A DNA stretch of 58,864 nt, taken from the NCBI GenBank assembly GCA_017633115.1, contig JAGBPZ010000167.1, forward strand, positions 1-58,864, given 5' to 3'. Within the stretch, counting starts at the first letter, position 1. Every line of letters begins with the position of its first letter. The DNA is from Erysipelotrichaceae bacterium (lineage in GTDB: Bacteria; Bacillota_I; Bacilli_A; Erysipelotrichales; Coprobacillaceae). The notes below the pieces were generated by a model. The model was not told the origin of the DNA, searched no databases, and saw only the letters and a program-made list of their open reading frames with translations. The position numbers and the translations under genes were made by a program. Below, one piece after another: positions 1 through 58,864 of this stretch.

Positions 1-17
1 ACAACAGCAGTTTCTTC

Positions 18-125
18 TTAGGTATTAGTTGATCTCTGTTTACTTCCTGAAGTACCGATAGCGCCAAAAATGGCAATGATAATAATAGCTAAAATAAACT
101 TATGTCTTAGCAAAAATCTCAACAT
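18..125 (-). CDS. Small single-span membrane peptide (35 aa), unrecognised
   Basis: This short reading frame starts with ATG at 123-125 (minus strand) and ends with TAA at 18-20, giving 35 codons. A strong AAGGAGGG ribosome binding site lies just upstream, and a perfect TATAAT sits at 149-154, after the kinase terminator, so the peptide probably has its own promoter. The product has a basic start (MLRFLLRHK), one hydrophobic span of about 15 residues (FILAIIIIAIFGAIG) and a polar Ser/Thr/Lys-rich tail. I do not recognise a family. It could be a small membrane regulator or a type I toxin-like peptide; only the initiation signals and membrane span are visible. It lies directly downstream of the membrane kinase, in the same orientation. 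Confidence 0.6.
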   Translation of the reverse strand: MLRFLLRHKFILAIIIIAIFGAIGTSGSKQRSTNT

Positions 126-148
126 GGTCAATACCCTCCTTATCACCG

Positions 149-154
149 ATTATA
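149..154 (-). promoter_or_regulatory. -10 box for the 35-aa peptide
   Basis: A perfect TATAAT on the minus strand sits about 24 bases before the peptide start, between the upstream kinase terminator and the AAGGAGGG site. No good -35 hexamer is visible at 17 bases. Confidence 0.4.
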
Positions 155-167
155 AGTGTCAGATAAG

Positions 168-194
168 AAAAAATGGTATGCTCGCAGCATACCA
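168..194 (-). terminator. Terminator of the kinase gene
   Basis: The 9-bp inverted repeat TGGTATGCT/AGCATACCA (174-182 and 186-194) has a 3-base loop and is followed by six T on the minus strand. It lies immediately after the kinase stop. Confidence 0.85.
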
Positions 195-200
195 ATAAAG

Positions 201-1259
201 TTAAAAGAAAGATATTATTAAAATGATAAAGCCAAACATGAGGAACTGAAGCAGAAGATAGCTTAAAATCCTACCGATAAAGACTACAAGCCAGGAATCG
301 GATTTATTAAAGAGGCAGTATTGATAAATATTACGATAGTTGCCCCAAAATAACACAATCGATAATAAGACTGCATTATAGTAAACACCGATGATTATTC
401 GATAAGGATAAAGCTCATCACCGGGCATAAAGGTATACATACCGGCAAGGGCAATCGAAATGAGAACACCATAAATCAGTATAAACAACCCGTTAATGAA
501 GATATTCTTCTTCCTTAGTCCAGGTGGCAGCCACTCTTTAAGACTGGAATAATGTAATCGATCTTTATTTGATAAATCCTGAATAGCCTGCTTAAGTTCA
601 AGAATATCCTGATAACGTTTCTCAGGTGATGTAGCAATGCATCGTTCAATGATGGGTGTTTCTCTTCCCTGATAGAGATGATTATATGGAAACTCACCTG
701 CTAAGAGGTAGTGAAATAAAACTCCAGTAGAATAGATATCAGCCTGTACTCCAGATTGGCCTAAACCATATTGCTCTGGAGCGGCATAGCCAATAGAGCC
801 TAATGTGGTTGTATCTTTGGCTTTATCCTTAGAGTAATAACGTGCAATGTCAAAGTCAGTTAAATATATATGTTGGCCATCGAAGAAAAGATTGTCAGGT
901 TTGATGTCACGATGAATGATTGGTGGATTTTGTGAATGTAGAACATGGAGAATGTCACATAATTCTAACATGATGTTATAGATGGTATTTGGATCCAGCT
1001 TTTGATAATCAATAAATTGTTGAAGTGTCGAAAAAGGCATGAATTCCTCAATGACAATCAAATCATCCTCTTCTACCTGCAAATCAACAATTGGCGGTAT
1101 CTGGATATCAAGTTGTTGTAATTGTTGATAAAGAGGCAGACGATCTTTAGGAAGAATATATTCGATATAGAACTTACCTGTATCTTTGTCCTTAATTTTA
1201 AACATTTTCTTCCCTGATGATGTGTCTATCACTTCAATCAATTCCTTATGTTCAAGCAT
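201..1259 (-). CDS. Membrane-anchored Ser/Thr protein kinase-like protein (no PASTA domains)
   Basis: A 352-residue protein has an N-terminal eukaryotic-type kinase fold and a C-terminal membrane domain. Visible motifs are the catalytic loop HRDIKPDN (residues 116-123), a metal-binding DFD in place of DFG (135-137), and an activation segment ending in APE (160-162). The glycine-rich loop is poor. The beta-3 lysine position appears to be Glu (GKFYIEY, 28-34), so activity is uncertain. Three hydrophobic segments follow, at about 253-277, 287-306 and 323-352, leaving the kinase domain in the cytoplasm; no PASTA or other sensor repeats are seen. I chose the ATG at 1259, which has a GGGAG site, over the ATG at 1292, which overlaps a TATAAT box. 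It is transcribed divergently from an HTH gene, a pairing that suggests a shared signalling role (inference). Confidence 0.85.
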   Translation of the reverse strand: MLEHKELIEVIDTSSGKKMFKIKDKDTGKFYIEYILPKDRLPLYQQLQQLDIQIPPIVDLQVEEDDLIVIEEFMPFSTLQQFIDYQKLDPNTIYNIMLELCDILHVLHSQNPPIIHRDIKPDNLFFDGQHIYLTDFDIARYYSKDKAKDTTTLGSIGYAAPEQYGLGQSGVQADIYSTGVLFHYLLAGEFPYNHLYQGRETPIIERCIATSPEKRYQDILELKQAIQDLSNKDRLHYSSLKEWLPPGLRKKNIFINGLFILIYGVLISIALAGMYTFMPGDELYPYRIIIGVYYNAVLLSIVLFWGNYRNIYQYCLFNKSDSWLVVFIGRILSYLLLQFLMFGFIILIISFF

Positions 1260-1272
1260 GTATCTACTCCCT

Positions 1273-1300
1273 TGCGCCTTGTTTGAAATCATTATATCAT
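1273..1300. promoter_or_regulatory. Overlapping divergent promoters of kinase and HTH gene
   Basis: The minus strand carries TATAAT at 1291-1296, 32 bases before the chosen kinase start. The plus strand has a weaker TTGCGC (1273-1278) / TATCAT (1295-1300) pair with a 16-base spacer, pointing at the HTH gene. The two promoters overlap, so a protein bound here would affect both genes. Confidence 0.4.
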
Positions 1301-1317
1301 AAAATTAGGAGAGCACT

Positions 1318-1731
1318 ATGAATATGAATACCCAACAATTATTAAATGTTTTAAAAAATGATGATGCTTCATTAGATACACTCCTGGAGAAGATTCCTGA
1401 TTTAACTTTTGTAGATTATCTACAATATTTAATCAGTCAATCTCCGTTATCAAAAGGTGACATCATCAAAAATTCAACATTAGATCGTACCTATTGTTAT
1501 CAAATCATAGAAGGTCGACGTTTGCCAAGCAAGGATAAAGTCATTGCCCTGGCAATTGGTATGCACCTTGATTTAGATGACACTGATCGTCTGTTGAAAT
1601 TAGCCAATCAGGGAACACTCTATTCTAAGGTCAAACGTGATGCACTCATTATATATGCGATATCACATCATTATGATATGATGAAAACCAATGAGCTCTT
1701 ATATGAATATGATTTTGAGCTCATTAAATAA
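1318..1731 (+). CDS. Small helix-turn-helix protein (XRE-like)
   Basis: A 137-residue cytoplasmic protein begins with a GGAG ribosome binding site a few bases upstream of ATG 1318. Residues about 45-95 read as an XRE/Cro-type helix-turn-helix (SKGDIIKNSTLDRTYCYQI, then EGRRLPSKDKVIALAIGM). The recognition-helix region is divergent, so DNA binding is likely but not certain. The C-terminal third is helical with no recognised domain. It is divergent from the membrane kinase with only about 60 bases between the starts, and may regulate it or be its target (inference). A strong terminator follows. Confidence 0.7.
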   Translation: MNMNTQQLLNVLKNDDASLDTLLEKIPDLTFVDYLQYLISQSPLSKGDIIKNSTLDRTYCYQIIEGRRLPSKDKVIALAIGMHLDLDDTDRLLKLANQGTLYSKVKRDALIIYAISHHYDMMKTNELLYEYDFELIK

Positions 1732-1751
1732 ATCATTCAATATAGGATATA

Positions 1752-1786
1752 AAAAGCTGATCACATTCACCGTGATCAGCTTTTTT
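1752..1786. terminator. Bidirectional terminator (HTH gene / MATE gene)
   Basis: A 13-bp inverted repeat (752-764 with 772-784 of kilobase 1) is flanked by A-run and T-run, so it can end transcription from both sides. The right arm overlaps the end of the MATE coding region. Confidence 0.85.
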
Positions 1787-3140
1787 GTGCTGCAATTTCT
1801 GCTCTTAATTCTCTTCCAACAGTTAACAACATTGTCAAGTAACAGGCAGCGCCACCAATAAAATTGGAGATAGGTTCAGCCCAGAAGACCCCCATTACAC
1901 CCAGGCCAATACGTGGCAAGATCAGTGTCAATGGTACAACAATAACTACTTTTCTGAAGATAGAGAAGAATACCGCATTTTTTGATTTTCCCAATCCAAC
2001 AAATACAGTTTGACCTGCGAACTGGAAACTCATCATAAAGAAACCAAAGAAATAAGCCCATAACGCTGGCAAAGCAGCCGCAATTAAAGTCTTATCATTA
2101 TTAAAGATTGAAATGAAGAAAGCACGATGGGTCGACACAATTGCCCAGGCACCAAAGGTGTAAGCAAGACAAACGATCGTCATGAACTTAATGCCCGTCA
2201 TGACACGTTTAGGTTTTGAAGCACCATAGTTGAAACTTAATACTGGCTGAGTGCCATTGGTAATACCATTAACTGGCATTTGCACAACTTCTCTGACAGA
2301 ATTAAGTACCGTCATGACACCTACATATAAGTCACCACCGAATTGCGATAACGTTGAATTGCAGGCAATCTGTACCAATGAGTTGGTAATCTGCATCACA
2401 AATCCCGACATGCCAAGACCAATGATTCTTTTGACAATCAGTGAGTCAAGCGGCATCATCTGACGACTTAAGCGAATCAAAGTCCTATGACCAGTTAAGA
2501 ATTGTAAGATCCAGACACAAGACACAAATTGCGACATGACTGTTGCCAGAGCTGCTCCAGAAACACCCATATGTAAGATAAAGATAAAAATATAATCAAG
2601 AATGATATTCGTCACTGCACCAATAATGACTGTCAACATCCCAATAATAGAGAATCCCTGTGCATTGATAAAGAAGTTCATACCAAGACCCAGCATGACA
2701 AAAATCGTCCCTAACAGGTAAATACGGATATAAGCATCAGCATAAACAATTGTTGCATCAGAAGCACCAAACAAATAAAGAACTGGTCTTCTAATGATCA
2801 AACCAATAACTGTCAGAGAAATCCCAAATATCATCAACATCGTAAAACTATTGCCCATGATACGTTGAGCCTGCTCATCATTACCTTTACCACGTTCAAT
2901 AGAGAAAAGTGGTGAACCACCCATACCAACGAGGTTGGCAAAAGCCATCACAATGGTGATGACTGGAAAACATAAACCCAGGCCAGTTAAAGCCAGGGTT
3001 CCTGTTTCGGGAATATGACCAATGAAAATGCGGTCAACAATGTTGTAGAGGACATTGACGATTTGGGCAATAGTGAGTGGGATTGCCAGTCTCAAAATAG
3101 TGAGTGGAATACTGCCTTGAGAAAAATCACTGCGATTCAT
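1776..3140 (-). CDS. MATE-family multidrug/Na+ antiporter
   Basis: A 454-residue polytopic membrane protein of normal MATE length, with about twelve hydrophobic segments. The start matches the family (SIPLTILRLAIPLTIAQIVN, then NVLYNIVDRIFIGHIPE), and the internal pseudo-repeat of two six-helix bundles is apparent. MATE proteins export cationic drugs or metabolites in exchange for H+ or Na+; the substrate cannot be read from sequence. The start lies 2 bases after the galK stop, so it is the second gene of a galK-MATE operon and may be translationally coupled. No drug-responsive leader is visible. Confidence 0.92.
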   Translation of the reverse strand: MNRSDFSQGSIPLTILRLAIPLTIAQIVNVLYNIVDRIFIGHIPETGTLALTGLGLCFPVITIVMAFANLVGMGGSPLFSIERGKGNDEQAQRIMGNSFTMLMIFGISLTVIGLIIRRPVLYLFGASDATIVYADAYIRIYLLGTIFVMLGLGMNFFINAQGFSIIGMLTVIIGAVTNIILDYIFIFILHMGVSGAALATVMSQFVSCVWILQFLTGHRTLIRLSRQMMPLDSLIVKRIIGLGMSGFVMQITNSLVQIACNSTLSQFGGDLYVGVMTVLNSVREVVQMPVNGITNGTQPVLSFNYGASKPKRVMTGIKFMTIVCLAYTFGAWAIVSTHRAFFISIFNNDKTLIAAALPALWAYFFGFFMMSFQFAGQTVFVGLGKSKNAVFFSIFRKVVIVVPLTLILPRIGLGVMGVFWAEPISNFIGGAACYLTMLLTVGRELRAEIAAQKS

Positions 3141-3142
3141 GA

Positions 3143-4411
3143 TTAACCAATCACCTTTCCTGCTCCCTGATTTCTAATTTTTAGTACACGACAACTGCCT
3201 TCACCAAAGTAGTTGTCCATTTTTTGTTTAAAACGTTCAACAAAGTCATCATCGACAAAAGCCTGAATCGTACCTGCAAAGCCTCCGCCATGAACTCGGC
3301 AGACACCATGATTTCTTAAGACAGATTCAGCCATAGCCAAGGCTAAGGCAATTGCCTGATGATCAACATCATGTTCTGAATAGATATTCTGTAAGAATTT
3401 AAATGAACTGTCACCAGATTCACTGATGATTTCACGGAAGGTCACATAGTCATTATAGCGAAGCGCAAATGCCGCATCATTAACACGCTTGTTTTCAGTA
3501 AAGAAGTGATAAGCACGGAGAACTGGACGGTCACCAACTCTCTGGCGCAATTCTTTAAATGATTCGTAAAAATCTTCTTCATCAACATCTGCCAGGGCAG
3601 CACGGCCGAAGAAGCGCGCTACTTTGCGCATATCTTCAGGAATGCAGGCATAGTCTTCAGTTAAGTCAGAATGAGTAGCATGAGCATCAATGATACATAA
3701 GCTGCGGCCAAAACGATCAAAGTCAACATCAATTTGATTAATACGTGGTCCACGGTTAAAGTCAATAAAAATCATACCGCCAATCGCGCAGGCACACTGA
3801 TCCATCAATCCACATGGTTTGCCATAATAGTTATTCTCACTGTACTGACCAATTTTGGCATTCTCAACTGGATCAATCAATGTATCATGGTATAAACCAG
3901 AGATAATGGTACCAATCATTACTTCAAAGGCAGCTGATGATGATAAGCCTGAACCCTCAAGAATATCACTGGTGATGTAGGCATGAAAGCCACCTGTTGT
4001 GTAGCCTTCTTTTTCAAAGCCCGCAAGAATACCACGGATGAGACTGATTGAAGAACCAGTTTCCTCTTCACGTCGTTCAAAATCACCCAAAGTGATTGTT
4101 TCTATATCATAGCCATCAGAATACACTTTGACGTCATCGGCAGGACTGGCAACCGCAATCATATCCAAATTAACTGCTGCTGCAATGACACGACCTTTTT
4201 GATGGTCAGTATGGTTACCACATACTTCCGTACGACCTGGTGTCGAGAAAATGGTGATATCGGTGTCATTAAAGAGCGTGCTAAAGCGGTCAACTGCTTT
4301 AATGTAACGTTCTTTTTGAACAGTTGCCTGATTCTCATCGTTATATAAATCAACTAAACGATAATCAAATTCACCTTCTACAAGCATTTTTTTGACTAAA
4401 TCTATCTTCAT
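3143..4411 (-). CDS. galK: Galactokinase
   Basis: A 422-residue GHMP-superfamily kinase that phosphorylates galactose to galactose-1-phosphate in the Leloir pathway. The galactokinase signature is at about residues 58-72 (PGRTEVCGNHTDHQKG), the ATP-binding motif LEGSGLSSSAA at 151-161, and the third GHMP motif VHGGGFAG near 375. It is somewhat longer at the N terminus than E. coli GalK (about 380 residues), as in some Clostridia and Erysipelotrichia. A GGTGAT ribosome binding site precedes ATG 4411. No galT or galE is in the window; the next gene is a MATE exporter. Another GHMP sugar kinase is possible, but the first motif favours galactose. Confidence 0.88.
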   Translation of the reverse strand: MKIDLVKKMLVEGEFDYRLVDLYNDENQATVQKERYIKAVDRFSTLFNDTDITIFSTPGRTEVCGNHTDHQKGRVIAAAVNLDMIAVASPADDVKVYSDGYDIETITLGDFERREEETGSSISLIRGILAGFEKEGYTTGGFHAYITSDILEGSGLSSSAAFEVMIGTIISGLYHDTLIDPVENAKIGQYSENNYYGKPCGLMDQCACAIGGMIFIDFNRGPRINQIDVDFDRFGRSLCIIDAHATHSDLTEDYACIPEDMRKVARFFGRAALADVDEEDFYESFKELRQRVGDRPVLRAYHFFTENKRVNDAAFALRYNDYVTFREIISESGDSSFKFLQNIYSEHDVDHQAIALALAMAESVLRNHGVCRVHGGGFAGTIQAFVDDDFVERFKQKMDNYFGEGSCRVLKIRNQGAGKVIG

Positions 4412-4512
4412 TTTCTATCACCATAACTTTCTTAGACACTATTCTAACACAATATACCTAAAAATAATAAATATTTGCACAATTTCAGTCAGTTAAGACT
4501 CAAATTCATAGT

Positions 4513-4548
4513 AAAAGGAACTGTATTTTTATAACAGTTCCTTTTGTG
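4513..4548 (-). terminator. Terminator of the V-ATPase operon
   Basis: The 12-bp inverted repeat AAAAGGAACTGT/ACAGTTCCTTTT (4513-4524, 4534-4545) overlaps the last codons of subunit D. The symmetric A/T flanks give a T-run on the minus strand. Confidence 0.8.
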
Positions 4549-5161
4549 CTTGTCGCTGTTTATTGGCTTTAATGACTTTCTGACGGGAAAATTCTTCACG
4601 TTCTTTTTCTTCTAAAGCCTCTGTAATCATTTTGACATTGGCAGAAAGTTGAGGAATTGAAATATTCATCAGCGCATTAGCGCGTTTTTGTGTTTTACGT
4701 ATTTCATTGGCAAGACGATAAACCGCATTTTCAACCTCTACAAGTTTAACTGTCAGTTCCTTAGCACGTATAAAGTAAATATAGGTGTAATCAATATAAG
4801 AATTGGCAGCCTCAAAATCATAAGCAATGCCAACATCATTTTTGGTATAGCTGACCTTAGGCAACTCAACACCCATTACAGAACGATATTTGATACTTAA
4901 ACCATCATCGATTGGAACGTTCATGACCATAGTCTTAATCAGACCATTGGAAATATTGGCTTCCTCTAAAGCCTTATAGGCGCGATCGTAAGAGACTGTA
5001 ATTTCATCACGTATCATTTTGACATCATCAAGAAGGGACATCATTTCTTTAATCAAAACATTACGCTTTTTATCAAGAAGGTCATAGCCAACACGGGCTA
5101 AATCAAGAGATTTTTTTGTTGCAATCAGATTGCCTTTTGTAGGGATGACCTGTTTAGCCAT
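4529..5161 (-). CDS. ntpD: V-type ATPase subunit D (central stalk)
   Basis: A 210-residue, largely helical protein begins [20 protein letters not shown], the conserved start of V/A-ATPase subunit D. It forms the long antiparallel coiled-coil of the rotor shaft inside the A3B3 ring. N- and C-terminal helices with heptad-like spacing are visible, with a divergent middle. The start overlaps the end of subunit B by 8 bases, so the two are probably translationally coupled. It is the last gene of the operon, and a terminator hairpin overlaps its end. Confidence 0.95.
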
Positions 5162-6584
5162 TGGTTTGCAGTTCCTTAATAATCAAATCTTGTTTTAAGT
5201 TAAATCTCTTGATGGCATCTTCATGATCATAATGTTCAGCAAGTACTTTATTGTCAATACGGTCAAGGGCACCTTGAGGTAAAACTGACAACAGTTGCCA
5301 GCCTAAATCCAATGTTTCTTCAATCGAACGATTTTCATCAAATCCCTGATTCAGGAAGTGGTTTTCGAACAAACGGCCAAAATCCATATACATCTTGTCA
5401 GTTGCTGATAATTCTTCCTCACCAATAACTGAAGTCAATGCCTTAACATCCTGAACATGTGCATAACAGGCAAATAACTGGTTGGCCACATCAGCATGAT
5501 CGCCTCTGGTATAATCTTCACCAATACCATCCTTCATCAATCGTGACAACGATGGCAGGACATCGACTGGTGGATAAATGCCCATGGCATTCAAATCAGG
5601 ATCAAGCGTAATCTGACCTTCAGTGATATAACCTGTCAAGTCAGGTACTGGATGTGTGATGTCATTATTCGGCATTGTCAGAATTGGAATTTGTGTGACT
5701 GAACCTTTGGCATCTTTAGAAATACCAGCTCGTTCATAAAGAGAAGCAAGATCAGAATAAAGATAACCTGGATAACCTTTACGTCCGGGAATTTCACCTT
5801 TACTTGATGAGAATTCACGCAATGCTTCACAATACGAAGTGACATCCGTATAAATGACAAGGACATGCATATCATGTTGATAAGCTAAATATTCTGCAGC
5901 TGTAAGAGCGCAACGAGGAGTCAGGATACGTTCGATAATTGGATCGTTAGACAAGTTTAAAAACATAACGACGCGATCCATAACGCCTGCTTCTTCAAAT
6001 GTTGTACGGAAATAATCGGCAACATCATTAGTGACACCCATAGCCGCAAAGACAATCGCAAAATCTTCACCATCGGCAATCTTTGCCTGCTTGACGATTT
6101 GCACCGCAAGTTGATTATGAGGCAGACCAGAGCCAGAGAAAATTGGCAGTTTCTGTCCTCTAATCAACGTCATCAGACAATCGATTGAGGAGATACCAGT
6201 ATTGATGTAGTTTCTTGGATAAACACGAGCTACTGGATTTAATGGCAGCCCATTGACATCAGCTCGTTCATCAGCATAGACATCACCAAGTCCATCGATT
6301 GGCTTGCCAGCTCCTGAAAAGACTCGGCCAAGAATTTCCATTGAGAGCGGTAATTCCATTGGATGTCCTAATAGACGGGTTTTGGTATTTTTCAATGACA
6401 AACCATTTGTGCCTTCGAATACCTGGACAACGACTCGTTCACCTTCGATCTCAACGATACGTCCTAAACGTGTCCCATTGTCCGTCGAGATTTCAACCAT
6501 TTCATCAAATGCTGCATCTTTAACATGATCTAAGACGACCAGTGGACCATTGATTTGTGATAATCCTACATATTGCAGAGCCAT
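5154..6584 (-). CDS. ntpB: V-type ATPase subunit B (regulatory nucleotide-binding subunit)
   Basis: This subunit (476 residues from the chosen start) alternates with subunit A in the catalytic head. Family features include the start [15 protein letters not shown], the [11 protein letters not shown] segment in place of a true Walker A, and the conserved region [17 protein letters not shown] missing classical P-loop is normal for B subunits. I chose the second ATG (6584), 7 bases from AGGAGG, over the ATG at 6590, which lies only 1-2 bases from it. The gene lies between A (upstream, 11 bases away) and D (overlapping). Confidence 0.96.
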
Positions 6585-6595
6585 AATCATTCCTC

Positions 6596-8347
6596 CTAGT
6601 CAATTGATGCTAAAGCAGCATCGATACGATGATAATAATCATCAAATAATTCTAATTGATCATTTGGCACATCATATTTCATCTTGACGACATCATCAAA
6701 AATACCAGTTTCTACAACTGTACGAATCGGTCTACCTTCGGCAATTACGGCTTCACATTGTTTCTTGAGGTAGAGGATGACTTCCATCATCTTCAACTGT
6801 TTGTCAAGAGGTACATAAGTATCATCTTTGTGGAAAGCGTTCTGCTGCAAGTAGCCAACACGAATGACGCGGGCAATTTCGATAGTTAGCTTCTGATCAT
6901 CTGGTAAGACATCTGAACCCATTAATTGCACGATTTCGTTCAGTTTTGTTTCTTCAGCAAGAATAGCGACAAGCTGCTGGCGATGACGCATAAATGTCGG
7001 ACTGACAAACTTGTTGTACCAGCGAGCAATGTCATTGATATATTCAGAATAGGATAAATTCCAGTTGATCGCAAAATAGTGACGGGCATAAGCCAATGCT
7101 TTATCAAGAGCCCAGAAAGTACGCACAAAGCGTTTAGTATTCTGAGTGACCGGTTCAGAGAAGTCAGAACCTTGTGGTGAAACAGCTCCTATAATAGTTA
7201 CTGAACCTTTTGTGCCATTCAGATTGTCCATATAACCAGCACGTTCATAGAATTGTGACAAACGTGAAGGCAGATAAGCTGGAAAACCTTCTTCAGCAGG
7301 CATTTCTTCAAGACGACCGGAGATTTCTCTTAAAGCTTCAGCCCATCTTGATGTTGAGTCAGCCATAATAGCAACATGATAACCCATATCACGATAATAT
7401 TCCGCTAAAGTCACGCCGGTATAAATGCTCGCTTCACGAGCTGCCACTGGCATATTTGAAGTATTGGCAATCAATACTGTGCGGTCAATTAATGGCTTGT
7501 TACTCTTAGGATCAATCAGTTCACGGAATTCTTCTAAGACCTGAGTCATTTCATTACCACGCTCACCACAACCTACATAAACGATGATATCAGCATCACA
7601 CCACTTAGCGAGCTGATGCTGGGTCATTGTCTTGCCTGTACCAAAACCTCCCGGTATAGCAGCTGTACCACCTTTCGCAATTGGGAATAAAGTGTCTATA
7701 ACACGCTGACCTGTGACTAAAGGCATGGAAATAGGAAGACGTTTTTGCACTGGACGAGGCGTTTTAATTGGCCATTTTTGTACTAATGTCAAGTCATAGT
7801 CTTCACCATTATCCTGAGTAATTGTTGCGACTACTTCATCAATTGTATATTGACCATCAGTTTTGACACTTTTGATCGTACCGCTGATCATTGGTGGCAC
7901 CATACATTTATGCGTAATCAGTGCTGTTTCTGGTACTGTAGCATAAATATCACCACCACTGACTTTTTGCCCTGGCTTAACACATAATGTGACTTCCCAT
8001 AACTTGTTACCATCTAAAGAAGCAACATTACTGCCAACAGGAATAAAAGCACCATTGGCTTTAGCCATTTCCTCTAAAGGACGCTCAATACCATCAAAGA
8101 TATTTCTTAAAATACCTGGACCTAAGGTGACGGATATTGGCTGACCTGTGCCAAGTACAGGTTCTCCTGGTTTTAAATTTGTGGTTGATTCATAGACCTG
8201 AATCGTTGTTGTTTGTGAATTCATAGAAATAACTTCACCCATCAGATGCTTATGGCCGACGTAAACCATCTCCATCATCGAAAAATCTGTTATTCCCTTG
8301 ACTTTCACAACGGGTCCATTGATTGAATAAATGACGTTCTCACTCAC
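6596..8347 (-). CDS. ntpA: V-type ATPase subunit A (catalytic)
   Basis: The 583-residue catalytic subunit hydrolyses or makes ATP at the A-B interface. The Walker A motif GGFGTGKT is at 233-240, GCGERGNEM follows, and the A-type non-homologous insert lies at about 115-190. Length is standard for bacterial V/A-type A subunits. It sits between E (2-base gap) and B. It works with the other eight operon products as a membrane ion pump or ATP synthase; whether the ion is H+ or Na+ is not settled here. Confidence 0.97.
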
Positions 8348-8349
8348 AA

Positions 8350-8970
8350 TCAGATACCCTCCTTATTGATGACCAGTCCAGAATGGCTCTTAAACCATTC
8401 ATCCTGGTTTTCTAATGCAAAATCTAAGGTTTCATTGAGTTCAATTGCCGTTTCCTGATCTTTGAGAATAAATCCACCAATAGTGATCATTTCATTGATT
8501 TTGATAATGACACTTGGACCAAAAACCTTTTTAATATCATCACTATACTTCAAATCTTCAGCTTTGATTTCAATAACTGGTGAAGCAAACCCATAAGCAG
8601 ATGCTTTTTCGAGATGGGATATCAGATAGTGCTGATAATCAGGTGATGAAGTGAAGTCAATCAGTTGTGCTCTGGCTTCATCAAAAATAGCTTTGACATA
8701 TTCATCACGCTTAGCCAACAATTTCTTGCGCATAAGAATGCGGTCTTCTGCCATTTCTCCTGAAGCGACAGTCTGCATTTCTTCTAATTCCTGCTTAAGC
8801 TTTAAATCGGCATCACGCTTGACTTCCTCCTGAATCGAAGCCATCGTACGCTGTTCAACTTCTTCGACTTCGGCTAAAATGGCATCAACTTCTGCCTGAG
8901 TTTTTTGTTCTAATTCTTCTTTCATTTTCTGAAAGACGTGTTCTTTTACATTCATCTTTGTTACAGGCAA
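8350..8970 (-). CDS. ntpE: V-type ATPase subunit E (peripheral stalk)
   Basis: The 206-residue protein has a long charged helical N-terminal half (about 10-105, rich in Glu/Lys) and a globular C-terminal half, as expected for the stator subunit E that pairs with subunit G/H. The start is uncertain. TTG at 8970 has GGGGAGG about 10 bases upstream. ATG at 8955 (MNVKEHVFQKMK) looks more like the family start but has no good ribosome binding site. It is placed between F and A in the operon. Confidence 0.9.
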   Translation of the reverse strand: MPVTKMNVKEHVFQKMKEELEQKTQAEVDAILAEVEEVEQRTMASIQEEVKRDADLKLKQELEEMQTVASGEMAEDRILMRKKLLAKRDEYVKAIFDEARAQLIDFTSSPDYQHYLISHLEKASAYGFASPVIEIKAEDLKYSDDIKKVFGPSVIIKINEMITIGGFILKDQETAIELNETLDFALENQDEWFKSHSGLVINKEGI

Positions 8971-8994
8971 CTGCCTGCTGCCTCCCCTCTGTCG

Positions 8995-9303
8995 TTAAAT
9001 TTGAATGCCGATTGCTTCAGAAACATAACTGTCAATAGCTTCACCAATCTTTGAGTGACCATGACGATCTGGAATTTCTGTAATCAGCGGACGCAACTGT
9101 CGAAGTTTAAGCTCCGATATAATATCTGGACATAATTCAATAAGCTTGGTTGTAATTAAAATCACTGCGATATCTTCATCTTTCATCTTTTCTTCAAGCA
9201 GTGACAAGAATTCAAGACGCTCATGAACGACCTGCCCTTCAATACCTGCTAAGCGTAAGCCCATGTAGGTATCATCATTATCACTGATTAGGAAAAATTT
9301 CAT
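8995..9303 (-). CDS. ntpG: V-type ATPase subunit F (rotor)
   Basis: The 102-residue protein begins MKFFLISDNDDTYMGLRLAG, the typical start of the small Rossmann-like subunit F that docks on the D shaft. The pattern of a central acidic region, a strand (IAVILITTKL) and a C-terminal helix fits the family. AAGGAG lies upstream of ATG 9303. In Enterococcus the equivalent gene is called ntpG. Confidence 0.93.
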   Translation of the reverse strand: MKFFLISDNDDTYMGLRLAGIEGQVVHERLEFLSLLEEKMKDEDIAVILITTKLIELCPDIISELKLRQLRPLITEIPDRHGHSKIGEAIDSYVSEAIGIQI

Positions 9304-9315
9304 GAAGCAGGCTCC

Positions 9316-9738
9316 TTATAAGTTGTTGATAATCAAAATACTAATCAACAAGCCATAGATGGCAATACCTTCACCTAAAGCAACGAAGATCAATGCTTTA
9401 CCGAAGTTTTCAGGGTTTTCAGAAAAAGCGCCAATAGCAGCTGGAGCAGCAGCAGAAATAGCAATTGCAGCAGCAACTGATGAAACAGCTGTAACTAAGG
9501 CGGCAGAAATAAAGCCTAAGCCCTGTGCTAATGTACCATCAATGCCAGCAGCAAAAACTGGTGAAGATGAAATAGATAAAACTAAAGTTAAACCGATAGC
9601 GCCAAAGAAGCCACAAAGATGGCATAACATACGCATTTTGACACTATTGGCAGACACTTTGCCAGTTAAAGCTTTCACTAACGGTAAAGATAACAGTACG
9701 ATAACTACTGCAGGTAATAAGAACATCAATGCATTCAT
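9316..9738 (-). CDS. ntpK: V-type ATPase subunit K (membrane rotor ring proteolipid)
   Basis: The roughly 140-residue hydrophobic protein has four predicted membrane segments. The Gly/Ala-rich third segment and the fourth (FVALGEGIAIYGLLISILII) carry the pattern of the ion-binding proteolipid, with the conserved Glu in GEG. The first hairpin has no matching acid, as in other duplicated K subunits. I chose ATG 9738, 8 bases after GGAGG, over the GTG at 9753. The Na+ ligand residues known from Enterococcus NtpK cannot be placed confidently, so ion specificity is open. Confidence 0.93.
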   Translation of the reverse strand: MNALMFLLPAVVIVLLSLPLVKALTGKVSANSVKMRMLCHLCGFFGAIGLTLVLSISSSPVFAAGIDGTLAQGLGFISAALVTAVSSVAAAIAISAAAPAAIGAFSENPENFGKALIFVALGEGIAIYGLLISILIINNL

Positions 9739-9754
9739 TTTCATTTCCTCCACT

Positions 9755-11653
9755 TTATTGATTTAATCGTTCTTTCATTGAAACAAATGGGGTGCCTCCA
9801 CCGCCATAATAACGGCTGAACATTTCATAGAATTCCAGTCTCAATACTTGAATGCCTACAACCAGGCCTTCCAGACACATGACAAACAGGTTACCAATGA
9901 CCAGGACAATCCAATAGCCAAAGCCACCGATCATCGCTGCCAGACGGTAAACAACCAGCATCATACCAGCATGAGACATGACAAAGCCGCCAACACGCAG
10001 GAATGACATTGTATTTGAAATAAAAGTCAAAATGACTTCAAACAATTCAAAGAATGATTCAGCAAAGAAGCCGCCAAATCCAGCTGGAAATGGTTTAGTT
10101 CCTTCTAAGATATTTGTTAATGGTTCTTTTAAGAACATCAGAACCACTGAAATCACCAAACAAATCAGGATAAATGGCATACCTAATGGTAAATGCAGCT
10201 TCAATACTTTATTGATTGCAAAAATCAGCACGGCAACATAGAAGACCAAACCACTGACACCATTTTGTGAGAACAATAGTTCTCCAATTCGATGACGTTT
10301 CGCTGATAAATAGATATTGAAAGAAATTGAGATAATGATCAACAGAACCCCAATCGCAATCGCTGCTGCCAATAAAGTCATCGTGTTGCTTGATGACATT
10401 GGCAAGAAGAATGGTGTTAAAATTTCCTCACTGCCAAAGACAGAACCAAAGAGAATACCAAACAAAGCAGCAAACAAACCAATACGAACACCGACAGCTC
10501 CCAGCTCAATCTTTTTCCATTTATAAATGAGGTAGCCTAATAATGATAAAAGCAAGCCCTGACCAACGTCGCCAAACATAATACCGAACAAAAATGAATA
10601 AGTGACTGCTACGATCAATGTTGGATCGAGGTCAGTATATGTTGGTACACCATACATTTCGACAAACATCTTAAAAGGTCTTACCAACCAATTGTTGGAG
10701 ATCTTTGATGGTGGATAAAGACGGGTGTCATCAAACGGTGATGAAATCGATACACGTATACGTTCATCATGGCTGAATTTCTTTTCATAGCTGATGGCAT
10801 CCTGTGGTTCGGCAAAACCATAAATAGCTGCATCTTCACCAAAGACGACGACATACTGTCGTGCTTTTGCCGTACGGTTAAAACTCTTTAATGTTGCATA
10901 GTACTTAAAAATCGTTTCCTTATTGTCCTCAATGGCACTCTTCTGACGTTCTTTTAAATGTTCTAAGTAATCAATGGCTTTGGCATTTTGTTCTTTAAGC
11001 TGCACCATAGCCTCTCTAGGATTACCATGAACGAAATCAGGAATATAAATACGCTCAAACAATAAAGATGAAAAAATATTGTCGATTTCTGGTGCCTTGG
11101 AACGCGTCGTTACATACAGACAGTAAGTATTTTTTGCTTCTCTCTGAAAAACCTCAAAAAGGAAAATCTGATTCGCATAATGACCAAGCATATCCAGTTT
11201 TTCAGTAGGCATTCTACCAAATCGAATCTGCAGATTCTTTGATGCAAACAATTCATCGAAGTCAAATGATTCATCATCCATATACTTCAGAATATCCATA
11301 GCATCATTGTTTTCCTTAATCATGATATTCAAATCAGCCGAGACTTTGTCAATCTCTTTGACTTTGTCTTCAATATCACTCAAGAACTGATCGACTTCTT
11401 CAACATCGATCGTTTCCAATGGTTCACGCTCTTCAATCTTAAAATTGAAGGTTTGCGCGAATTCAGTGACACGTGTCATCAAGTCAGCGTACACTGTGTT
11501 AGGTGCTAATACAGATAAACCTTTGACTTTATCAACAAACTTTGAGGCTGGTTCAGGGTGGAAATCTTCCGCATCGATTAGTTGCAGTAATATCTCATCG
11601 GCAATATCTTTGGGAAATTCGATTTCCATCAGCTTTAGCTCCGCTATCGCCAT
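9755..11653 (-). CDS. ntpI: V-type ATPase subunit I (membrane stator, subunit a)
   Basis: The roughly 632-residue protein has a hydrophilic, partly coiled-coil N-terminal half (about 1-330) and a C-terminal membrane half with seven or eight spans. Conserved membrane motifs include FGIMFGDVGQGL and LSFLRVGGFV-like SFLRVGGFVMSHAGM, which carry the essential Arg of the ion half-channels. ATG 11653 is 7 bases after AGGAGA and preferred over ATG 11659. It is placed between C and K. Length is typical (about 630-660). Confidence 0.95.
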   Translation of the reverse strand: MAIAELKLMEIEFPKDIADEILLQLIDAEDFHPEPASKFVDKVKGLSVLAPNTVYADLMTRVTEFAQTFNFKIEEREPLETIDVEEVDQFLSDIEDKVKEIDKVSADLNIMIKENNDAMDILKYMDDESFDFDELFASKNLQIRFGRMPTEKLDMLGHYANQIFLFEVFQREAKNTYCLYVTTRSKAPEIDNIFSSLLFERIYIPDFVHGNPREAMVQLKEQNAKAIDYLEHLKERQKSAIEDNKETIFKYYATLKSFNRTAKARQYVVVFGEDAAIYGFAEPQDAISYEKKFSHDERIRVSISSPFDDTRLYPPSKISNNWLVRPFKMFVEMYGVPTYTDLDPTLIVAVTYSFLFGIMFGDVGQGLLLSLLGYLIYKWKKIELGAVGVRIGLFAALFGILFGSVFGSEEILTPFFLPMSSSNTMTLLAAAIAIGVLLIIISISFNIYLSAKRHRIGELLFSQNGVSGLVFYVAVLIFAINKVLKLHLPLGMPFILICLVISVVLMFLKEPLTNILEGTKPFPAGFGGFFAESFFELFEVILTFISNTMSFLRVGGFVMSHAGMMLVVYRLAAMIGGFGYWIVLVIGNLFVMCLEGLVVGIQVLRLEFYEMFSRYYGGGGTPFVSMKERLNQ

Positions 11654-11668
11654 ACTCATTCTCCTTTA

Positions 11669-12694
11669 TTAATAAATTAACAATTGTTCGATTTTATCCT
11701 GAGATTCAAGATAACGAACACCTTCAGTAATATGTTTTAGATTGGCAAGTTCTATCGTCTGTAAAATCACATAAGTCATATAGACAACTGCCGGTTGCGT
11801 TGAATAACGCATAAAGCGTTTAGCCAGATTATATTTAATGCCTTCTGCATAATACTCAATAAAGACAAATTCTTTTGGATCCAGATAGAGTTTATATTCA
11901 GAATCAGCAAGCATCATCAGAAATGTTTCAGCATTTTTGGCATTAATCAATTCGTCCATCTTTTTTAATGGGATGCGACTATAGTCCAGATAGAGAACCT
12001 GACGAATGTCATCAGGTGAAACATTGAAAAATTTCTTTAATCGGTAGATACGACAGATATTATCAAGCTCGATCAACGTTTCAATAATTTGCAACAGATC
12101 TTTACGCGTTTGTCCACGATATTTTGATGTCGCAATATTGATATAAGTTTCATAATACAAACGCTTGAGATCACGATTGATTTTTGAGACATTGTCCCAA
12201 CCATGCGCATTCGTATATAATCTTAAAACGAGTTCATAAGGGGTGTCAGTCATTGCATCAACAAGTTCTTCATAACTCGTTACTCTTTCTAATTGATCAA
12301 AATCGATATGACCATGTTTTTTGATATCTCGAGGTACTTTCGCCATTGTGTATGGGGCACCAGTATTAAGCGAGGTAATTTTATTGAGAATCGCTCGTTC
12401 TTCTATAGTCATTAAAGCGACACGGAAAAACGGCAGTTCTTTGACACTGACATAACGAATTAATTGCGCCAGCCTTGTCATCAACACTTCATCATAAAGT
12501 ACTTCCAATTCACCACGGGTACTCACATGAGCATGAGAGTTAAAGACTTTACTGTAGCCGTTAACACCTTTGAGATAATTAAAGATGTCTTCCATACTTG
12601 TTTTACGCATTAATTCTTCATATTCAGATTTACCTAAGCGACGCGCATACATTGAATGGGCTTTAGCCAAAATGGCATTAGATGCAAAACTCAT
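11669..12694 (-). CDS. ntpC: V-type ATPase subunit C (rotor-to-membrane adaptor)
   Basis: The 341-residue helical protein has the start SFASNAILAKAHSMYARRLG and the internal segments ERAILNKITSLN and LDNICRIYRLKKFF expected of subunit C/d, which couples the D/F shaft to the K ring. The start is 2 bases after the stop of the small H subunit gene, with only a weak ribosome binding site, so translation may be coupled. Confidence 0.92.
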   Translation of the reverse strand: MSFASNAILAKAHSMYARRLGKSEYEELMRKTSMEDIFNYLKGVNGYSKVFNSHAHVSTRGELEVLYDEVLMTRLAQLIRYVSVKELPFFRVALMTIEERAILNKITSLNTGAPYTMAKVPRDIKKHGHIDFDQLERVTSYEELVDAMTDTPYELVLRLYTNAHGWDNVSKINRDLKRLYYETYINIATSKYRGQTRKDLLQIIETLIELDNICRIYRLKKFFNVSPDDIRQVLYLDYSRIPLKKMDELINAKNAETFLMMLADSEYKLYLDPKEFVFIEYYAEGIKYNLAKRFMRYSTQPAVVYMTYVILQTIELANLKHITEGVRYLESQDKIEQLLIY

Positions 12695-12696
12695 AT

Positions 12697-13011
12697 TTAG
12701 TCATCACTTAAACAGCGTTTCACCAGTTGAGCAACCAGTTCATCTTTATTAGTACTATAGACCTCTTCAAGACGTTTAAGGTTAAGCTCATAATCACGTC
12801 TGGTAGCAGCTTTTGCGTTATCAAACTGAACTTGCAGAGCCGCTTTCTTCCATTCAATTGTACCAGTATAATCTCTGGCGAAGCTCTCATAGAGTTCTTG
12901 TCTCTTTTCTGTCAGATGTTCATTGACGCCAGCCTTTTCTTTTTTGACTGCAGCAAGTTTTTCCTGACATTCATGGTCGATTCGAACAATATCGATAATA
13001 TATTGATTCAT
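12697..13011 (-). CDS. ntpF: V-type ATPase subunit G/H (peripheral stalk coiled coil)
   Basis: The 104-residue, almost entirely helical and highly charged protein is the first gene of the operon. Its length, position and Glu/Lys-rich heptad pattern match the stalk subunit that forms a heterodimer with E (NtpF in Enterococcus). The sequence itself is poorly conserved, so the assignment leans on context. An AAAGGGGG ribosome binding site precedes ATG 13011. Confidence 0.78.
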   Translation of the reverse strand: MNQYIIDIVRIDHECQEKLAAVKKEKAGVNEHLTEKRQELYESFARDYTGTIEWKKAALQVQFDNAKAATRRDYELNLKRLEEVYSTNKDELVAQLVKRCLSDD

Positions 13012-13314
13012 ACAATAACCCCCTTTGTGCCTATTTTACTCCTCTTATATATCTCATTCAAGAACGAACTATAATATTACAATATTATTTGTAGCGTTCT
13101 ATATTATTCATATATAGTTATTATCGTATAAAGATATATATTGTGGGCTGATGATAATCAAAACAGGTTTTGATCCATGGAGTTCATCATTTTACCGTCA
13201 TAGGGGCTTTCATTGACAAATAATATCTCATTATGATATAAAATAATCATCTATTAAGAACACATTTAAAGTTGTGGTTATACACTACTTTCACTATATA
13301 GGGGGAAAATTGAT
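13012..13314. promoter_or_regulatory. Divergent control region between V-ATPase operon and hom
   Basis: This 303-base gap has no gene. It holds a nested inverted repeat (outer AGAACG 13061-13066 with CGTTCT 13095-13100; inner TAATATT/AATATTA at 13072-13087) upstream of the V-ATPase genes. It also has an 8-bp repeat ATCAAAAC/GTTTTGAT at 13157-13174, and the hom promoter TTGACA (13213-13218) / TATAAA (13237-13242) with an 18-base spacer. No clear V-ATPase -35/-10 pair could be settled on. No riboswitch consensus was recognised. Confidence 0.55.
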
Positions 13315-14469
13315 ATGATCGTAGGTATTATCGGTCTAGGAACAGTCGGGTATGGGACTCTTGATATCCTGACAAAAGAAAAAGAAAGACTAGAAAAACT
13401 GATCAAAGAAGAAATCAGAGTGAAATATGGCTGTGCACTTGAAAATGTCGAATTACCTGAAGGCGTTATTTATACAACTGATTATCGTGATGTCATCAAT
13501 GATGAGGAAGTTGATGTCGTTGTCGAATTAATCGGTGGCACAACTATTGCCAAAACAATCATTCTTGAAGCCATTAAAAATGGTAAAAATGTGGTTACTG
13601 CCAATAAAGCATTAATTGCCCATCATGCCCAGGAAATCTTTGAAGCAGCTCGCCACAATAATGTAAAAATCTATTACGAAGCATCAGTTGGTGGTGGAAT
13701 TCCAGTTGTTGTACCAGCAAAAGAAAACCTTGTTGCCAATAATATTTTGAAAATCGAAGGTATCCTTAATGGCACAACCAACTTCATTCTTTCATTAATG
13801 GAAACAGATAATCTCGATTTCGATGAAGCACTTCACATCGCAGAAGGATTTGGCTATGTCGAAGCAGACGCATCACTTGACCTAGATGGTATTGATGCCG
13901 CTCATAAAATCTATATCCTGGCAATGAATGCCTATGAAACATTCTTTGATTTTGATTCAATCAAAACTGAAGGCATCCGCAAAGTCACTAAGAAAGATAT
14001 GGATTATGCCAAACAATTAGGCTATCGTATTAAATTAATTGCTCAGGCAAAGAAACTTGACAATGGTTATGGTATTGATGTTGCCCCTACCCTTGTTAAG
14101 AAAAAAGGTATGATTTCTCACGTTATGCAGGCTTATAACGTGGTTGAATTCACTTGTGATTACCTTGATAATGTCATCTTCTACGGCAAGGGTGCAGGAC
14201 GTTATGTCACTGCCAGTGCTGTTGTCTCTGATATTATTAAGACCGCAAGAGAAGATAAATGGATCCATGCCTATGCACCTAAGCAGAAAGTCGTTCCTAT
14301 CACAAAGAGTCGTTATTATGTCAGAACAACATCCAATCTGGATCTTGATTATGATATCTACTTCTCTGAAGGTGAAGACAATGTTTACATCACTCCAGAA
14401 ATGGAACGTTCCGTTCTGGATGCACATGTTGGCGATGCCGTTTGTCAGATTTTTAAAGTTAGAGGTTAA
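13315..14469 (+). CDS. hom: Homoserine dehydrogenase
   Basis: The 384-residue enzyme reduces aspartate semialdehyde to homoserine with NAD(P)H, the branch leading to threonine and methionine. The Rossmann motif GLGTVG is at residues 7-12, with VVTANKALIA in the coenzyme domain and the catalytic-domain signature EGFGYVEADASLDLDGIDAAHK near residues 180-200. Bacillus Hom is about 430 residues with a C-terminal ACT domain. Here only about 60 residues remain after the catalytic domain (starting near SRYYVRTTSN), so the ACT domain is shortened or diverged. A strong promoter and a GGGGGA ribosome binding site precede it. It converges with asd. Confidence 0.95.
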   Translation: MIVGIIGLGTVGYGTLDILTKEKERLEKLIKEEIRVKYGCALENVELPEGVIYTTDYRDVINDEEVDVVVELIGGTTIAKTIILEAIKNGKNVVTANKALIAHHAQEIFEAARHNNVKIYYEASVGGGIPVVVPAKENLVANNILKIEGILNGTTNFILSLMETDNLDFDEALHIAEGFGYVEADASLDLDGIDAAHKIYILAMNAYETFFDFDSIKTEGIRKVTKKDMDYAKQLGYRIKLIAQAKKLDNGYGIDVAPTLVKKKGMISHVMQAYNVVEFTCDYLDNVIFYGKGAGRYVTASAVVSDIIKTAREDKWIHAYAPKQKVVPITKSRYYVRTTSNLDLDYDIYFSEGEDNVYITPEMERSVLDAHVGDAVCQIFKVRG

Positions 14470-14473
14470 AATA

Positions 14474-14510
14474 AAAACAGCGATCGTTTCGTACGATTGC
14501 TGCTTTTTTA
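14474..14510 (+). terminator. hom terminator
   Basis: A stem pairs CAGCGATCGT (14478-14487) with ACGATTGCTG (14493-14502), including one G-T pair, and is followed by CTTTTTTA. Confidence 0.8.
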
Positions 14511-14534
14511 TTGATTTCTTGTTGACACACCGAT

Positions 14535-14575
14535 ATTAAAAATCACTTCCATTAAATTTTGAAAGTGATTTTTGG
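14535..14575 (-). terminator. asd terminator
   Basis: An 11-bp stem (14538-14548 with 14563-14573) is flanked by A- and T-runs just past the asd stop. It can act in both directions. Confidence 0.75.
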
Positions 14576-14577
14576 TT

Positions 14578-15666
14578 TTAGTCTTTAGGCTGAATATAAT
14601 TTTTAGCAACTAATGTTTCTGCGCAAAGCACTGCACCACCGGCAGCACCACGTAATGTGTTATGTGATAAACCAACGAATTTCCAGTCGTAAACTGAGTC
14701 TTCACGAATACGTCCAATTGAAATACCCATACCTTTTTCAAAGTTGACATCCAATGTAATCTGTGGACGATTGTCATCAGTCATATACTGAATAAACTGT
14801 TTTGGTGCACTTGGTAAATCAAGTTCCTGAGGTAAGCCACGATAAGATTCCAGCTTTTCAATTAACTGTTCTTTTGTTGGATTCTTTCTAAATTTTACAA
14901 AAGCAGCAGCTGTGTGACCATTTAAGACCGGCACACGGATACACTGACAAGTAATCTTAGGTTCTGTAGCCTTAACGATTTTACCATCTTCAATATGACC
15001 CCAGATTTTCAGTGGTTCTTCTTCAGATTTTTCTTCTTCACCACCGATGAAAGGAATGATATTACCAACCATTTCTGGCCATGTATCAAATGTTTTACCA
15101 GCACCAGAGATTGCTTGATAAGTTGTGATGACAGCTTCATAAGGTTCAAATTCTGCCCAGGCATTTAATGCTGGTGTATAACTCTGAATTGAGCAATTAG
15201 GTTTAACCGCAATGAAACCTCTCTTTGTACCTAAACGCTGACGCTGTGCTTCAATAATAGCGAAATGATCATCATTGATTTCTGGAATAACCATTGGTAC
15301 ATCATCAGTCCAACGATGAGCACTGTTATTAGAAACAACAGGTGTTTCTGCTTTAGCATATGCATATTCAATTTCTTTGATTTCATCTTTGGCCATTGCC
15401 AGAGCAGAGAAAACAAAGTCAACTTTTGATGTGATTGTATCAATTTCATTAATATTTAATACCATCATGTCTTTGACATAGTCTGGCATTGGTGTTTCCA
15501 TTTTCCATCTATTACCTACAGCCTGTTCATAAGTCTGATTCGCACTTCTTGCACTAGCGGCTACAGCTGTCACTTCAAACCATGGATGCTGATCCATTAA
15601 AGTGACAAAACGCTGACCGACCATACCTGTAGCGCCAAGAATACCAACGCGTAACTTCTTTTCCAT
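14578..15666 (-). CDS. asd: Aspartate-semialdehyde dehydrogenase (archaeal/fungal type)
   Basis: The 362-residue enzyme reduces aspartyl-phosphate to aspartate semialdehyde, feeding lysine, diaminopimelate and homoserine synthesis. The NADP-binding GATGMVGQRF is at 11-20, the catalytic Cys is in VKPNCSIQ (C158) and the general-base His is in VLNGH (H251). The sequence around the Cys and the overall form match the archaeal/fungal-like branch rather than the B. subtilis type. A GGGGGA ribosome binding site precedes ATG 15666. It converges with hom. Confidence 0.95.
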   Translation of the reverse strand: MEKKLRVGILGATGMVGQRFVTLMDQHPWFEVTAVAASARSANQTYEQAVGNRWKMETPMPDYVKDMMVLNINEIDTITSKVDFVFSALAMAKDEIKEIEYAYAKAETPVVSNNSAHRWTDDVPMVIPEINDDHFAIIEAQRQRLGTKRGFIAVKPNCSIQSYTPALNAWAEFEPYEAVITTYQAISGAGKTFDTWPEMVGNIIPFIGGEEEKSEEEPLKIWGHIEDGKIVKATEPKITCQCIRVPVLNGHTAAAFVKFRKNPTKEQLIEKLESYRGLPQELDLPSAPKQFIQYMTDDNRPQITLDVNFEKGMGISIGRIREDSVYDWKFVGLSHNTLRGAAGGAVLCAETLVAKNYIQPKD

Positions 15667-15750
15667 ACGTGTGATCCCCCTTCGTATTTGACATCCGCAA
15701 ATGTCTTGTCACTATGCTAAACCATCACTGTTAAAAAATCAACTAAAAAT

Positions 15751-16752
15751 TTACAGGTTCTCAATACCATATCCTGACAAGCTTTTTTGCAATTCTTCAA
15801 TAAGAGTTTCTTTTAAATCCACCGGCCCTTCGACACGGACCAGCGAGCCATGCTGCATCAGCCACATTTTGAGCCCTTGAGAATTAAGAACTTCTTTGAT
15901 TTCAGCACGATAATAGTGATCCTGAAGCTTTGTCATTGTCATATCTTCACCAAAGCGGGAAACAATATCTCTCAATAACGCTTCATGGAAAACGATGTCA
16001 AGATCAATTAAACGTCCATTAACGAACATGTTGAATGACTGGTTAATGTATTCATCCATATCATATTGTTCACGCAGTTCAATAAAAGCACCTTTTGTAC
16101 TCTGGCACTTGCGCATACGATCAATACGATACATACTCAACTGATTCTTACGTCCTAAGAAACAACCAATTAAATAATAATGGTTATGATCTAGCAGGAT
16201 GCGGTAAGGAGATACAACATATCGTGTACCCTGATACCCTCTTGTTGAGGCCACTTCACGAGGACGATCATGTTCAATCACATAGTTGACATATTCAAAA
16301 GCGATATTCTTCTCCTGATCAATAGCATGGAGAATCGTGGTCAGTTTCGTCATCAACGAATCAGAGACATGATAAACTGATGATAAATCGTTGATGATCA
16401 GGCGATCTTCCTGAGTACGTCCGACAAGCTTCAGCAACAATTGACTTAAAGAGTCCTTATCTTCTTCTGACAGGTCACGATTATAATAAAGTGAATCCAA
16501 CAAAAATTGAATCTGTCCATCTTCAAAAAAAGTCTTATTGATCATGAAACCACGTTTACGAATCGTAATAATGATGTCTTCATCAAAGAAAAGACGGAAG
16601 AACTCATTGAGCTGCTTGATAATACTGTACACCGTATTGATTCCAAGTGGCTGGCCGTTGTCCTTCATCGTATCCATGATGACCTGAGCACTTAATGGTT
16701 CAGTGGCTTCCATCAATAGTGATAATATTTCGCGCATGCGTTCTCCCGTCAT
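15751..16752 (-). CDS. WYL-domain transcriptional regulator
   Basis: The 333-residue protein has an N-terminal winged-helix region (about 1-65) and a WYL domain (about 135-230). The core reads TRYVVSPYRILLDHNHYYLIGC, seen in two halves around residues 180-202, followed by MYRIDRMRKC. A C-terminal WCX-like extension ends the protein. WYL regulators bind nucleic-acid or nucleotide ligands and often control defence or DNA-repair genes; no such genes are next door. It lies 11 bases after the upstream 195-residue gene in the same operon. AGGAGA precedes ATG 16752. Confidence 0.85.
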   Translation of the reverse strand: MTGERMREILSLLMEATEPLSAQVIMDTMKDNGQPLGINTVYSIIKQLNEFFRLFFDEDIIITIRKRGFMINKTFFEDGQIQFLLDSLYYNRDLSEEDKDSLSQLLLKLVGRTQEDRLIINDLSSVYHVSDSLMTKLTTILHAIDQEKNIAFEYVNYVIEHDRPREVASTRGYQGTRYVVSPYRILLDHNHYYLIGCFLGRKNQLSMYRIDRMRKCQSTKGAFIELREQYDMDEYINQSFNMFVNGRLIDLDIVFHEALLRDIVSRFGEDMTMTKLQDHYYRAEIKEVLNSQGLKMWLMQHGSLVRVEGPVDLKETLIEELQKSLSGYGIENL

Positions 16753-16763
16753 ATGCTATTCTC

Positions 16764-17351
16764 CTAACTATATCTGACCTGTAGACTCTGTCTTTCTAAG
16801 CGATCATAATAACGCAACAGACGCAAATAACCAGTTGCCGTGTAAGAAGAGAATAAATCTAATAAAGCATCACTGGCTACATGATCCATCATTGATAAGT
16901 AGCGATAGGCTTCATCAATCTCTTCTTCAACCAGGCAGAAGTAAGCAGCCTGTTCATAGTTGATATAATGACGATTAGCGAGTGTTTCAATCAGTACCTT
17001 CGGTGATAAATTCATCACATGTCTTAAAACGCGATACTGGTTGAGTGGGTCATTTAACTTCAATATTTTTTTCTTTAATTTAACTTTTTCCTGATGATAA
17101 ATCTCATTGTTAGCAAACAAATGATTCATCATAATGAGATGATTTTCCAGGTTTGTGAAATCCTGTACCTTTTGTAAGTGGGCTAAGCCAAGATAGAGGC
17201 AATAAGACTCAACGGCTTTGACTTTATCTTTCACGGCTTTGAGCGTCTTACAATCACTAAAATGAATTTGATAATCAGGATCAATCATATATAAATAATC
17301 CTTCATATCATCAACTGTAATACTGACTTTGTCTAAATAGTTCTCTAACAT
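16764..17351 (-). CDS. Helical protein of unknown function, partner of the WYL regulator
   Basis: The 195-residue, soluble, predicted all-helical protein has no recognised motif. It is rich in Leu, Tyr and His, with a tetratricopeptide-like look in the second half (NYEQAAYFCLVEEEIDEAYR). It is co-transcribed with the WYL regulator downstream, only 11 bases away, so it may be a regulatory partner (inference). No signal peptide or membrane span is seen. Confidence 0.6.
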   Translation of the reverse strand: MLENYLDKVSITVDDMKDYLYMIDPDYQIHFSDCKTLKAVKDKVKAVESYCLYLGLAHLQKVQDFTNLENHLIMMNHLFANNEIYHQEKVKLKKKILKLNDPLNQYRVLRHVMNLSPKVLIETLANRHYINYEQAAYFCLVEEEIDEAYRYLSMMDHVASDALLDLFSSYTATGYLRLLRYYDRLERQSLQVRYS

Positions 17352-17506
17352 TGTCTATCTCCCCTTTCATCATCATTATAGAGGAAACAGATTAGTCACA
17401 ATGTATAAGTGTCTATTTCAACCACTATTATTAGTTGTTAAACATATTTTATAACCAATGAAAACGAAATTCAATGGCATATCAGATAAATAAACGCATT
17501 TGTGCC

Positions 17507-17535
17507 TTTACCTTAGAATACGAATTGATTAAAAT
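17507..17535 (+). promoter_or_regulatory. Promoter of the yigZ-mntP operon
   Basis: TTTACC (17507-17512) and TAAAAT (17530-17535) are separated by exactly 17 bases, 16 bases before the chosen yigZ ATG. Its position also argues against the longer reading frame beginning at 17474. Confidence 0.6.
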
Positions 17536-17551
17536 ATCATGTAGGGTGATT

Positions 17552-18154
17552 ATGATGAAATCCATTAAAGATACAGTGGTCCATACAACCGTTATTAAAA
17601 AGTCAACATTCATTACTACGCTTGTGCCATGCAGTGATGTTTCTGAAGTCAATGACTTGGTCGCTCTCTATGGTAAAGAAGATGCCACCCACAACTGCGT
17701 TGCCTACATTATCAACAATCAGGAACGAGCTGATGATGATGGGGAACCTGGTGGTACTGCCGGTCTGCCAATGTTGAATGTTTTAAAACGACAAGGATTA
17801 GAAAACATTCTCGCTATTGTGACTCGTTACTTTGGCGGTATCAAACTAGGTGCTGGCGGCTTGACCCGTGCCTATACCAACAGTGTTGCCGATGCTTTAA
17901 AACAGGCTGAAATCGTCGAAAAAGAATTGGTCAAGCTTTATCATGTAACGATTGACTATCACTATATCAAGAAAATGGATTATCTGATCAAAGCTAAATC
18001 ACTCCCTTGTATCAATACATATTATGATGAACGCGTGCACTATCATCTCTATATTAAAGATGAATCATTTTTAAAGGAATTGCAGGAGATGACAGCCAAT
18101 ACGTTCACCAGTGAACTGATCGGTGAAGATTATATTCCCGTCGTAGAAGGATAA
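17552..18154 (+). CDS. yigZ: YigZ/IMPACT-family protein
   Basis: The 200-residue protein belongs to the YigZ/IMPACT family (UPF0029 domain plus a C-terminal DUF1949-like domain). The signature stretch is at about residues 55-115: HNCVAYIIN, then DDGEPGGTAGLPML, then RYFGGIKLGAGGLTRAY. In eukaryotes IMPACT binds GCN1; the bacterial role is not established, although ribosome-linked proline-peptide functions have been suggested. An open frame extends upstream to 17474, but a promoter lies inside it and AGGGTGAT directly precedes the ATG pair at 17552. mntP begins 4 bases after the stop. Confidence 0.9.
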   Translation: MMKSIKDTVVHTTVIKKSTFITTLVPCSDVSEVNDLVALYGKEDATHNCVAYIINNQERADDDGEPGGTAGLPMLNVLKRQGLENILAIVTRYFGGIKLGAGGLTRAYTNSVADALKQAEIVEKELVKLYHVTIDYHYIKKMDYLIKAKSLPCINTYYDERVHYHLYIKDESFLKELQEMTANTFTSELIGEDYIPVVEG

Positions 18155-18158
18155 CGTT

Positions 18159-18707
18159 ATGTCATATTTTGAAATCTTTATCATTGGAATTGGGCTCTCG
18201 ATGGATGCATTTGCGGTATCGATTGGTAAAGGCCTCTCAGTTTCTAAACTTAAACTTAAACATATACTTCTTTGTGGTCTTTACTTTGGTATCTTTCAGG
18301 GACTTATGCCTTTTATTGGTTACACCCTGGGCAGCCAGTTTAGCAGTTTGATTGACCGTTATGATCATTGGATTGCCTTTATTCTATTGGTTTTTATTGG
18401 TGTGAATATGATCAAAGAATCATTTGAAGAAGAGCATTCAAACAATGACTTTTCAGTGAAAGAAATGACACTGTTAGCTATTGCAACATCCATTGATGCA
18501 TTGTCTGTCGGTGTTACATTCTCTTTCTTCGACATTCACATCATCCCTGCCTGTCTGCTTATCACCCTCACAACTTTTGTGATTTCAATGGTTGGTGTTG
18601 TCATCGGCAATATATTTGGCAATCGTTATGAGCAGCGTGCAGAAATCTTTGGCGGTTGTATTCTCATCCTGATTGGTTTGCGCTTATTAATTGGAGGTTT
18701 GTTGTAA
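18159..18707 (+). CDS. mntP: Manganese exporter MntP
   Basis: The 182-residue membrane protein has six predicted spans and the two conserved acidic motifs of the family, IGLSMDAFAVSIGKGL (about 11-26) and ATSIDALSVGVTF (near 108-120). These Asp residues form the Mn2+ path. MntP exports excess Mn2+. No yybP-ykoY manganese riboswitch is visible; the gene is the second in the yigZ operon. Confidence 0.93.
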   Translation: MSYFEIFIIGIGLSMDAFAVSIGKGLSVSKLKLKHILLCGLYFGIFQGLMPFIGYTLGSQFSSLIDRYDHWIAFILLVFIGVNMIKESFEEEHSNNDFSVKEMTLLAIATSIDALSVGVTFSFFDIHIIPACLLITLTTFVISMVGVVIGNIFGNRYEQRAEIFGGCILILIGLRLLIGGLL

Positions 18708-18708
18708 T

Positions 18709-19152
18709 ATGAATGATGTTGCAAAATTGTATCAAATTGTTTTAAATCGAGAAATTGCTGTAGCTAATCAGACACCTTTGGATGTCAAACGTATCAAGCT
18801 TAAAGTTCTTGCCTTCATTGATACTGTTTATCGTTTAGGTGAACTGACTCATGTATTTACTTTCTGGGATCAGGAAAGAATTGTCGATTCTGAAGAAGTT
18901 CTTGATACTTATATCGATGGCTTAAATTTACTCTTTAGTATTGGCTATGAAATCCGTATTGATAAAGTCAAGAAACACGATGAGTTGACAAAAGACTCCA
19001 GTCTGCCTGACTTAATGTTGACAGTCAATAAGGATGCCCTCAAATTCCTAGATGACTATTCACCACTCATCTATCAGGACACATTGGATGATTATTTCTA
19101 TCTTGGCTTTGGCATTGGCATTACTTACGATGACATAATTGAAAAACTATAA
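18709..19152 (+). CDS. Dimeric dUTPase-like (dUTPase_2/MazG-type) protein, probably degenerate
   Basis: The 147-residue helical protein resembles the all-alpha dUTP pyrophosphatase family through RLGELTHVFTFWDQ (about 44-57) and DTYIDGLNLLFSIG (about 69-82). These correspond to the usual ELGELANE..FKFWS and EEYVDGLHFLLSLG segments. Two of the metal-binding acids appear replaced (first Glu to Arg, Glu to Thr), so catalysis is doubtful. ATG 18709 is preceded by GGAGG at 18693-18697; the TTG at 18691 is rejected. It starts directly after the mntP stop. It is probably a nucleotide-binding relative; confidence in the superfamily is moderate. Confidence 0.6.
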   Translation: MNDVAKLYQIVLNREIAVANQTPLDVKRIKLKVLAFIDTVYRLGELTHVFTFWDQERIVDSEEVLDTYIDGLNLLFSIGYEIRIDKVKKHDELTKDSSLPDLMLTVNKDALKFLDDYSPLIYQDTLDDYFYLGFGIGITYDDIIEKL

Positions 19153-19156
19153 AAAA

Positions 19157-19194
19157 GAAAACCTGTGAGTTTAATTCGAACTCACAGGTCTTTT
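19157..19194. terminator. Bidirectional terminator (dUTPase-like gene / mfd)
   Basis: An 11-bp perfect stem (19161-19171 with 19179-19189) is flanked by A-rich and T-rich tracts on both sides. Confidence 0.85.
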
Positions 19195-22100
19195 AATTTG
19201 CTCTTATATAGTTTTCTTTATGCATAATAACGTCGTTCAGGAACTCAGAGGTCTTGACCACATAATCATCCTGAATCGGAATGTCGATAATAATACGTTT
19301 TTGAGTATATTGGAGTTTGGCATTCTTCAAGAATTCATAAACGTGTTCAAACAGCTTAACTCCATCAACACTATCTGAAAAGTCTTTTGTAAAGGTTACT
19401 GCCAGACCTTTTGAATAGTCGTTGACATCTTCAATAATGACATCATGACTGAGGATTTCAAAGCGACGTTTGATAACGATATTGTTGATCTGGATTGGAA
19501 TGTGACCATAAAGGTCTTTCAGCTCTACTTCAACTTTTGAAAGTTCTTCTAAAGTATTAGCTTCATAGATATGGTTATAAAGATCGATTTTTTCAATATC
19601 ATTATCGACATAATCATCTGGAATATAGCCATCCACTTTAAGATTTCGTGAAGGTACAACATCAGTTTCTTTTTTAGGTGTACCCTGCTTTTCATCAATA
19701 GCATCCTGTAAGATTTTCATATACATATCAAAACCTACAGTGTCGATAAAGCCAGCCTGAGTGCTGCCTAAGATATCACCAGCACCACGTATTGATAAGT
19801 CACGCATCGCAATTTTATAACCACTGCCTAGCTGAGTGAATTCTTTAATGGCTTTAAGACGTTTAGCTGCCTCTTCTGTCATTTGTTTATTACGACGATA
19901 AAGCAAATAAGCATAAGCTAAACGTTCACTTCGTCCAACACGGCCACGTATTTGATAAAGCTGTGCTAAGCCAAAACGATCTGCGTCTTCAACAATAATT
20001 GTATTGGCATTAGGGATATCAATACCCGTTTCAATGATTGTCGTGCAGACAAGCACATCATATTTGCCTTCAACAAAATCCTGCATGATTTTTTCCAGAC
20101 GTCGTTTATCCATCTGACCATGCCCTACACCTATGCGTGCATAAGGTACAAGGTTACGAATCGTCAGAGCGACTTCTTCAATACGTTCAGTATTGTTGAA
20201 AAGATAAAAGACTTGTCCATTACGGCCTAATTCTCGTTCAATAACTTGTTTGATTAAAGGTAATGATCGTTCACTGACATAGGTCTGAACTGGCAAACGG
20301 TTTAATGGTGGTGTATCAATAGTTGATAAACCACGGATGCCCATTAATGACATCTGTAAAGTTCTTGGAATTGGAGTTGCCGTTAATGTCAATACGTCAA
20401 CGGTTTTCTTTAATTCCTTGATGGTTTCTTTCTGACGTACACCAAAGCGCTGTTCTTCATCGATACACAACAAGCCTAAATCTTTGAAACGAACATCTTT
20501 AGATAAAATACGATGTGTACCTACAAGCAAATCAATACGTCCATGTTTTAAATCGTGAAGAATCTGGTTACGTTCCTTTGTTGACGTAAATCGGTTCAAC
20601 AATGCCACTGTCACTGGAAATTCTTTGAAGCGTTCAAGCATGGTGTTGTAATGTTGCTGAGAAAGAATCGTAGTTGGGCATAGGAAGGCACATTGTTTAT
20701 CATTAAGGATAGCCTTAAAACATGCTCTTAGGGCAACCTCAGTTTTACCAAAGCCAACATCACCACACAACAAGCGGTCCATCGGCTGTGGTTTTTCCAT
20801 ATCTGCCTTGATTTCCTCTACAGAGCGGAGTTGATCAGGTGTCAATTCATAGCCAAAGCGACTTTCAAATTCCAACTGATAATCATCATCAGGAGAAAAC
20901 GCAAATCCTTCCTGTGCCATGCGCTGAGCGTATAAAGCGATGAGTTCATCTGCAAGACCATCAACTTTTTGGCGGACTCTTGCTTTTTCTCTTTGCCACT
21001 TAGGACTGTTCATGGCATGAAGACGAGGTGCCTTGCCGTCTCGAGAGACATATTTACGAATTAATTTGAAATTCTCAACAGGTACGTATAAAACGTCCAT
21101 ACCCTTATAAGCGATCTTTAAATAGTCACGATGAACATCATCTACCAGTAGAGTTTGAATACCTACATAGCGGCCAATACCACATGAATCATGAACAACA
21201 TAGTCCCCGACATTGAGTTCATTGTAATCACGTAAATTAACGGCATCTTTATAACGCGTCACGCGCTTTTTAGCTGGTGCTGATTTAAATAATTCATATG
21301 ATGTCAGGAAAACGACATGTTCATCGACTAATTCAATACCGCGTTTAAGTTCACCACGATATAAAGTAATACCATCATAGATCATCGCATCGTCATCGGC
21401 GAGCACATAAGGTAAAGATACGTTGTCCAGGTATTGGCTGACACTGTTTAACTGACGTTCAGTCTCAACACAAATGACAACTTTATTAGCTGCAAGATAA
21501 TCTTTCAACTGAACCAGAAAAGCATGCTCATTGATTAACGCAATTTCAACTGCGTGAGCATTAAACGGTATCTGATTATCCTTTTCTTTAAAAGCTACAA
21601 AGTCAATACGTTTCTTGAGCAGTGGCTGTGGATCAAGTACAAGTTTCAAACCTTTAAGCATCTGCCCTACGCTATGAAGTTCATAGATATAACGGAAGGT
21701 ATCTGAGGTAAAGTCTTTATATTGATTAAGGATGCCCTGATAACTAGCCGTGATAATCGTGGCCTGAGGTGCATATTCGAAAATCGAATGCTGTGACATC
21801 ATCGCCATATACTGATAAATACGAGGTTCATAATCAAATGCTTTTAATGATTCGATATCCATCGTAATGTTCGTCTGCAACTCATCCTTCATTTCTTCAG
21901 GTAAATCAACCTTAGTCATTAATTCCTGAATCCCTTCGATGGCTTTTAGTGACTGTTCTTCATCATAAAGCATATCGGTAGCAGGAAGAATGGAGACTTC
22001 TAAAGCTTCTGTTTTACGTCGTTGCGTATCTTTGTCGAAAAACGAAATACTGTCAATCTCATCATCAAAGAACTCAATTCGAATAGGATCATCATATTGA

Positions 22101-22630
22101 ATTGAATAAACATCCATGACACCACCACGTTTAGCCATGTAGAATGGTGAGTCTACTCGCTGTGTCATCATATAGCCCATCTTACGCAAATGTTCTCGTA
22201 ACACAATTGGTTCAATGACATCGCCAACATGAAGATGCATAATCGAATCATTGAATAACTCTGGTGATGGCAGATAACGTGTGACTGAATGCGTATGCGC
22301 AATACAAATAACAGGATGTCTGGTCAGCTGGTAAAGTGCATTGATTCGCTCTGCAAGCAGCTCATAAGAATAAGCGACCGCTTCAATACGTAAAGATTCA
22401 TCAGCCGGATAAACAACCACATCATTAATCAGGGCTGAGACTGCTTGATAAAGACGCATTGCCTGGATGCGATTTTCCTTGACGACAATCATTGTTTGAT
22501 GCGTACGCAGAAAAGAACTAGCAAGAAGGTATGCTTCATCGCTAGTTTCGTTTGTGACTATATCATTGGATTGGTGGATCAACGCTTCAAGCGCTTTGTT
22601 TTGACCCAATACAGATGAGACTTTTTTCAT
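19193..22630 (-). CDS. mfd: Transcription-repair coupling factor Mfd
   Basis: The 1145-residue protein is of normal Mfd length. It displaces RNA polymerase stalled at DNA damage and recruits UvrA. The order is a UvrB-like N-terminal region with YMAKRGGVMDVYSI, an RNA-polymerase-interacting domain (VGDYVVHDSCGIGRYVGI, near 490), a RecG-like helicase core with Walker A CGDVGFGKTEVALR and the Mfd-type DEEQRFG box, and a C-terminal TRCF domain. Helicase motif VI is visible as QIRGRVGRSERLAYAY. It is co-transcribed with pth, 7 bases upstream. Confidence 0.97.
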   Translation of the reverse strand: MKKVSSVLGQNKALEALIHQSNDIVTNETSDEAYLLASSFLRTHQTMIVVKENRIQAMRLYQAVSALINDVVVYPADESLRIEAVAYSYELLAERINALYQLTRHPVICIAHTHSVTRYLPSPELFNDSIMHLHVGDVIEPIVLREHLRKMGYMMTQRVDSPFYMAKRGGVMDVYSIQYDDPIRIEFFDDEIDSISFFDKDTQRRKTEALEVSILPATDMLYDEEQSLKAIEGIQELMTKVDLPEEMKDELQTNITMDIESLKAFDYEPRIYQYMAMMSQHSIFEYAPQATIITASYQGILNQYKDFTSDTFRYIYELHSVGQMLKGLKLVLDPQPLLKKRIDFVAFKEKDNQIPFNAHAVEIALINEHAFLVQLKDYLAANKVVICVETERQLNSVSQYLDNVSLPYVLADDDAMIYDGITLYRGELKRGIELVDEHVVFLTSYELFKSAPAKKRVTRYKDAVNLRDYNELNVGDYVVHDSCGIGRYVGIQTLLVDDVHRDYLKIAYKGMDVLYVPVENFKLIRKYVSRDGKAPRLHAMNSPKWQREKARVRQKVDGLADELIALYAQRMAQEGFAFSPDDDYQLEFESRFGYELTPDQLRSVEEIKADMEKPQPMDRLLCGDVGFGKTEVALRACFKAILNDKQCAFLCPTTILSQQHYNTMLERFKEFPVTVALLNRFTSTKERNQILHDLKHGRIDLLVGTHRILSKDVRFKDLGLLCIDEEQRFGVRQKETIKELKKTVDVLTLTATPIPRTLQMSLMGIRGLSTIDTPPLNRLPVQTYVSERSLPLIKQVIERELGRNGQVFYLFNNTERIEEVALTIRNLVPYARIGVGHGQMDKRRLEKIMQDFVEGKYDVLVCTTIIETGIDIPNANTIIVEDADRFGLAQLYQIRGRVGRSERLAYAYLLYRRNKQMTEEAAKRLKAIKEFTQLGSGYKIAMRDLSIRGAGDILGSTQAGFIDTVGFDMYMKILQDAIDEKQGTPKKETDVVPSRNLKVDGYIPDDYVDNDIEKIDLYNHIYEANTLEELSKVEVELKDLYGHIPIQINNIVIKRRFEILSHDVIIEDVNDYSKGLAVTFTKDFSDSVDGVKLFEHVYEFLKNAKLQYTQKRIIIDIPIQDDYVVKTSEFLNDVIMHKENYIRAN

Positions 22631-22637
22631 TTCTACC

Positions 22638-23192
22638 TCAGTTATAGTTGTTCATCGCTTTAGAAAAATTATCATCCAGATAGCAGTGAATGGCAGCAAC
22701 GGCATTCTTGATGCCTTCTTCTATTAATGGCTGTTCATCACTAAGGAAGCGTCCAAGTACAAAATTGATTGTATCCCATCTAGGAATATGATCAATACCG
22801 ATACGTATACGCTTGAATTCCTGTGAGCCAACATAGTGAATGATGCTCTTAACACCATTATGACCTCCAGCACTGCCTTTTTCTCTTAATCGCAGTTTTC
22901 CTGTTGGCATGTCCAAATCATCATAGATGACTAATAAATCTTTAACATCGATTTTGAAATAATTCATGCAGGCAATCACTGATTCTCCAGAATTATTCAT
23001 ATAAGTCATCGGTTTAAGGAGAATGATATCTTCCCCTTTATATTTGAATTTGACATATTGACCCTTAAATTTCTGGATATCAATTTTCTGATTGACACTT
23101 TCAGCGAAGGCATCAATAGCCATAAAACCAGTGTTATGACGTGTACCTTCATATTTACTGCCCGGATTACCGAGCCCGACAATTAATTTCAT
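22638..23192 (-). CDS. pth: Peptidyl-tRNA hydrolase
   Basis: The 184-residue enzyme releases peptides from prematurely dropped peptidyl-tRNA. The family start MKLIVGLGNPGSKYEGTRHN carries the catalytic His19; the segments YMNNSGESV and DDLDMPTGKLRLREKGSAGG are also standard. The ATG at 23192 follows AGGAGATAGT. An in-frame TTG at 23213 overlaps pulA and is rejected. The ribosome binding site overlaps the pulA stop codon, suggesting coupling. It is followed by mfd, the usual Firmicutes order. Confidence 0.96.
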   Translation of the reverse strand: MKLIVGLGNPGSKYEGTRHNTGFMAIDAFAESVNQKIDIQKFKGQYVKFKYKGEDIILLKPMTYMNNSGESVIACMNYFKIDVKDLLVIYDDLDMPTGKLRLREKGSAGGHNGVKSIIHYVGSQEFKRIRIGIDHIPRWDTINFVLGRFLSDEQPLIEEGIKNAVAAIHCYLDDNFSKAMNNYN

Positions 23193-23200
23193 ACTATCTC

Positions 23201-25282
23201 CTAGCGGGCACAAATAACCATCGAAACACCACGTATTGTCATATGGCCATAACTGATGTTTTCTTCTTCCATACAGTAAAGGACTTTAAATGAGTCATCG
23301 ATTTGAACATCGATACGTTCATATGATGGATTGAAGAAAATACAGAATTCGTGGTATTCGCCCTCATCCTGTGTCAATTCATAACGGATGACACAATGAT
23401 TAATATTGCTGAGTCTGACATGCTGACGCATATCCTCATAATCATAATAACGGAAGCACTTGTTGTTGCGTCTTAAACGAATTAAAAACGCAATTAATTC
23501 AACATGCTGATAGAATTCATCACGGCGGCCCCAGTCATAATTGTTGACAGAATCACCAGCGTTATAGGAATTAGTATTGCCACCTTTAGTGTCAAAGAAT
23601 TCCTGACCCTGATGAATAAATGGTACACCCTGTGAAAGGATTGTCATCGCGAGTGCCAGCGTACAACGGCGCTCTAAGCATGATTCAACTTCCCCGAAAT
23701 TTGAAATTGAAAACTTATCATAAACCGTGCCATTGTCATGACATTCAACATAGTTGATCGACTGTTCAATTGATGTGAATTTGTTGTAGTCACACATCGC
23801 AATGATTGCTTCATTTGTTTTATAGGTATCTCCTGATGTATAACCTTTTGTTTCCATCTGATTACTGCCACGAAGAGTATCACGGAAGTGATCATTGAAG
23901 AAGCTGACACGTGGTAATGAAGCATGGTTAGTCATAGTGGCTTTAACATCCTGAGGCAATGTGCCCATATCCCATCCTTCACCATAAAGGATGAATGATG
24001 GATCGATACTGCGCCCTTGTGCTTCAATCGCATTAACAGTGTCGACATCTATAATGCCCATCAAATCCATACGGAAGCCATCGCATCCATATAAAACCTG
24101 CCATCGTTTACACATGTCCAGGATATATTTACGGCACATTTTGGCAGTTGTATTAAAGTCATTACCGCACCATGTACCATTTGTCAATTTACCATCTTTA
24201 CGTCTAAAGAAATAATAAGGGACGGTCTTTTCCATCGCGTTATTATTGACATCATACATATGGTTATAGACAACATCAAGAACGACACGCATTCCATGTT
24301 GATGGATATTATAGATCATATCACGACATTCACTGATACGGCGGTATGGATCATTTGGATCAGTGACATAGCTGCCTTCAGTGACATTATATTGTGCTGG
24401 ATCATAACCCCAGTTATAGAGTTCATATGGATGATCTTCGTCTACTGTTGCAAAATCATTGATTGGCATCAACTGAATGTGGGTCACACCTAGTTTTTCC
24501 AGATAATCGATACCACTTGAATGACCTAAAAAAGTACGATTGCCAGTTTCTGCAAGAGCTAAGAATTTGCCCTTGTGACGTAATTCTCCATAAGGATTGA
24601 CAGAAAAGTCACGTACATTAAGTTCATAAATAACAACATCAGTCTTATGGAGAAGTGGTGGCAGTGTTACCTGACGATTGTCAATACGTTCCAAATTAAC
24701 AACAAATGAGCTTTGCATATTGGCACTTGAAGCATATGCATATGGATCGACTGTTTCAACACTCGTATCATTGGATAAAATGAGGTACGTATATTCATAA
24801 CCATCAAGGTCGCCTTGAACACTTGTTTCATAAACACCTTTAGGTTGACGTACCATTGGATGATAAGTAATATCGCCACGATGTTTCAATTTCAAAATCA
24901 CCCCTGTTGACAGTGGTGACCAGACTTTGAAAGTCGTCTGTACTCGGGTATATTGGCTGCCTAAATCGTCTCCATCATAATAGAAGTATTCATCAAATTC
25001 AGGCAACGTTGAAAGAAGGCTGACATCCAAAAAACAAACCAGCCCGTATGCATCGATGACTTGATAACTTGTTCCGAGCTTAAAACTGCCATGCATATAA
25101 TATGTCTGAAATCCTTTTTCCTCACCATTGGCATCTCCCTGCAGTAAAGTCAGCTGACCATTCTGCATATTTTTTAAATAAAACTGACTGGATACACCAT
25201 TGTAATAATTCTTGGCAAGGCCGATTTTGATTTCATCAAAAGAGATGGCAGTCGCGAACATTCTGATTGAATCTCTTTGCAT
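23201..25282 (-). CDS. pulA: Type I pullulanase (glycogen/starch debranching)
   Basis: The 693-residue cytoplasmic enzyme hydrolyses alpha-1,6 branches. It has no signal peptide. An N-terminal region of about 110 residues is followed by a CBM48-like domain (about 110-190, TTFKVWSPLSTGVILKLK) and a GH13 catalytic domain. The type I signature YNWGYDP is near 290, the nucleophile Asp lies in DGFRMDLMG near 400, the acid Glu in LYGEGWD, and the third acid in ECHDNGT. With GlgP and GlgB nearby it completes intracellular glycogen turnover. It is the first gene of pulA-pth-mfd. AAGGGGAT precedes ATG 25282. Confidence 0.95.
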   Translation of the reverse strand: MQRDSIRMFATAISFDEIKIGLAKNYYNGVSSQFYLKNMQNGQLTLLQGDANGEEKGFQTYYMHGSFKLGTSYQVIDAYGLVCFLDVSLLSTLPEFDEYFYYDGDDLGSQYTRVQTTFKVWSPLSTGVILKLKHRGDITYHPMVRQPKGVYETSVQGDLDGYEYTYLILSNDTSVETVDPYAYASSANMQSSFVVNLERIDNRQVTLPPLLHKTDVVIYELNVRDFSVNPYGELRHKGKFLALAETGNRTFLGHSSGIDYLEKLGVTHIQLMPINDFATVDEDHPYELYNWGYDPAQYNVTEGSYVTDPNDPYRRISECRDMIYNIHQHGMRVVLDVVYNHMYDVNNNAMEKTVPYYFFRRKDGKLTNGTWCGNDFNTTAKMCRKYILDMCKRWQVLYGCDGFRMDLMGIIDVDTVNAIEAQGRSIDPSFILYGEGWDMGTLPQDVKATMTNHASLPRVSFFNDHFRDTLRGSNQMETKGYTSGDTYKTNEAIIAMCDYNKFTSIEQSINYVECHDNGTVYDKFSISNFGEVESCLERRCTLALAMTILSQGVPFIHQGQEFFDTKGGNTNSYNAGDSVNNYDWGRRDEFYQHVELIAFLIRLRRNNKCFRYYDYEDMRQHVRLSNINHCVIRYELTQDEGEYHEFCIFFNPSYERIDVQIDDSFKVLYCMEEENISYGHMTIRGVSMVICAR

Positions 25283-25370
25283 AACAAATCCCCTTAACTC
25301 TTTTTATCATACCATAAATCGCCTTATTTTCCTAATGTTTTCAAGAATTGCAAGGCTTTGAAAAAGGTGA

Positions 25371-25406
25371 AGAAAAGCAGTCAGATGAATGTCTGACTGC
25401 TTTCAT
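25371..25406 (-). terminator. Terminator of the D-LDH gene
   Basis: A perfect 12-bp stem AAAGCAGTCAGA/TCTGACTGCTTT (25374-25385, 25392-25403) with a 6-base loop is followed by a T-rich tract on the minus strand. Confidence 0.85.
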
Positions 25407-25411
25407 CACAT

Positions 25412-26449
25412 CTAGAAACAACGCTCTTGACGATTTTTTTGGCAATGTTCAATACGACCACAACGGTAACAGAGTTCATTATCACATAGACCATCTTCTT
25501 TGAAATAGGTCTGAATATTATTCACAGTTGTTTCTGCAATATTATTGAGAGCATCTTCTGTCAGGAAGGCCTGATGTGATGTCACGATCACATTTGGCAT
25601 CGAAATCAATCTTGCTAATAAGTCATCGTTGAGGATATGGCCAGATAAATCATTGAAGAAGATATCTGCTTCTTCCTCATAGACATCAAGACAAGCTGCA
25701 CCAATGTGACGTTCCTTAATGCCTTGGAGCAAAGCCTCAGCATCGATCAGAGCACCACGAGATGTATTAATAATAACAACGCCTTTTTTCATCTTGGCGA
25801 TTGCATCATGATCAATCATATGCATTGTATCTGGTGTCAATGGACAATGGAGTGAAATAATATGACTCTGTTCAAGCAGTTCATCTAATGACACATATTC
25901 AAAATCAGCGTCTTTGACGGGGAATTTATCATAGGCAAGTACCTTCATGCCAAAACCACGACAAATATCAATAAAAATACGACCAATTTTACCAGTACCA
26001 ATAACACCTACGGTCTTACCGTGTAAATCAAAACCAGTTAATCCATTTAATGAGAAGTTGAATTCCCTTGTACGGTTATAAGCTTTATGAACACGGCGAA
26101 TCGATGTCAGCAATAATGCCATTGCGTGTTCAGCCACAGAATAAGGTGAGTAAGCTGGTACATGGACAACATGAATTTTGCCAAAAGCATGTTTAATATC
26201 AACGTTATTGTAACCTGCTGAACGAAGAGCAATCAGTTTAACACCATAGTCATAGAGGCGGTCAATCACTTCAGCATTGACATCATCATTAACGAAAACA
26301 CAAACCGCATCGCAGCCACGAGCAAGTTCAACTGTGTCTTTGTTCAACTTTGTTTCTAAGAATTTAAATTCAATATCATGTAACTTACCATAATGTTCAA
26401 ATGATGGTTGATCATATGGTTTAGTATCAAAAAATGCGACTTTTAACAT
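25412..26449 (-). CDS. ldhA: D-lactate dehydrogenase (D-2-hydroxyacid dehydrogenase family)
   Basis: The 345-residue NAD-dependent enzyme reduces pyruvate to D-lactate. It starts MLKVAFFDTKPYDQ, typical of LdhA. The substrate Arg is in ALRSAGYNNVD, the Rossmann motif is VIGTGKIG, INTSRGALID is conserved, and the catalytic Glu and His are in DVYEEE and TSHQAF. ATG 26449 after AGGTGATT is preferred to the upstream start at 26479. The C-terminal tail of about 20 residues carries four Cys and a His (CYRCGRIEHC, then RCF), which could bind a metal. Another 2-hydroxyacid substrate is possible. Confidence 0.9.
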   Translation of the reverse strand: MLKVAFFDTKPYDQPSFEHYGKLHDIEFKFLETKLNKDTVELARGCDAVCVFVNDDVNAEVIDRLYDYGVKLIALRSAGYNNVDIKHAFGKIHVVHVPAYSPYSVAEHAMALLLTSIRRVHKAYNRTREFNFSLNGLTGFDLHGKTVGVIGTGKIGRIFIDICRGFGMKVLAYDKFPVKDADFEYVSLDELLEQSHIISLHCPLTPDTMHMIDHDAIAKMKKGVVIINTSRGALIDAEALLQGIKERHIGAACLDVYEEEADIFFNDLSGHILNDDLLARLISMPNVIVTSHQAFLTEDALNNIAETTVNNIQTYFKEDGLCDNELCYRCGRIEHCQKNRQERCF

Positions 26450-26553
26450 TTTAATCACCTCTCTTATCGATTTCATCATCGTGATGAATCGTCTCTATTG
26501 TGCTTAAAATGTTTCCTCTTCACAAGTGATTTGCTCAACTTTTTGTTACTATT

Positions 26554-26591
26554 AAAAAACAGCTATAGGCGAGATGCCTGCAGCTGTTTCG
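26554..26591 (-). terminator. Terminator of the glgB-glgP-DUF1292 operon
   Basis: A two-part stem (AACAGCT 26558-26564 pairs within 26582-26589, plus GGC/GCC) has an internal mismatch and a T-run of six on the minus strand. Confidence 0.75.
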
Positions 26592-26597
26592 TTTTGT

Positions 26598-26867
26598 TTA
26601 TAATGAGTTTTCTGGTAAAGCGCTGAGAACTTCATCGATCATATCCAGTTCTTCAGGATCTTCAACGAAGTAGAACTCTTCTTCATCGCTGTCTGTGTAA
26701 TAATAACATGCATCAATATAAGGTTCTTCGTCATCCATAGTATCTGGATCGGCAATGACATAAATTACCTTATGTTCATCTTCGAGTTCGATTTGTAATA
26801 AAATGTAGAAATCCTTTTCAACACCGTTATCATCTTCCAGAACAATTGTATCGTAATCGTAATCCAT
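26598..26867 (-). CDS. DUF1292 family protein
   Basis: The 89-residue, very acidic protein (many Asp/Glu, few Lys/Arg) has the DUF1292 pattern DTIVLEDDNGVEKDFYILLQ at the start and FYFVEDPEELDMIDEVL near the end. Function is unknown. Its start overlaps the glgP stop by one base (TAATG), so translation is coupled to glycogen phosphorylase; DUF1292 genes are otherwise usually found near ruvX/alaS, so this context is unusual. Confidence 0.82.
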   Translation of the reverse strand: MDYDYDTIVLEDDNGVEKDFYILLQIELEDEHKVIYVIADPDTMDDEEPYIDACYYYTDSDEEEFYFVEDPEELDMIDEVLSALPENSL

Positions 26868-29263
26868 TAGTGTTCCACCTTTGTCAAATGCCAGATATCT
26901 CTGACATAGTCTTCGATTGTACGGTCACTTGAGAAATGACCACTCTTTGCGATATTCACAAGACACATTCTTGCCCACTTCTGGCGATTTTGATATAGAG
27001 CACAGATTCGTTCCTGAGCTGCTACGTAACTCTGGAAGTCAGCAAGTAAGAAGTATTCATCATTACGTGACATGAGTTCATCAAAGATCATCTTGAATTC
27101 TTCTCTTGAGTGAGAGAATGTGCCATCTACTAATGAATCGATGACTCTCTTAATGCGGTAATCATTGTTGTAATAATTCCATGCACTATATGTATTTGAT
27201 TTCTTAAGATCTTCAACTTCGTCATCCTTCATACCGAAAATCACGATATTGTCATCACCAACAAGTTCAGCGATTTCAACATTGGCACCATCTAATGTAC
27301 CTAAAGTAACAGCACCATTCATCATGAATTTCATGTTAGATGTACCACTTGCTTCTTTACCAGCAGTTGAAATCTGTTCAGAGATGTCAGCTGCAGGAAT
27401 AATCTTTTCAGCAATTGTAACACCATAGTTTTCAATGAAGACGACCTTCAGATACTTATTAGTTTCTGGGTCATTATTAACGACATCAGCAACACTGTTG
27501 ATGAGCTTGATGACCTTCTTAGCGAAGTAGTAAGATGGTGCAGCTTTAGCGCCAAAGATAAATGTATGAGGATAGATGCGGAAATGACGATCATCTTTCA
27601 TACGCTGATACAGATAGATGACATGCATGATATTAAGAAGCTGACGTTTGTACGCGTGAAGTCTCTTAACCTGAATATCAAAGATAGAGTTAACGTCAAC
27701 ATCAATACCATTATGTTCTTTGATGTAGTCAGCAAGAATCTGTTTACGCTGCTGCTTAACGTTGAAGAATTTGCTCTGAGTGATGGAATCATCTGCATAA
27801 GCTAATAAATCTTCAAGTTTATCTGGATCTTCAACCCAGGCATCAGTGATATCTTCAGCTAATAATTCTCTTAACTGAGGGTTACAGTAAGCAAGCCAAC
27901 GACGATGAGTAACACCATTAGTCTTGTTGTTGAATTTGCCAGGATATAATCTGTTGAAATCAACCATTTCACGATTCATTAAGATATCAGAGTGAAGCTG
28001 AGCAACACCATTGACAGAGAAACTGCCGACGATACCTAAATGAGCCATACGTACCTGACCATCATAAAGAATTTCAACACGTTTCATTAATGCTGGTTCA
28101 CCATCAGAATGTTCTTTAACATAGCCAACAAAACGTCTGTGAATTTCTTCAATAATCTGGTAAATACGAGGCAGTAAGCTCTTCATGGTTTCGATAGGCC
28201 ATTTTTCTAATGCTTCTGCTAAGATTGTGTGGTTTGTATAAGCACAAGTCTTGTTGACAATTGCCCACGCATCATCCCATTCCATTGAGTATTCATCAAT
28301 GAAGATACGCATTAATTCAGGAATGACTAATGTTGGGTGTGTATCATTTAACTGAATAACGTTCTTTTCATGGAAATTAGATAAATCAGGATAAACACGT
28401 AAGTGAGCACGTACGATTGAGTTTAAACCGGCAGCAACAAAGAAGTACTGCTGTTTCAAACGTAAGACACGGCCTGCTAAAGTTGAATCATCAGGATAAA
28501 GTGTCTGACAAATATCATTAACTTCCTGAGCATACTGACGGAAGTCTATATTATCAGGAATGTTTTCACTTGGTTCAGGTTTCCAAAGTCTTAAAGTATT
28601 AGTAACAGTTGTGTTGTTGCCAACGATTGGGACATCATAAGGAACGGCACGAACGCATTCAGCATCGATATGTTTCCATTTACTGTTTTCATAATCCCAT
28701 ACAACTTTACCCCAGAACTTAACATCGACAGCATGTTTAGGTTTTCTTACTTCCCATTGATAACCAAGGCGGAGCCACTGATCTGGTACTTCAACCTGAT
28801 AACCATCTTTGATGATCTGTTCAAAGAAACCATATTCGTAACGAATGGTATGACCAAATGCAGGATATGACAATGAAGCCAGTGAATCCATGAAACATGC
28901 AGCCAGTCGGCCTAAGCCCCCGTTACCTAAAGCAGCATCGGTTTCCAATTCTTCAAGTTCATGGATGTTGATACCATAATCAGCTAAGCCTTCTTTCGCA
29001 ATGTCATAAATACCGAGGTTCATCATATTATTGACTAAAAGACGGCCAATTAAGAATTCCATTGAGAAATAGTGTAACTGTTTCTGCTGATTATTCTGGA
29101 TGTCCATTTTAGACTTTGTCCAGTTAACGGACGCATAGTCACGTACCATTGTTTCCAATACCATGAATTTTTCAGTTATGTGAGACTCTTCTACGGTACG
29201 GCCATAAGATTCGATAATACGCTTTGAAAATTCGTATTTAAATTCTTCCTTAGTTTTAAACAT
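26867..29263 (-). CDS. glgP: Glycogen phosphorylase
   Basis: The 798-residue enzyme releases glucose-1-phosphate from glycogen by phosphorolysis. Family features are LGNGGLGRLAACFMDSLA near 110-130, HLRVYPDLSNFHEKNVIQLNDTHPT in pieces around 290-310, KRLHAYKRQLLN, and the PLP-lysine site GTSNMKFMMNGA near 640. Length matches bacterial GlgP/MalP (about 800). AGGGGGG precedes ATG 29263. It lies 25 bases after glgB, making a synthesis-and-breakdown operon glgB-glgP. Confidence 0.97.
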   Translation of the reverse strand: MFKTKEEFKYEFSKRIIESYGRTVEESHITEKFMVLETMVRDYASVNWTKSKMDIQNNQQKQLHYFSMEFLIGRLLVNNMMNLGIYDIAKEGLADYGINIHELEELETDAALGNGGLGRLAACFMDSLASLSYPAFGHTIRYEYGFFEQIIKDGYQVEVPDQWLRLGYQWEVRKPKHAVDVKFWGKVVWDYENSKWKHIDAECVRAVPYDVPIVGNNTTVTNTLRLWKPEPSENIPDNIDFRQYAQEVNDICQTLYPDDSTLAGRVLRLKQQYFFVAAGLNSIVRAHLRVYPDLSNFHEKNVIQLNDTHPTLVIPELMRIFIDEYSMEWDDAWAIVNKTCAYTNHTILAEALEKWPIETMKSLLPRIYQIIEEIHRRFVGYVKEHSDGEPALMKRVEILYDGQVRMAHLGIVGSFSVNGVAQLHSDILMNREMVDFNRLYPGKFNNKTNGVTHRRWLAYCNPQLRELLAEDITDAWVEDPDKLEDLLAYADDSITQSKFFNVKQQRKQILADYIKEHNGIDVDVNSIFDIQVKRLHAYKRQLLNIMHVIYLYQRMKDDRHFRIYPHTFIFGAKAAPSYYFAKKVIKLINSVADVVNNDPETNKYLKVVFIENYGVTIAEKIIPAADISEQISTAGKEASGTSNMKFMMNGAVTLGTLDGANVEIAELVGDDNIVIFGMKDDEVEDLKKSNTYSAWNYYNNDYRIKRVIDSLVDGTFSHSREEFKMIFDELMSRNDEYFLLADFQSYVAAQERICALYQNRQKWARMCLVNIAKSGHFSSDRTIEDYVRDIWHLTKVEH

Positions 29264-29288
29264 TATTTACCCCCCTCAAATAATAATG

Positions 29289-31286
29289 TTATCGATTGTA
29301 TGCATCATCAAGGACTTTCTGTGCAGCTGCCAGTTTTTCATTAGCTGCTTTGAGTTCAGCTTCTGCTTTGGCAATTTTAACTTTTGCTTCCTTGATGTCT
29401 TTTTCTGCTTTCTTAGTTGCCAGTGTTTCTTTACCATGATAAGCAAAGATTGCAGCACTAAATGGTGCTAATCTAATATTGATATACTGGTCTTCGCTAT
29501 TTGTTTTGCCTGGGATACTATGCAATGGTTGCTTGTTTGTGAAGTTAGAACCAGTGTAGTAATCAGTTTCTGTATTGATGATTTCTTCATATTCACCTTT
29601 GAATGGAACAGGCAGTTTGTAAACATCATGACTGTTACCAATAAAGTTCATAACAGCAACGATGCAATCACCATCTGGTGCAAATCTTGCATAAGCGAAT
29701 ACGCTCTGTTCATGATCATCAACAACCATCCATTTGAAACCATCATTATAGTAATCATACTGATAGAGTGATGGATGATGCTGAACGACTGCATTCAAAT
29801 CTCTGAAGAAACGATGGAATGAATCGTGTTGTGGGAATTTCAAGATATCCCAACCAAGAGCTTTTCTTTCATCCCATTCCTTATATTCTGCTAATTCATT
29901 ACCCATGAAGTTCAGTTTTTTGCCTGGATGAGTCATCATATAAACATATAATGATTTAGCCTGAGCAAATTTCTGATCGTTGTTACCCCACATCTTATCA
30001 AGGATCGTACCTTTTGAGTGGACAACTTCATCATGTGAGAATGGCAGGATAAAGTTTTCACTATAGAAATACATCATTGAGAATGTTAATAAGTTATGGT
30101 CATACTGACGATAAACTGGGTCTTCTTTAAAGTATCTCAGTGTATCGTTCATCCAGCCTAAGTCCCACTTATAGTCAAATCCAAGACCACCAGCTGCTGG
30201 GGCACGAGTAACCTGTGGGAAGTCGGTACTGTCTTCAGCAATAAGCATAACACTTGGACATACTTCATTCATACGTGTATTCATGCGTTTCATGAATTCA
30301 ACAGCGCCATCATTCTGGCCAATGAATTTATTGCCCTTCCAGTAAATCAGATTGCTGACAGCATCGAAACGAATACCATCAATATGGTACATTTCAGCCC
30401 AGAAGTGTACTGCACTCATCAAGAATGAACGTACTTCGTCTTTGCCGAAATCAAAATAGACTGAATCCCATTCAGTATAACGACGATTGATATCATCATA
30501 TTCATAGAGCCAGCCGCCATCAAATTGATATAATCCATGAGCATCTTTAACGAAATGTGCTGGCACGAAGTCCATAATAACACCAATTCCATTAGTATGA
30601 CAAGTGTCAATAAAATGCATCAACTGCTTTGGATTACCATAACGGCTTGTTGCACTAAAATAACCTGTTGCCTGATAACCCCAAGATCCATCAAATGGGA
30701 ATTCGTTCAAAGGCATCAGTTCGATATGAGAATAATGGTTTTCTTTAACATATGGAATCAACATATTTGTTAATTCTTCATATGAATAGAATTCACCGTC
30801 TTCTTCATCCGTAAATTCTTTCTTTAATTTCCATGAACCTAAGTTAGCTTCATAGATGTTCATTAAGCGATCAAAATTCTTAGTACGAGTTTTCATCCAA
30901 TCGCCATCCTGCCAAGCAAAGTTTTCTAAATCATAAACTTTTGAAGCAGTACCAGGACGAATTTCACTGAAGAATGCATATGGGTCTGCACGGTCTACCA
31001 GCTGTCCTGTTGGCGTTTCAATACGGTATTTGTAGAAGTCAAATTGTTCAACTTCTTCTACAAATAATGTCCAAATACCACCATCGAGATAGCGCTCCAT
31101 CTGGTGTTTTTCACCATTCCATTTGTTGAATTCACCAACAACCTGAATACTTTTAGCGTGTGGTGCATAAACTGTAAAGCGTACCCCTTTTTTGCCCTTA
31201 TTATTTTCAAAGTGGGCACCAAATACCTTATAAGCTTCTAAACATTTCCCTTCGTGGAAAAGTTTAATCAAAAAATTATCTAACAT
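29289..31286 (-). CDS. glgB: 1,4-alpha-glucan branching enzyme with a coiled-coil tail
   Basis: The 665-residue GH13 enzyme makes alpha-1,6 branches in glycogen. The order is a CBM48-like N-terminal domain (about 25-105), a catalytic barrel with DGIRFDAVSNLIYW, LIAEDST and FSHDEVVHSKG, and a C-terminal beta domain ending near APFSAAIFAYHG (about 604-615). About 50 extra residues follow (KKAEKDIKEAKVKIAKAEAE and onward), a Lys/Ala/Glu-rich helix with clear heptads. This tail is absent from ordinary GlgB. First gene of the glgB-glgP-DUF1292 operon; the glgC, glgA and glgD genes are not in the window. Confidence 0.95.
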   Translation of the reverse strand: MLDNFLIKLFHEGKCLEAYKVFGAHFENNKGKKGVRFTVYAPHAKSIQVVGEFNKWNGEKHQMERYLDGGIWTLFVEEVEQFDFYKYRIETPTGQLVDRADPYAFFSEIRPGTASKVYDLENFAWQDGDWMKTRTKNFDRLMNIYEANLGSWKLKKEFTDEEDGEFYSYEELTNMLIPYVKENHYSHIELMPLNEFPFDGSWGYQATGYFSATSRYGNPKQLMHFIDTCHTNGIGVIMDFVPAHFVKDAHGLYQFDGGWLYEYDDINRRYTEWDSVYFDFGKDEVRSFLMSAVHFWAEMYHIDGIRFDAVSNLIYWKGNKFIGQNDGAVEFMKRMNTRMNEVCPSVMLIAEDSTDFPQVTRAPAAGGLGFDYKWDLGWMNDTLRYFKEDPVYRQYDHNLLTFSMMYFYSENFILPFSHDEVVHSKGTILDKMWGNNDQKFAQAKSLYVYMMTHPGKKLNFMGNELAEYKEWDERKALGWDILKFPQHDSFHRFFRDLNAVVQHHPSLYQYDYYNDGFKWMVVDDHEQSVFAYARFAPDGDCIVAVMNFIGNSHDVYKLPVPFKGEYEEIINTETDYYTGSNFTNKQPLHSIPGKTNSEDQYINIRLAPFSAAIFAYHGKETLATKKAEKDIKEAKVKIAKAEAELKAANEKLAAAQKVLDDAYNR

Positions 31287-31315
31287 GGCTAAGATCTCCT
31301 TCCATACTTACTATC

Positions 31316-31321
31316 ATTATA
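31316..31321 (-). promoter_or_regulatory. -10 box of the glgB promoter
   Basis: A perfect TATAAT on the minus strand lies about 30 bases upstream of the glgB start. The -35 region is weak, so activation may be needed (inference). Confidence 0.45.
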
Positions 31322-31390
31322 CAATAAGCATGAGGAAAATTCATTCAAATTAAGCCACTTTCCTATTTTTGATGTCGCAATTTTATAACT

Positions 31391-32377
31391 TTATTTCACA
31401 ATAAATTCACTAACGTTTTCAATCATGAAGGTTGTTGTACCATCATCATTGATAATTTTAGTCAAAGTACCATTAACATAGTCTTCAACATTCATAGAAA
31501 TCTCAATTTCTGTATCAGTCACAATTTTACAACGTTGCAATGTTTTGGTCAGTGGCAATGCTTTAATGACGTCATCTTCTTTGATACCAAGATCTTCAAG
31601 CATGACCTCTGCTTCTTCACTGGCCTGATAATCATTAGCTAATACTTTTTTGACCAATGCCATTGGCTTAACTGGTTCGTTGTCCATTACAGCCTGAACG
31701 ATTTCATTCTTCAAGGCTGGTAAAACACCATTTCCATTGACGTGATGAACTTCGTTAAGTTGATTAGCGACGCGCTTCATTGTATTAAACTTTTGACGAT
31801 CTGTCAGGGTTTCTTCCCCTTTGATCCATTCTGAATTGAGATAAGTATCCATACGTCCATTGATAAGATATTTCTTTTCAATCAAAGATATGTATCGGTC
31901 TTCAAGATTGATGACGATGGCTTCATCAATGGCCTGTCCCTGTGTTGGCAATACTTGTTTTCTGGTAATGCGAACATTATCAGATTCAACAACTGAGACA
32001 TCCGTATATTTATAATTCAGTTTGACTATCGCAACAACATGGACACCATCCTGATAACAATCGGCATAGAGAACATTGCAGTTTGGCATTTCTTCAATCT
32101 GAGACCCTAATGCAAACAGCTTCTCAGTAATCTGTTTGGCCTGACTCTTGAAGTTATCTTCACTTTCAAGCATCTGATCACCACGTAAAAGAAGTTCGTG
32201 CAAACTAGCGACACTCAATCTTTTTAACTGTGCTGAATAGAGGGCTTTTTCGAGCTTCTTGTGATAATAATCATGTGTCGTATCATTAATTGCTGCGAAG
32301 TCTTTGCTTAAATGTATTTTTCGATGTTCAAAATCAATCATATGAACAAGGATTTTATTGATTATAATTGTATTCAT
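31391..32377 (-). CDS. Nucleoid-associated protein (YejK/NdpA, NA37 family)
   Basis: The 328-residue cytoplasmic protein has the family layout: an N-terminal IINKILVHMIDFEHRKIHLS, a central domain of about 130 residues, and a C-terminal region ending in FMIENVSEFIVK. Related to E. coli YejK (37-kDa nucleoid protein), which copurifies with nucleoid DNA and topoisomerases; in Firmicutes the role is not established. GAGGTG precedes ATG 32377. It is divergent from an S24-type repressor gene, and candidate operators lie between them. Confidence 0.8.
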   Translation of the reverse strand: MNTIIINKILVHMIDFEHRKIHLSKDFAAINDTTHDYYHKKLEKALYSAQLKRLSVASLHELLLRGDQMLESEDNFKSQAKQITEKLFALGSQIEEMPNCNVLYADCYQDGVHVVAIVKLNYKYTDVSVVESDNVRITRKQVLPTQGQAIDEAIVINLEDRYISLIEKKYLINGRMDTYLNSEWIKGEETLTDRQKFNTMKRVANQLNEVHHVNGNGVLPALKNEIVQAVMDNEPVKPMALVKKVLANDYQASEEAEVMLEDLGIKEDDVIKALPLTKTLQRCKIVTDTEIEISMNVEDYVNGTLTKIINDDGTTTFMIENVSEFIVK

Positions 32378-32569
32378 TTAACACCTCGCCCCGTCATTAT
32401 AACAAAATTCTCATTTTAGTCAAACTGCCACAAAGAATTACCATTTATGTCACATAATAGACTAACTCTATGTGACTAAAAGCCTTCAAAATTTGATATA
32501 TTTTTTTAACGGATTCCATTCTATTTCATAATAATTTGGAAGATGTTATAATATTATTGGTGATACAAT
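32378..32569. promoter_or_regulatory. Divergent control region with palindromic sites
   Basis: The palindrome TTATGTCACATAA (32445-32457) and a related inverted half TATGTGAC (32469-32476) lie about 70-100 bases before the repressor start. The repressor promoter is TTTCAT (32524-32529) / TATAAT (32547-32552) with a 17-base spacer. These palindromes are candidate binding sites for the S24 repressor itself. Confidence 0.5.
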
Positions 32570-33166
32570 ATGGAACTCAAAGAATTAATTGGAAATTACA
32601 AAAGAAAACACCAGTTGACAAACACCGAAATCGCTAATCGTCTCAATGTCACTAAAGCAACTGTTTCAAGATGGTTGTCCGGCGATGTTAAACGCGTTCA
32701 AGGAGAGACAATGGAACGCCTCAATCAGCTATTTGGTTATGACGTCGATAAACTCCTCAATGGGCAAATTTTTGAATTCAAAAAGCCAGTCCTTGGTTAT
32801 GTCAAAGCTGGCTATGATATGTTTGCTGAAGAAAACTATTTAGGCCTTGAGCCGGTCACAGAAAGCGAAGAAAGACAGGGTGACTTCTTCCTTAGAGTGG
32901 TAGGCGATTCGATGATTGGGGATGGCATTGTTGATGGATCACTTGCTTATGTTTTGCGTTGCCAGGATGTCGACAGCGGCACAATCAGTGTTGTTTTAAT
33001 CGGCGATGATGAAGTGACAATCAAGCGTGTCATCAAAAAATCAGATATGATAGTGTTAGAATCTTCCAATCCGCAAGTTCCAAGTCGTTATTTTACTGCA
33101 AATGAAGTGAACCAGCTACCAGTTCAGATCATTGGCAAAGTTGTATACGTTAAAACTGTATATTAG
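32570..33166 (+). CDS. LexA-like repressor: XRE HTH plus S24 autoprotease
   Basis: The 198-residue protein has an XRE-type HTH at about 1-60 (TNTEIANRLNVTKATVSRWL) and a C-terminal S24 peptidase domain. The catalytic Ser is in VGDSM (S114) and the Lys in VTIKRV (K152), spaced like LexA. An Ala-Gly pair (A80-G81 in GYVKAGYD) sits where LexA/CI-type repressors self-cleave. It may be an HdiR-like or SOS-type regulator that derepresses on DNA damage (inference). No prophage genes surround it. The next gene's ribosome binding site overlaps its stop codon. Confidence 0.88.
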   Translation: MELKELIGNYKRKHQLTNTEIANRLNVTKATVSRWLSGDVKRVQGETMERLNQLFGYDVDKLLNGQIFEFKKPVLGYVKAGYDMFAEENYLGLEPVTESEERQGDFFLRVVGDSMIGDGIVDGSLAYVLRCQDVDSGTISVVLIGDDEVTIKRVIKKSDMIVLESSNPQVPSRYFTANEVNQLPVQIIGKVVYVKTVY

Positions 33167-33179
33167 GAGGCAAAGTAAA

Positions 33180-33707
33180 ATGAAATTATTTGATGAATTA
33201 GGCAGCAAAGTAAAAGATTTAAAAAACAAAGTTGATACTGATGACTTAAAAGAAAGAGCAAAGAAGCTCGGTAATCAGGTTGCTGATGTCACTACTGATG
33301 CCGTTAATCAGGTTAAAGATTCTGAATTCGGTAAAAAAGCTCAGGAACTCTCTTCAACAGTTAAAGACAACGTCCTTGATGCAGCAGACAAAGTTGCTGA
33401 AACTCCAGTAGGCAACAAGGCTAAGATGGCTGGCAAGAGCGTTGTTGGCGGCTTTAAAGGTGCAGCTGCAAATGTTGATACTGAAACAATCAGTGACAAA
33501 TTCTCTGAATTAGGAAAAGCATTAGTTCAAGGTGCTAAAGATGCCAAAGATGGTTTCATTGAAGGTGCAAAAATTGAACAGCCTGTAGTTGAAGATGTCG
33601 TAGAAGAAATCAAAGAAACAGTTGACGAAGTTGTCGAAGAAACTGAACAGACTGTTGAAGAAGTCACTGAAGACGTTGTCGAAGAAGTAGAAGAAACAAT
33701 TGAATAA
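33180..33707 (+). CDS. LEA/apolipoprotein-like amphipathic repeat protein
   Basis: The 175-residue, highly charged, low-complexity protein has no membrane span. The first two-thirds has 11-residue-like amphipathic helices (VKDLKNKVDTDDLKERAKKL; DAADKVAETPVGNKAKMAGK), as in LEA or YtxH/general-stress proteins. The last 45 residues are strongly acidic, built from repeated VEE/VVEE units. ATG 33180 follows AGGAGG, which overlaps the repressor stop, so the two are coupled. It is likely a stress protein under the S24 repressor (inference). Confidence 0.7.
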   Translation: MKLFDELGSKVKDLKNKVDTDDLKERAKKLGNQVADVTTDAVNQVKDSEFGKKAQELSSTVKDNVLDAADKVAETPVGNKAKMAGKSVVGGFKGAAANVDTETISDKFSELGKALVQGAKDAKDGFIEGAKIEQPVVEDVVEEIKETVDEVVEETEQTVEEVTEDVVEEVEETIE

Positions 33708-33716
33708 TATGATTGA

Positions 33717-33742
33717 AGCGTGCTCGAAAGCACGCTTTTTTT
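33717..33742 (+). terminator. Terminator of the repressor operon
   Basis: The 8-bp stem AGCGTGCT/AGCACGCT with a CGAA tetraloop (33717-33736) is followed by a T-run. Confidence 0.95.
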
Positions 33743-33789
33743 TACTTATAAGAAACAAAAAAACCGCCATTGGCGGTTGTATTTTCAAA

Positions 33790-33866
33790 TGGGGCGACTA
33801 GTCAGGATCGAACTGACGAATGCTGGAGCCACAATCCAGTGTGTTAACCACTTCACCATAGTCGCC
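33790..33866 (-). tRNA. tRNA-His (GTG)
   Basis: The cloverleaf is complete: the acceptor pairs GCGACTA with TAGTCGC, the extra G at -1 pairs with C73 (the histidine identity element), the anticodon loop is TTGTGGC with GTG, and the T arm has GTTCGAT. The 3' CCA is encoded. Confidence 0.97.
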
Positions 33867-33882
33867 ACCTAGGACAATGTTG

Positions 33883-33911
33883 ATTATATAGAAAAACCAA
33901 AACATTGTAAA
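33883..33911 (-). promoter_or_regulatory. tRNA-His promoter
   Basis: TTTACA and TATAAT on the minus strand are separated by 17 bases, ending about 17 bases before the tRNA 5' end. Confidence 0.75.
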
Positions 33912-34187
33912 GAAAAAAATACTTTTTTATACTCGCGATATATTTTTCTCTTTTTACAATGCACAGAGCCTTAACTGATTAGTCTGCATTTATCTTCGAA
34001 AATTCAATAGGTATTCTATGACCTTATATTATTTAAACAGACAAAACAACAACTCGTCACTGTATTTTGAATATTAAAGTCCAAATTGATATTTACTCTT
34101 ATCTAAGCACTTGACAATAAAACGGGGTAAGTGTAAGCTAACTATGATTAAACATATTACGTTTTAGCTTTGAAAGGTGAATTAAAT
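33912..34187. promoter_or_regulatory. Leader region of the feo operon
   Basis: No gene is seen here. TTGACA at 34111-34116 is followed, after a 17-base spacer, by a weak TAAGCT (34134-34139). The stretch around 34130-34150 (GTGTAAGCTAAC) is a possible metal-regulator site, but I cannot match it to a Fur or DtxR consensus. AAAGGTGA precedes the feoB ATG. Confidence 0.35.
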
Positions 34188-36545
34188 ATGAATAAGATTA
34201 CATTAAATCAACTCACTATAGGTCAATCCGCAGTCATTGACACTGTCGGTGGCGAAGGTGCTTTAAGACAGCATCTGCTTGATATGGGTATCATTCCTGG
34301 TGCTGAAGTGACCTTAACGAAATTCGCACCAATGGGTGATCCTTTAGAATTACGACTACATGGATACGAACTCACACTACGTCTTGATGATGCTCAAAAA
34401 ATCGGCGTTACGTTGATTGATAAAGTTCACGAGTCACAAATAAGTGAGCCTATTATGTCCCACAGCTTCCATCCAGGTCTTGGTGAAGAAGGAAAATTCC
34501 ATCCTAAAGGTACTGGTAATCCCCTACCTGATTCAGAAACATTGACATTTGCTCTGGTTGGTAATCAGAACAGTGGTAAAACTACATTGTTTAATCAGCT
34601 GACTGGATCAAATCAACATGTTGGTAACTTCCCTGGAGTCACTGTAGACCGTAAAGATGGACCGATCAGAGGACATAAAAATACCATGGTAACAGATTTA
34701 CCTGGTATTTATTCAATGTCTCCTTATTCCAGTGAAGAACTGGTTTCAAGAAACTTTGTCCTTAACGACCATCCAAAAGCAGTCATCGACATTGTCGATG
34801 CTACAAATATCGAACGTAATCTTTATCTGACAATGCAGTTATTGGAAATGAATATTCCAGTTGTCGTCGCTCTTAATATGATGGATGAATTGACAGGCAA
34901 TGGCGGTACCATTGATGTTAATGAAATGGAAGCTATGTTGGGTACACCAGTTGTACCGATCTCAGCAGCCAAGAAACAAGGCATAGATGAACTCGTCAAC
35001 CATGCCATCCATATTGCAAAGTATCAGGAAAAACCGCTGCGCCAGGATTTCTGTAGCCAGGATGATCATGGGGGCGCTGTACACAGATGTTTACACGCCA
35101 TTATCCATTTGATTGAAGATCATGCTCAGCGTGCTGAATTACCATTACGCTTTGCAGCAAGTAAATTGATTGAAGGTGATCAGCTCATTCTCAATCAGCT
35201 CAACCTGGATGATAATGAAAAAGAAATGATGGAACATATCATTCTTCAGATGGAAAAAGAACGTGGTCTTGACCGCAGTGCTGCTATTGCGGATATGCGT
35301 TTTGCGTTCATCCAAAAAGTCTGTGATGCCTGTGTTAGAAAACCAGTTGAAAGCAAAGAACATGTACGCAGTCAGCGTATCGACAATATTCTAACTGGTA
35401 AATGGACAGCCATCCCATTGTTTATTGCGATTATGGGGTTGGTCTTCTATCTGACATTTAATGTCGTTGGAGTCTGGTTACAGGATTTACTTGCACTTGG
35501 TGTTGAATCACTCACAGGTCTTGTGGATGAAGCCATGACAGCAGCACATATCAATGAGATGCTCCATGGTCTTATTATCAATGGTATCTTTGAAGGTGTC
35601 GGCAGTGTTTTGAGCTTCCTGCCTATCATCATTACGATGTTCTTCTTCCTGTCATTACTTGAAGACAGTGGCTACATTGCTCGTGTTGCCTTCTTCATGG
35701 ACCGCATTTTACGCCGCTTAGGTTTATCAGGTCGCAGTATCGTACCTATGTTGATTGGCTTTGGCTGTACAGTACCTGCTGTTATGGCGACACGTACACT
35801 TCCAAGTGAACGTGACCGTAAAATGACTATTCTTTTAACACCATTTATGAGTTGTACTGCAAAATTACCTATCTATGCATTCTTCGTTGATGCATTCTTC
35901 CCTAGACATAAGGCACTGATTATGACTGGTCTTTATGTCTTAGGAGTTGTCATTAGTATTTTAATCGCACTTATTTATAAAAAGACCCTGTTTAAGGGTG
36001 AAGCCGTTCCATTCGTTATGGAATTGCCTAATTATCGTATGCCTAGTCCAAGAAATGTCATGCAGCTCTTATGGGAAAAATCACGTGACTTCTTACAGCG
36101 TGCTTTCTCAGTTATCCTGATTGCTACAATTGCCGTCTGGCTCTTACAGAGTTTCGACTTCCACTTTAATTTTGTCACTGATTCTCACAGTAGTATTCTG
36201 GCTGTCATTTCTGGATTCATGGCCCCATTATTCAAACCAATTGGTTTAGGAGACTGGCGTATTGTCACATCACTGATCAGCGGCTTCATGGCTAAAGAAA
36301 GTGTTGTTTCTGTCATGCGTGTCCTCTATAGTAATCAGGGTGGTGTTAAAGCTGCCATGACTGGATTAACTGCCGCTTCAATGTTGGTATTCAGTCTTCT
36401 TTATACACCTTGTGTTGCTGCTGTTGCTTCTATTAGACGTGAACTTGGCAGTAAATGGGCATGGTATGTTGTCATCTGGCAATGTATGATTGCTTATGCA
36501 GGGGCACTCATTGTACGTCTGATTGGCCTGATGATTGGTTTTTAA
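34188..36545 (+). CDS. feoB: Fused FeoA-FeoB ferrous iron transporter
   Basis: The 785-residue protein imports Fe2+. Residues 1-80 form a FeoA-type SH3 domain (LTIGQSAVIDTV, LLDMGIIPGAEVTL). A G domain follows, with G1 GNQNSGKT (125-132), G3 DLPGIYSMSPYSSEE (170-184) and G4 NMMDE. The C-terminal half has Gate segments and about ten spans, including GFGCTVPAVMATRTL with the conserved Cys. FeoA is normally a separate gene; fusion is known in some Firmicutes. ATG 34188 follows AAAGGTGA; TTG 34170 is rejected. The start of an operon with two small metal-binding membrane proteins. Confidence 0.96.
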   Translation: MNKITLNQLTIGQSAVIDTVGGEGALRQHLLDMGIIPGAEVTLTKFAPMGDPLELRLHGYELTLRLDDAQKIGVTLIDKVHESQISEPIMSHSFHPGLGEEGKFHPKGTGNPLPDSETLTFALVGNQNSGKTTLFNQLTGSNQHVGNFPGVTVDRKDGPIRGHKNTMVTDLPGIYSMSPYSSEELVSRNFVLNDHPKAVIDIVDATNIERNLYLTMQLLEMNIPVVVALNMMDELTGNGGTIDVNEMEAMLGTPVVPISAAKKQGIDELVNHAIHIAKYQEKPLRQDFCSQDDHGGAVHRCLHAIIHLIEDHAQRAELPLRFAASKLIEGDQLILNQLNLDDNEKEMMEHIILQMEKERGLDRSAAIADMRFAFIQKVCDACVRKPVESKEHVRSQRIDNILTGKWTAIPLFIAIMGLVFYLTFNVVGVWLQDLLALGVESLTGLVDEAMTAAHINEMLHGLIINGIFEGVGSVLSFLPIIITMFFFLSLLEDSGYIARVAFFMDRILRRLGLSGRSIVPMLIGFGCTVPAVMATRTLPSERDRKMTILLTPFMSCTAKLPIYAFFVDAFFPRHKALIMTGLYVLGVVISILIALIYKKTLFKGEAVPFVMELPNYRMPSPRNVMQLLWEKSRDFLQRAFSVILIATIAVWLLQSFDFHFNFVTDSHSSILAVISGFMAPLFKPIGLGDWRIVTSLISGFMAKESVVSVMRVLYSNQGGVKAAMTGLTAASMLVFSLLYTPCVAAVASIRRELGSKWAWYVVIWQCMIAYAGALIVRLIGLMIGF

Positions 36546-36557
36546 AGGAGTACTATC

Positions 36558-36707
36558 ATGTCATTATTAGACTTACTTATTACTGCAATCGTCATTTTTG
36601 CGGTTGTTAAATCTATTTCTTATCTCATTAGAGATCATCGTTCAGGATGTGGTGGTTATTGCGCCGCCTGTCCCCATAAATGTCAACAGGTGAAGAAAAA
36701 AGCATGA
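36558..36707 (+). CDS. FeoB-associated Cys-rich membrane protein
   Basis: A 49-residue protein begins with ATG 36558 after AAAGGAG, 12 bases past feoB. It has one N-terminal membrane span (LLDLLITAIVIFAVV) followed by a Cys-rich tail, CGGYCAACPHKC, as in the FeoB_associated family. It probably helps FeoB function or receives iron at the membrane; the role is not established. The next gene starts inside its stop codon (ATGA overlap), so the three feo genes are coupled. Confidence 0.9.
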   Translation: MSLLDLLITAIVIFAVVKSISYLIRDHRSGCGGYCAACPHKCQQVKKKA

Positions 36708-37069
36708 TCAATATCCTTATCATCATTGCCCTTGTCTGTGGCATCGGTTGCGCAATAGTTATAGCCTATCAGCGTTATCGCAAAGGCAGTGCCTGTTGTG
36801 GCGAACATGAAGAAACAGTTGCCAGAGTTATGCCTGGTGACCGTAATAAAAAGCACTATCCTTATAAAGCGATTCTGAACATTGGTGGTATGACCTGTGA
36901 AAATTGTGCTATCAGAGTTGAAAATGCTTTAAACAGTTTACCTGATGTACTGGCGAACGTTGATATTGCCACTAAAAAGGCAACAGTTTTGACGAAAGAA
37001 CCGTTAGATGAACAATCAATTCGTGATGCTATTAGTCAGGCGGGTTATATCGTCATGTCAATTGAATAA
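36704..37069 (+). CDS. Membrane-anchored heavy-metal-associated (HMA) domain protein
   Basis: The 121-residue protein has an N-terminal membrane span (about 3-22) and a soluble HMA domain at about 52-121 with the metal-binding loop GGMTCENC (Cys65, Cys68). A linker carries CCGEHEE, a possible second site. HMA domains bind Cu+ or similar soft metals. In this operon with FeoB it may serve iron or copper handling (inference). The start ATG overlaps the stop of the Cys-rich gene by 4 bases. Confidence 0.85.
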   Translation: MINILIIIALVCGIGCAIVIAYQRYRKGSACCGEHEETVARVMPGDRNKKHYPYKAILNIGGMTCENCAIRVENALNSLPDVLANVDIATKKATVLTKEPLDEQSIRDAISQAGYIVMSIE

Positions 37070-37078
37070 CTCACATAA

Positions 37079-37118
37079 AAATACCGATCTGATTACTCAA
37101 TCAAATCGGTATTTTTTA
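37079..37118. terminator. Bidirectional terminator (feo operon / Na-Pi transporter)
   Basis: The stem ATACCGAT/ATCGGTAT (37081-37088, 37105-37112), extended by GATT/AATC, is flanked by A-run and T-run on both sides. Confidence 0.88.
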
Positions 37119-38921
37119 TTCATTCTTATTACTAGCTTCTAAACGTTCCATGTATTCGTTATAGGTGATATCATGAGCCATCTTAAAGCTGTCCTCTCGA
37201 CTTTCAAAAAGCTTTTCAAGATAATCATCGTTGATGGTTAAAAGTTCAGCTCCAACACGGTCAATAATGGCTAAAGCAACGTTCGTACAGTTGTCCGAAA
37301 TACGTTCCATATTACCTAAAAGCTCCATGAACCCTACACCAGAATTGGCATCACACTCGCCTGAACTTAAGCGATCAAGATGCGTACTCTTCATCTTTGC
37401 TACCATTTCGTCTACAACTTCTTCTAATGGTTCAATTGCAAAGGCTGATTCAAGATCACGTTTTTTGAATGATTGTTCTGTTTCATTTAAAATGCGTTCA
37501 ATCAAATCAATCAATACTTTCAATTCTGCCTTGGCATTCTTTGAGAATACATTGCCTCGTTCATTCATCATCTGAGCAATCTCACCGATATTCATCGCAT
37601 GATCGCCTAGTCGTTCAAATTCCGAAACAATACGATAGTAAGCATTGAGGATAATCGAGTTATCCGGTGATAAAGCATTTGCTGCTAAGGCTCCCAAATA
37701 ATGGATCAGTGATTCACAGAATAAATCGATATTGTCTTCCTCTTCTACCAGAGTATTCAAGACAGTCTCATCAAACTGATCAAGTAAAGATAAACCGCGA
37801 CGATAGTTCGCTCGCGCCACATCATACATTTCTGATAACAAGTCATAACAACTACGAAGTGCTAAGGCTGGAGTCGCAAAGAACTGTGGGTTGAGAGCAT
37901 CCAGCTTTTCCTGATAAGGGTTGACTTCGCGTGCTTTGTCCTTAACCAAACGTTTCGATAAGTCGCGACAGCGATTAATAAACGGTAATGCTATGATGGC
38001 AGGAATCAGGTTGAAAACCGTATTCATATTGGCAATTGAACCCGAATTAACGACGTTATCCCAAAGTCCATTGATGACACCGGTTTGTCGCAAAATAAAG
38101 ATACCAGCAAATATACAAGTAATCTTTATAATATTGAAAAGCACATTGACGACACCAACGCGTTGCTGGTCAGGCGGTGCACCAATAGAACAGACTATAT
38201 AAGTTGTTGCACAGTCGCCAAGATAGATACCAATGATAACAGAATAAACAGTAGAAAATGTTAAAGTACCTGTAACTGCAATAGCCTGCAGGATACCTAC
38301 AGAAGCTGATGCACTTTGAAGTATGAATGCCATTACTGCACCTGCCATAAAGCCGAGTGCAGGATTAGCATCAAAAGCGGTAAACAGTCTTGTAAAGACT
38401 CCTGTTTCCCTTAAAGAATCAACTGCTCCTGTCATTGTCATCAAACCCATAAAGAGAATACCAAAGCCCATAAAAATCGTACCAAGAGTTCTTGAATTAT
38501 TGAACTTCAAAAACTTGATACAAATAATACCACCAATCAAAGCCACTGGTGCGAGTGTAGACGGATTAAATAATTGCAACCATGAAGCTGAGCCAGAATT
38601 AATATCCATTAAACGGATAATCTGACCTGTCACTGTGGTACCAACGTTCGCCCCTACAATAATACCTAGTGATTGATCCAATGTGATAATGCCAGCAGCC
38701 ACCAAACCTGACGTAATGACAATTGTCGCCTTAGATGACTGAATGAGCGCTGTCACCAACAGTCCCAGAAGAAAAGCTTTAAAAACATTATTTGTGACTT
38801 GTTCCATCAAACGTTTCAAATTGCCAGAAGAGCTTTGCTTTAGGCCATCGCCCATGAGCTCCATACCAAAAAGAAACATCGCTAAGCCGCCAAGCAAACT
38901 CAGCAAATCAAATATGCTCAT
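37116..38921 (-). CDS. Na/Pi cotransporter with a PhoU-like domain
   Basis: The 601-residue protein has an N-terminal NptA/YjbB-type membrane region (about 1-310) containing the paired QSS motifs TALIQSSKATIVITSGLV and AFILQSASASVGI. A cytoplasmic PhoU-like helical domain follows (about 335-590). It is expected to move phosphate with sodium; E. coli YjbB works as an exporter, so direction is open. No pho box is recognised. It is a single-gene unit. Confidence 0.93.
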   Translation of the reverse strand: MSIFDLLSLLGGLAMFLFGMELMGDGLKQSSSGNLKRLMEQVTNNVFKAFLLGLLVTALIQSSKATIVITSGLVAAGIITLDQSLGIIVGANVGTTVTGQIIRLMDINSGSASWLQLFNPSTLAPVALIGGIICIKFLKFNNSRTLGTIFMGFGILFMGLMTMTGAVDSLRETGVFTRLFTAFDANPALGFMAGAVMAFILQSASASVGILQAIAVTGTLTFSTVYSVIIGIYLGDCATTYIVCSIGAPPDQQRVGVVNVLFNIIKITCIFAGIFILRQTGVINGLWDNVVNSGSIANMNTVFNLIPAIIALPFINRCRDLSKRLVKDKAREVNPYQEKLDALNPQFFATPALALRSCYDLLSEMYDVARANYRRGLSLLDQFDETVLNTLVEEEDNIDLFCESLIHYLGALAANALSPDNSIILNAYYRIVSEFERLGDHAMNIGEIAQMMNERGNVFSKNAKAELKVLIDLIERILNETEQSFKKRDLESAFAIEPLEEVVDEMVAKMKSTHLDRLSSGECDANSGVGFMELLGNMERISDNCTNVALAIIDRVGAELLTINDDYLEKLFESREDSFKMAHDITYNEYMERLEASNKNE

Positions 38922-39097
38922 ACTATTTATCTCCTTAAATTGAGGTTCATAGATTTATTATATACGAAACATGTTAAATATTCTTAGTAAAAATGACATA
39001 AATAGATAGATAAATGTTAAATTATTGTGAAATAAATTGTTTTAAAATATTTAAATCCTAGAAACCTCTCTTTTTCAAGCCATCAAAAATGCATGAT

Positions 39098-39128
39098 ATA
39101 AAAAAAGTATACCCCTGAGGGTATACCA
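39098..39128 (-). terminator. Terminator of the YegP gene
   Basis: The perfect 8-bp stem GTATACCC/GGGTATAC (39107-39114, 39119-39126) with a CTGA loop precedes a run of T on the minus strand. Confidence 0.9.
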
Positions 39129-39135
39129 GTTATGA

Positions 39136-39507
39136 TTAGTCTTCAAACTCTGTAGGTGCATCAACAACGTTCTTTTTAACTGAATTGACACCATTGACAC
39201 ATGCTTTCATTGTTTTATAACCTTCACTGACAGCAATGATCTGACCATTTCTTGCTTTCAGACGGAAACGGAATTCACCTCTTTTATCCGTATAAAGTTC
39301 AAATTTTGGATTCTTTTCAACCGCAAATCCTTCAACAGTCTGATCTTCTACAGCAGCGATTGGTGCATTTCTTGCAACTGAAGCAATACCCTTCTTAGTA
39401 GAAGCTAAACTATTATACACTTCACTATCTGCAATGACCTGACCATTAGTAGCTTTTAATACAAATTTAGTACCAGTTTTTGTTTTTTTAATGACAAATT
39501 TACCCAT
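39136..39507 (-). CDS. YegP/DUF1508-type tandem-repeat protein
   Basis: The 123-residue soluble protein has two DUF1508 units, each with the motif KFVLKATNGQVIADSEVY (about 14-31) or RFRLKARNGQIIAVSEGY (about 79-96). The family has no settled function. AAAGGAG precedes ATG 39507. It has its own terminator and a 200-base upstream gap shared with the divergent pepD. Confidence 0.88.
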   Translation of the reverse strand: MGKFVIKKTKTGTKFVLKATNGQVIADSEVYNSLASTKKGIASVARNAPIAAVEDQTVEGFAVEKNPKFELYTDKRGEFRFRLKARNGQIIAVSEGYKTMKACVNGVNSVKKNVVDAPTEFED

Positions 39508-39708
39508 ATATTATCTCCTTTCCAATAACCTTTTATATCTCTAATTTTATTATAGACATCACTTAAAATAATTGAAAAGAAATTCATAGGTTTTTAAAAA
39601 TTTCGTTTGTCTATATCTTCCTACACTACCTTATACAGCATGCAAATATATGGCATCATTTTCAAAAAATGTGTAAAATAAAAGTAGTGTTTTAGGAGGA
39701 ATTAAATT

Positions 39709-41169
39709 ATGGGATGCACTACTATTCTCGTGGGCAAAAACGCATCATACGATGGCTCAACAATAATTGCCCGCAATGATGACGCACCTGCAGGCAACTA
39801 TATGCCTAAGAAGTTTATCGTTGTTAATCCAGATGAACAGCCTCGTCATTACAAATCTGTTCTCTCACATGTTGAAATAGAATTACCAGATCAGCCATTG
39901 CGCTATACCTGCATGCCAAACGCAGTAGATGGTGAAGGCATCTGGGCAGCAACTGGTGTTAATGAACTCAATGTTGGCATGACTGCCACAGAAACAATCA
40001 CTTCCAATGAGCGTGTTTTAGGCGCTGACCCGCTGGTTATTTATGACAAGGAAGCCGAACAACCAGGTGGCATCGGTGAAGAAGATATTGTATTGATTAC
40101 TTTGCCATATATTCGTTCAGCTCGTGAAGGTGTTAAACGTCTTGGTCACCTGCTTGAAACTTATGGCACTTATGAAATGAACGGTATCGCTTTCCAGGAT
40201 GTCAATGAAATTTGGTGGTTAGAAACAATTGGCGGTCATCACTGGATGGCTAAACGTGTTCCTGATGATCACTATGTCGTCATGCCAAATCAGCAAGGTA
40301 TAGATGAGTTTGATCTTGATGATGCTTTTGGTCCTCAAGTCAACCATATGTGTTCAGCAGATTTACGTGAGTTTATCGTTGATAATCACTTAGATCTTAA
40401 CTTAGATGGACACTGTAATCCAAGATGGATTTTTGGTTCTCACAATGAATCCGACCATATCTATAATACACCTCGTGCCTGGTATATCGAACGTTACTTC
40501 AATCCCCGCACTTATCGTTGGGATGGTGAGCAGGCAGATTATATGCCTGAATCCAATGATATTCCATGGATGCTTGTACCAGAGCATAAGTTGACTGTCG
40601 AAGATATCAAATTTGCTTTATCATCTCATTTCCAGGGAACACCATATGATCCTTATGACAAAGGTCCACTTTCCAACAAATATCGCAGCGTCGGCGTTAA
40701 CCGTACAGACTTTCTTGGTCTCATTCAAATGCGTCCTTATGGTGCCGAAGAATGTCAGGCAATTCAATGGATTGCAGTAGGCTCAAATGTCTTTAATACC
40801 CTTGTCCCATTCTATACAAATGTCACCACAACACCGGACTATGTCGCCAATACTAATGGCACTGTCTCAACTGAAAATTTCTATTGGAGTACCCGTTTGA
40901 TTGGTGCATTAGCTGATGCTTCATTTGCTTCATGTCATATTCATATCGAACGTTATCAAATGATGGTTATGTCAAAAGCTCATGCACTTCTTAATAAATA
41001 TGATACAATTCTTAAAGAAACACCTGTTGATAAGCGTCAGGCAGTTTGTATAGAAGCAAATCAGAAGATCGCAGATATGTTAAAAGAAGAAACCACAAAA
41101 GTTCTTGACAAAGTACTTTATGAACGCAGTTGTCAGATGAAAAATGCATTTGCCCGTTCAGATGCATAA
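39709..41169 (+). CDS. pepD: C69-family dipeptidase (PepD-like)
   Basis: The 486-residue Ntn-hydrolase cleaves dipeptides. The catalytic Cys is residue 3 (MGCTTILVGKNASYDGST), so a short two-residue propeptide must be removed; RNDDA is also conserved. WWLETIGGHHWMAKRVPDD and GSHNESDH fit PepD. No signal peptide is seen, so it is cytoplasmic. AGGAGGA precedes the ATG at 39709. luxS follows 10 bases after the stop, forming an operon. Confidence 0.92.
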   Translation: MGCTTILVGKNASYDGSTIIARNDDAPAGNYMPKKFIVVNPDEQPRHYKSVLSHVEIELPDQPLRYTCMPNAVDGEGIWAATGVNELNVGMTATETITSNERVLGADPLVIYDKEAEQPGGIGEEDIVLITLPYIRSAREGVKRLGHLLETYGTYEMNGIAFQDVNEIWWLETIGGHHWMAKRVPDDHYVVMPNQQGIDEFDLDDAFGPQVNHMCSADLREFIVDNHLDLNLDGHCNPRWIFGSHNESDHIYNTPRAWYIERYFNPRTYRWDGEQADYMPESNDIPWMLVPEHKLTVEDIKFALSSHFQGTPYDPYDKGPLSNKYRSVGVNRTDFLGLIQMRPYGAEECQAIQWIAVGSNVFNTLVPFYTNVTTTPDYVANTNGTVSTENFYWSTRLIGALADASFASCHIHIERYQMMVMSKAHALLNKYDTILKETPVDKRQAVCIEANQKIADMLKEETTKVLDKVLYERSCQMKNAFARSDA

Positions 41170-41179
41170 GGAGACTATT

Positions 41180-41626
41180 ATGGAAAGAATCGCCAGCTTT
41201 TCTGTCGACCATACCAAACTAAAAAAAGGTATTTATGTATCCCGTGTTGATGATGATCTTATTACCTGGGATATTCGTATGACAGAACCAAACAACGAAC
41301 CTTACATTGATCCAAAAGCATCACACACCATTGAACATATTGGGGCAACACTTTTAAGAAATGGGATCTACAAAGATCATATTATTTATTTTGGTCCCAT
41401 GGGTTGTCTAACAGGATTCTACCTTATTACCCGTAACTTGTCTGAAGAGCAAGTCATCCCAATGGTCAAAGATGTAATGCGACAGATTTCTCAGTGGAGT
41501 CAAACTATTCCTGGTGCCAAGGCTGAGGAATGTGGTAACTACACTTATATGAATTTAGAAGGTGCTAAATCAGCTGCCAGACATTTTATTGAAGCTGATT
41601 TGGAATTCAAATATCATTACCTCTAG
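41180..41626 (+). CDS. luxS: S-ribosylhomocysteine lyase LuxS
   Basis: The 148-residue metalloenzyme converts S-ribosylhomocysteine to homocysteine and DPD, the AI-2 precursor. The metal site HTIEH is at residues 49-53, FGPMGCLTGFY includes the conserved Cys76, and the third metal ligand is Cys118 in EECGNY. ATG 41180 follows AAGGAG; the open frame upstream from 41144 overlaps pepD and is rejected. It is the second gene of the pepD-luxS operon. Confidence 0.97.
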   Translation: MERIASFSVDHTKLKKGIYVSRVDDDLITWDIRMTEPNNEPYIDPKASHTIEHIGATLLRNGIYKDHIIYFGPMGCLTGFYLITRNLSEEQVIPMVKDVMRQISQWSQTIPGAKAEECGNYTYMNLEGAKSAARHFIEADLEFKYHYL

Positions 41627-41656
41627 GTTATGACAATCTTAATCGTACAATAATGA

Positions 41657-41702
41657 ATAAAGCCATATCATTGTCATTATGGGCAACGATATGGCTTTTA
41701 TG
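41657..41702 (+). terminator. pepD-luxS terminator
   Basis: An 11-bp stem (41659-41669 with 41688-41698), extended by TTG/CAA after one mismatch, is followed by TTTT. Confidence 0.8.
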
Positions 41703-41727
41703 ATTCACTATGTGTGGTGTAGGGTAA

Positions 41728-41878
41728 CAAAAAAGATGGTCAAGCCATCTAAAAAAGAGGTAGAGGACTATACATGATTATATACAGGCAAAGCGTTATT
41801 CAAGAGTTAATACATTAATGACCGTATAGTCCTCAGTTGTGTCTATGAGAACGTTATTATTCTCACACACATATCTTA
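41728..41878 (-). ncRNA. Candidate stand-alone structured RNA of unknown class
   Basis: The minus strand between the LysR gene and luxS encodes no protein but folds into three ordered elements. The first is a 5' hairpin (41838-41870, arms GTGAGAA and TTCTCAT). The second is a long hairpin closed by an 11-bp perfect stem GAGGACTATAC/GTATAGTCCTC (41763-41773 with 41823-41833). The third is a terminator hairpin AGATGG/CCATCT (41734-41750) with a T-run. A possible -10 (TAAGAT) lies just upstream of the first hairpin. LysR has its own terminator, so this may be an independent transcript. I do not recognise the fold. Confidence 0.45.
41730..41755 (-). terminator. Terminator of the candidate RNA
   Basis: AGATGG and CCATCT (41734-41739, 41745-41750) with a 5-base loop are followed by a run of T on the minus strand. 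Confidence 0.7.
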
Positions 41879-41915
41879 CCATGTTTCAAATCATTGAAAA
41901 ATAGGCAAATCTAAA

Positions 41916-41945
41916 ATAGAGCTATAACTTTTTAGTTATAGCTAA
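41916..41945 (-). terminator. Terminator of the LysR gene
   Basis: The perfect 10-bp stem AGCTATAACT/AGTTATAGCT (41920-41929, 41934-41943) includes the LysR stop codon. The T-tract on the minus strand is short, so termination may be partial. Confidence 0.6.
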
Positions 41946-42871
41946 CAATCAATTTGTTCAAGTTCTTCCTCTATACATTGTAAATAGAGTTTTTCATAGC
42001 TATTTAATGTATGGTCTTCAGGATAAAGGAGAATATCAGCACCTTTTAGTTCATAATCTTGACAAGCAACAGTGACCAGATTGTGTTCTCTTAAGTATTC
42101 ACGAGGTGGAGGTGAAGTCCAAAAGAAAGCATTATTAAATGTGCTTAAGGTGATGGCAATTGACATACGGTCGTGAACTTTGATAATACGTTGAATGCCA
42201 GCCATTTCAACAAAAGATTCTAAAAATGCGATACGATCATCTGAATAACGAATGTCATTGTGCAAGACTTCAATCTGATTTTTTAAATCTGCCAAATATA
42301 ATGATTTCTTTTTTGCAAGAGGATTGTTCTGCGACATTAACACAACTTTCGTATATTCACGTAAGACTTGAAACTTTAAACGCTTATTTTTCGCTATATT
42401 CCTATAAAAAGATATTTCATGGTCATATAAGCGAATAATGCCCAAATCATATTGCCCTGACACAACAAGATTCATCGTTTCAGTTGTATCAGTCTCATGA
42501 TAAACAATACGTGCTGAATCATGCAGCATATCAGATTTTTTAAGGAAGCAAAAGAAGGCATTAGATGTATAGATTGAGGTAATGCTGGCAAGTGAAAAAT
42601 ACCTTGGACTTTCGTGTTTACCTTTACTCATATGCTGAAGATCTTCGAACTGATCAACAAGATTATGGATCTTTTTGATTGCGAGGCGCCCCTTCTGAGT
42701 GACAACAACACCTTTATTTGAGCGTTCAAAAATCCTTGTATCAAGTTCTTTTTCGATATCATGAATGACCTTGGATAAATATGGCTGTGTCATATAAAGT
42801 GATTCAGCCGCTTTGGATATCGATCCCTGACGTTCGACCTCAAGAATATATTTCAAGTGTTCTACATTCAT
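41942..42871 (-). CDS. LysR-family transcriptional regulator
   Basis: The 309-residue protein has an N-terminal winged HTH (about 1-62, GSISKAAESLYMTQPYLSKV) and a LysR substrate-binding domain (about 90-300). The effector is unknown. ATG 42871 is 7 bases from AGGAGG and preferred to the ATG at 42877, which is almost inside it. LysR regulators often control a divergent neighbour, but the next item upstream is tRNA-Leu, so the target is not evident. Confidence 0.92.
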   Translation of the reverse strand: MNVEHLKYILEVERQGSISKAAESLYMTQPYLSKVIHDIEKELDTRIFERSNKGVVVTQKGRLAIKKIHNLVDQFEDLQHMSKGKHESPRYFSLASITSIYTSNAFFCFLKKSDMLHDSARIVYHETDTTETMNLVVSGQYDLGIIRLYDHEISFYRNIAKNKRLKFQVLREYTKVVLMSQNNPLAKKKSLYLADLKNQIEVLHNDIRYSDDRIAFLESFVEMAGIQRIIKVHDRMSIAITLSTFNNAFFWTSPPPREYLREHNLVTVACQDYELKGADILLYPEDHTLNSYEKLYLQCIEEELEQIDC

Positions 42872-42998
42872 ATCCATTCCTCCTCACTTCTCCATTTAAT
42901 CAAATATCAGCTGTTTTCTCAAGTCTAACCCGTTCTATCATAACAAAAATGATATAAGTTTACAGTGACTGCTCAAAAGCCATTATCACCAATTCTTA

Positions 42999-43028
42999 TT
43001 GACAAACAAAATAATAATGGGGTACAAT
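42999..43028 (+). promoter_or_regulatory. tRNA-Leu promoter
   Basis: TTGACA (42999-43004) and TACAAT (43023-43028) with an 18-base spacer lie 20 bases before the tRNA. Confidence 0.85.
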
Positions 43029-43047
43029 AGACACGCATTCAAAAAGT

Positions 43048-43131
43048 GCTCAGGTGGTGGAACGGTAGACACGCTGGTTTCAGGTACCAGTGGCTTGTGC
43101 CGTGTGGGTTCAAATCCCATCCTGAGCACCA
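43048..43131 (+). tRNA. tRNA-Leu (CAG)
   Basis: The class II cloverleaf has acceptor GCTCAGG/CCTGAGC, an anticodon stem CTGGT/ACCAG around loop TTCAGGT with CAG, a long variable arm (TGGC-TTGT-GCCG), and T loop GTTCAAAT. The 3' CCA is encoded. Confidence 0.97.
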
Positions 43132-43164
43132 TTTTTTATTTATAAACAAAGTCATAAAAATGTT

Positions 43165-43194
43165 AAAAGCGTTGATAATTTCAACGCTTTTTTG
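43165..43194 (+). terminator. tRNA-Leu terminator
   Basis: A perfect 11-bp stem (43165-43175 with 43181-43191) runs straight into a T-run. Confidence 0.88.
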
Positions 43195-43361
43195 TTAGCT
43201 TCAGGTTCTGCATTTATCTTGTATTAGAATTTTTGATAGTTTGTTTGTTCTATATAAAAAAATAATAGAAGTATTCATCGCAGCTGTAGAAACAAAAATT
43301 CACTCAGAGTTACAGAGAGTTCCTCCCAGATACTCTTTTAGATTATTTTTATCAAATTTTA
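43195..43361. other. Intergenic stretch without recognised feature
   Basis: Between the tRNA-Leu terminator and the HTH operator I see no gene, RNA consensus or notable repeat. The sequence is AT-rich. Confidence 0.5.
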
Positions 43362-43425
43362 TGTAAAGTTAACTTGACATTATTATTAACTGGGAGTATG
43401 ATGATAGTGTAAAGTAAGCTTTACA
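43362..43425 (+). promoter_or_regulatory. Promoter and operator of the HTH/membrane-protein operon
   Basis: A consensus promoter TTGACA (43374-43379) / TATGAT (43397-43402), 17-base spacer, is bracketed by TGTAAAG sites. A half-site lies at 43362-43368 and a full palindrome TGTAAAG-N4-CTTTACA at 43408-43425, covering the start site. This is the classic layout for repression by the HTH protein encoded just downstream. Confidence 0.7.
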
Positions 43426-43440
43426 TAAAGAGGTGATATC

Positions 43441-43638
43441 GTGAAAAATAGAATCGAAGAAATAAGAACTCAAAAAGGCATTAAACAAGAAGAACTGGCG
43501 AAGCTAATGGGTGTATCACGTCAAACGATCAGCTCATTGGAAAATGGACGCTATAACCCTTCTATCATGCTTGCACATAAAATCGCCAAATATTTTGGTA
43601 TGACTATTGAAGAACTGTTTATATTCGAGGAGGATTAG
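43441..43638 (+). CDS. Small XRE-type repressor
   Basis: The 65-residue protein is a single HTH_3 domain (KNRIEEIRTQKGIKQEELAK, then GVSRQTISSLENGRYNPS). It starts with GTG 43441 after GAGGTGAT. It belongs to the group of small repressors that sit before a membrane-protein gene. The palindrome at its promoter suggests autoregulation. The next gene starts 2 bases after its stop. Confidence 0.93.
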   Translation: MKNRIEEIRTQKGIKQEELAKLMGVSRQTISSLENGRYNPSIMLAHKIAKYFGMTIEELFIFEED

Positions 43639-43640
43639 TT

Positions 43641-44048
43641 ATGAATAATAATCAAGCAAGAACCCTGTTAAGTATTTTTTGGATTATCTTAGGTATTGTC
43701 ATACTGACATTATCAGTCCTTGGCATTTTAAATAACACTCTATTTGGCGGAATGGGTGGAGCTCTTATTGCTGTTGGCTGCTTGCAGCTTTATCGTCATA
43801 TAAAATATAGCAGAGATGAAGACTACAAAGAGAGAATCGATATTGAAGTCAGTGATGAACGCAACAAATTTTTACGATTAAAGAGTTGGGCATGGGCAGG
43901 TTATATAACTGTTTTAGTCGAAGCAGTCGCTTCAATTATTGCCTATATCAGTAAACAAGTTCTGATTGGACAAATACTTTGTTATTCAATCTGTCTCATA
44001 ACTTTCACTTACTGGCTTTCTTATATGATTTTAAGCAGAAAATACTAA
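43641..44048 (+). CDS. Four-span membrane protein paired with the small HTH repressor
   Basis: The 135-residue protein has hydrophobic segments at about 9-29, 33-50, 85-105 and 110-130. A conserved-looking cytoplasmic loop carries EVSDERNKFLRLKS, as in DUF2178/DUF6442-like proteins coupled to XRE repressors. It may sense the membrane and signal to the repressor (inference). GAGGAGG lies before ATG 43641. Confidence 0.75.
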   Translation: MNNNQARTLLSIFWIILGIVILTLSVLGILNNTLFGGMGGALIAVGCLQLYRHIKYSRDEDYKERIDIEVSDERNKFLRLKSWAWAGYITVLVEAVASIIAYISKQVLIGQILCYSICLITFTYWLSYMILSRKY

Positions 44049-44055
44049 GTCATTT

Positions 44056-44090
44056 AATATAGGGAGTTTAATGCTCCCTATATTTTTATA
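44056..44090 (+). terminator. Terminator of the HTH operon
   Basis: The perfect 10-bp stem ATATAGGGAG/CTCCCTATAT (44057-44066, 44074-44083) is followed by a T-run. Confidence 0.88.
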
Positions 44091-44208
44091 TTAATACTTG
44101 TTATAAATGCGTAGAGATTAAATAAGCAGCAATACACTAAAGGCAGAGTTTCATCGTCTTAAATAGTCAAAAGGGAAAGTAGTCAGCCCCATTGTTTGCG
44201 CATTGTCT

Positions 44209-44236
44209 TTGCATAGATTCATTTCTCCATTATAAT
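44209..44236 (+). promoter_or_regulatory. ABC transporter promoter
   Basis: TTGCAT (44209-44214) and TATAAT (44231-44236), spacer 16, lie 17 bases before the ATG. The stretch 44091-44208 holds nothing recognised. Confidence 0.65.
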
Positions 44237-44253
44237 GAGTTTTGGAGGCTATT

Positions 44254-45984
44254 ATGAAAACATTAAAACGACTTGCCAGTTATTATAAACCCTATTTGGA
44301 TATCTTTATCTTCGATATGATTTGCGCTATTGCTATTTCAGTTATTGATTTGAGTTATCCGCTAATCCTCAATTATTGTACTCGACATCTGTTTATCGGT
44401 GAAAAAAGCTTGATTATCAAGCTTCTGCCAATCGTCCTGGTGATATTACTGATTATGTACATCATTCGTGCACTATGTCGTTACTATGTCAGTGCTCAAG
44501 GCCACATCATGGGTGCAATGATGGAACGTGACATGCGTGCTGATTTATTTGATCAATACCAGCGTCTTTCATTTAGCTATTATGATACTCACAATACCGG
44601 TGTCATGATGAGCAGAGTCATCTCCGATTTATTCGATATCAGTGAATTTGCACATCATGGACCTGAAAATCTTTTTATATCCTTTATTAAGATTGTTGGT
44701 TCATTTTTCATTCTTTCAATGATCCATCTCCCACTGGCTCTGATTTTATTACTTGTAACAATCGTTATGGCGGTCTTTAGCTTTTCACAAAACAAACGTA
44801 TGCGCCGTACTTTTGATGACAATCGCCGTCGCATCGGCGATGTGAACGCCACGGTATTAGACTCATTAAGTGGTATTCGTATTGTCCAGTCATTTACCAA
44901 TGAAGACTATGAAAAAGAGAAATTCAAACATTCAAATGATGCCTTTTTAGACTCAAAGCGTGACAACTACCACGCTATGGGTTTCTTTCAGGCAGGCAAT
45001 GGTTTCTTTCTAGGATTGCTGTATATCACCCTGATTGGGGCTGGTGGTTACTTTGTGATCAATAATACAATTGATCCTATATCACTGGCAACCTTTGCCC
45101 TCTATATCAACATCTTTGTCGCACCAATTGAAGTCCTTGTTGAATTCACAGAAATGCTACAAAAAGGGTTATCGGGATTTCGTCGTTTTGAAGAGATTAT
45201 CGATGAACAACCGGATGTTGTCGAATCGCCTGATGCGAAACCACTGACTGATGTAAAGGGGCATATCTGTTTCAATCAGGTCACTTTCACTTATGATCAT
45301 GCATCTAAAGTACTTGATCAAGTCGATATCGATATCCCTGCGGGTGACAAAATCGCTGTTGTCGGACCAAGTGGATCGGGTAAAACAACTCTTTGTTCAC
45401 TCATACCCCGCTTCTATGATGTCACTCAGGGAGCAATCACCATTGATGGTCATGATGTCAGGGATGTCACACTAAAATCTTTGCGACAGACAATCGGACT
45501 TGTCTCCCAAGATGTTTATCTCTTCAACGCTTCCATTTATGACAATATTGCCTATGGCAATCTCGATGCCACCGATGAAGAAATTATTGAAGCAGCTAAA
45601 AAGGCTTATATCCACGATGATATCATGAGTTTTCCTGATGGTTATCAAACGCTTTGTGGTGAACGAGGTACCCGCTTATCTGGTGGGCAGAAACAGCGTA
45701 TCGCAATTGCCCGTGTCTTCCTTAAAAATCCATCAATCCTGATTCTTGATGAAGCAACGAGTGCTCTTGATAACGAGTCTGAACGTATCGTTCAGAAAGG
45801 ACTTGAGGATTTAAGTGTTGGCCGTACTTGTGTGATGATTGCCCATCGCCTTTCAACAATCAAAAATGCAGATCACATTATCGTTATTGATAATGAAGGT
45901 ATTAAGCAACAAGGGACCCATGATGAGCTTATGGCAAAAGGTGGTCTTTACAAAGACTACTATAACCTGCAGTTTAGACAATAA
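44254..45984 (+). CDS. ABC exporter, fused permease and ATPase (half-transporter)
   Basis: The 576-residue protein has six spans (about 1-310) and a nucleotide-binding domain. Walker A is GPSGSGKTT near 371, the signature is LSGGQKQRIAIARV, Walker B is ILILDEATSALD, and the switch His is in IAHRLSTI. It is the usual MsbA/LmrA-like homodimeric form. The substrate is unknown. ATG 44254 follows GGAGG at 44244; the TTG at 44242 is rejected. No partner half-transporter is adjacent. Confidence 0.95.
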   Translation: MKTLKRLASYYKPYLDIFIFDMICAIAISVIDLSYPLILNYCTRHLFIGEKSLIIKLLPIVLVILLIMYIIRALCRYYVSAQGHIMGAMMERDMRADLFDQYQRLSFSYYDTHNTGVMMSRVISDLFDISEFAHHGPENLFISFIKIVGSFFILSMIHLPLALILLLVTIVMAVFSFSQNKRMRRTFDDNRRRIGDVNATVLDSLSGIRIVQSFTNEDYEKEKFKHSNDAFLDSKRDNYHAMGFFQAGNGFFLGLLYITLIGAGGYFVINNTIDPISLATFALYINIFVAPIEVLVEFTEMLQKGLSGFRRFEEIIDEQPDVVESPDAKPLTDVKGHICFNQVTFTYDHASKVLDQVDIDIPAGDKIAVVGPSGSGKTTLCSLIPRFYDVTQGAITIDGHDVRDVTLKSLRQTIGLVSQDVYLFNASIYDNIAYGNLDATDEEIIEAAKKAYIHDDIMSFPDGYQTLCGERGTRLSGGQKQRIAIARVFLKNPSILILDEATSALDNESERIVQKGLEDLSVGRTCVMIAHRLSTIKNADHIIVIDNEGIKQQGTHDELMAKGGLYKDYYNLQFRQ

Positions 45985-45993
45985 TGATCAAAT

Positions 45994-46060
45994 GAAAAAT
46001 CTCACTTTCAGTGATCAGATGATTTAATCATTTCATCTGTCCACCTAAGTGAGATTTTAT
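45994..46060. terminator. Large bidirectional terminator (ABC exporter / mgtE)
   Basis: The outer stem AAAATCTCACTT/AAGTGAGATTTT (45996-46007, 46047-46058) encloses a second stem CAGATGA/TCATCTG (46016-46022, 46033-46039). A- and T-tracts flank both sides. Confidence 0.8.
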
Positions 46061-46080
46061 ATTTATATGCATGCCTTATA

Positions 46081-47406
46081 TCAAATCAATAATGGCAGGA
46101 ATAATTTTGCGAGTGCAAGAAAGATAAAGAAGCCTAAAACATCCGTCGCTGTTGTGACAAAGATTGAACTCGCAACAGCTGGGTCCTGGTGCATCATTTT
46201 AAGACAGACTGGAACAAGGAAGCCAAAAATACCAGCCACGACCATATTGCCTATCATCGCCACAATAACGATAAGTGAAAGGAAAACATTGTGATAAATG
46301 ATGTAGACTACAATACTTGTGACAATACCATTGATGGCACCATTGATTATACCAGCAAAGATTTCTTTGAACAAAGCACGGCGACCTTCAGTAGAGTTGA
46401 CAGTTTCTCGAGCGAGATGTCTCACCACAATCGACATTGTCTGTGATCCGGCATTCCCACCCATACCACTGATAATCGTCATAATTGCTGATAAGGCAAC
46501 AACCTGTGAAATCGTATCTTCAAACAGTTTGACAACTGATGAAGCAAGAAACGCTGTCAAAAGATTGACTAACAACCATGGCAGTCTCATCTTAACAGAT
46601 TCAAAAAGTGTCGATTCAAGCGTTTCTTCCTCATTAACACCATAAAGTTTGAGTAAGTCTTCATCACTTTCCTGAATGATAACATCGATAATATCATCGA
46701 CAGTGATGACACCAAGTAATTGACCATGAGTGACGACTGGTAAAGTGTTCAAGTCATATCTGGCAACAAGTTTAGCGGCTTCTTCCTGGTCAGCTTCCGC
46801 TTCAATTGAAATTGGATGAGGACTCATGATTTCTAATAATTTTGCAGTTCTTGGCGATGTCAATAGCTTACGTAAATCAACACTGCCACATAATTTATTT
46901 TTATCATCAACAACATAAATTGTTTGTAGCTGTTCTGTTTTAGGTGCAATTTCAACAATTCTCCTGAGACCTTCAGCAACTGTTCGCTCTTCTCTTAAAG
47001 CTATATAAGCCGTTGTCATTAACCCGCCGGCACTCTCTTCAGGATATTGAAGTAAGCCAGTGATAATGTCACGGTCTTCTTTTTTCATCTGGTCGAGCAG
47101 TTTTTTACGTTTGCCAATATTGAAATCACTGAGAATATCAACAATATCGTCATCGGACATATCGTTGATGACCATCAAAAAGCGATGTTCATCCAACATT
47201 AAAGCGATACGTAAACGCTCCTCATCATCTGATTCTTCAAGTAGATGGGCAATTTCAATATCCGGCAATAATTGCAACAGTTCTGATAATTCATCATCGT
47301 CTAAATCATCGACTTCATCCGCAAAGTCATATGCTTCATGTTCATGAATATACACTAATAAGGCATCTTGCTTCTTTTCTTTCAATAATTCTTTTAATGA
47401 TTTCAT
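46081..47406 (-). CDS. mgtE: Magnesium transporter MgtE
   Basis: The roughly 441-residue protein imports Mg2+. The N-terminal acidic superhelical domain (about 10-120, many Asp/Glu) and the tandem CBS pair (about 130-250, ESAGGLMTTAYIAL, LLGVITVDDIIDVI) gate the pore. The C-terminal five-span region contains GGNAGSQTMSIVVRHLA and the conserved LGFFIFLALA end. ATG 47406 after AGAAGG is preferred to the frame opened at 47457. No M-box consensus is seen upstream. Confidence 0.95.
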   Translation of the reverse strand: MKSLKELLKEKKQDALLVYIHEHEAYDFADEVDDLDDDELSELLQLLPDIEIAHLLEESDDEERLRIALMLDEHRFLMVINDMSDDDIVDILSDFNIGKRKKLLDQMKKEDRDIITGLLQYPEESAGGLMTTAYIALREERTVAEGLRRIVEIAPKTEQLQTIYVVDDKNKLCGSVDLRKLLTSPRTAKLLEIMSPHPISIEAEADQEEAAKLVARYDLNTLPVVTHGQLLGVITVDDIIDVIIQESDEDLLKLYGVNEEETLESTLFESVKMRLPWLLVNLLTAFLASSVVKLFEDTISQVVALSAIMTIISGMGGNAGSQTMSIVVRHLARETVNSTEGRRALFKEIFAGIINGAINGIVTSIVVYIIYHNVFLSLIVIVAMIGNMVVAGIFGFLVPVCLKMMHQDPAVASSIFVTTATDVLGFFIFLALAKLFLPLLI

Positions 47407-47596
47407 AGCTGTCACATCCTTCTTTTCGCATTTTACACCTTTAAAATAAGAAAACAATATGAATGATAATAATTATAAACAAATACAAAAGTTATAGTTC
47501 ATTTTATGGCTTGATAACTTATGAAATGTTATTTGTTACAATTGCTTATTTTTCTCAATCATTCTAAAATAATAGTAGCAAAGGAGTTGATTGATT

Positions 47597-48082
47597 GTGC
47601 TTATAAGGAAAGCTCATTTATTATACGCACTGATGTTTTCCATCCTGTTGCTTTTATGCGGTTGTCAACAAAAGCAACAACCGACAGTCGATACATCGGT
47701 GTCAGAAGAAGAAAATAAGGAGGAAAGTATTATGACATTAAAGATGACTATCAATGAGAAACCAGTAGACGTTGTTTGGGAAAGCAATGATGCTGTTACA
47801 GCTTTACAGGAGCTTGCAAAAGAGACCCTTGAAATCAAGTTGAATCAGTACGGAGGTTTCGAACAGGTAGGTTCAATTGGTTCATCACTGCCTCGTAATG
47901 ATAAACAAATTACAACTGATCCCGGTGATATCGTTCTTTATTCAGGTGATCAAATGGTCGTTTTCTTTGGTACAAACTCATGGGCTTATACCCGTCTGGG
48001 AAAAATCAAAGGTCAATCAGAAAAAGAGCTGACAAAATTACTCAAAAAGAAAAGTGTGACTATCACACTTAAATACGAATAA
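47597..48082 (+). CDS. Cyclophilin-like fold lipoprotein
   Basis: The roughly 161-residue lipoprotein has a signal peptide (LIRKAHLLYALMFSILLLL) and a lipobox LCGC, so it should be membrane-anchored outside the cell. The mature domain (about 48-160) has the cyclophilin-like fold pattern of Cyclophil_like2 proteins: LKMTINEKPVDVVWE, YGGFEQVGSIGSSLPRND, PGDIVLYSGDQMVVFFG, NSWAYTRLGKI. Isomerase activity is not shown for this group. Start is GTG 47597 or TTG 47591, both near AAGGAG. Confidence 0.8.
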   Translation: MLIRKAHLLYALMFSILLLLCGCQQKQQPTVDTSVSEEENKEESIMTLKMTINEKPVDVVWESNDAVTALQELAKETLEIKLNQYGGFEQVGSIGSSLPRNDKQITTDPGDIVLYSGDQMVVFFGTNSWAYTRLGKIKGQSEKELTKLLKKKSVTITLKYE

Positions 48083-48094
48083 TATTCAAAGCAG

Positions 48095-48123
48095 GAATCA
48101 TCAATCCTGCTTTTTTAAACGCT
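48095..48123 (+). terminator. Terminator of the lipoprotein gene
   Basis: The 9-bp stem AAAGCAGGA/TCCTGCTTT (48095-48103, 48112-48120) is followed by a T-run. Confidence 0.88.
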
Positions 48124-48150
48124 AAAAAAGAACTCCATGTGGAGTTCTCT
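48124..48150 (-). terminator. Terminator of the alanine dehydrogenase gene
   Basis: The 8-bp stem AGAACTCC/GGAGTTCT (48129-48136, 48141-48148) with a T-run on the minus strand lies just past the ald stop. Confidence 0.88.
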
Positions 48151-48159
48151 TTGAATTGA

Positions 48160-49275
48160 TTAGATTAAAGTTAAGAGATCAGTGTAATCGTAACCATCGA
48201 AGCTGTCAGCTACATTCTTGCAAACGATCTTACCATCATAGCAGTTAACACCAGATGCGATGACTGCACTGTCTTTAACGGCTGCTTCTAAGCCTTTATT
48301 AGCAATTTCTAAACCATATCTGATTGTTGCATTTGTAAGCGCGATAGTACTTGTTCTTGGTACTGCACCTGGCATATTACCAACACAGTAATGTACGACG
48401 CCACCTTCGACGTAGATTGGATCATCATGAGTTGTGACTTTTGAAGTTTCACCACAACCACCCTGGTCAATTGCAACGTCAACAAAAACAGCACCATTCT
48501 TCATGACATCAAGATGTTTAGCTTTGAATAATTTAGGAGTTGAACCACCTGGAATTAATACTGAACCAATAACTAAGTCAGCATCTTTTAAAGCACGTTC
48601 AACATTGCTGTCATTTGAAACTAATGTCTGAACCTGAGAACCAAACATATTATCAAGTTCTTCTAAACGTTTTAAGCTGATATCTAAGATTGTAACGTTG
48701 GCACCCATACCAACAGCAATCTTACAAGCGTTAGCACCAACTGTGCCGCCACCTAAAATAACAACGTTAGCTTTAGGAGTACCTGGAACACCAGCTAATA
48801 AGACACCTTCACCACCATATTTCTTTTCGAGATATTTAGCACCTTCCTGGATTGATAAACGACCAGCAATCTGGCTCATAGGTGCTAATAATGGTAATGA
48901 TCCATCAGTTTCCTGTAATGTTTCATAGGCAACTGCTTTAACCTTACCTTCAAGTAAAGCATCCATCTGCTGCTTATCTGCTGCTAAATGAAGGTAAGTA
49001 TAAAGAATTAAACCATCACGGAATAATGGATATTCACATGGTAATGGTTCTTTAACTTTAACCATCATATCAACAAGTGCCCAGATTTCTTTAGGATCAT
49101 CTAATAAAGATGCACCAGCTTCAACATATTCAGCATCTTTGAAGCCAGAACCTACACCAGCACCTTTTTCAACATAGACATGATGTCCAGCGTTGACATA
49201 AGTACGTACATTATCAGGTGTTAAACCTACACGGAATTCATTGTTTTTAATTTCTTTGACACATCCAACTTTCAT
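48160..49275 (-). CDS. ald: Alanine dehydrogenase
   Basis: The 371-residue enzyme interconverts alanine and pyruvate with NAD. The start MKVGCVKEIKNNEFRVGLTP is characteristic, the Rossmann region is VVILGGGTVGANACKIAVGM near 170-190, and the later motif YCVGNMPGAVPRTST is diagnostic of the AlaDH/PNT family. ATG 49275 after AGAGGAC is preferred to the extended frame at 49362. Length matches Bacillus Ald (about 378). Confidence 0.96.
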   Translation of the reverse strand: MKVGCVKEIKNNEFRVGLTPDNVRTYVNAGHHVYVEKGAGVGSGFKDAEYVEAGASLLDDPKEIWALVDMMVKVKEPLPCEYPLFRDGLILYTYLHLAADKQQMDALLEGKVKAVAYETLQETDGSLPLLAPMSQIAGRLSIQEGAKYLEKKYGGEGVLLAGVPGTPKANVVILGGGTVGANACKIAVGMGANVTILDISLKRLEELDNMFGSQVQTLVSNDSNVERALKDADLVIGSVLIPGGSTPKLFKAKHLDVMKNGAVFVDVAIDQGGCGETSKVTTHDDPIYVEGGVVHYCVGNMPGAVPRTSTIALTNATIRYGLEIANKGLEAAVKDSAVIASGVNCYDGKIVCKNVADSFDGYDYTDLLTLI

Positions 49276-49538
49276 TATATTTGTCCTCTTTCTGCCTGCA
49301 TAACAGGACTTATTGTTTTCAATGTTATATTCATTTATACCATGACGCCCTTTTTGTTGCAAGAATATCTATACCTTAAAGAAAAATTTTCTCTTTAAAA
49401 ATTCTCATTTTCCTAAAATATCACGTTTTATTATCGATTTAAGCAATTTATTTTATTGAAGCTCTTAATTTTTGATTTGTTTCACTATGTAATTCATAGT
49501 GAATTCGCTATAATAAAATCATAATTGAGGTGAAGCCA
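49276..49538. promoter_or_regulatory. Divergent region with a palindrome at the carboxypeptidase promoter
   Basis: A perfect 9-bp inverted repeat TTCACTATG-N5-CATAGTGAA (49481-49503) ends 5 bases before TATAAT (49509-49514). It covers the weak -35 position of the carboxypeptidase promoter. The ald side holds only a short leader with a small hairpin near 49295-49310. Confidence 0.65.
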
Positions 49539-51200
49539 ATGAAAAAACTGTTATTAATAGTATTAACTTTGTTTTTACTACTAGGATCTGGAAATATAAT
49601 CAACGCGGAAGACTCTGTCATTCCTGATGATTCTTCCGATATTGTCGAGGAAGTCGAAGCGTTTGGTGTCAAAGGCATTGATTACAATGTCATTAAAAAA
49701 AGTGACGAATCATATACCAACACCATTACAGTTACCCCTGCTGGCACTTACTATATCGATCTTCAATACAATAATGGCTCATCTTATAAAACTATCGCTT
49801 CTTATACCACTGATCATGATGGGATTGCTGATGTTGAATTTCCTGATGACTATTGGGCAAATGCAAGCCATACAAAATGGCGCATAATTGTCAATGCTAC
49901 ACCTGATACGGAAGAATATATCAGTGATGATATCACTCTGTACACAAGTAACCGTGATACTTTAAAACTCTATGGTGATGTGGGCTATATCTATAATATC
50001 GAACATCAATTACCAGTCTATCAAAAGAATACAACAAAGCAGCATGAGATTGCGAGCATCACAAAGATCATGACAGCTATTCTAGCAATTGAAAATTGTG
50101 ATTTAGATGATGAAGTCACTATTTCCAGTACCGCTGCCAAAACATCTTATTCACACATTCTATTAACAGAAAATGAAAAAGTCACTGTTAAGAATTTGCT
50201 TTATGCCGCTATGCTGCCTTCAAGTAATGGCGCTGCCCGTGCTTTAGGTGAGCATGTTGCTGGCAGTCAAAGTGACTTTGCCAAACTCATGAATGAAAAA
50301 GCAAAAGAACTTGGCTGCACAAATACTCATTTTGTCAACTGCCATGGACTTCATCATAAGGATCACTACTCCACAGCACATGATGTGGCTTTGATTTTAG
50401 CTTATGCTTACCAAAACAGCACTTTTAGAAAAATCATTGGTACAACAAGTTATACTTATCAAAATGTAGATGGCACTTATACTTGTCCACTAGCAAGCAC
50501 TAATAAACTTCTAACAATGTCTGGTGTGGAAGGTGGTAAAACAGGTTTCACCGATGAAGCCGGCAAATGTTATGCTGGAGTGTTTAGTTATAAGGGCGAA
50601 CACTATGTCACCGTGACATTGGGCTGTAAAACAAGCAAAAAGCGTTGGCATGATGCTAAACATTTAATCAGCTATATTAAGTATTGGTATGGTAATCCAT
50701 ATACAATTTATTATCATACTGATGGTGGCGAAATAGATGACTATTCGCCTCGTACATATAACGGTAAACAAACAGTGACTTTGTTAAAAGCGACAAAGCG
50801 TAATTATTTCTTTAAAGGTTGGTATACAAGTGCAGCTTTAAAAACAAAAATCACGACCATCAAAAAAGGTAAAAGTGGTCATAAACATCTTTATGCTAAG
50901 TGGTCAAAAGTTAAAGTCAAAAAAGCAAGAAAACCTAAGGTTAAAAATATTAAAAAGAAAAAAATCATTGCTACATGGAAAAAGACAACTTCTGCTAAAG
51001 GTTATCAATTACAATATTCAACAGATAAAACTTTCATAGAAAATGTTAAAACAAAGTCCACAAAGAAGAAATCATTGACTGTCAAGTGTGATAAAAAAGG
51101 TACTTACTATGTCCATGTACGTGCCTACCGTCTTGATTCAACAGGTCATAAAGTCTATGGACTTTGGAGCACACCAGTTACAGTCAAAGTCAAAAAATAG
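49539..51200 (+). CDS. dacA: Secreted D-alanyl-D-alanine carboxypeptidase (S11) with C-terminal repeats
   Basis: The 553-residue exported enzyme trims peptidoglycan stem peptides. The signal peptide is at 1-25, followed by an unassigned domain of about 100 residues. The S11 domain has SITK (Ser near 173), SSN near 228 and KTG near 333. After it come an InlB-type B repeat (about 388-460, TIYYHTDGGEID, FFKGWYTS, KHLYAKW) and a Lys-rich fibronectin-like domain (about 465-553). No LPXTG or C-terminal amphipathic anchor is visible; the basic tail may bind the wall (inference). ATG 49539 follows GAGG. Confidence 0.93.
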   Translation: MKKLLLIVLTLFLLLGSGNIINAEDSVIPDDSSDIVEEVEAFGVKGIDYNVIKKSDESYTNTITVTPAGTYYIDLQYNNGSSYKTIASYTTDHDGIADVEFPDDYWANASHTKWRIIVNATPDTEEYISDDITLYTSNRDTLKLYGDVGYIYNIEHQLPVYQKNTTKQHEIASITKIMTAILAIENCDLDDEVTISSTAAKTSYSHILLTENEKVTVKNLLYAAMLPSSNGAARALGEHVAGSQSDFAKLMNEKAKELGCTNTHFVNCHGLHHKDHYSTAHDVALILAYAYQNSTFRKIIGTTSYTYQNVDGTYTCPLASTNKLLTMSGVEGGKTGFTDEAGKCYAGVFSYKGEHYVTVTLGCKTSKKRWHDAKHLISYIKYWYGNPYTIYYHTDGGEIDDYSPRTYNGKQTVTLLKATKRNYFFKGWYTSAALKTKITTIKKGKSGHKHLYAKWSKVKVKKARKPKVKNIKKKKIIATWKKTTSAKGYQLQYSTDKTFIENVKTKSTKKKSLTVKCDKKGTYYVHVRAYRLDSTGHKVYGLWSTPVTVKVKK

Positions 51201-51249
51201 AAGCAATCATGGGTCAGTGACTCAGAATTGCTTCTTTTATATTTCTCAC
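51199..51249 (+). terminator. Terminator of the carboxypeptidase gene
   Basis: The 9-bp stem AGAAGCAAT/ATTGCTTCT (51199-51207, 51237-51245) is followed by TTTT. Confidence 0.75.
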
Positions 51250-51280
51250 TACTTTCAGGTTCGTCACCTATATAACAGTC

Positions 51281-51484
51281 TTATTTGGATGAAGCTCGGA
51301 TAATCTTTTGGATTTCGCTTCTTTCAAGCCAGATTGTTTTTCCATCCACTAAGTGGACCATTTCCACATCATTTTTATAATCGTTGCCGATATAAATAAT
51401 CTCATCAATGTTTAAAAGTATAGATTTTCTACCCAGACCAGAAACATCTTTACGATAAATATTAATTGGTACAAATTTCGCCAT
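51281..51484 (-). CDS. Small protein of unknown function (67 aa)
   Basis: The 67-residue soluble protein is predicted to be mainly beta-strand with a C-terminal helix. The pattern ILLNIDEIIYIGND, then VHLVDGKTIWLERSEIQKII, resembles FlbD-like or LytTR-like small beta proteins, but no firm family is recognised. AGGAGAG precedes ATG 51484. It follows the terminator of the AAA+ operon in the same direction, so it is probably a separate unit. Confidence 0.65.
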   Translation of the reverse strand: MAKFVPINIYRKDVSGLGRKSILLNIDEIIYIGNDYKNDVEMVHLVDGKTIWLERSEIQKIIRASSK

Positions 51485-51537
51485 TATAACTCTCCTGTTT
51501 ATTTGTCATATTTTTAAGTATTATCAATTAAATATTT

Positions 51538-51577
51538 AGAAAAAGTGATATTGATTGATCCTCAATATCACTTTTAT
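51538..51577 (-). terminator. Terminator of the AAA+ operon
   Basis: A perfect 14-bp stem (51541-51554 with 51562-51575) with a 7-base loop is followed by a T-tract on the minus strand, just past the AAA+ stop. Confidence 0.92.
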
Positions 51578-51579
51578 AA

Positions 51580-54500
51580 TTATGACAGATTACAAACTTT
51601 GATGATTTCTGCTACTGAAGGTATATCTTCTATGGTCACAGACATCTTGATATCATCATCACTTATAGTTTCAATCAAACGATTTTCAACATTATTTCTA
51701 ATCGCATCATATAATTCTCTGATAGTACGTCCATTCGCAAACTTTTTTTCTTCATGAATGATTTTAATGATGTCATTGATTTTTTCTTGAGCATCATTAT
51801 TCACCGTGAGTTGATCCTTTGACATCATATATTTGATAATATCAATGCATTCTTCAACTGAATAGTCAGGGAAATTAATTTCCTTTATTCGACTCTTCAA
51901 CCCTGGATTAATGGCATAAAGGCCATCCATCTCACCAGGATATCCTGCAAAAATCAAACAACTGTTACGACGATACTGTTCATCATCCATGAATCGAACC
52001 AGTTCGGCAATGGCTTCTTTGCCGAAATTATTATCACTGCCATTAGCGAGAATATAGGCTTCATCAATTAATGTAATACAACCAAGACCACTTTCTAATA
52101 CACTTCTCGTCTTAAGTGCAGTCTGCCCTACATAACCTGCTACAAGATCAGATGCACCATTTGTACGGTAAGGCCTTGTCAATATACCTAACTCTCGTAA
52201 GTAACGATCAAGAAGTTCAACGCTTGTGGTTTTCCCAGCGCCTGGCTTTCCTTTGAAGAAATAGTGACCAGGTTCAATAGTCTTAGCATGCTGAGGGACT
52301 TTTTTATTAAAGATTTCTGTCTTAATGATTTTCTTTATGACATCCTTTAATTCTTTGTTGCCAGTGCGTTCATGGTCGATTTGTTCAAGCATTACTTTCA
52401 AACGATCTAATTCCTGTTCTTTAGATTCAGGAGAATAACGCATAATGATATTTGGATCTAAATCATCAATGCTAAGAATCTTACGATTTGTCTTATCGGC
52501 ATGACGATTGTGCATAGTAATTAAATCATCTAACAGATTCTTGATCTGACGTGCATTTCCTGAATCAGGAGTGCGATGTTCATATAAAGACTGACAATAG
52601 TTCTCTACTATCGCATTGAGTTCATCAGTTGAGTGATAACCTTTGGATTGCGTCATTTTCAAGAATATTGAATATAACTCTTTACCAGAATAGTCATGTA
52701 GATGAATAATACTACGACTGCGACCTCCTTCACGTCTGGCATCAAAGCGGTTGCCAAAGCCAGGGTCTAGATTAAGGAACTGATCAAGATTCTTTTCATA
52801 GATTGCAAAGATTACTCTTAACGGTTTCTTTTGATCTTCAATTGGTGCTAAAAACGTCTGAATAACTTCTTTACCGGTTGCATGATCAGCACCATTCAAT
52901 AATTGATGACACTCATCGACAAGCAAAAGACGATTACCACTTAAGGCTTCATCAATGACTTTTTTAGCGTCTGCTTTACTACCATTTTGATAAGTGCTCA
53001 TAAGTGCATCAGATGAAATCCTGACAGATTCAGCACTTGAAATGACATGGAGACGATAATAGAAATTTGTCATCAAGTCAAACAATGTTGATTTACCAGT
53101 ACCAGAATTACCTGCAATAATCAAAGGTCTTACTGGCATATGGAAAACAGATTGGCCATCTTCTTTATAAGCATTGACAGCATAGGCAATATCACGCAAG
53201 TGTTCAATGACATCATCAAATCCCACATAACGCTCATTAATATCTTTAATGATGTCTTCAAGAACTTCAAGTGGTGATTCTTCTTTAGGAGGCAGTACAG
53301 ACATATAGTTATCAGGTAAATCGTTAACCTCATATACTTTAGCCTCTGGTGATGCTAAATCTATACCTTGAGCCTTACATCTTTCGATACGTTTGTCATT
53401 CATCTTTTCCAGAATGTTTTTCATTTCTCCTGCGTTACGATGATCAGCATCATTGACTTCATGGACATACTCACAGATACGCTTAAGCTCTTCGTCACAT
53501 TCCGCAGTTGATGATTGATTGTTTTTGCGCATCATCAGTTTTATGATTTCAAAAAGCTCTTCTGCTGAATAGTCATCAATCACAATACGTGTGAAACGTC
53601 TACTGACGCCAGGATTGAGAGCATCAAACTCTTTTTCTTTGTTTGGATAAAGAGCAACTGTACACATTAATGGATTATCGCGACTTGTTGCAGATTCTGT
53701 AGGTGCTAATAAGGCACTGACAATTCCTGCGCCATCAATATTACGTTCCGTCAGACTAGATGCCTCATCAACAAATAACATTGCCTGACGACTTTGTGCT
53801 TCATCAATATATTTCTTGAATTTTTCGATTCCAGCGCCTACATATTGACTAGCTAAGTCTGTGGCTGTACAGTCGACATTTTGTGATGTACCCGTAAGTC
53901 CAAGTTGGAAGTAAAGACGTCCTAATATTGCTCCAATCTCACTCTTACCCGTACCAGGATTGCCAATAAGTTTAATAGAACCGGCATGGACTTCGTCTAG
54001 CGGTCTATTATTGGCTTTGGCATCTTCCACGCGATTGGCTAAATTGATCAGCTGTTGACGAACGCCCTTCATGCCAATGTAATTCTGATCCAAATCATTG
54101 AGAATACTATTTATAGAATCATTCGTATCAATATCTTCAAACCATTTTTCATCAATGATTCTATCGTTCACAGATAGTCCATAGAAATCCGACTCTATAG
54201 CTGGTTTAGAAAGACATTTTGCATAAATGCTTTCTGCCATTGTTTCCATGACACGACCATTGCCAAAATGGCGACGGTCACGAGAATGATAAATTGATGA
54301 CATCAAACAAAGCAAACTACCATCCTCAATGAGAGCAGGATCAACACTACCACCTTTTTCATCAAGTTTTGATAGAAAAATCTTCATCAGTAATTCAGGA
54401 TCATAGTCTTTTAATGTGATGATATTGTTTTTGAAGCGGCTTTTAAAGCCCTGATCAAGATTAAAAATTTTATCCATATCACCATCATATCCAGCGATGA

Positions 54501-56106
54501 TGAGAGAGAAATGATGCTGGTTAGAAGTTAACGCCCCATTTAAAGTACGAATAATACTCAATCCTGTTGGAATATTATTAGCACCGCCATCCTGATCCGC
54601 TAAAGATTCAGCTTCATCTATAAATAAAACTGATTCTTCAGCATTACTAATAGCTTCACGTGTATATCGTTCAGCAGCATTCTGATAAATATCTGTCAAT
54701 TCAGACTTATTCAACTCATTAAAGCGACCAATATCGAGAATATTGTGTTGTTTTAGAACTTTACCGATTATTTCAGCAATTGTCGACTTACCAGTTCCAG
54801 AAGGTCCTTGTACAACGAAATTTGGAATGTCAGTATTAGGACGTTTACCGATGACGTCATCACTTAAACGTTCAATCGCAAATTCCGTCGAATACCCCCT
54901 TTGCTCTGTTGGATGAAGTACATGATACTTTTCAATTGCCTGTTTGACAACTTTATAAGCTTCTTCCCAGCCTTCTTTATTAAGTTCTTCCAGATAATCT
55001 TTTTCCTCTTCAGTATGGTAAATAGTACGAATCGTTTCAGTAGTGAACTTTAACGTTTCTCCTTTTGTGGAATGAAGATGAATATAATTGTCGACATGAG
55101 TCATCATCTCACGCATAGTCTGTGGTTGAGGAATACGACCAAAGGTATACTGTTGAGAGCAACTTTGAAGCTCTTTCGCAATGTCAAATAGGTCTGTGTA
55201 ATTGAATGTGATTTTTTGTCCTTTTGATGTACCTAACAATGTGAGACGTCTTAAATAATTAACGATTTCATCAAGAGTTGGATAGCCAATATGTACCGTT
55301 GTTGATTCATTTAGTCTATATTCGTCACCATTTCTCACGGTAAACTTATCAGTAAACCCACTATCATGAAGTACTCGGTCATTACGAAGTCTATTGACAA
55401 TAGCTGTCTCGCTATCGTTTTCCATCATAAATAAACAGATATTATGTAAGTCCATACGATTCATCTCTATTATGATGTCATGGAGTAATGATGGATATTG
55501 AAGCGCGAGATTATATGTATCATAGAAAATAACAGCTAAGTCCTGATCATCACGATTACGAAGCTTCATACGAATATCAGGCACAAAAACCTCTGGTGTC
55601 ATTTGCTTTAACGAATAACGCACTTTAGATATTGGCTCAGAGTCTTGCTTAGTAGTTGTCTGAGTTGTCGTCTTTTCACCCTTTTGCTGGCGCTCATGAG
55701 GATGATAACCTCTGCAACGGCGACGTTTGGTACCTTTACCAAACGCTCCTTTCATAATATCGTCCTCGTCATCGTTGTCATCGGTCTTATCTTCGGTCTT
55801 ATCAATGTTTGACTTTGCCTTTTGTTCAAGGCGTTTCAACAAATCTTCAAAACCGAACTTCTCAAATGGTTTTACCGATTTATTATCGCCAAAATACCAA
55901 CGTGCACTTTCCTGATCGATTGTATAAACTCCACGTGCCCCTTCTGTGCCATAGAAAACAATATGACGATAACCATTTTTCTTAAGCAGTTGAACAAGAT
56001 ATGTTTCTAAATCCAAATTCATCAAATCCGCTGTTACAATACGATCCGTCATTTTGCCCCACAATAAGTATGAGTGAGAAAATGGTCGATCTAAAAATGT
56101 CTGCAT
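51580..56106 (-). CDS. Giant AAA+ ATPase with four CbxX/SpoVK-type modules
   Basis: The 1508-residue cytoplasmic protein has a non-AAA N-terminal region (1-400, with a basic Ser/Thr/Gln-rich linker near 120-155) and four AAA+ modules. Walker A motifs lie near residues 434 (GPSGTGKS), 714 (GNPGTGKS), 999 (GNSGTGKS) and 1286 (GKPGAGKT). Walker B motifs are FIDEAESL, FVDEASSL, LVDECHQL and LIDEAYIL. Arg-finger segments are FKSRF, VSRRF, FGNRF and LKSRI. Modules 1 and 4 have the CbxX/SpoVK signature GY..EMD or GDMD. All four look ATP-competent. SpoVK, CbbX and EccA relatives usually have one module and remodel protein complexes. It is the last gene of the operon; GGAGA precedes ATG 56106. Confidence 0.93.
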   Translation of the reverse strand: MQTFLDRPFSHSYLLWGKMTDRIVTADLMNLDLETYLVQLLKKNGYRHIVFYGTEGARGVYTIDQESARWYFGDNKSVKPFEKFGFEDLLKRLEQKAKSNIDKTEDKTDDNDDEDDIMKGAFGKGTKRRRCRGYHPHERQQKGEKTTTQTTTKQDSEPISKVRYSLKQMTPEVFVPDIRMKLRNRDDQDLAVIFYDTYNLALQYPSLLHDIIIEMNRMDLHNICLFMMENDSETAIVNRLRNDRVLHDSGFTDKFTVRNGDEYRLNESTTVHIGYPTLDEIVNYLRRLTLLGTSKGQKITFNYTDLFDIAKELQSCSQQYTFGRIPQPQTMREMMTHVDNYIHLHSTKGETLKFTTETIRTIYHTEEEKDYLEELNKEGWEEAYKVVKQAIEKYHVLHPTEQRGYSTEFAIERLSDDVIGKRPNTDIPNFVVQGPSGTGKSTIAEIIGKVLKQHNILDIGRFNELNKSELTDIYQNAAERYTREAISNAEESVLFIDEAESLADQDGGANNIPTGLSIIRTLNGALTSNQHHFSLIIAGYDGDMDKIFNLDQGFKSRFKNNIITLKDYDPELLMKIFLSKLDEKGGSVDPALIEDGSLLCLMSSIYHSRDRRHFGNGRVMETMAESIYAKCLSKPAIESDFYGLSVNDRIIDEKWFEDIDTNDSINSILNDLDQNYIGMKGVRQQLINLANRVEDAKANNRPLDEVHAGSIKLIGNPGTGKSEIGAILGRLYFQLGLTGTSQNVDCTATDLASQYVGAGIEKFKKYIDEAQSRQAMLFVDEASSLTERNIDGAGIVSALLAPTESATSRDNPLMCTVALYPNKEKEFDALNPGVSRRFTRIVIDDYSAEELFEIIKLMMRKNNQSSTAECDEELKRICEYVHEVNDADHRNAGEMKNILEKMNDKRIERCKAQGIDLASPEAKVYEVNDLPDNYMSVLPPKEESPLEVLEDIIKDINERYVGFDDVIEHLRDIAYAVNAYKEDGQSVFHMPVRPLIIAGNSGTGKSTLFDLMTNFYYRLHVISSAESVRISSDALMSTYQNGSKADAKKVIDEALSGNRLLLVDECHQLLNGADHATGKEVIQTFLAPIEDQKKPLRVIFAIYEKNLDQFLNLDPGFGNRFDARREGGRSRSIIHLHDYSGKELYSIFLKMTQSKGYHSTDELNAIVENYCQSLYEHRTPDSGNARQIKNLLDDLITMHNRHADKTNRKILSIDDLDPNIIMRYSPESKEQELDRLKVMLEQIDHERTGNKELKDVIKKIIKTEIFNKKVPQHAKTIEPGHYFFKGKPGAGKTTSVELLDRYLRELGILTRPYRTNGASDLVAGYVGQTALKTRSVLESGLGCITLIDEAYILANGSDNNFGKEAIAELVRFMDDEQYRRNSCLIFAGYPGEMDGLYAINPGLKSRIKEINFPDYSVEECIDIIKYMMSKDQLTVNNDAQEKINDIIKIIHEEKKFANGRTIRELYDAIRNNVENRLIETISDDDIKMSVTIEDIPSVAEIIKVCNLS

Positions 56107-56115
56107 AGAGTTCTC

Positions 56116-57015
56116 CTATCTTGTGACTTTCTTATTAATTACCTTTTCCTGATCGTTATAATCTTTATCTTTTGCTTCTTTATTGGCAGTTGTTTTATCG
56201 CATGTAATATGACCTTTAAGGCCAATAGCTGCAAGTGCTTTGGTTCTAAAGTTTGCCAGATCTTCTTCTGACAATGTCACATTGTTTTCATAATAGTTCT
56301 TATGCTCAATCACAATATTATGTGGATTTAATTCTGGGTCATCATTATCAAGAGTGAAAACCATCTTATCATTTGTTGCTTTGTTGACATAATGAGCAAC
56401 AATCTTTTCGCTCAAATCATCACCAACATTTTCAATCCAATCCAACTTGTAGTTTTGTTCGCGCATGAACTTATTCAAACGTTTGATGATTTCCAGTTCA
56501 CGATATCTGTTCATCAAATATGCCTGAGAGCGTTTGACAACTTCATCAGCTTTTTGCAGCAGCTCGTTATCATAAAGCTGATCTAGCATCTGCAACTGAT
56601 AAGCTTCATCATCCTGACCTTCAATTTCAGGTAACTTTTCTAAAAGATTGTCGATTTGCTCCTGTAAAGCAGCATAGTCACCGCGAGAATATTCATCAAG
56701 ATCTTCTTCGAGTTCATCGTCATCAGCCGGATTATCAGTAACATCCTTCAAATTGAAAGTAATATAACGTTGCTCTTCCAATTGATCTTTCAAACCAATT
56801 AATTTTGCACGTAATTCTCCACGCATTTCAACAAGTCTTAAATCTTTATCTGACTGTTCATAGTTCAATACAGCTGAATCAGTGACGATTTTCTTACTTG
56901 TTGCAATGACAGCTTCGTAACTGCCATTATTGAATGATTCGACAGCTTTATTATAACTTTTTATAAGCGCATTGACTTCCTTTTGGAAAGACACATCTTT
57001 AGATGAATCAGCCAT
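56116..57015 (-). CDS. Operon partner of the giant AAA+ ATPase, helical plus beta domain
   Basis: The 299-residue acidic protein, not recognised, starts with a helical region (about 1-200) including FNNGSYEAVIATSKKIV and a Glu/Asp-rich stretch at 90-110. It ends with a mixed alpha/beta domain (about 190-275, KLDWIENVGDDLSEKIVAHY) and a Lys-rich tail. No membrane span is seen. It lies 9 bases before the AAA+ start, so is a likely partner or substrate adaptor (inference). It shares its layout with the gene at 57634. Confidence 0.7.
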   Translation of the reverse strand: MADSSKDVSFQKEVNALIKSYNKAVESFNNGSYEAVIATSKKIVTDSAVLNYEQSDKDLRLVEMRGELRAKLIGLKDQLEEQRYITFNLKDVTDNPADDDELEEDLDEYSRGDYAALQEQIDNLLEKLPEIEGQDDEAYQLQMLDQLYDNELLQKADEVVKRSQAYLMNRYRELEIIKRLNKFMREQNYKLDWIENVGDDLSEKIVAHYVNKATNDKMVFTLDNDDPELNPHNIVIEHKNYYENNVTLSEEDLANFRTKALAAIGLKGHITCDKTTANKEAKDKDYNDQEKVINKKVTR

Positions 57016-57033
57016 TAATTTAAGCAGATCAAC

Positions 57034-57621
57034 TTAAGCTTTTGCATCTTTAAGTACTAATTCAGCGACACCACGCTGCTGTGCTTTAGCGGTCTCAGTT
57101 TGATCTTTAAAGTTTAATAAGTCTGTTTTCAATTCTAAGGCTTTGTTATAGGTTTTGATGTAGTCCTGATAAAGTTTCTTATTATCCTCATCACGGATTT
57201 TGAGATATGCTTCTTTTTCTTTCTTGAACTGTGCAAAAGCTTGCGCTTTCATCTTATCGAGTTTCTTTTCAAAGCCTTCGGTATCGATATCTTTTTCGGT
57301 GATCTTTTCTAAGTCCTTTTGAGTATTCTTAAAGATATTAGCCATATCATTATAGAATTGCTTATCAGCATCAGCCTGTTGATCAAAAGCTTTCTGCATA
57401 TCTTTATAAAGTTTGTCAAGGTCTTTAGAACAGTTTGTCACAGTTTGCGTTTTCTTGACCGCTTTCGCATTATTGACATCATCAACTAAATCAACAATTG
57501 CTTTACCAACACCTACTGCCATGGCTACAGCTGCACCAACCATTACGACTTTAATAATAACTGGTAAAAAGAGTAAACCAATACCAATCGCAAATAATCC
57601 GCCAAATCCATCTCCACTCAT
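57034..57621 (-). CDS. Membrane-anchored coiled-coil protein of the AAA+ operon
   Basis: The 195-residue protein starts MSGDGFGG and has an N-terminal hydrophobic region at about 8-46 (GLFAIGIGLLFLPVIIKVVM, then a second short span). A long charged coiled coil follows (about 60-190). It should sit in the membrane with the coiled coil in the cytoplasm. No family is recognised. AGGAGG precedes ATG 57621. It may tether the AAA+ machine to the membrane (inference). Confidence 0.75.
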   Translation of the reverse strand: MSGDGFGGLFAIGIGLLFLPVIIKVVMVGAAVAMAVGVGKAIVDLVDDVNNAKAVKKTQTVTNCSKDLDKLYKDMQKAFDQQADADKQFYNDMANIFKNTQKDLEKITEKDIDTEGFEKKLDKMKAQAFAQFKKEKEAYLKIRDEDNKKLYQDYIKTYNKALELKTDLLNFKDQTETAKAQQRGVAELVLKDAKA

Positions 57622-57633
57622 AATAAGATCCTC

Positions 57634-58864
57634 CTAATTATATTTCCTTTCATAGATAACCGCCTGCAAGTTGACATCTGCCTGCTTCTTTAACTGATTT
57701 TCAACGTTTTCCATATCCTGGACATTATCCGTTACACCATTTTCAAAATCGATGATCTGAGATGTTGGAAAAGTATGTTGTAAGTAAGTTCGAATATGAT
57801 CAACAATATCCTCAATGATTTTAGTATCGGCATGAGACTTTGTGATTGTCTCAATAATAAAGTCATTGCGTATGGTTACCCCATCTTCACGATACGGAAC
57901 GATATGAACAATCACTTCATCTAAACGATTATATGTAACACGTACCACAAAGGCATCTAATAGATTACTCTGATCGCTTGCAGGTGAAGTCTCATCTTTA
58001 TCGCTAAACTGACATTCTATTGTCTCATAGAGCAATTCCTCATAGAAATCAGCAATCAAATTGCCTGCTACAAAACGTTCATCAGAGAAGAAACATTCAT
58101 TTTTAATACAGGCTATCATGGCTTCTAAATGATCTGATAGGCGATTAGCTGCACTAATATCAGCTAAGAACTGGAAACTCTTGTGCCCATTACCCTCTTT
58201 AAGGAAAGCATCGAGTCCATTTTGTTCGATTGAATCAATAGTATCGAAGTGTGGTTGAAGTTGTTTCATCAGTTCACTGTAATAATGTTTACTCCAGTAA
58301 TCATCATAAGTTTCATCCATCACCATATTACCTGCAGGTGTTGTCAATGGCATTTCATTTAATTGTGTCAATGATTCACGCATACGAAGGACAACATCGC
58401 GATAGTCATTGTACATGGATTCCCATTCATGTTTAGCAGCTTCAACTCGTAATGCCAAACGCTCAAACTCCATTGATGCAGCATCACATACAGCAACAGC
58501 TGCTTCATAATATTCTTGCTTAATGAGATTAACAGCTTCAGCAAGATGTTCTGAAAAAATCATGAATTCACTTGGATAGAAGAATTCATGAGGCAATTGA
58601 TCAGTTATTGCTTTAGTATCAACTGCTTCCTGATATTGTTCTTCTGCAAGCTTTTTTGAGCCCTCTTTCTTTTTATTTTGGTCATCTTTGATAGCCTGAA
58701 AAGCTTTAGCAATCTCCTCATTTTCTTTTTCTAATTCATGAATGAGTTTTGCCTGTTGTTCACGATATGCTTTTTCCTGCTCCTGAAGAACTTTGATATC
58801 TTTGTTGTACTGAGCAACAATCTTTTCCTGATATTCCTTTGCTTTTTGTGCATATGTCGCATCT
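57634..58864 (-). CDS. Partial coiled-coil plus helical/beta protein (5' end outside window)
   Basis: This minus-strand frame stays open from 57634 to the right edge: 89 codons lie upstream of the first apparent TTG at 58596, with no stop. The gene is therefore cut by the window; at least 409 residues are visible. The upstream part is a Gln/Glu/Lys-rich coiled coil (AQKAKEYQEKIVAQYN, then EQEKAYREQQAKLI). It is followed by a helical region (EYYEAAVAVCDAASMEFERL) and a C-terminal domain with strands (FVVRVTYNRLDEVIVHIVPY). It is upstream in the AAA+ operon, 12 bases before the membrane protein gene. Function is unknown. Confidence 0.8.
   Translation of the reverse strand, partial: DATYAQKAKEYQEKIVAQYNKDIKVLQEQEKAYREQQAKLIHELEKENEEIAKAFQAIKDDQNKKKEGSKKLAEEQYQEAVDTKAITDQLPHEFFYPSEFMIFSEHLAEAVNLIKQEYYEAAVAVCDAASMEFERLALRVEAAKHEWESMYNDYRDVVLRMRESLTQLNEMPLTTPAGNMVMDETYDDYWSKHYYSELMKQLQPHFDTIDSIEQNGLDAFLKEGNGHKSFQFLADISAANRLSDHLEAMIACIKNECFFSDERFVAGNLIADFYEELLYETIECQFSDKDETSPASDQSNLLDAFVVRVTYNRLDEVIVHIVPYREDGVTIRNDFIIETITKSHADTKIIEDIVDHIRTYLQHTFPTSQIIDFENGVTDNVQDMENVENQLKKQADVNLQAVIYERKYN

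What the first reader, a model, noticed from the sequence alone, without database searches (positions are those of the whole stretch)
51580..58864. Operon around a four-module CbxX/SpoVK AAA+ ATPase: best candidate for an undescribed system
Four consecutive minus-strand genes with gaps of 9 to 18 bases encode a coiled-coil/beta protein (partial), a membrane-anchored coiled-coil protein, a helical/beta protein and a 1508-residue protein with four AAA+ modules, closed by a strong terminator. Families with CbxX/SpoVK AAA domains (CbbX, EccA, SpoVK) normally have one module and remodel another complex. Here the modules are on one chain beside a membrane tether and two related partner proteins. None of the partners is recognised. 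A membrane-tethered remodelling machine is an inference; the type VII secretion link suggested by EccA is not supported, because no WXG100, EssC or related gene is in view.
Basis: partly seen in the sequence, partly recalled or inferred. Interest (0 to 1): 0.78.

Follow-up and report, generated by a model that had tools for sequence, protein, structure and literature searches.

The report
Kinase-controlled chaperone operon ending in quadruple AAA+
The four genes at the end of this contig are the tail of a roughly 24-kb, 22-gene bacterial operon that joins a kinase/phosphatase/vWA switch, Hsp70, a DNA-pump-like ATPase and a protein carrying four AAA+ motors, next to a swappable toxin-like gene; the whole combination recurs in related gut bacteria and I found no description of it.

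Summary
In detail: a minus-strand cluster at 51580-58864 ends in a 1508-residue protein with four intact CbxX/SpoVK AAA+ modules and a real hairpin terminator. Two corrections. The 'membrane-anchored' 195-aa ORF and the 299-aa ORF lie in one frame, split by a single TAA; together they match an uninterrupted ~450-495-aa protein in relatives, so they are probably one gene. The operon does not start here: exact 141-nt and 122-nt contig overlaps join the window to contigs C43 and C69 of the same genome. This gives 22 genes: vWA, PP2C, kinase with zinc ribbon (a TerY-P triad), GrpE, Hsp70, three transglutaminase-like proteins, an HExxH protein, a VirD4/TraD-like ATPase, an NrdG-like radical SAM protein and coiled-coil proteins. 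Three genomes carry the set; a fourth locus carries its 3' half. Of about 316 genomes of the order, the same four hold both the AAA+ and the first partner. The gene before the VirD4-like ATPase varies (HExxH protein or endonuclease), and all three versions have the most acidic C-terminal tails of 79 proteins compared. EssC and VirB4 are absent, so it is neither an ordinary type VII nor type IV system. Best reading: a phospho-switched chaperone/ATPase system handling a variable effector. New variant of a known kind.

The parts
51580..56106 (-). 1508-aa protein: N-terminal region (aa 1-395) conserved across the four loci, then four CbxX/SpoVK-type AAA+ modules
   Evidence: Pfam AAA, 4 stretches, E 4.7e-45; TIGR02881 1.2e-132 summed over 4 modules; homologues in G032, G068, G303
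54922..56106 (-). N-terminal region of the AAA+ protein (aa 1-395), marker of this family; no Pfam domain; fold not determined
   Evidence: profile search hits 4 of 316 genomes of the order; AlphaFold2 model unusable, pLDDT 34
54157..54921 (-). AAA+ module 1
   Evidence: clusters with module 1 of the three other loci, 96/92
53317..54129 (-). AAA+ module 2 (divergent class)
   Evidence: clade 98/99 with modules 2-3 of the other loci
52447..53289 (-). AAA+ module 3 (divergent class)
   Evidence: clade 98/99 with modules 2-3 of the other loci
51607..52425 (-). AAA+ module 4, canonical CbbX/SpoVK type
   Evidence: best PDB match CbbX, E about 3e-33; groups with ordinary SpoVK-like modules
56116..57015 (-). 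299-aa ORF: C-terminal part of the P2 family (helical bundle, then beta strands and a helix)
   Evidence: phmmer 2.6e-17 to the 449-aa protein of G303; AlphaFold2 pLDDT 68
57034..57621 (-). 195-aa ORF with N-terminal glycine-rich transmembrane stretch and coiled coil; in frame with the 299-aa ORF, probably the N-terminal half of the same gene
   Evidence: same frame; alignment through the stop
57034..57036 (-). in-frame TAA that separates the two halves
   Evidence: sequence; uninterrupted homologues in G303, G032, G068
57634..58863 (-). P4: 409 residues of a 466-aa coiled-coil/beta protein; its start lies on contig C43
   Evidence: 141-nt exact overlap with the end of C43; phmmer 3.5e-21 to G303, 3.4e-10 to G068
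51540..51575 (-). intrinsic terminator, 14-bp A+T-rich stem then U's
   Evidence: fold z -3.96, 0 of 200 shuffles as stable

Best explanation
The window holds the 3' end of a 22-gene operon encoding a phosphorylation-switched, chaperone-driven effector system. Shown: the gene set, its joining across contigs, its recurrence in three genera, and domain assignments. Inferred: a TerY-P triad (vWA, PP2C, kinase with zinc ribbon) sets the state of the system. Coiled-coil proteins P4 and P3/P2, possibly held at the membrane by the small membrane proteins, form a scaffold. Hsp70/GrpE and the multi-module SpoVK-type ATPase build or remodel that scaffold, as CbbX, EccA and SpoVK act on one dedicated target. 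The VirD4/TraD-like ATPase then engages or moves the variable effector encoded just before it, recognised by its acidic C-terminal tail. Release inside the cell (stress or phage response) or export to other cells are both possible.
For: Contig joins by exact overlaps; short gaps and one direction throughout. Domains: vWA 6e-08, PP2C 5e-32, kinase 8e-16, GrpE 3e-11, HSP70 9e-52, TrwB 2e-33, radical SAM/Fer4_12 5e-26; transglutaminase-like by homology to G068. VirD4, radical SAM, P4, AAA+, transglutaminase, kinase, PP2C and Hsp70 recur in G000 and its relatives G032 and/or G068 by direct sequence match; vWA and P2 also recur, joined to G000 by profile or through G303. AAA+ N-terminal region and P4 occur in the same four genomes of about 316. 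Effector slot: HExxH proteins in G000 and G032, Endonuclea_NS_2 9e-19 in G068, each within 20 nt of the VirD4 gene; the three rank 1-3 of 79 in C-terminal acidity. No VirB4. Literature: SpoVK/CbbX/EccA clade are dedicated chaperones (PMC10659427); TerY-P triads accompany conflict systems (PMC11090510).
Against: No function is tested. The effector reading rests on three proteins, and the acidity ranking was made after seeing them. No immunity gene was identified. The VirD4-like protein has no transmembrane anchor and no T4SS partner, so export is unproven; a plasmid relative in Curtobacterium sits near DNA-processing genes. The gene order of G000 differs from G032/G068 (the halves are swapped). 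The zinc ribbon on the kinase is seen only in G000. The stop inside P3/P2 may mean that this copy is impaired. Only four loci are known, and G303 is a contaminated assembly.
Confidence: 0.5

Rival explanations
1. An anti-invader (phage or plasmid) defence system: the TerY-P switch and chaperones activate the VirD4/HerA-like DNA pump and a resident nuclease or protease inside the cell.
For: TerY-P modules are reported as part of or beside defence systems (PMC11090510). Kinase resembles PD-T4-6 (1.6e-17) and mad6; VirD4-like protein resembles mad8 (9e-14) and HerA models. Patchy presence, 4 of 316 genomes.
Against: No PADLOC model matches as a system; the similarities are generic kinase/HerA ones. 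No McrB/C, HEPN, methyltransferase or nucleic-acid sensor was recognised among the operon proteins scanned. The effector is an HExxH protein in two of three loci.
Confidence: 0.3
2. A type VII secretion accessory system, with the multi-module ATPase as an EccA-like chaperone for WXG100 substrates.
For: In G068, EssC (two ORFs) and WXG100-like genes lie just upstream on the same strand. EccA belongs to the same AAA+ clade and EccA1 is among the three PDB matches.
Against: G000 and G032 have no EssC; their only hits are ordinary FtsK/SpoIIIE of 769-806 aa. The EccA model is far below its cut-off, 348 against 467 bits, even summed over four modules.
Confidence: 0.1
3. A surviving accessory region of a conjugative or mobile element; the VirD4-like protein is a coupling protein and the rest is regulation.
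For: VirD4/TraD family with TraG-D_C domain; patchy distribution.
Against: No VirB4 in G000, G032 or G068. No plasmid or phage match to P4, P2 or x404 in the searches made. G+C is like the host's. Relaxases were not searched.
Confidence: 0.08

Closest known systems
Type III-A CoCoNuT operons with TerY-P triad and SpoVK/EssC/HerA extensions (eLife 2024, PMC11090510)
   Same: vWA + PP2C + kinase-zinc ribbon, Hsp70-like proteins, coiled coils and SpoVK-like or FtsK/HerA ATPases in one operon
   Different: no McrB GTPase, McrC, CARF or HEPN recognised; the CoCoNuT SpoVK proteins have one active module of two, here four of four are intact; VirD4/TraD-like instead of EssC/VirB4-like ATPase in G000 and G032; GrpE, transglutaminase-like and radical SAM proteins added
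GAP1-N2 double-GTPase conflict systems (eLife 2020, PMC7159879)
   Same: accessory themes HSP70 + GrpE, and kinase-zinc ribbon + PP2C + stand-alone vWA
   Different: no DO-GTPase, GAP1 or FNIII component recognised; in that paper the two themes do not overlap, here both occur together
TerY-P island of Helicobacter pylori (PMC4978471)
   Same: TerY-P triad with WXG100/FtsK genes, as in the G068 copy
   Different: that island carries McrC-type and LHH nuclease genes; not reported there with a multi-module SpoVK ATPase, Hsp70 or VirD4
CbbX / SpoVK / EccA AAA+ chaperones
   Same: same AAA+ clade; module 4 matches CbbX
   Different: those have one AAA+ module; here four on one chain with a different N-terminal region

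Membership tests
TerY-P triad | stand-alone vWA protein with DxSxS MIDAS motif | tested here: met
   L105:5925-6629, VWA 6e-08, DASAS; DTSAS in G068, changed to DTSKY in G032
TerY-P triad | PP2C phosphatase next to it | tested here: met
   L105:6631-8076, PP2C_2 5e-32; also G032 and G068
TerY-P triad | Ser/Thr kinase fused to a C-terminal zinc ribbon | tested here: met
   L105:8083-9405, Pkinase 8e-16, CPHC...CFNC; the G068 kinase has no such Cys pairs, G032's is cut
TerY-P triad | acts as a phosphorylation switch | not testable with these tools
   needs biochemistry
Type III-A CoCoNuT | McrB-type GTPase, McrC homologue and HEPN/helicase components | tested here: not met
   none in Pfam scans of the G000 operon proteins or G032/G068 counterparts; tm66 and GNAT were not scanned
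SpoVK (TIGR02881) | single-module sporulation ATPase above the curated cut-off | tested here: not met
   440.8 against 422.95 bits only because four modules are summed; length and architecture differ
EccA (TIGR03922) | score above cut-off | tested here: not met
   348 against 467 bits
EccA / type VII secretion | EssC/EccC in the genome | tested here: not met
   G000: only a 769-aa FtsK/SpoIIIE hit, no hit over cut-off
type VII secretion | WXG100 proteins in the genome | tested here: inconclusive
   0 hits, but the same search misses the WXG100 protein of G068, so it is not sensitive enough
CbbX (TIGR02880) | score above cut-off | tested here: not met
   355 against 459 bits
type IV secretion / conjugation | VirB4 ATPase with the VirD4 coupling protein | tested here: not met
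   0 of 3 genomes
GAP1-N2 double-GTPase systems | DO-GTPase and GAP1 proteins | tested here: not met
   no such Pfam match among the scanned operon proteins; presence of these models in this Pfam copy was not checked
known anti-phage systems (PADLOC) | full set of a described system | tested here: not met
   only generic kinase, HerA/mad8, IetA and viperin-like similarities

The most novel reading that the evidence does not exclude
A distinct, undescribed effector-handling machine of gut Bacillota: a TerY-P switch, Hsp70/GrpE and a multi-motor SpoVK ATPase assemble a coiled-coil scaffold from which a VirD4-like pump deploys interchangeable toxic effectors marked by an acidic C-terminal tail.
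Probability: 0.3. Interest if true: 0.82.

Novelty: new variant of a known kind. Interest (0 to 1): 0.62.

Why it matters
It links three things so far seen apart: phosphorylation-switch (TerY-P) modules, Hsp70/GrpE and SpoVK-clade chaperones, and a secretion-type ATPase with an exchangeable toxin-like gene. If right, it gives SpoVK-clade ATPases a testable role in deploying effectors outside type VII secretion, and gives TerY-P triads a concrete machine to control. It also shows that NCBI's SpoVK model is passed here only by adding up four modules.

Tried and rejected
Type VII link for this genome: EssC absent. Conjugation: VirB4 absent. Wider spread: the N-terminal profile gave only one further, weak hit in 395 class-level genomes (E 4e-4, G636, fetched but not analysed) and none in 295 phylum-level ones; no usable viral or plasmid match. 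Plasmid hits of the whole AAA+ protein are generic multi-AAA proteins in unrelated neighbourhoods; VirD4 hits on Curtobacterium and Paenibacillus plasmids lack the rest of the set. Folds: P2 model (pLDDT 68) had no significant PDB match; the N-terminal model failed (pLDDT 34). The idea that this N-terminal region is a dead AAA+ domain shared with a ClpB-like protein of G303 was not supported (hhalign 1%). P2 and P4 as paralogues: not supported. x388/x404 and cc361/cc276 are alike by position and look, but not by profile.

Full report
What is in the window. The contig ends at 58864. On the minus strand lie, in order of transcription, P4 (409 residues of a longer protein), a 195-aa ORF (P3), a 299-aa ORF (P2) and a 1508-aa protein. 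The large protein has four AAA+ modules of the CbxX/SpoVK/EccA clade, each with Walker A, Walker B and arginine-finger motifs. The modules are 23-29% identical to one another, so this is not a recent tandem duplication. The terminator is real: a 14-bp A+T-rich stem then U's at 51575-51540, z -4.0.

P3 and P2 are probably one gene. They share a frame and are separated by a TAA and six sense codons; P2 has no Shine-Dalgarno while P3 and the AAA+ gene do. The homologues in G303, G032 and G068 are uninterrupted, 449-495 aa; 195 + 299 is 494. The alignment with G303 continues through the stop, LKDAKA*VDLL against LKDAKASLRM. P3 against the N-terminal part of the G303 protein scores above all but 1 of 500 shuffles; against G032 and G068 the signal is weak (22 and 55 of 500). 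Whether the stop is a mutation, a real split or a sequencing error cannot be told from one assembly. The transmembrane stretch of P3 is not present in the G032 and G068 homologues.

The operon is much longer. A query made of candidate accessory proteins found radical SAM and transglutaminase-like genes on contig C43 of the same genome. The end of C43 overlaps the reverse complement of the window by 141 identical bases, and the end of C69 overlaps the start of C43 by 122; both overlaps lie inside ORFs that continue. The joined order is: vWA 234 aa, PP2C 481, kinase 440 with CxxC...CxxC, GrpE-domain protein 385, Hsp70 494, three transglutaminase-like proteins of 251-256, 103 aa, HExxH protein 307, VirD4/TraD-like ATPase 446, 388 aa, two membrane proteins (238 and 66), GNAT-like 138 (by eye), 336 aa (looks like a degenerate kinase by eye, not supported by profiles), radical SAM 196, coiled coil 361, P4 466, P3/P2, AAA+ 1508 (domains). 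All lie on one strand with gaps of at most 42 bases.

Conservation. A profile of the AAA+ N-terminal region hits 4 of 316 genomes of the order, and a profile of P4 hits the same four of 315. The first profile was built from two of the four loci and found the other two; the P4 profile was built from all four, so there the informative part is that it finds nothing elsewhere. In G032 (four contigs, no overlaps between them) and G068 (one contig, C80) the set is: effector-like gene, VirD4-like ATPase, ~400-aa protein, membrane protein, radical SAM, coiled coil, P4, P2, AAA+ with three modules, a second AAA protein, transglutaminase-like, kinase, vWA, PP2C, 574/587-aa protein, Hsp70. G303 has radical SAM, coiled coil, P4, P2 and a two-module AAA+ protein. 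Cross-genome phmmer values with G000 run from 5e-86 (VirD4) to about 1e-11 (PP2C, Hsp70); vWA matches by profile only (5e-06), and P2 of G000 matches G303 directly and G032 only through G303. In G000 the regulatory half comes first, in G032/G068 last. Module 1 is orthologous across the four loci (96/92), modules 2 and 3 form one clade with theirs (98/99), and module 4 is the ordinary SpoVK type.

The effector slot. Within 0-20 nt before the VirD4-like gene stands an HExxH protein in G000 and G032, and a DNA/RNA non-specific endonuclease-domain protein in G068 (PF13930, 9e-19). None has a transmembrane stretch by a simple hydropathy scan. Their last 50 residues have the highest net acidity of 79 proteins in these loci, ranks 1, 2 and 3. 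I chose this comparison after noticing the tails, so it is a lead, not a test.

What it is not. Of the three genomes, G068 alone has EssC and WXG100-like genes upstream; G000 and G032 have only ordinary FtsK/SpoIIIE. The WXG100 genome search found nothing even in G068, so it cannot prove absence. None has VirB4. No PADLOC system matches. The AAA+ protein passes NCBI's SpoVK cut-off only because four modules are summed.

Mechanism. Characterised members of this AAA+ clade are dedicated chaperones acting on one target or place (PMC10659427). TerY-P triads are thought to be phosphorylation switches and occur with conflict systems, sometimes with SpoVK, EssC or HerA-like ATPases (PMC11090510; PMC4978471). 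HSP70 + GrpE and kinase-zinc ribbon + PP2C + vWA occur as separate themes of GAP1-N2 GTPase systems (PMC7159879). From this I infer a phospho-switched, chaperone-built scaffold and a VirD4-like pump that handles a variable effector. Whether the effector acts inside the cell or is exported is open.

Novelty. Each component type is known; I found no description of this combination in the papers searched. The key earlier survey (Anantharaman et al. 2012) did not turn up in the library, so it may contain related neighbourhoods.

Noticed in passing
L108:4375-10500, L064:1-5156 (G068:C80:4375-15155): G068 has a type VII-like locus (several WXG100/LXG-like small proteins, EssC split in two ORFs) directly upstream of its copy of the system, on the same strand.
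   Followed up: partly
L104 (G303:C189): A parallel cluster: kinase, PP2C, ClpB-like AAA+, radical SAM related to the one here (hhalign 99.9%), FHA-like protein and a 547-aa membrane/coiled-coil protein; possibly a sister system built on a ClpB-type motor.
   Followed up: partly
L106:135-12230 (G068): A run of Hsp70- and actin-like genes (849, 527, 483, 526, 501 and 519 aa) at the end of the G068 locus; unusual number of Hsp70-like paralogues in one cluster.
   Followed up: no
L042, L045, L050, L052: Elsewhere in the order, SpoVK-like AAA+ genes lie next to XpaC-like (PF10112) genes, and in L045 and L052 also next to a TelA (PF05816) or TelA-like gene.
   Followed up: no
L036-L038: About 1300-aa proteins with repeats like Sel1/TPR followed by two CbxX-type modules, next to a gene that looks like RNase Z; another multi-module SpoVK architecture.
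   Followed up: no
window 49530-51200 (+): D-alanyl-D-alanine carboxypeptidase (Peptidase_S11) with a Listeria-Bacteroides repeat, convergent with the operon; not part of it.
   Followed up: no
window 51281-51484 (-): 67-aa ORF with an upstream AGGAG just after the terminator; looks like a separate small gene.
   Followed up: no
L116, L117: Soluble VirD4/TraD-like ATPases 30-32% identical to the one of this operon lie on Curtobacterium and Paenibacillus megaplasmids among DNA-processing or unannotated genes.
   Followed up: partly
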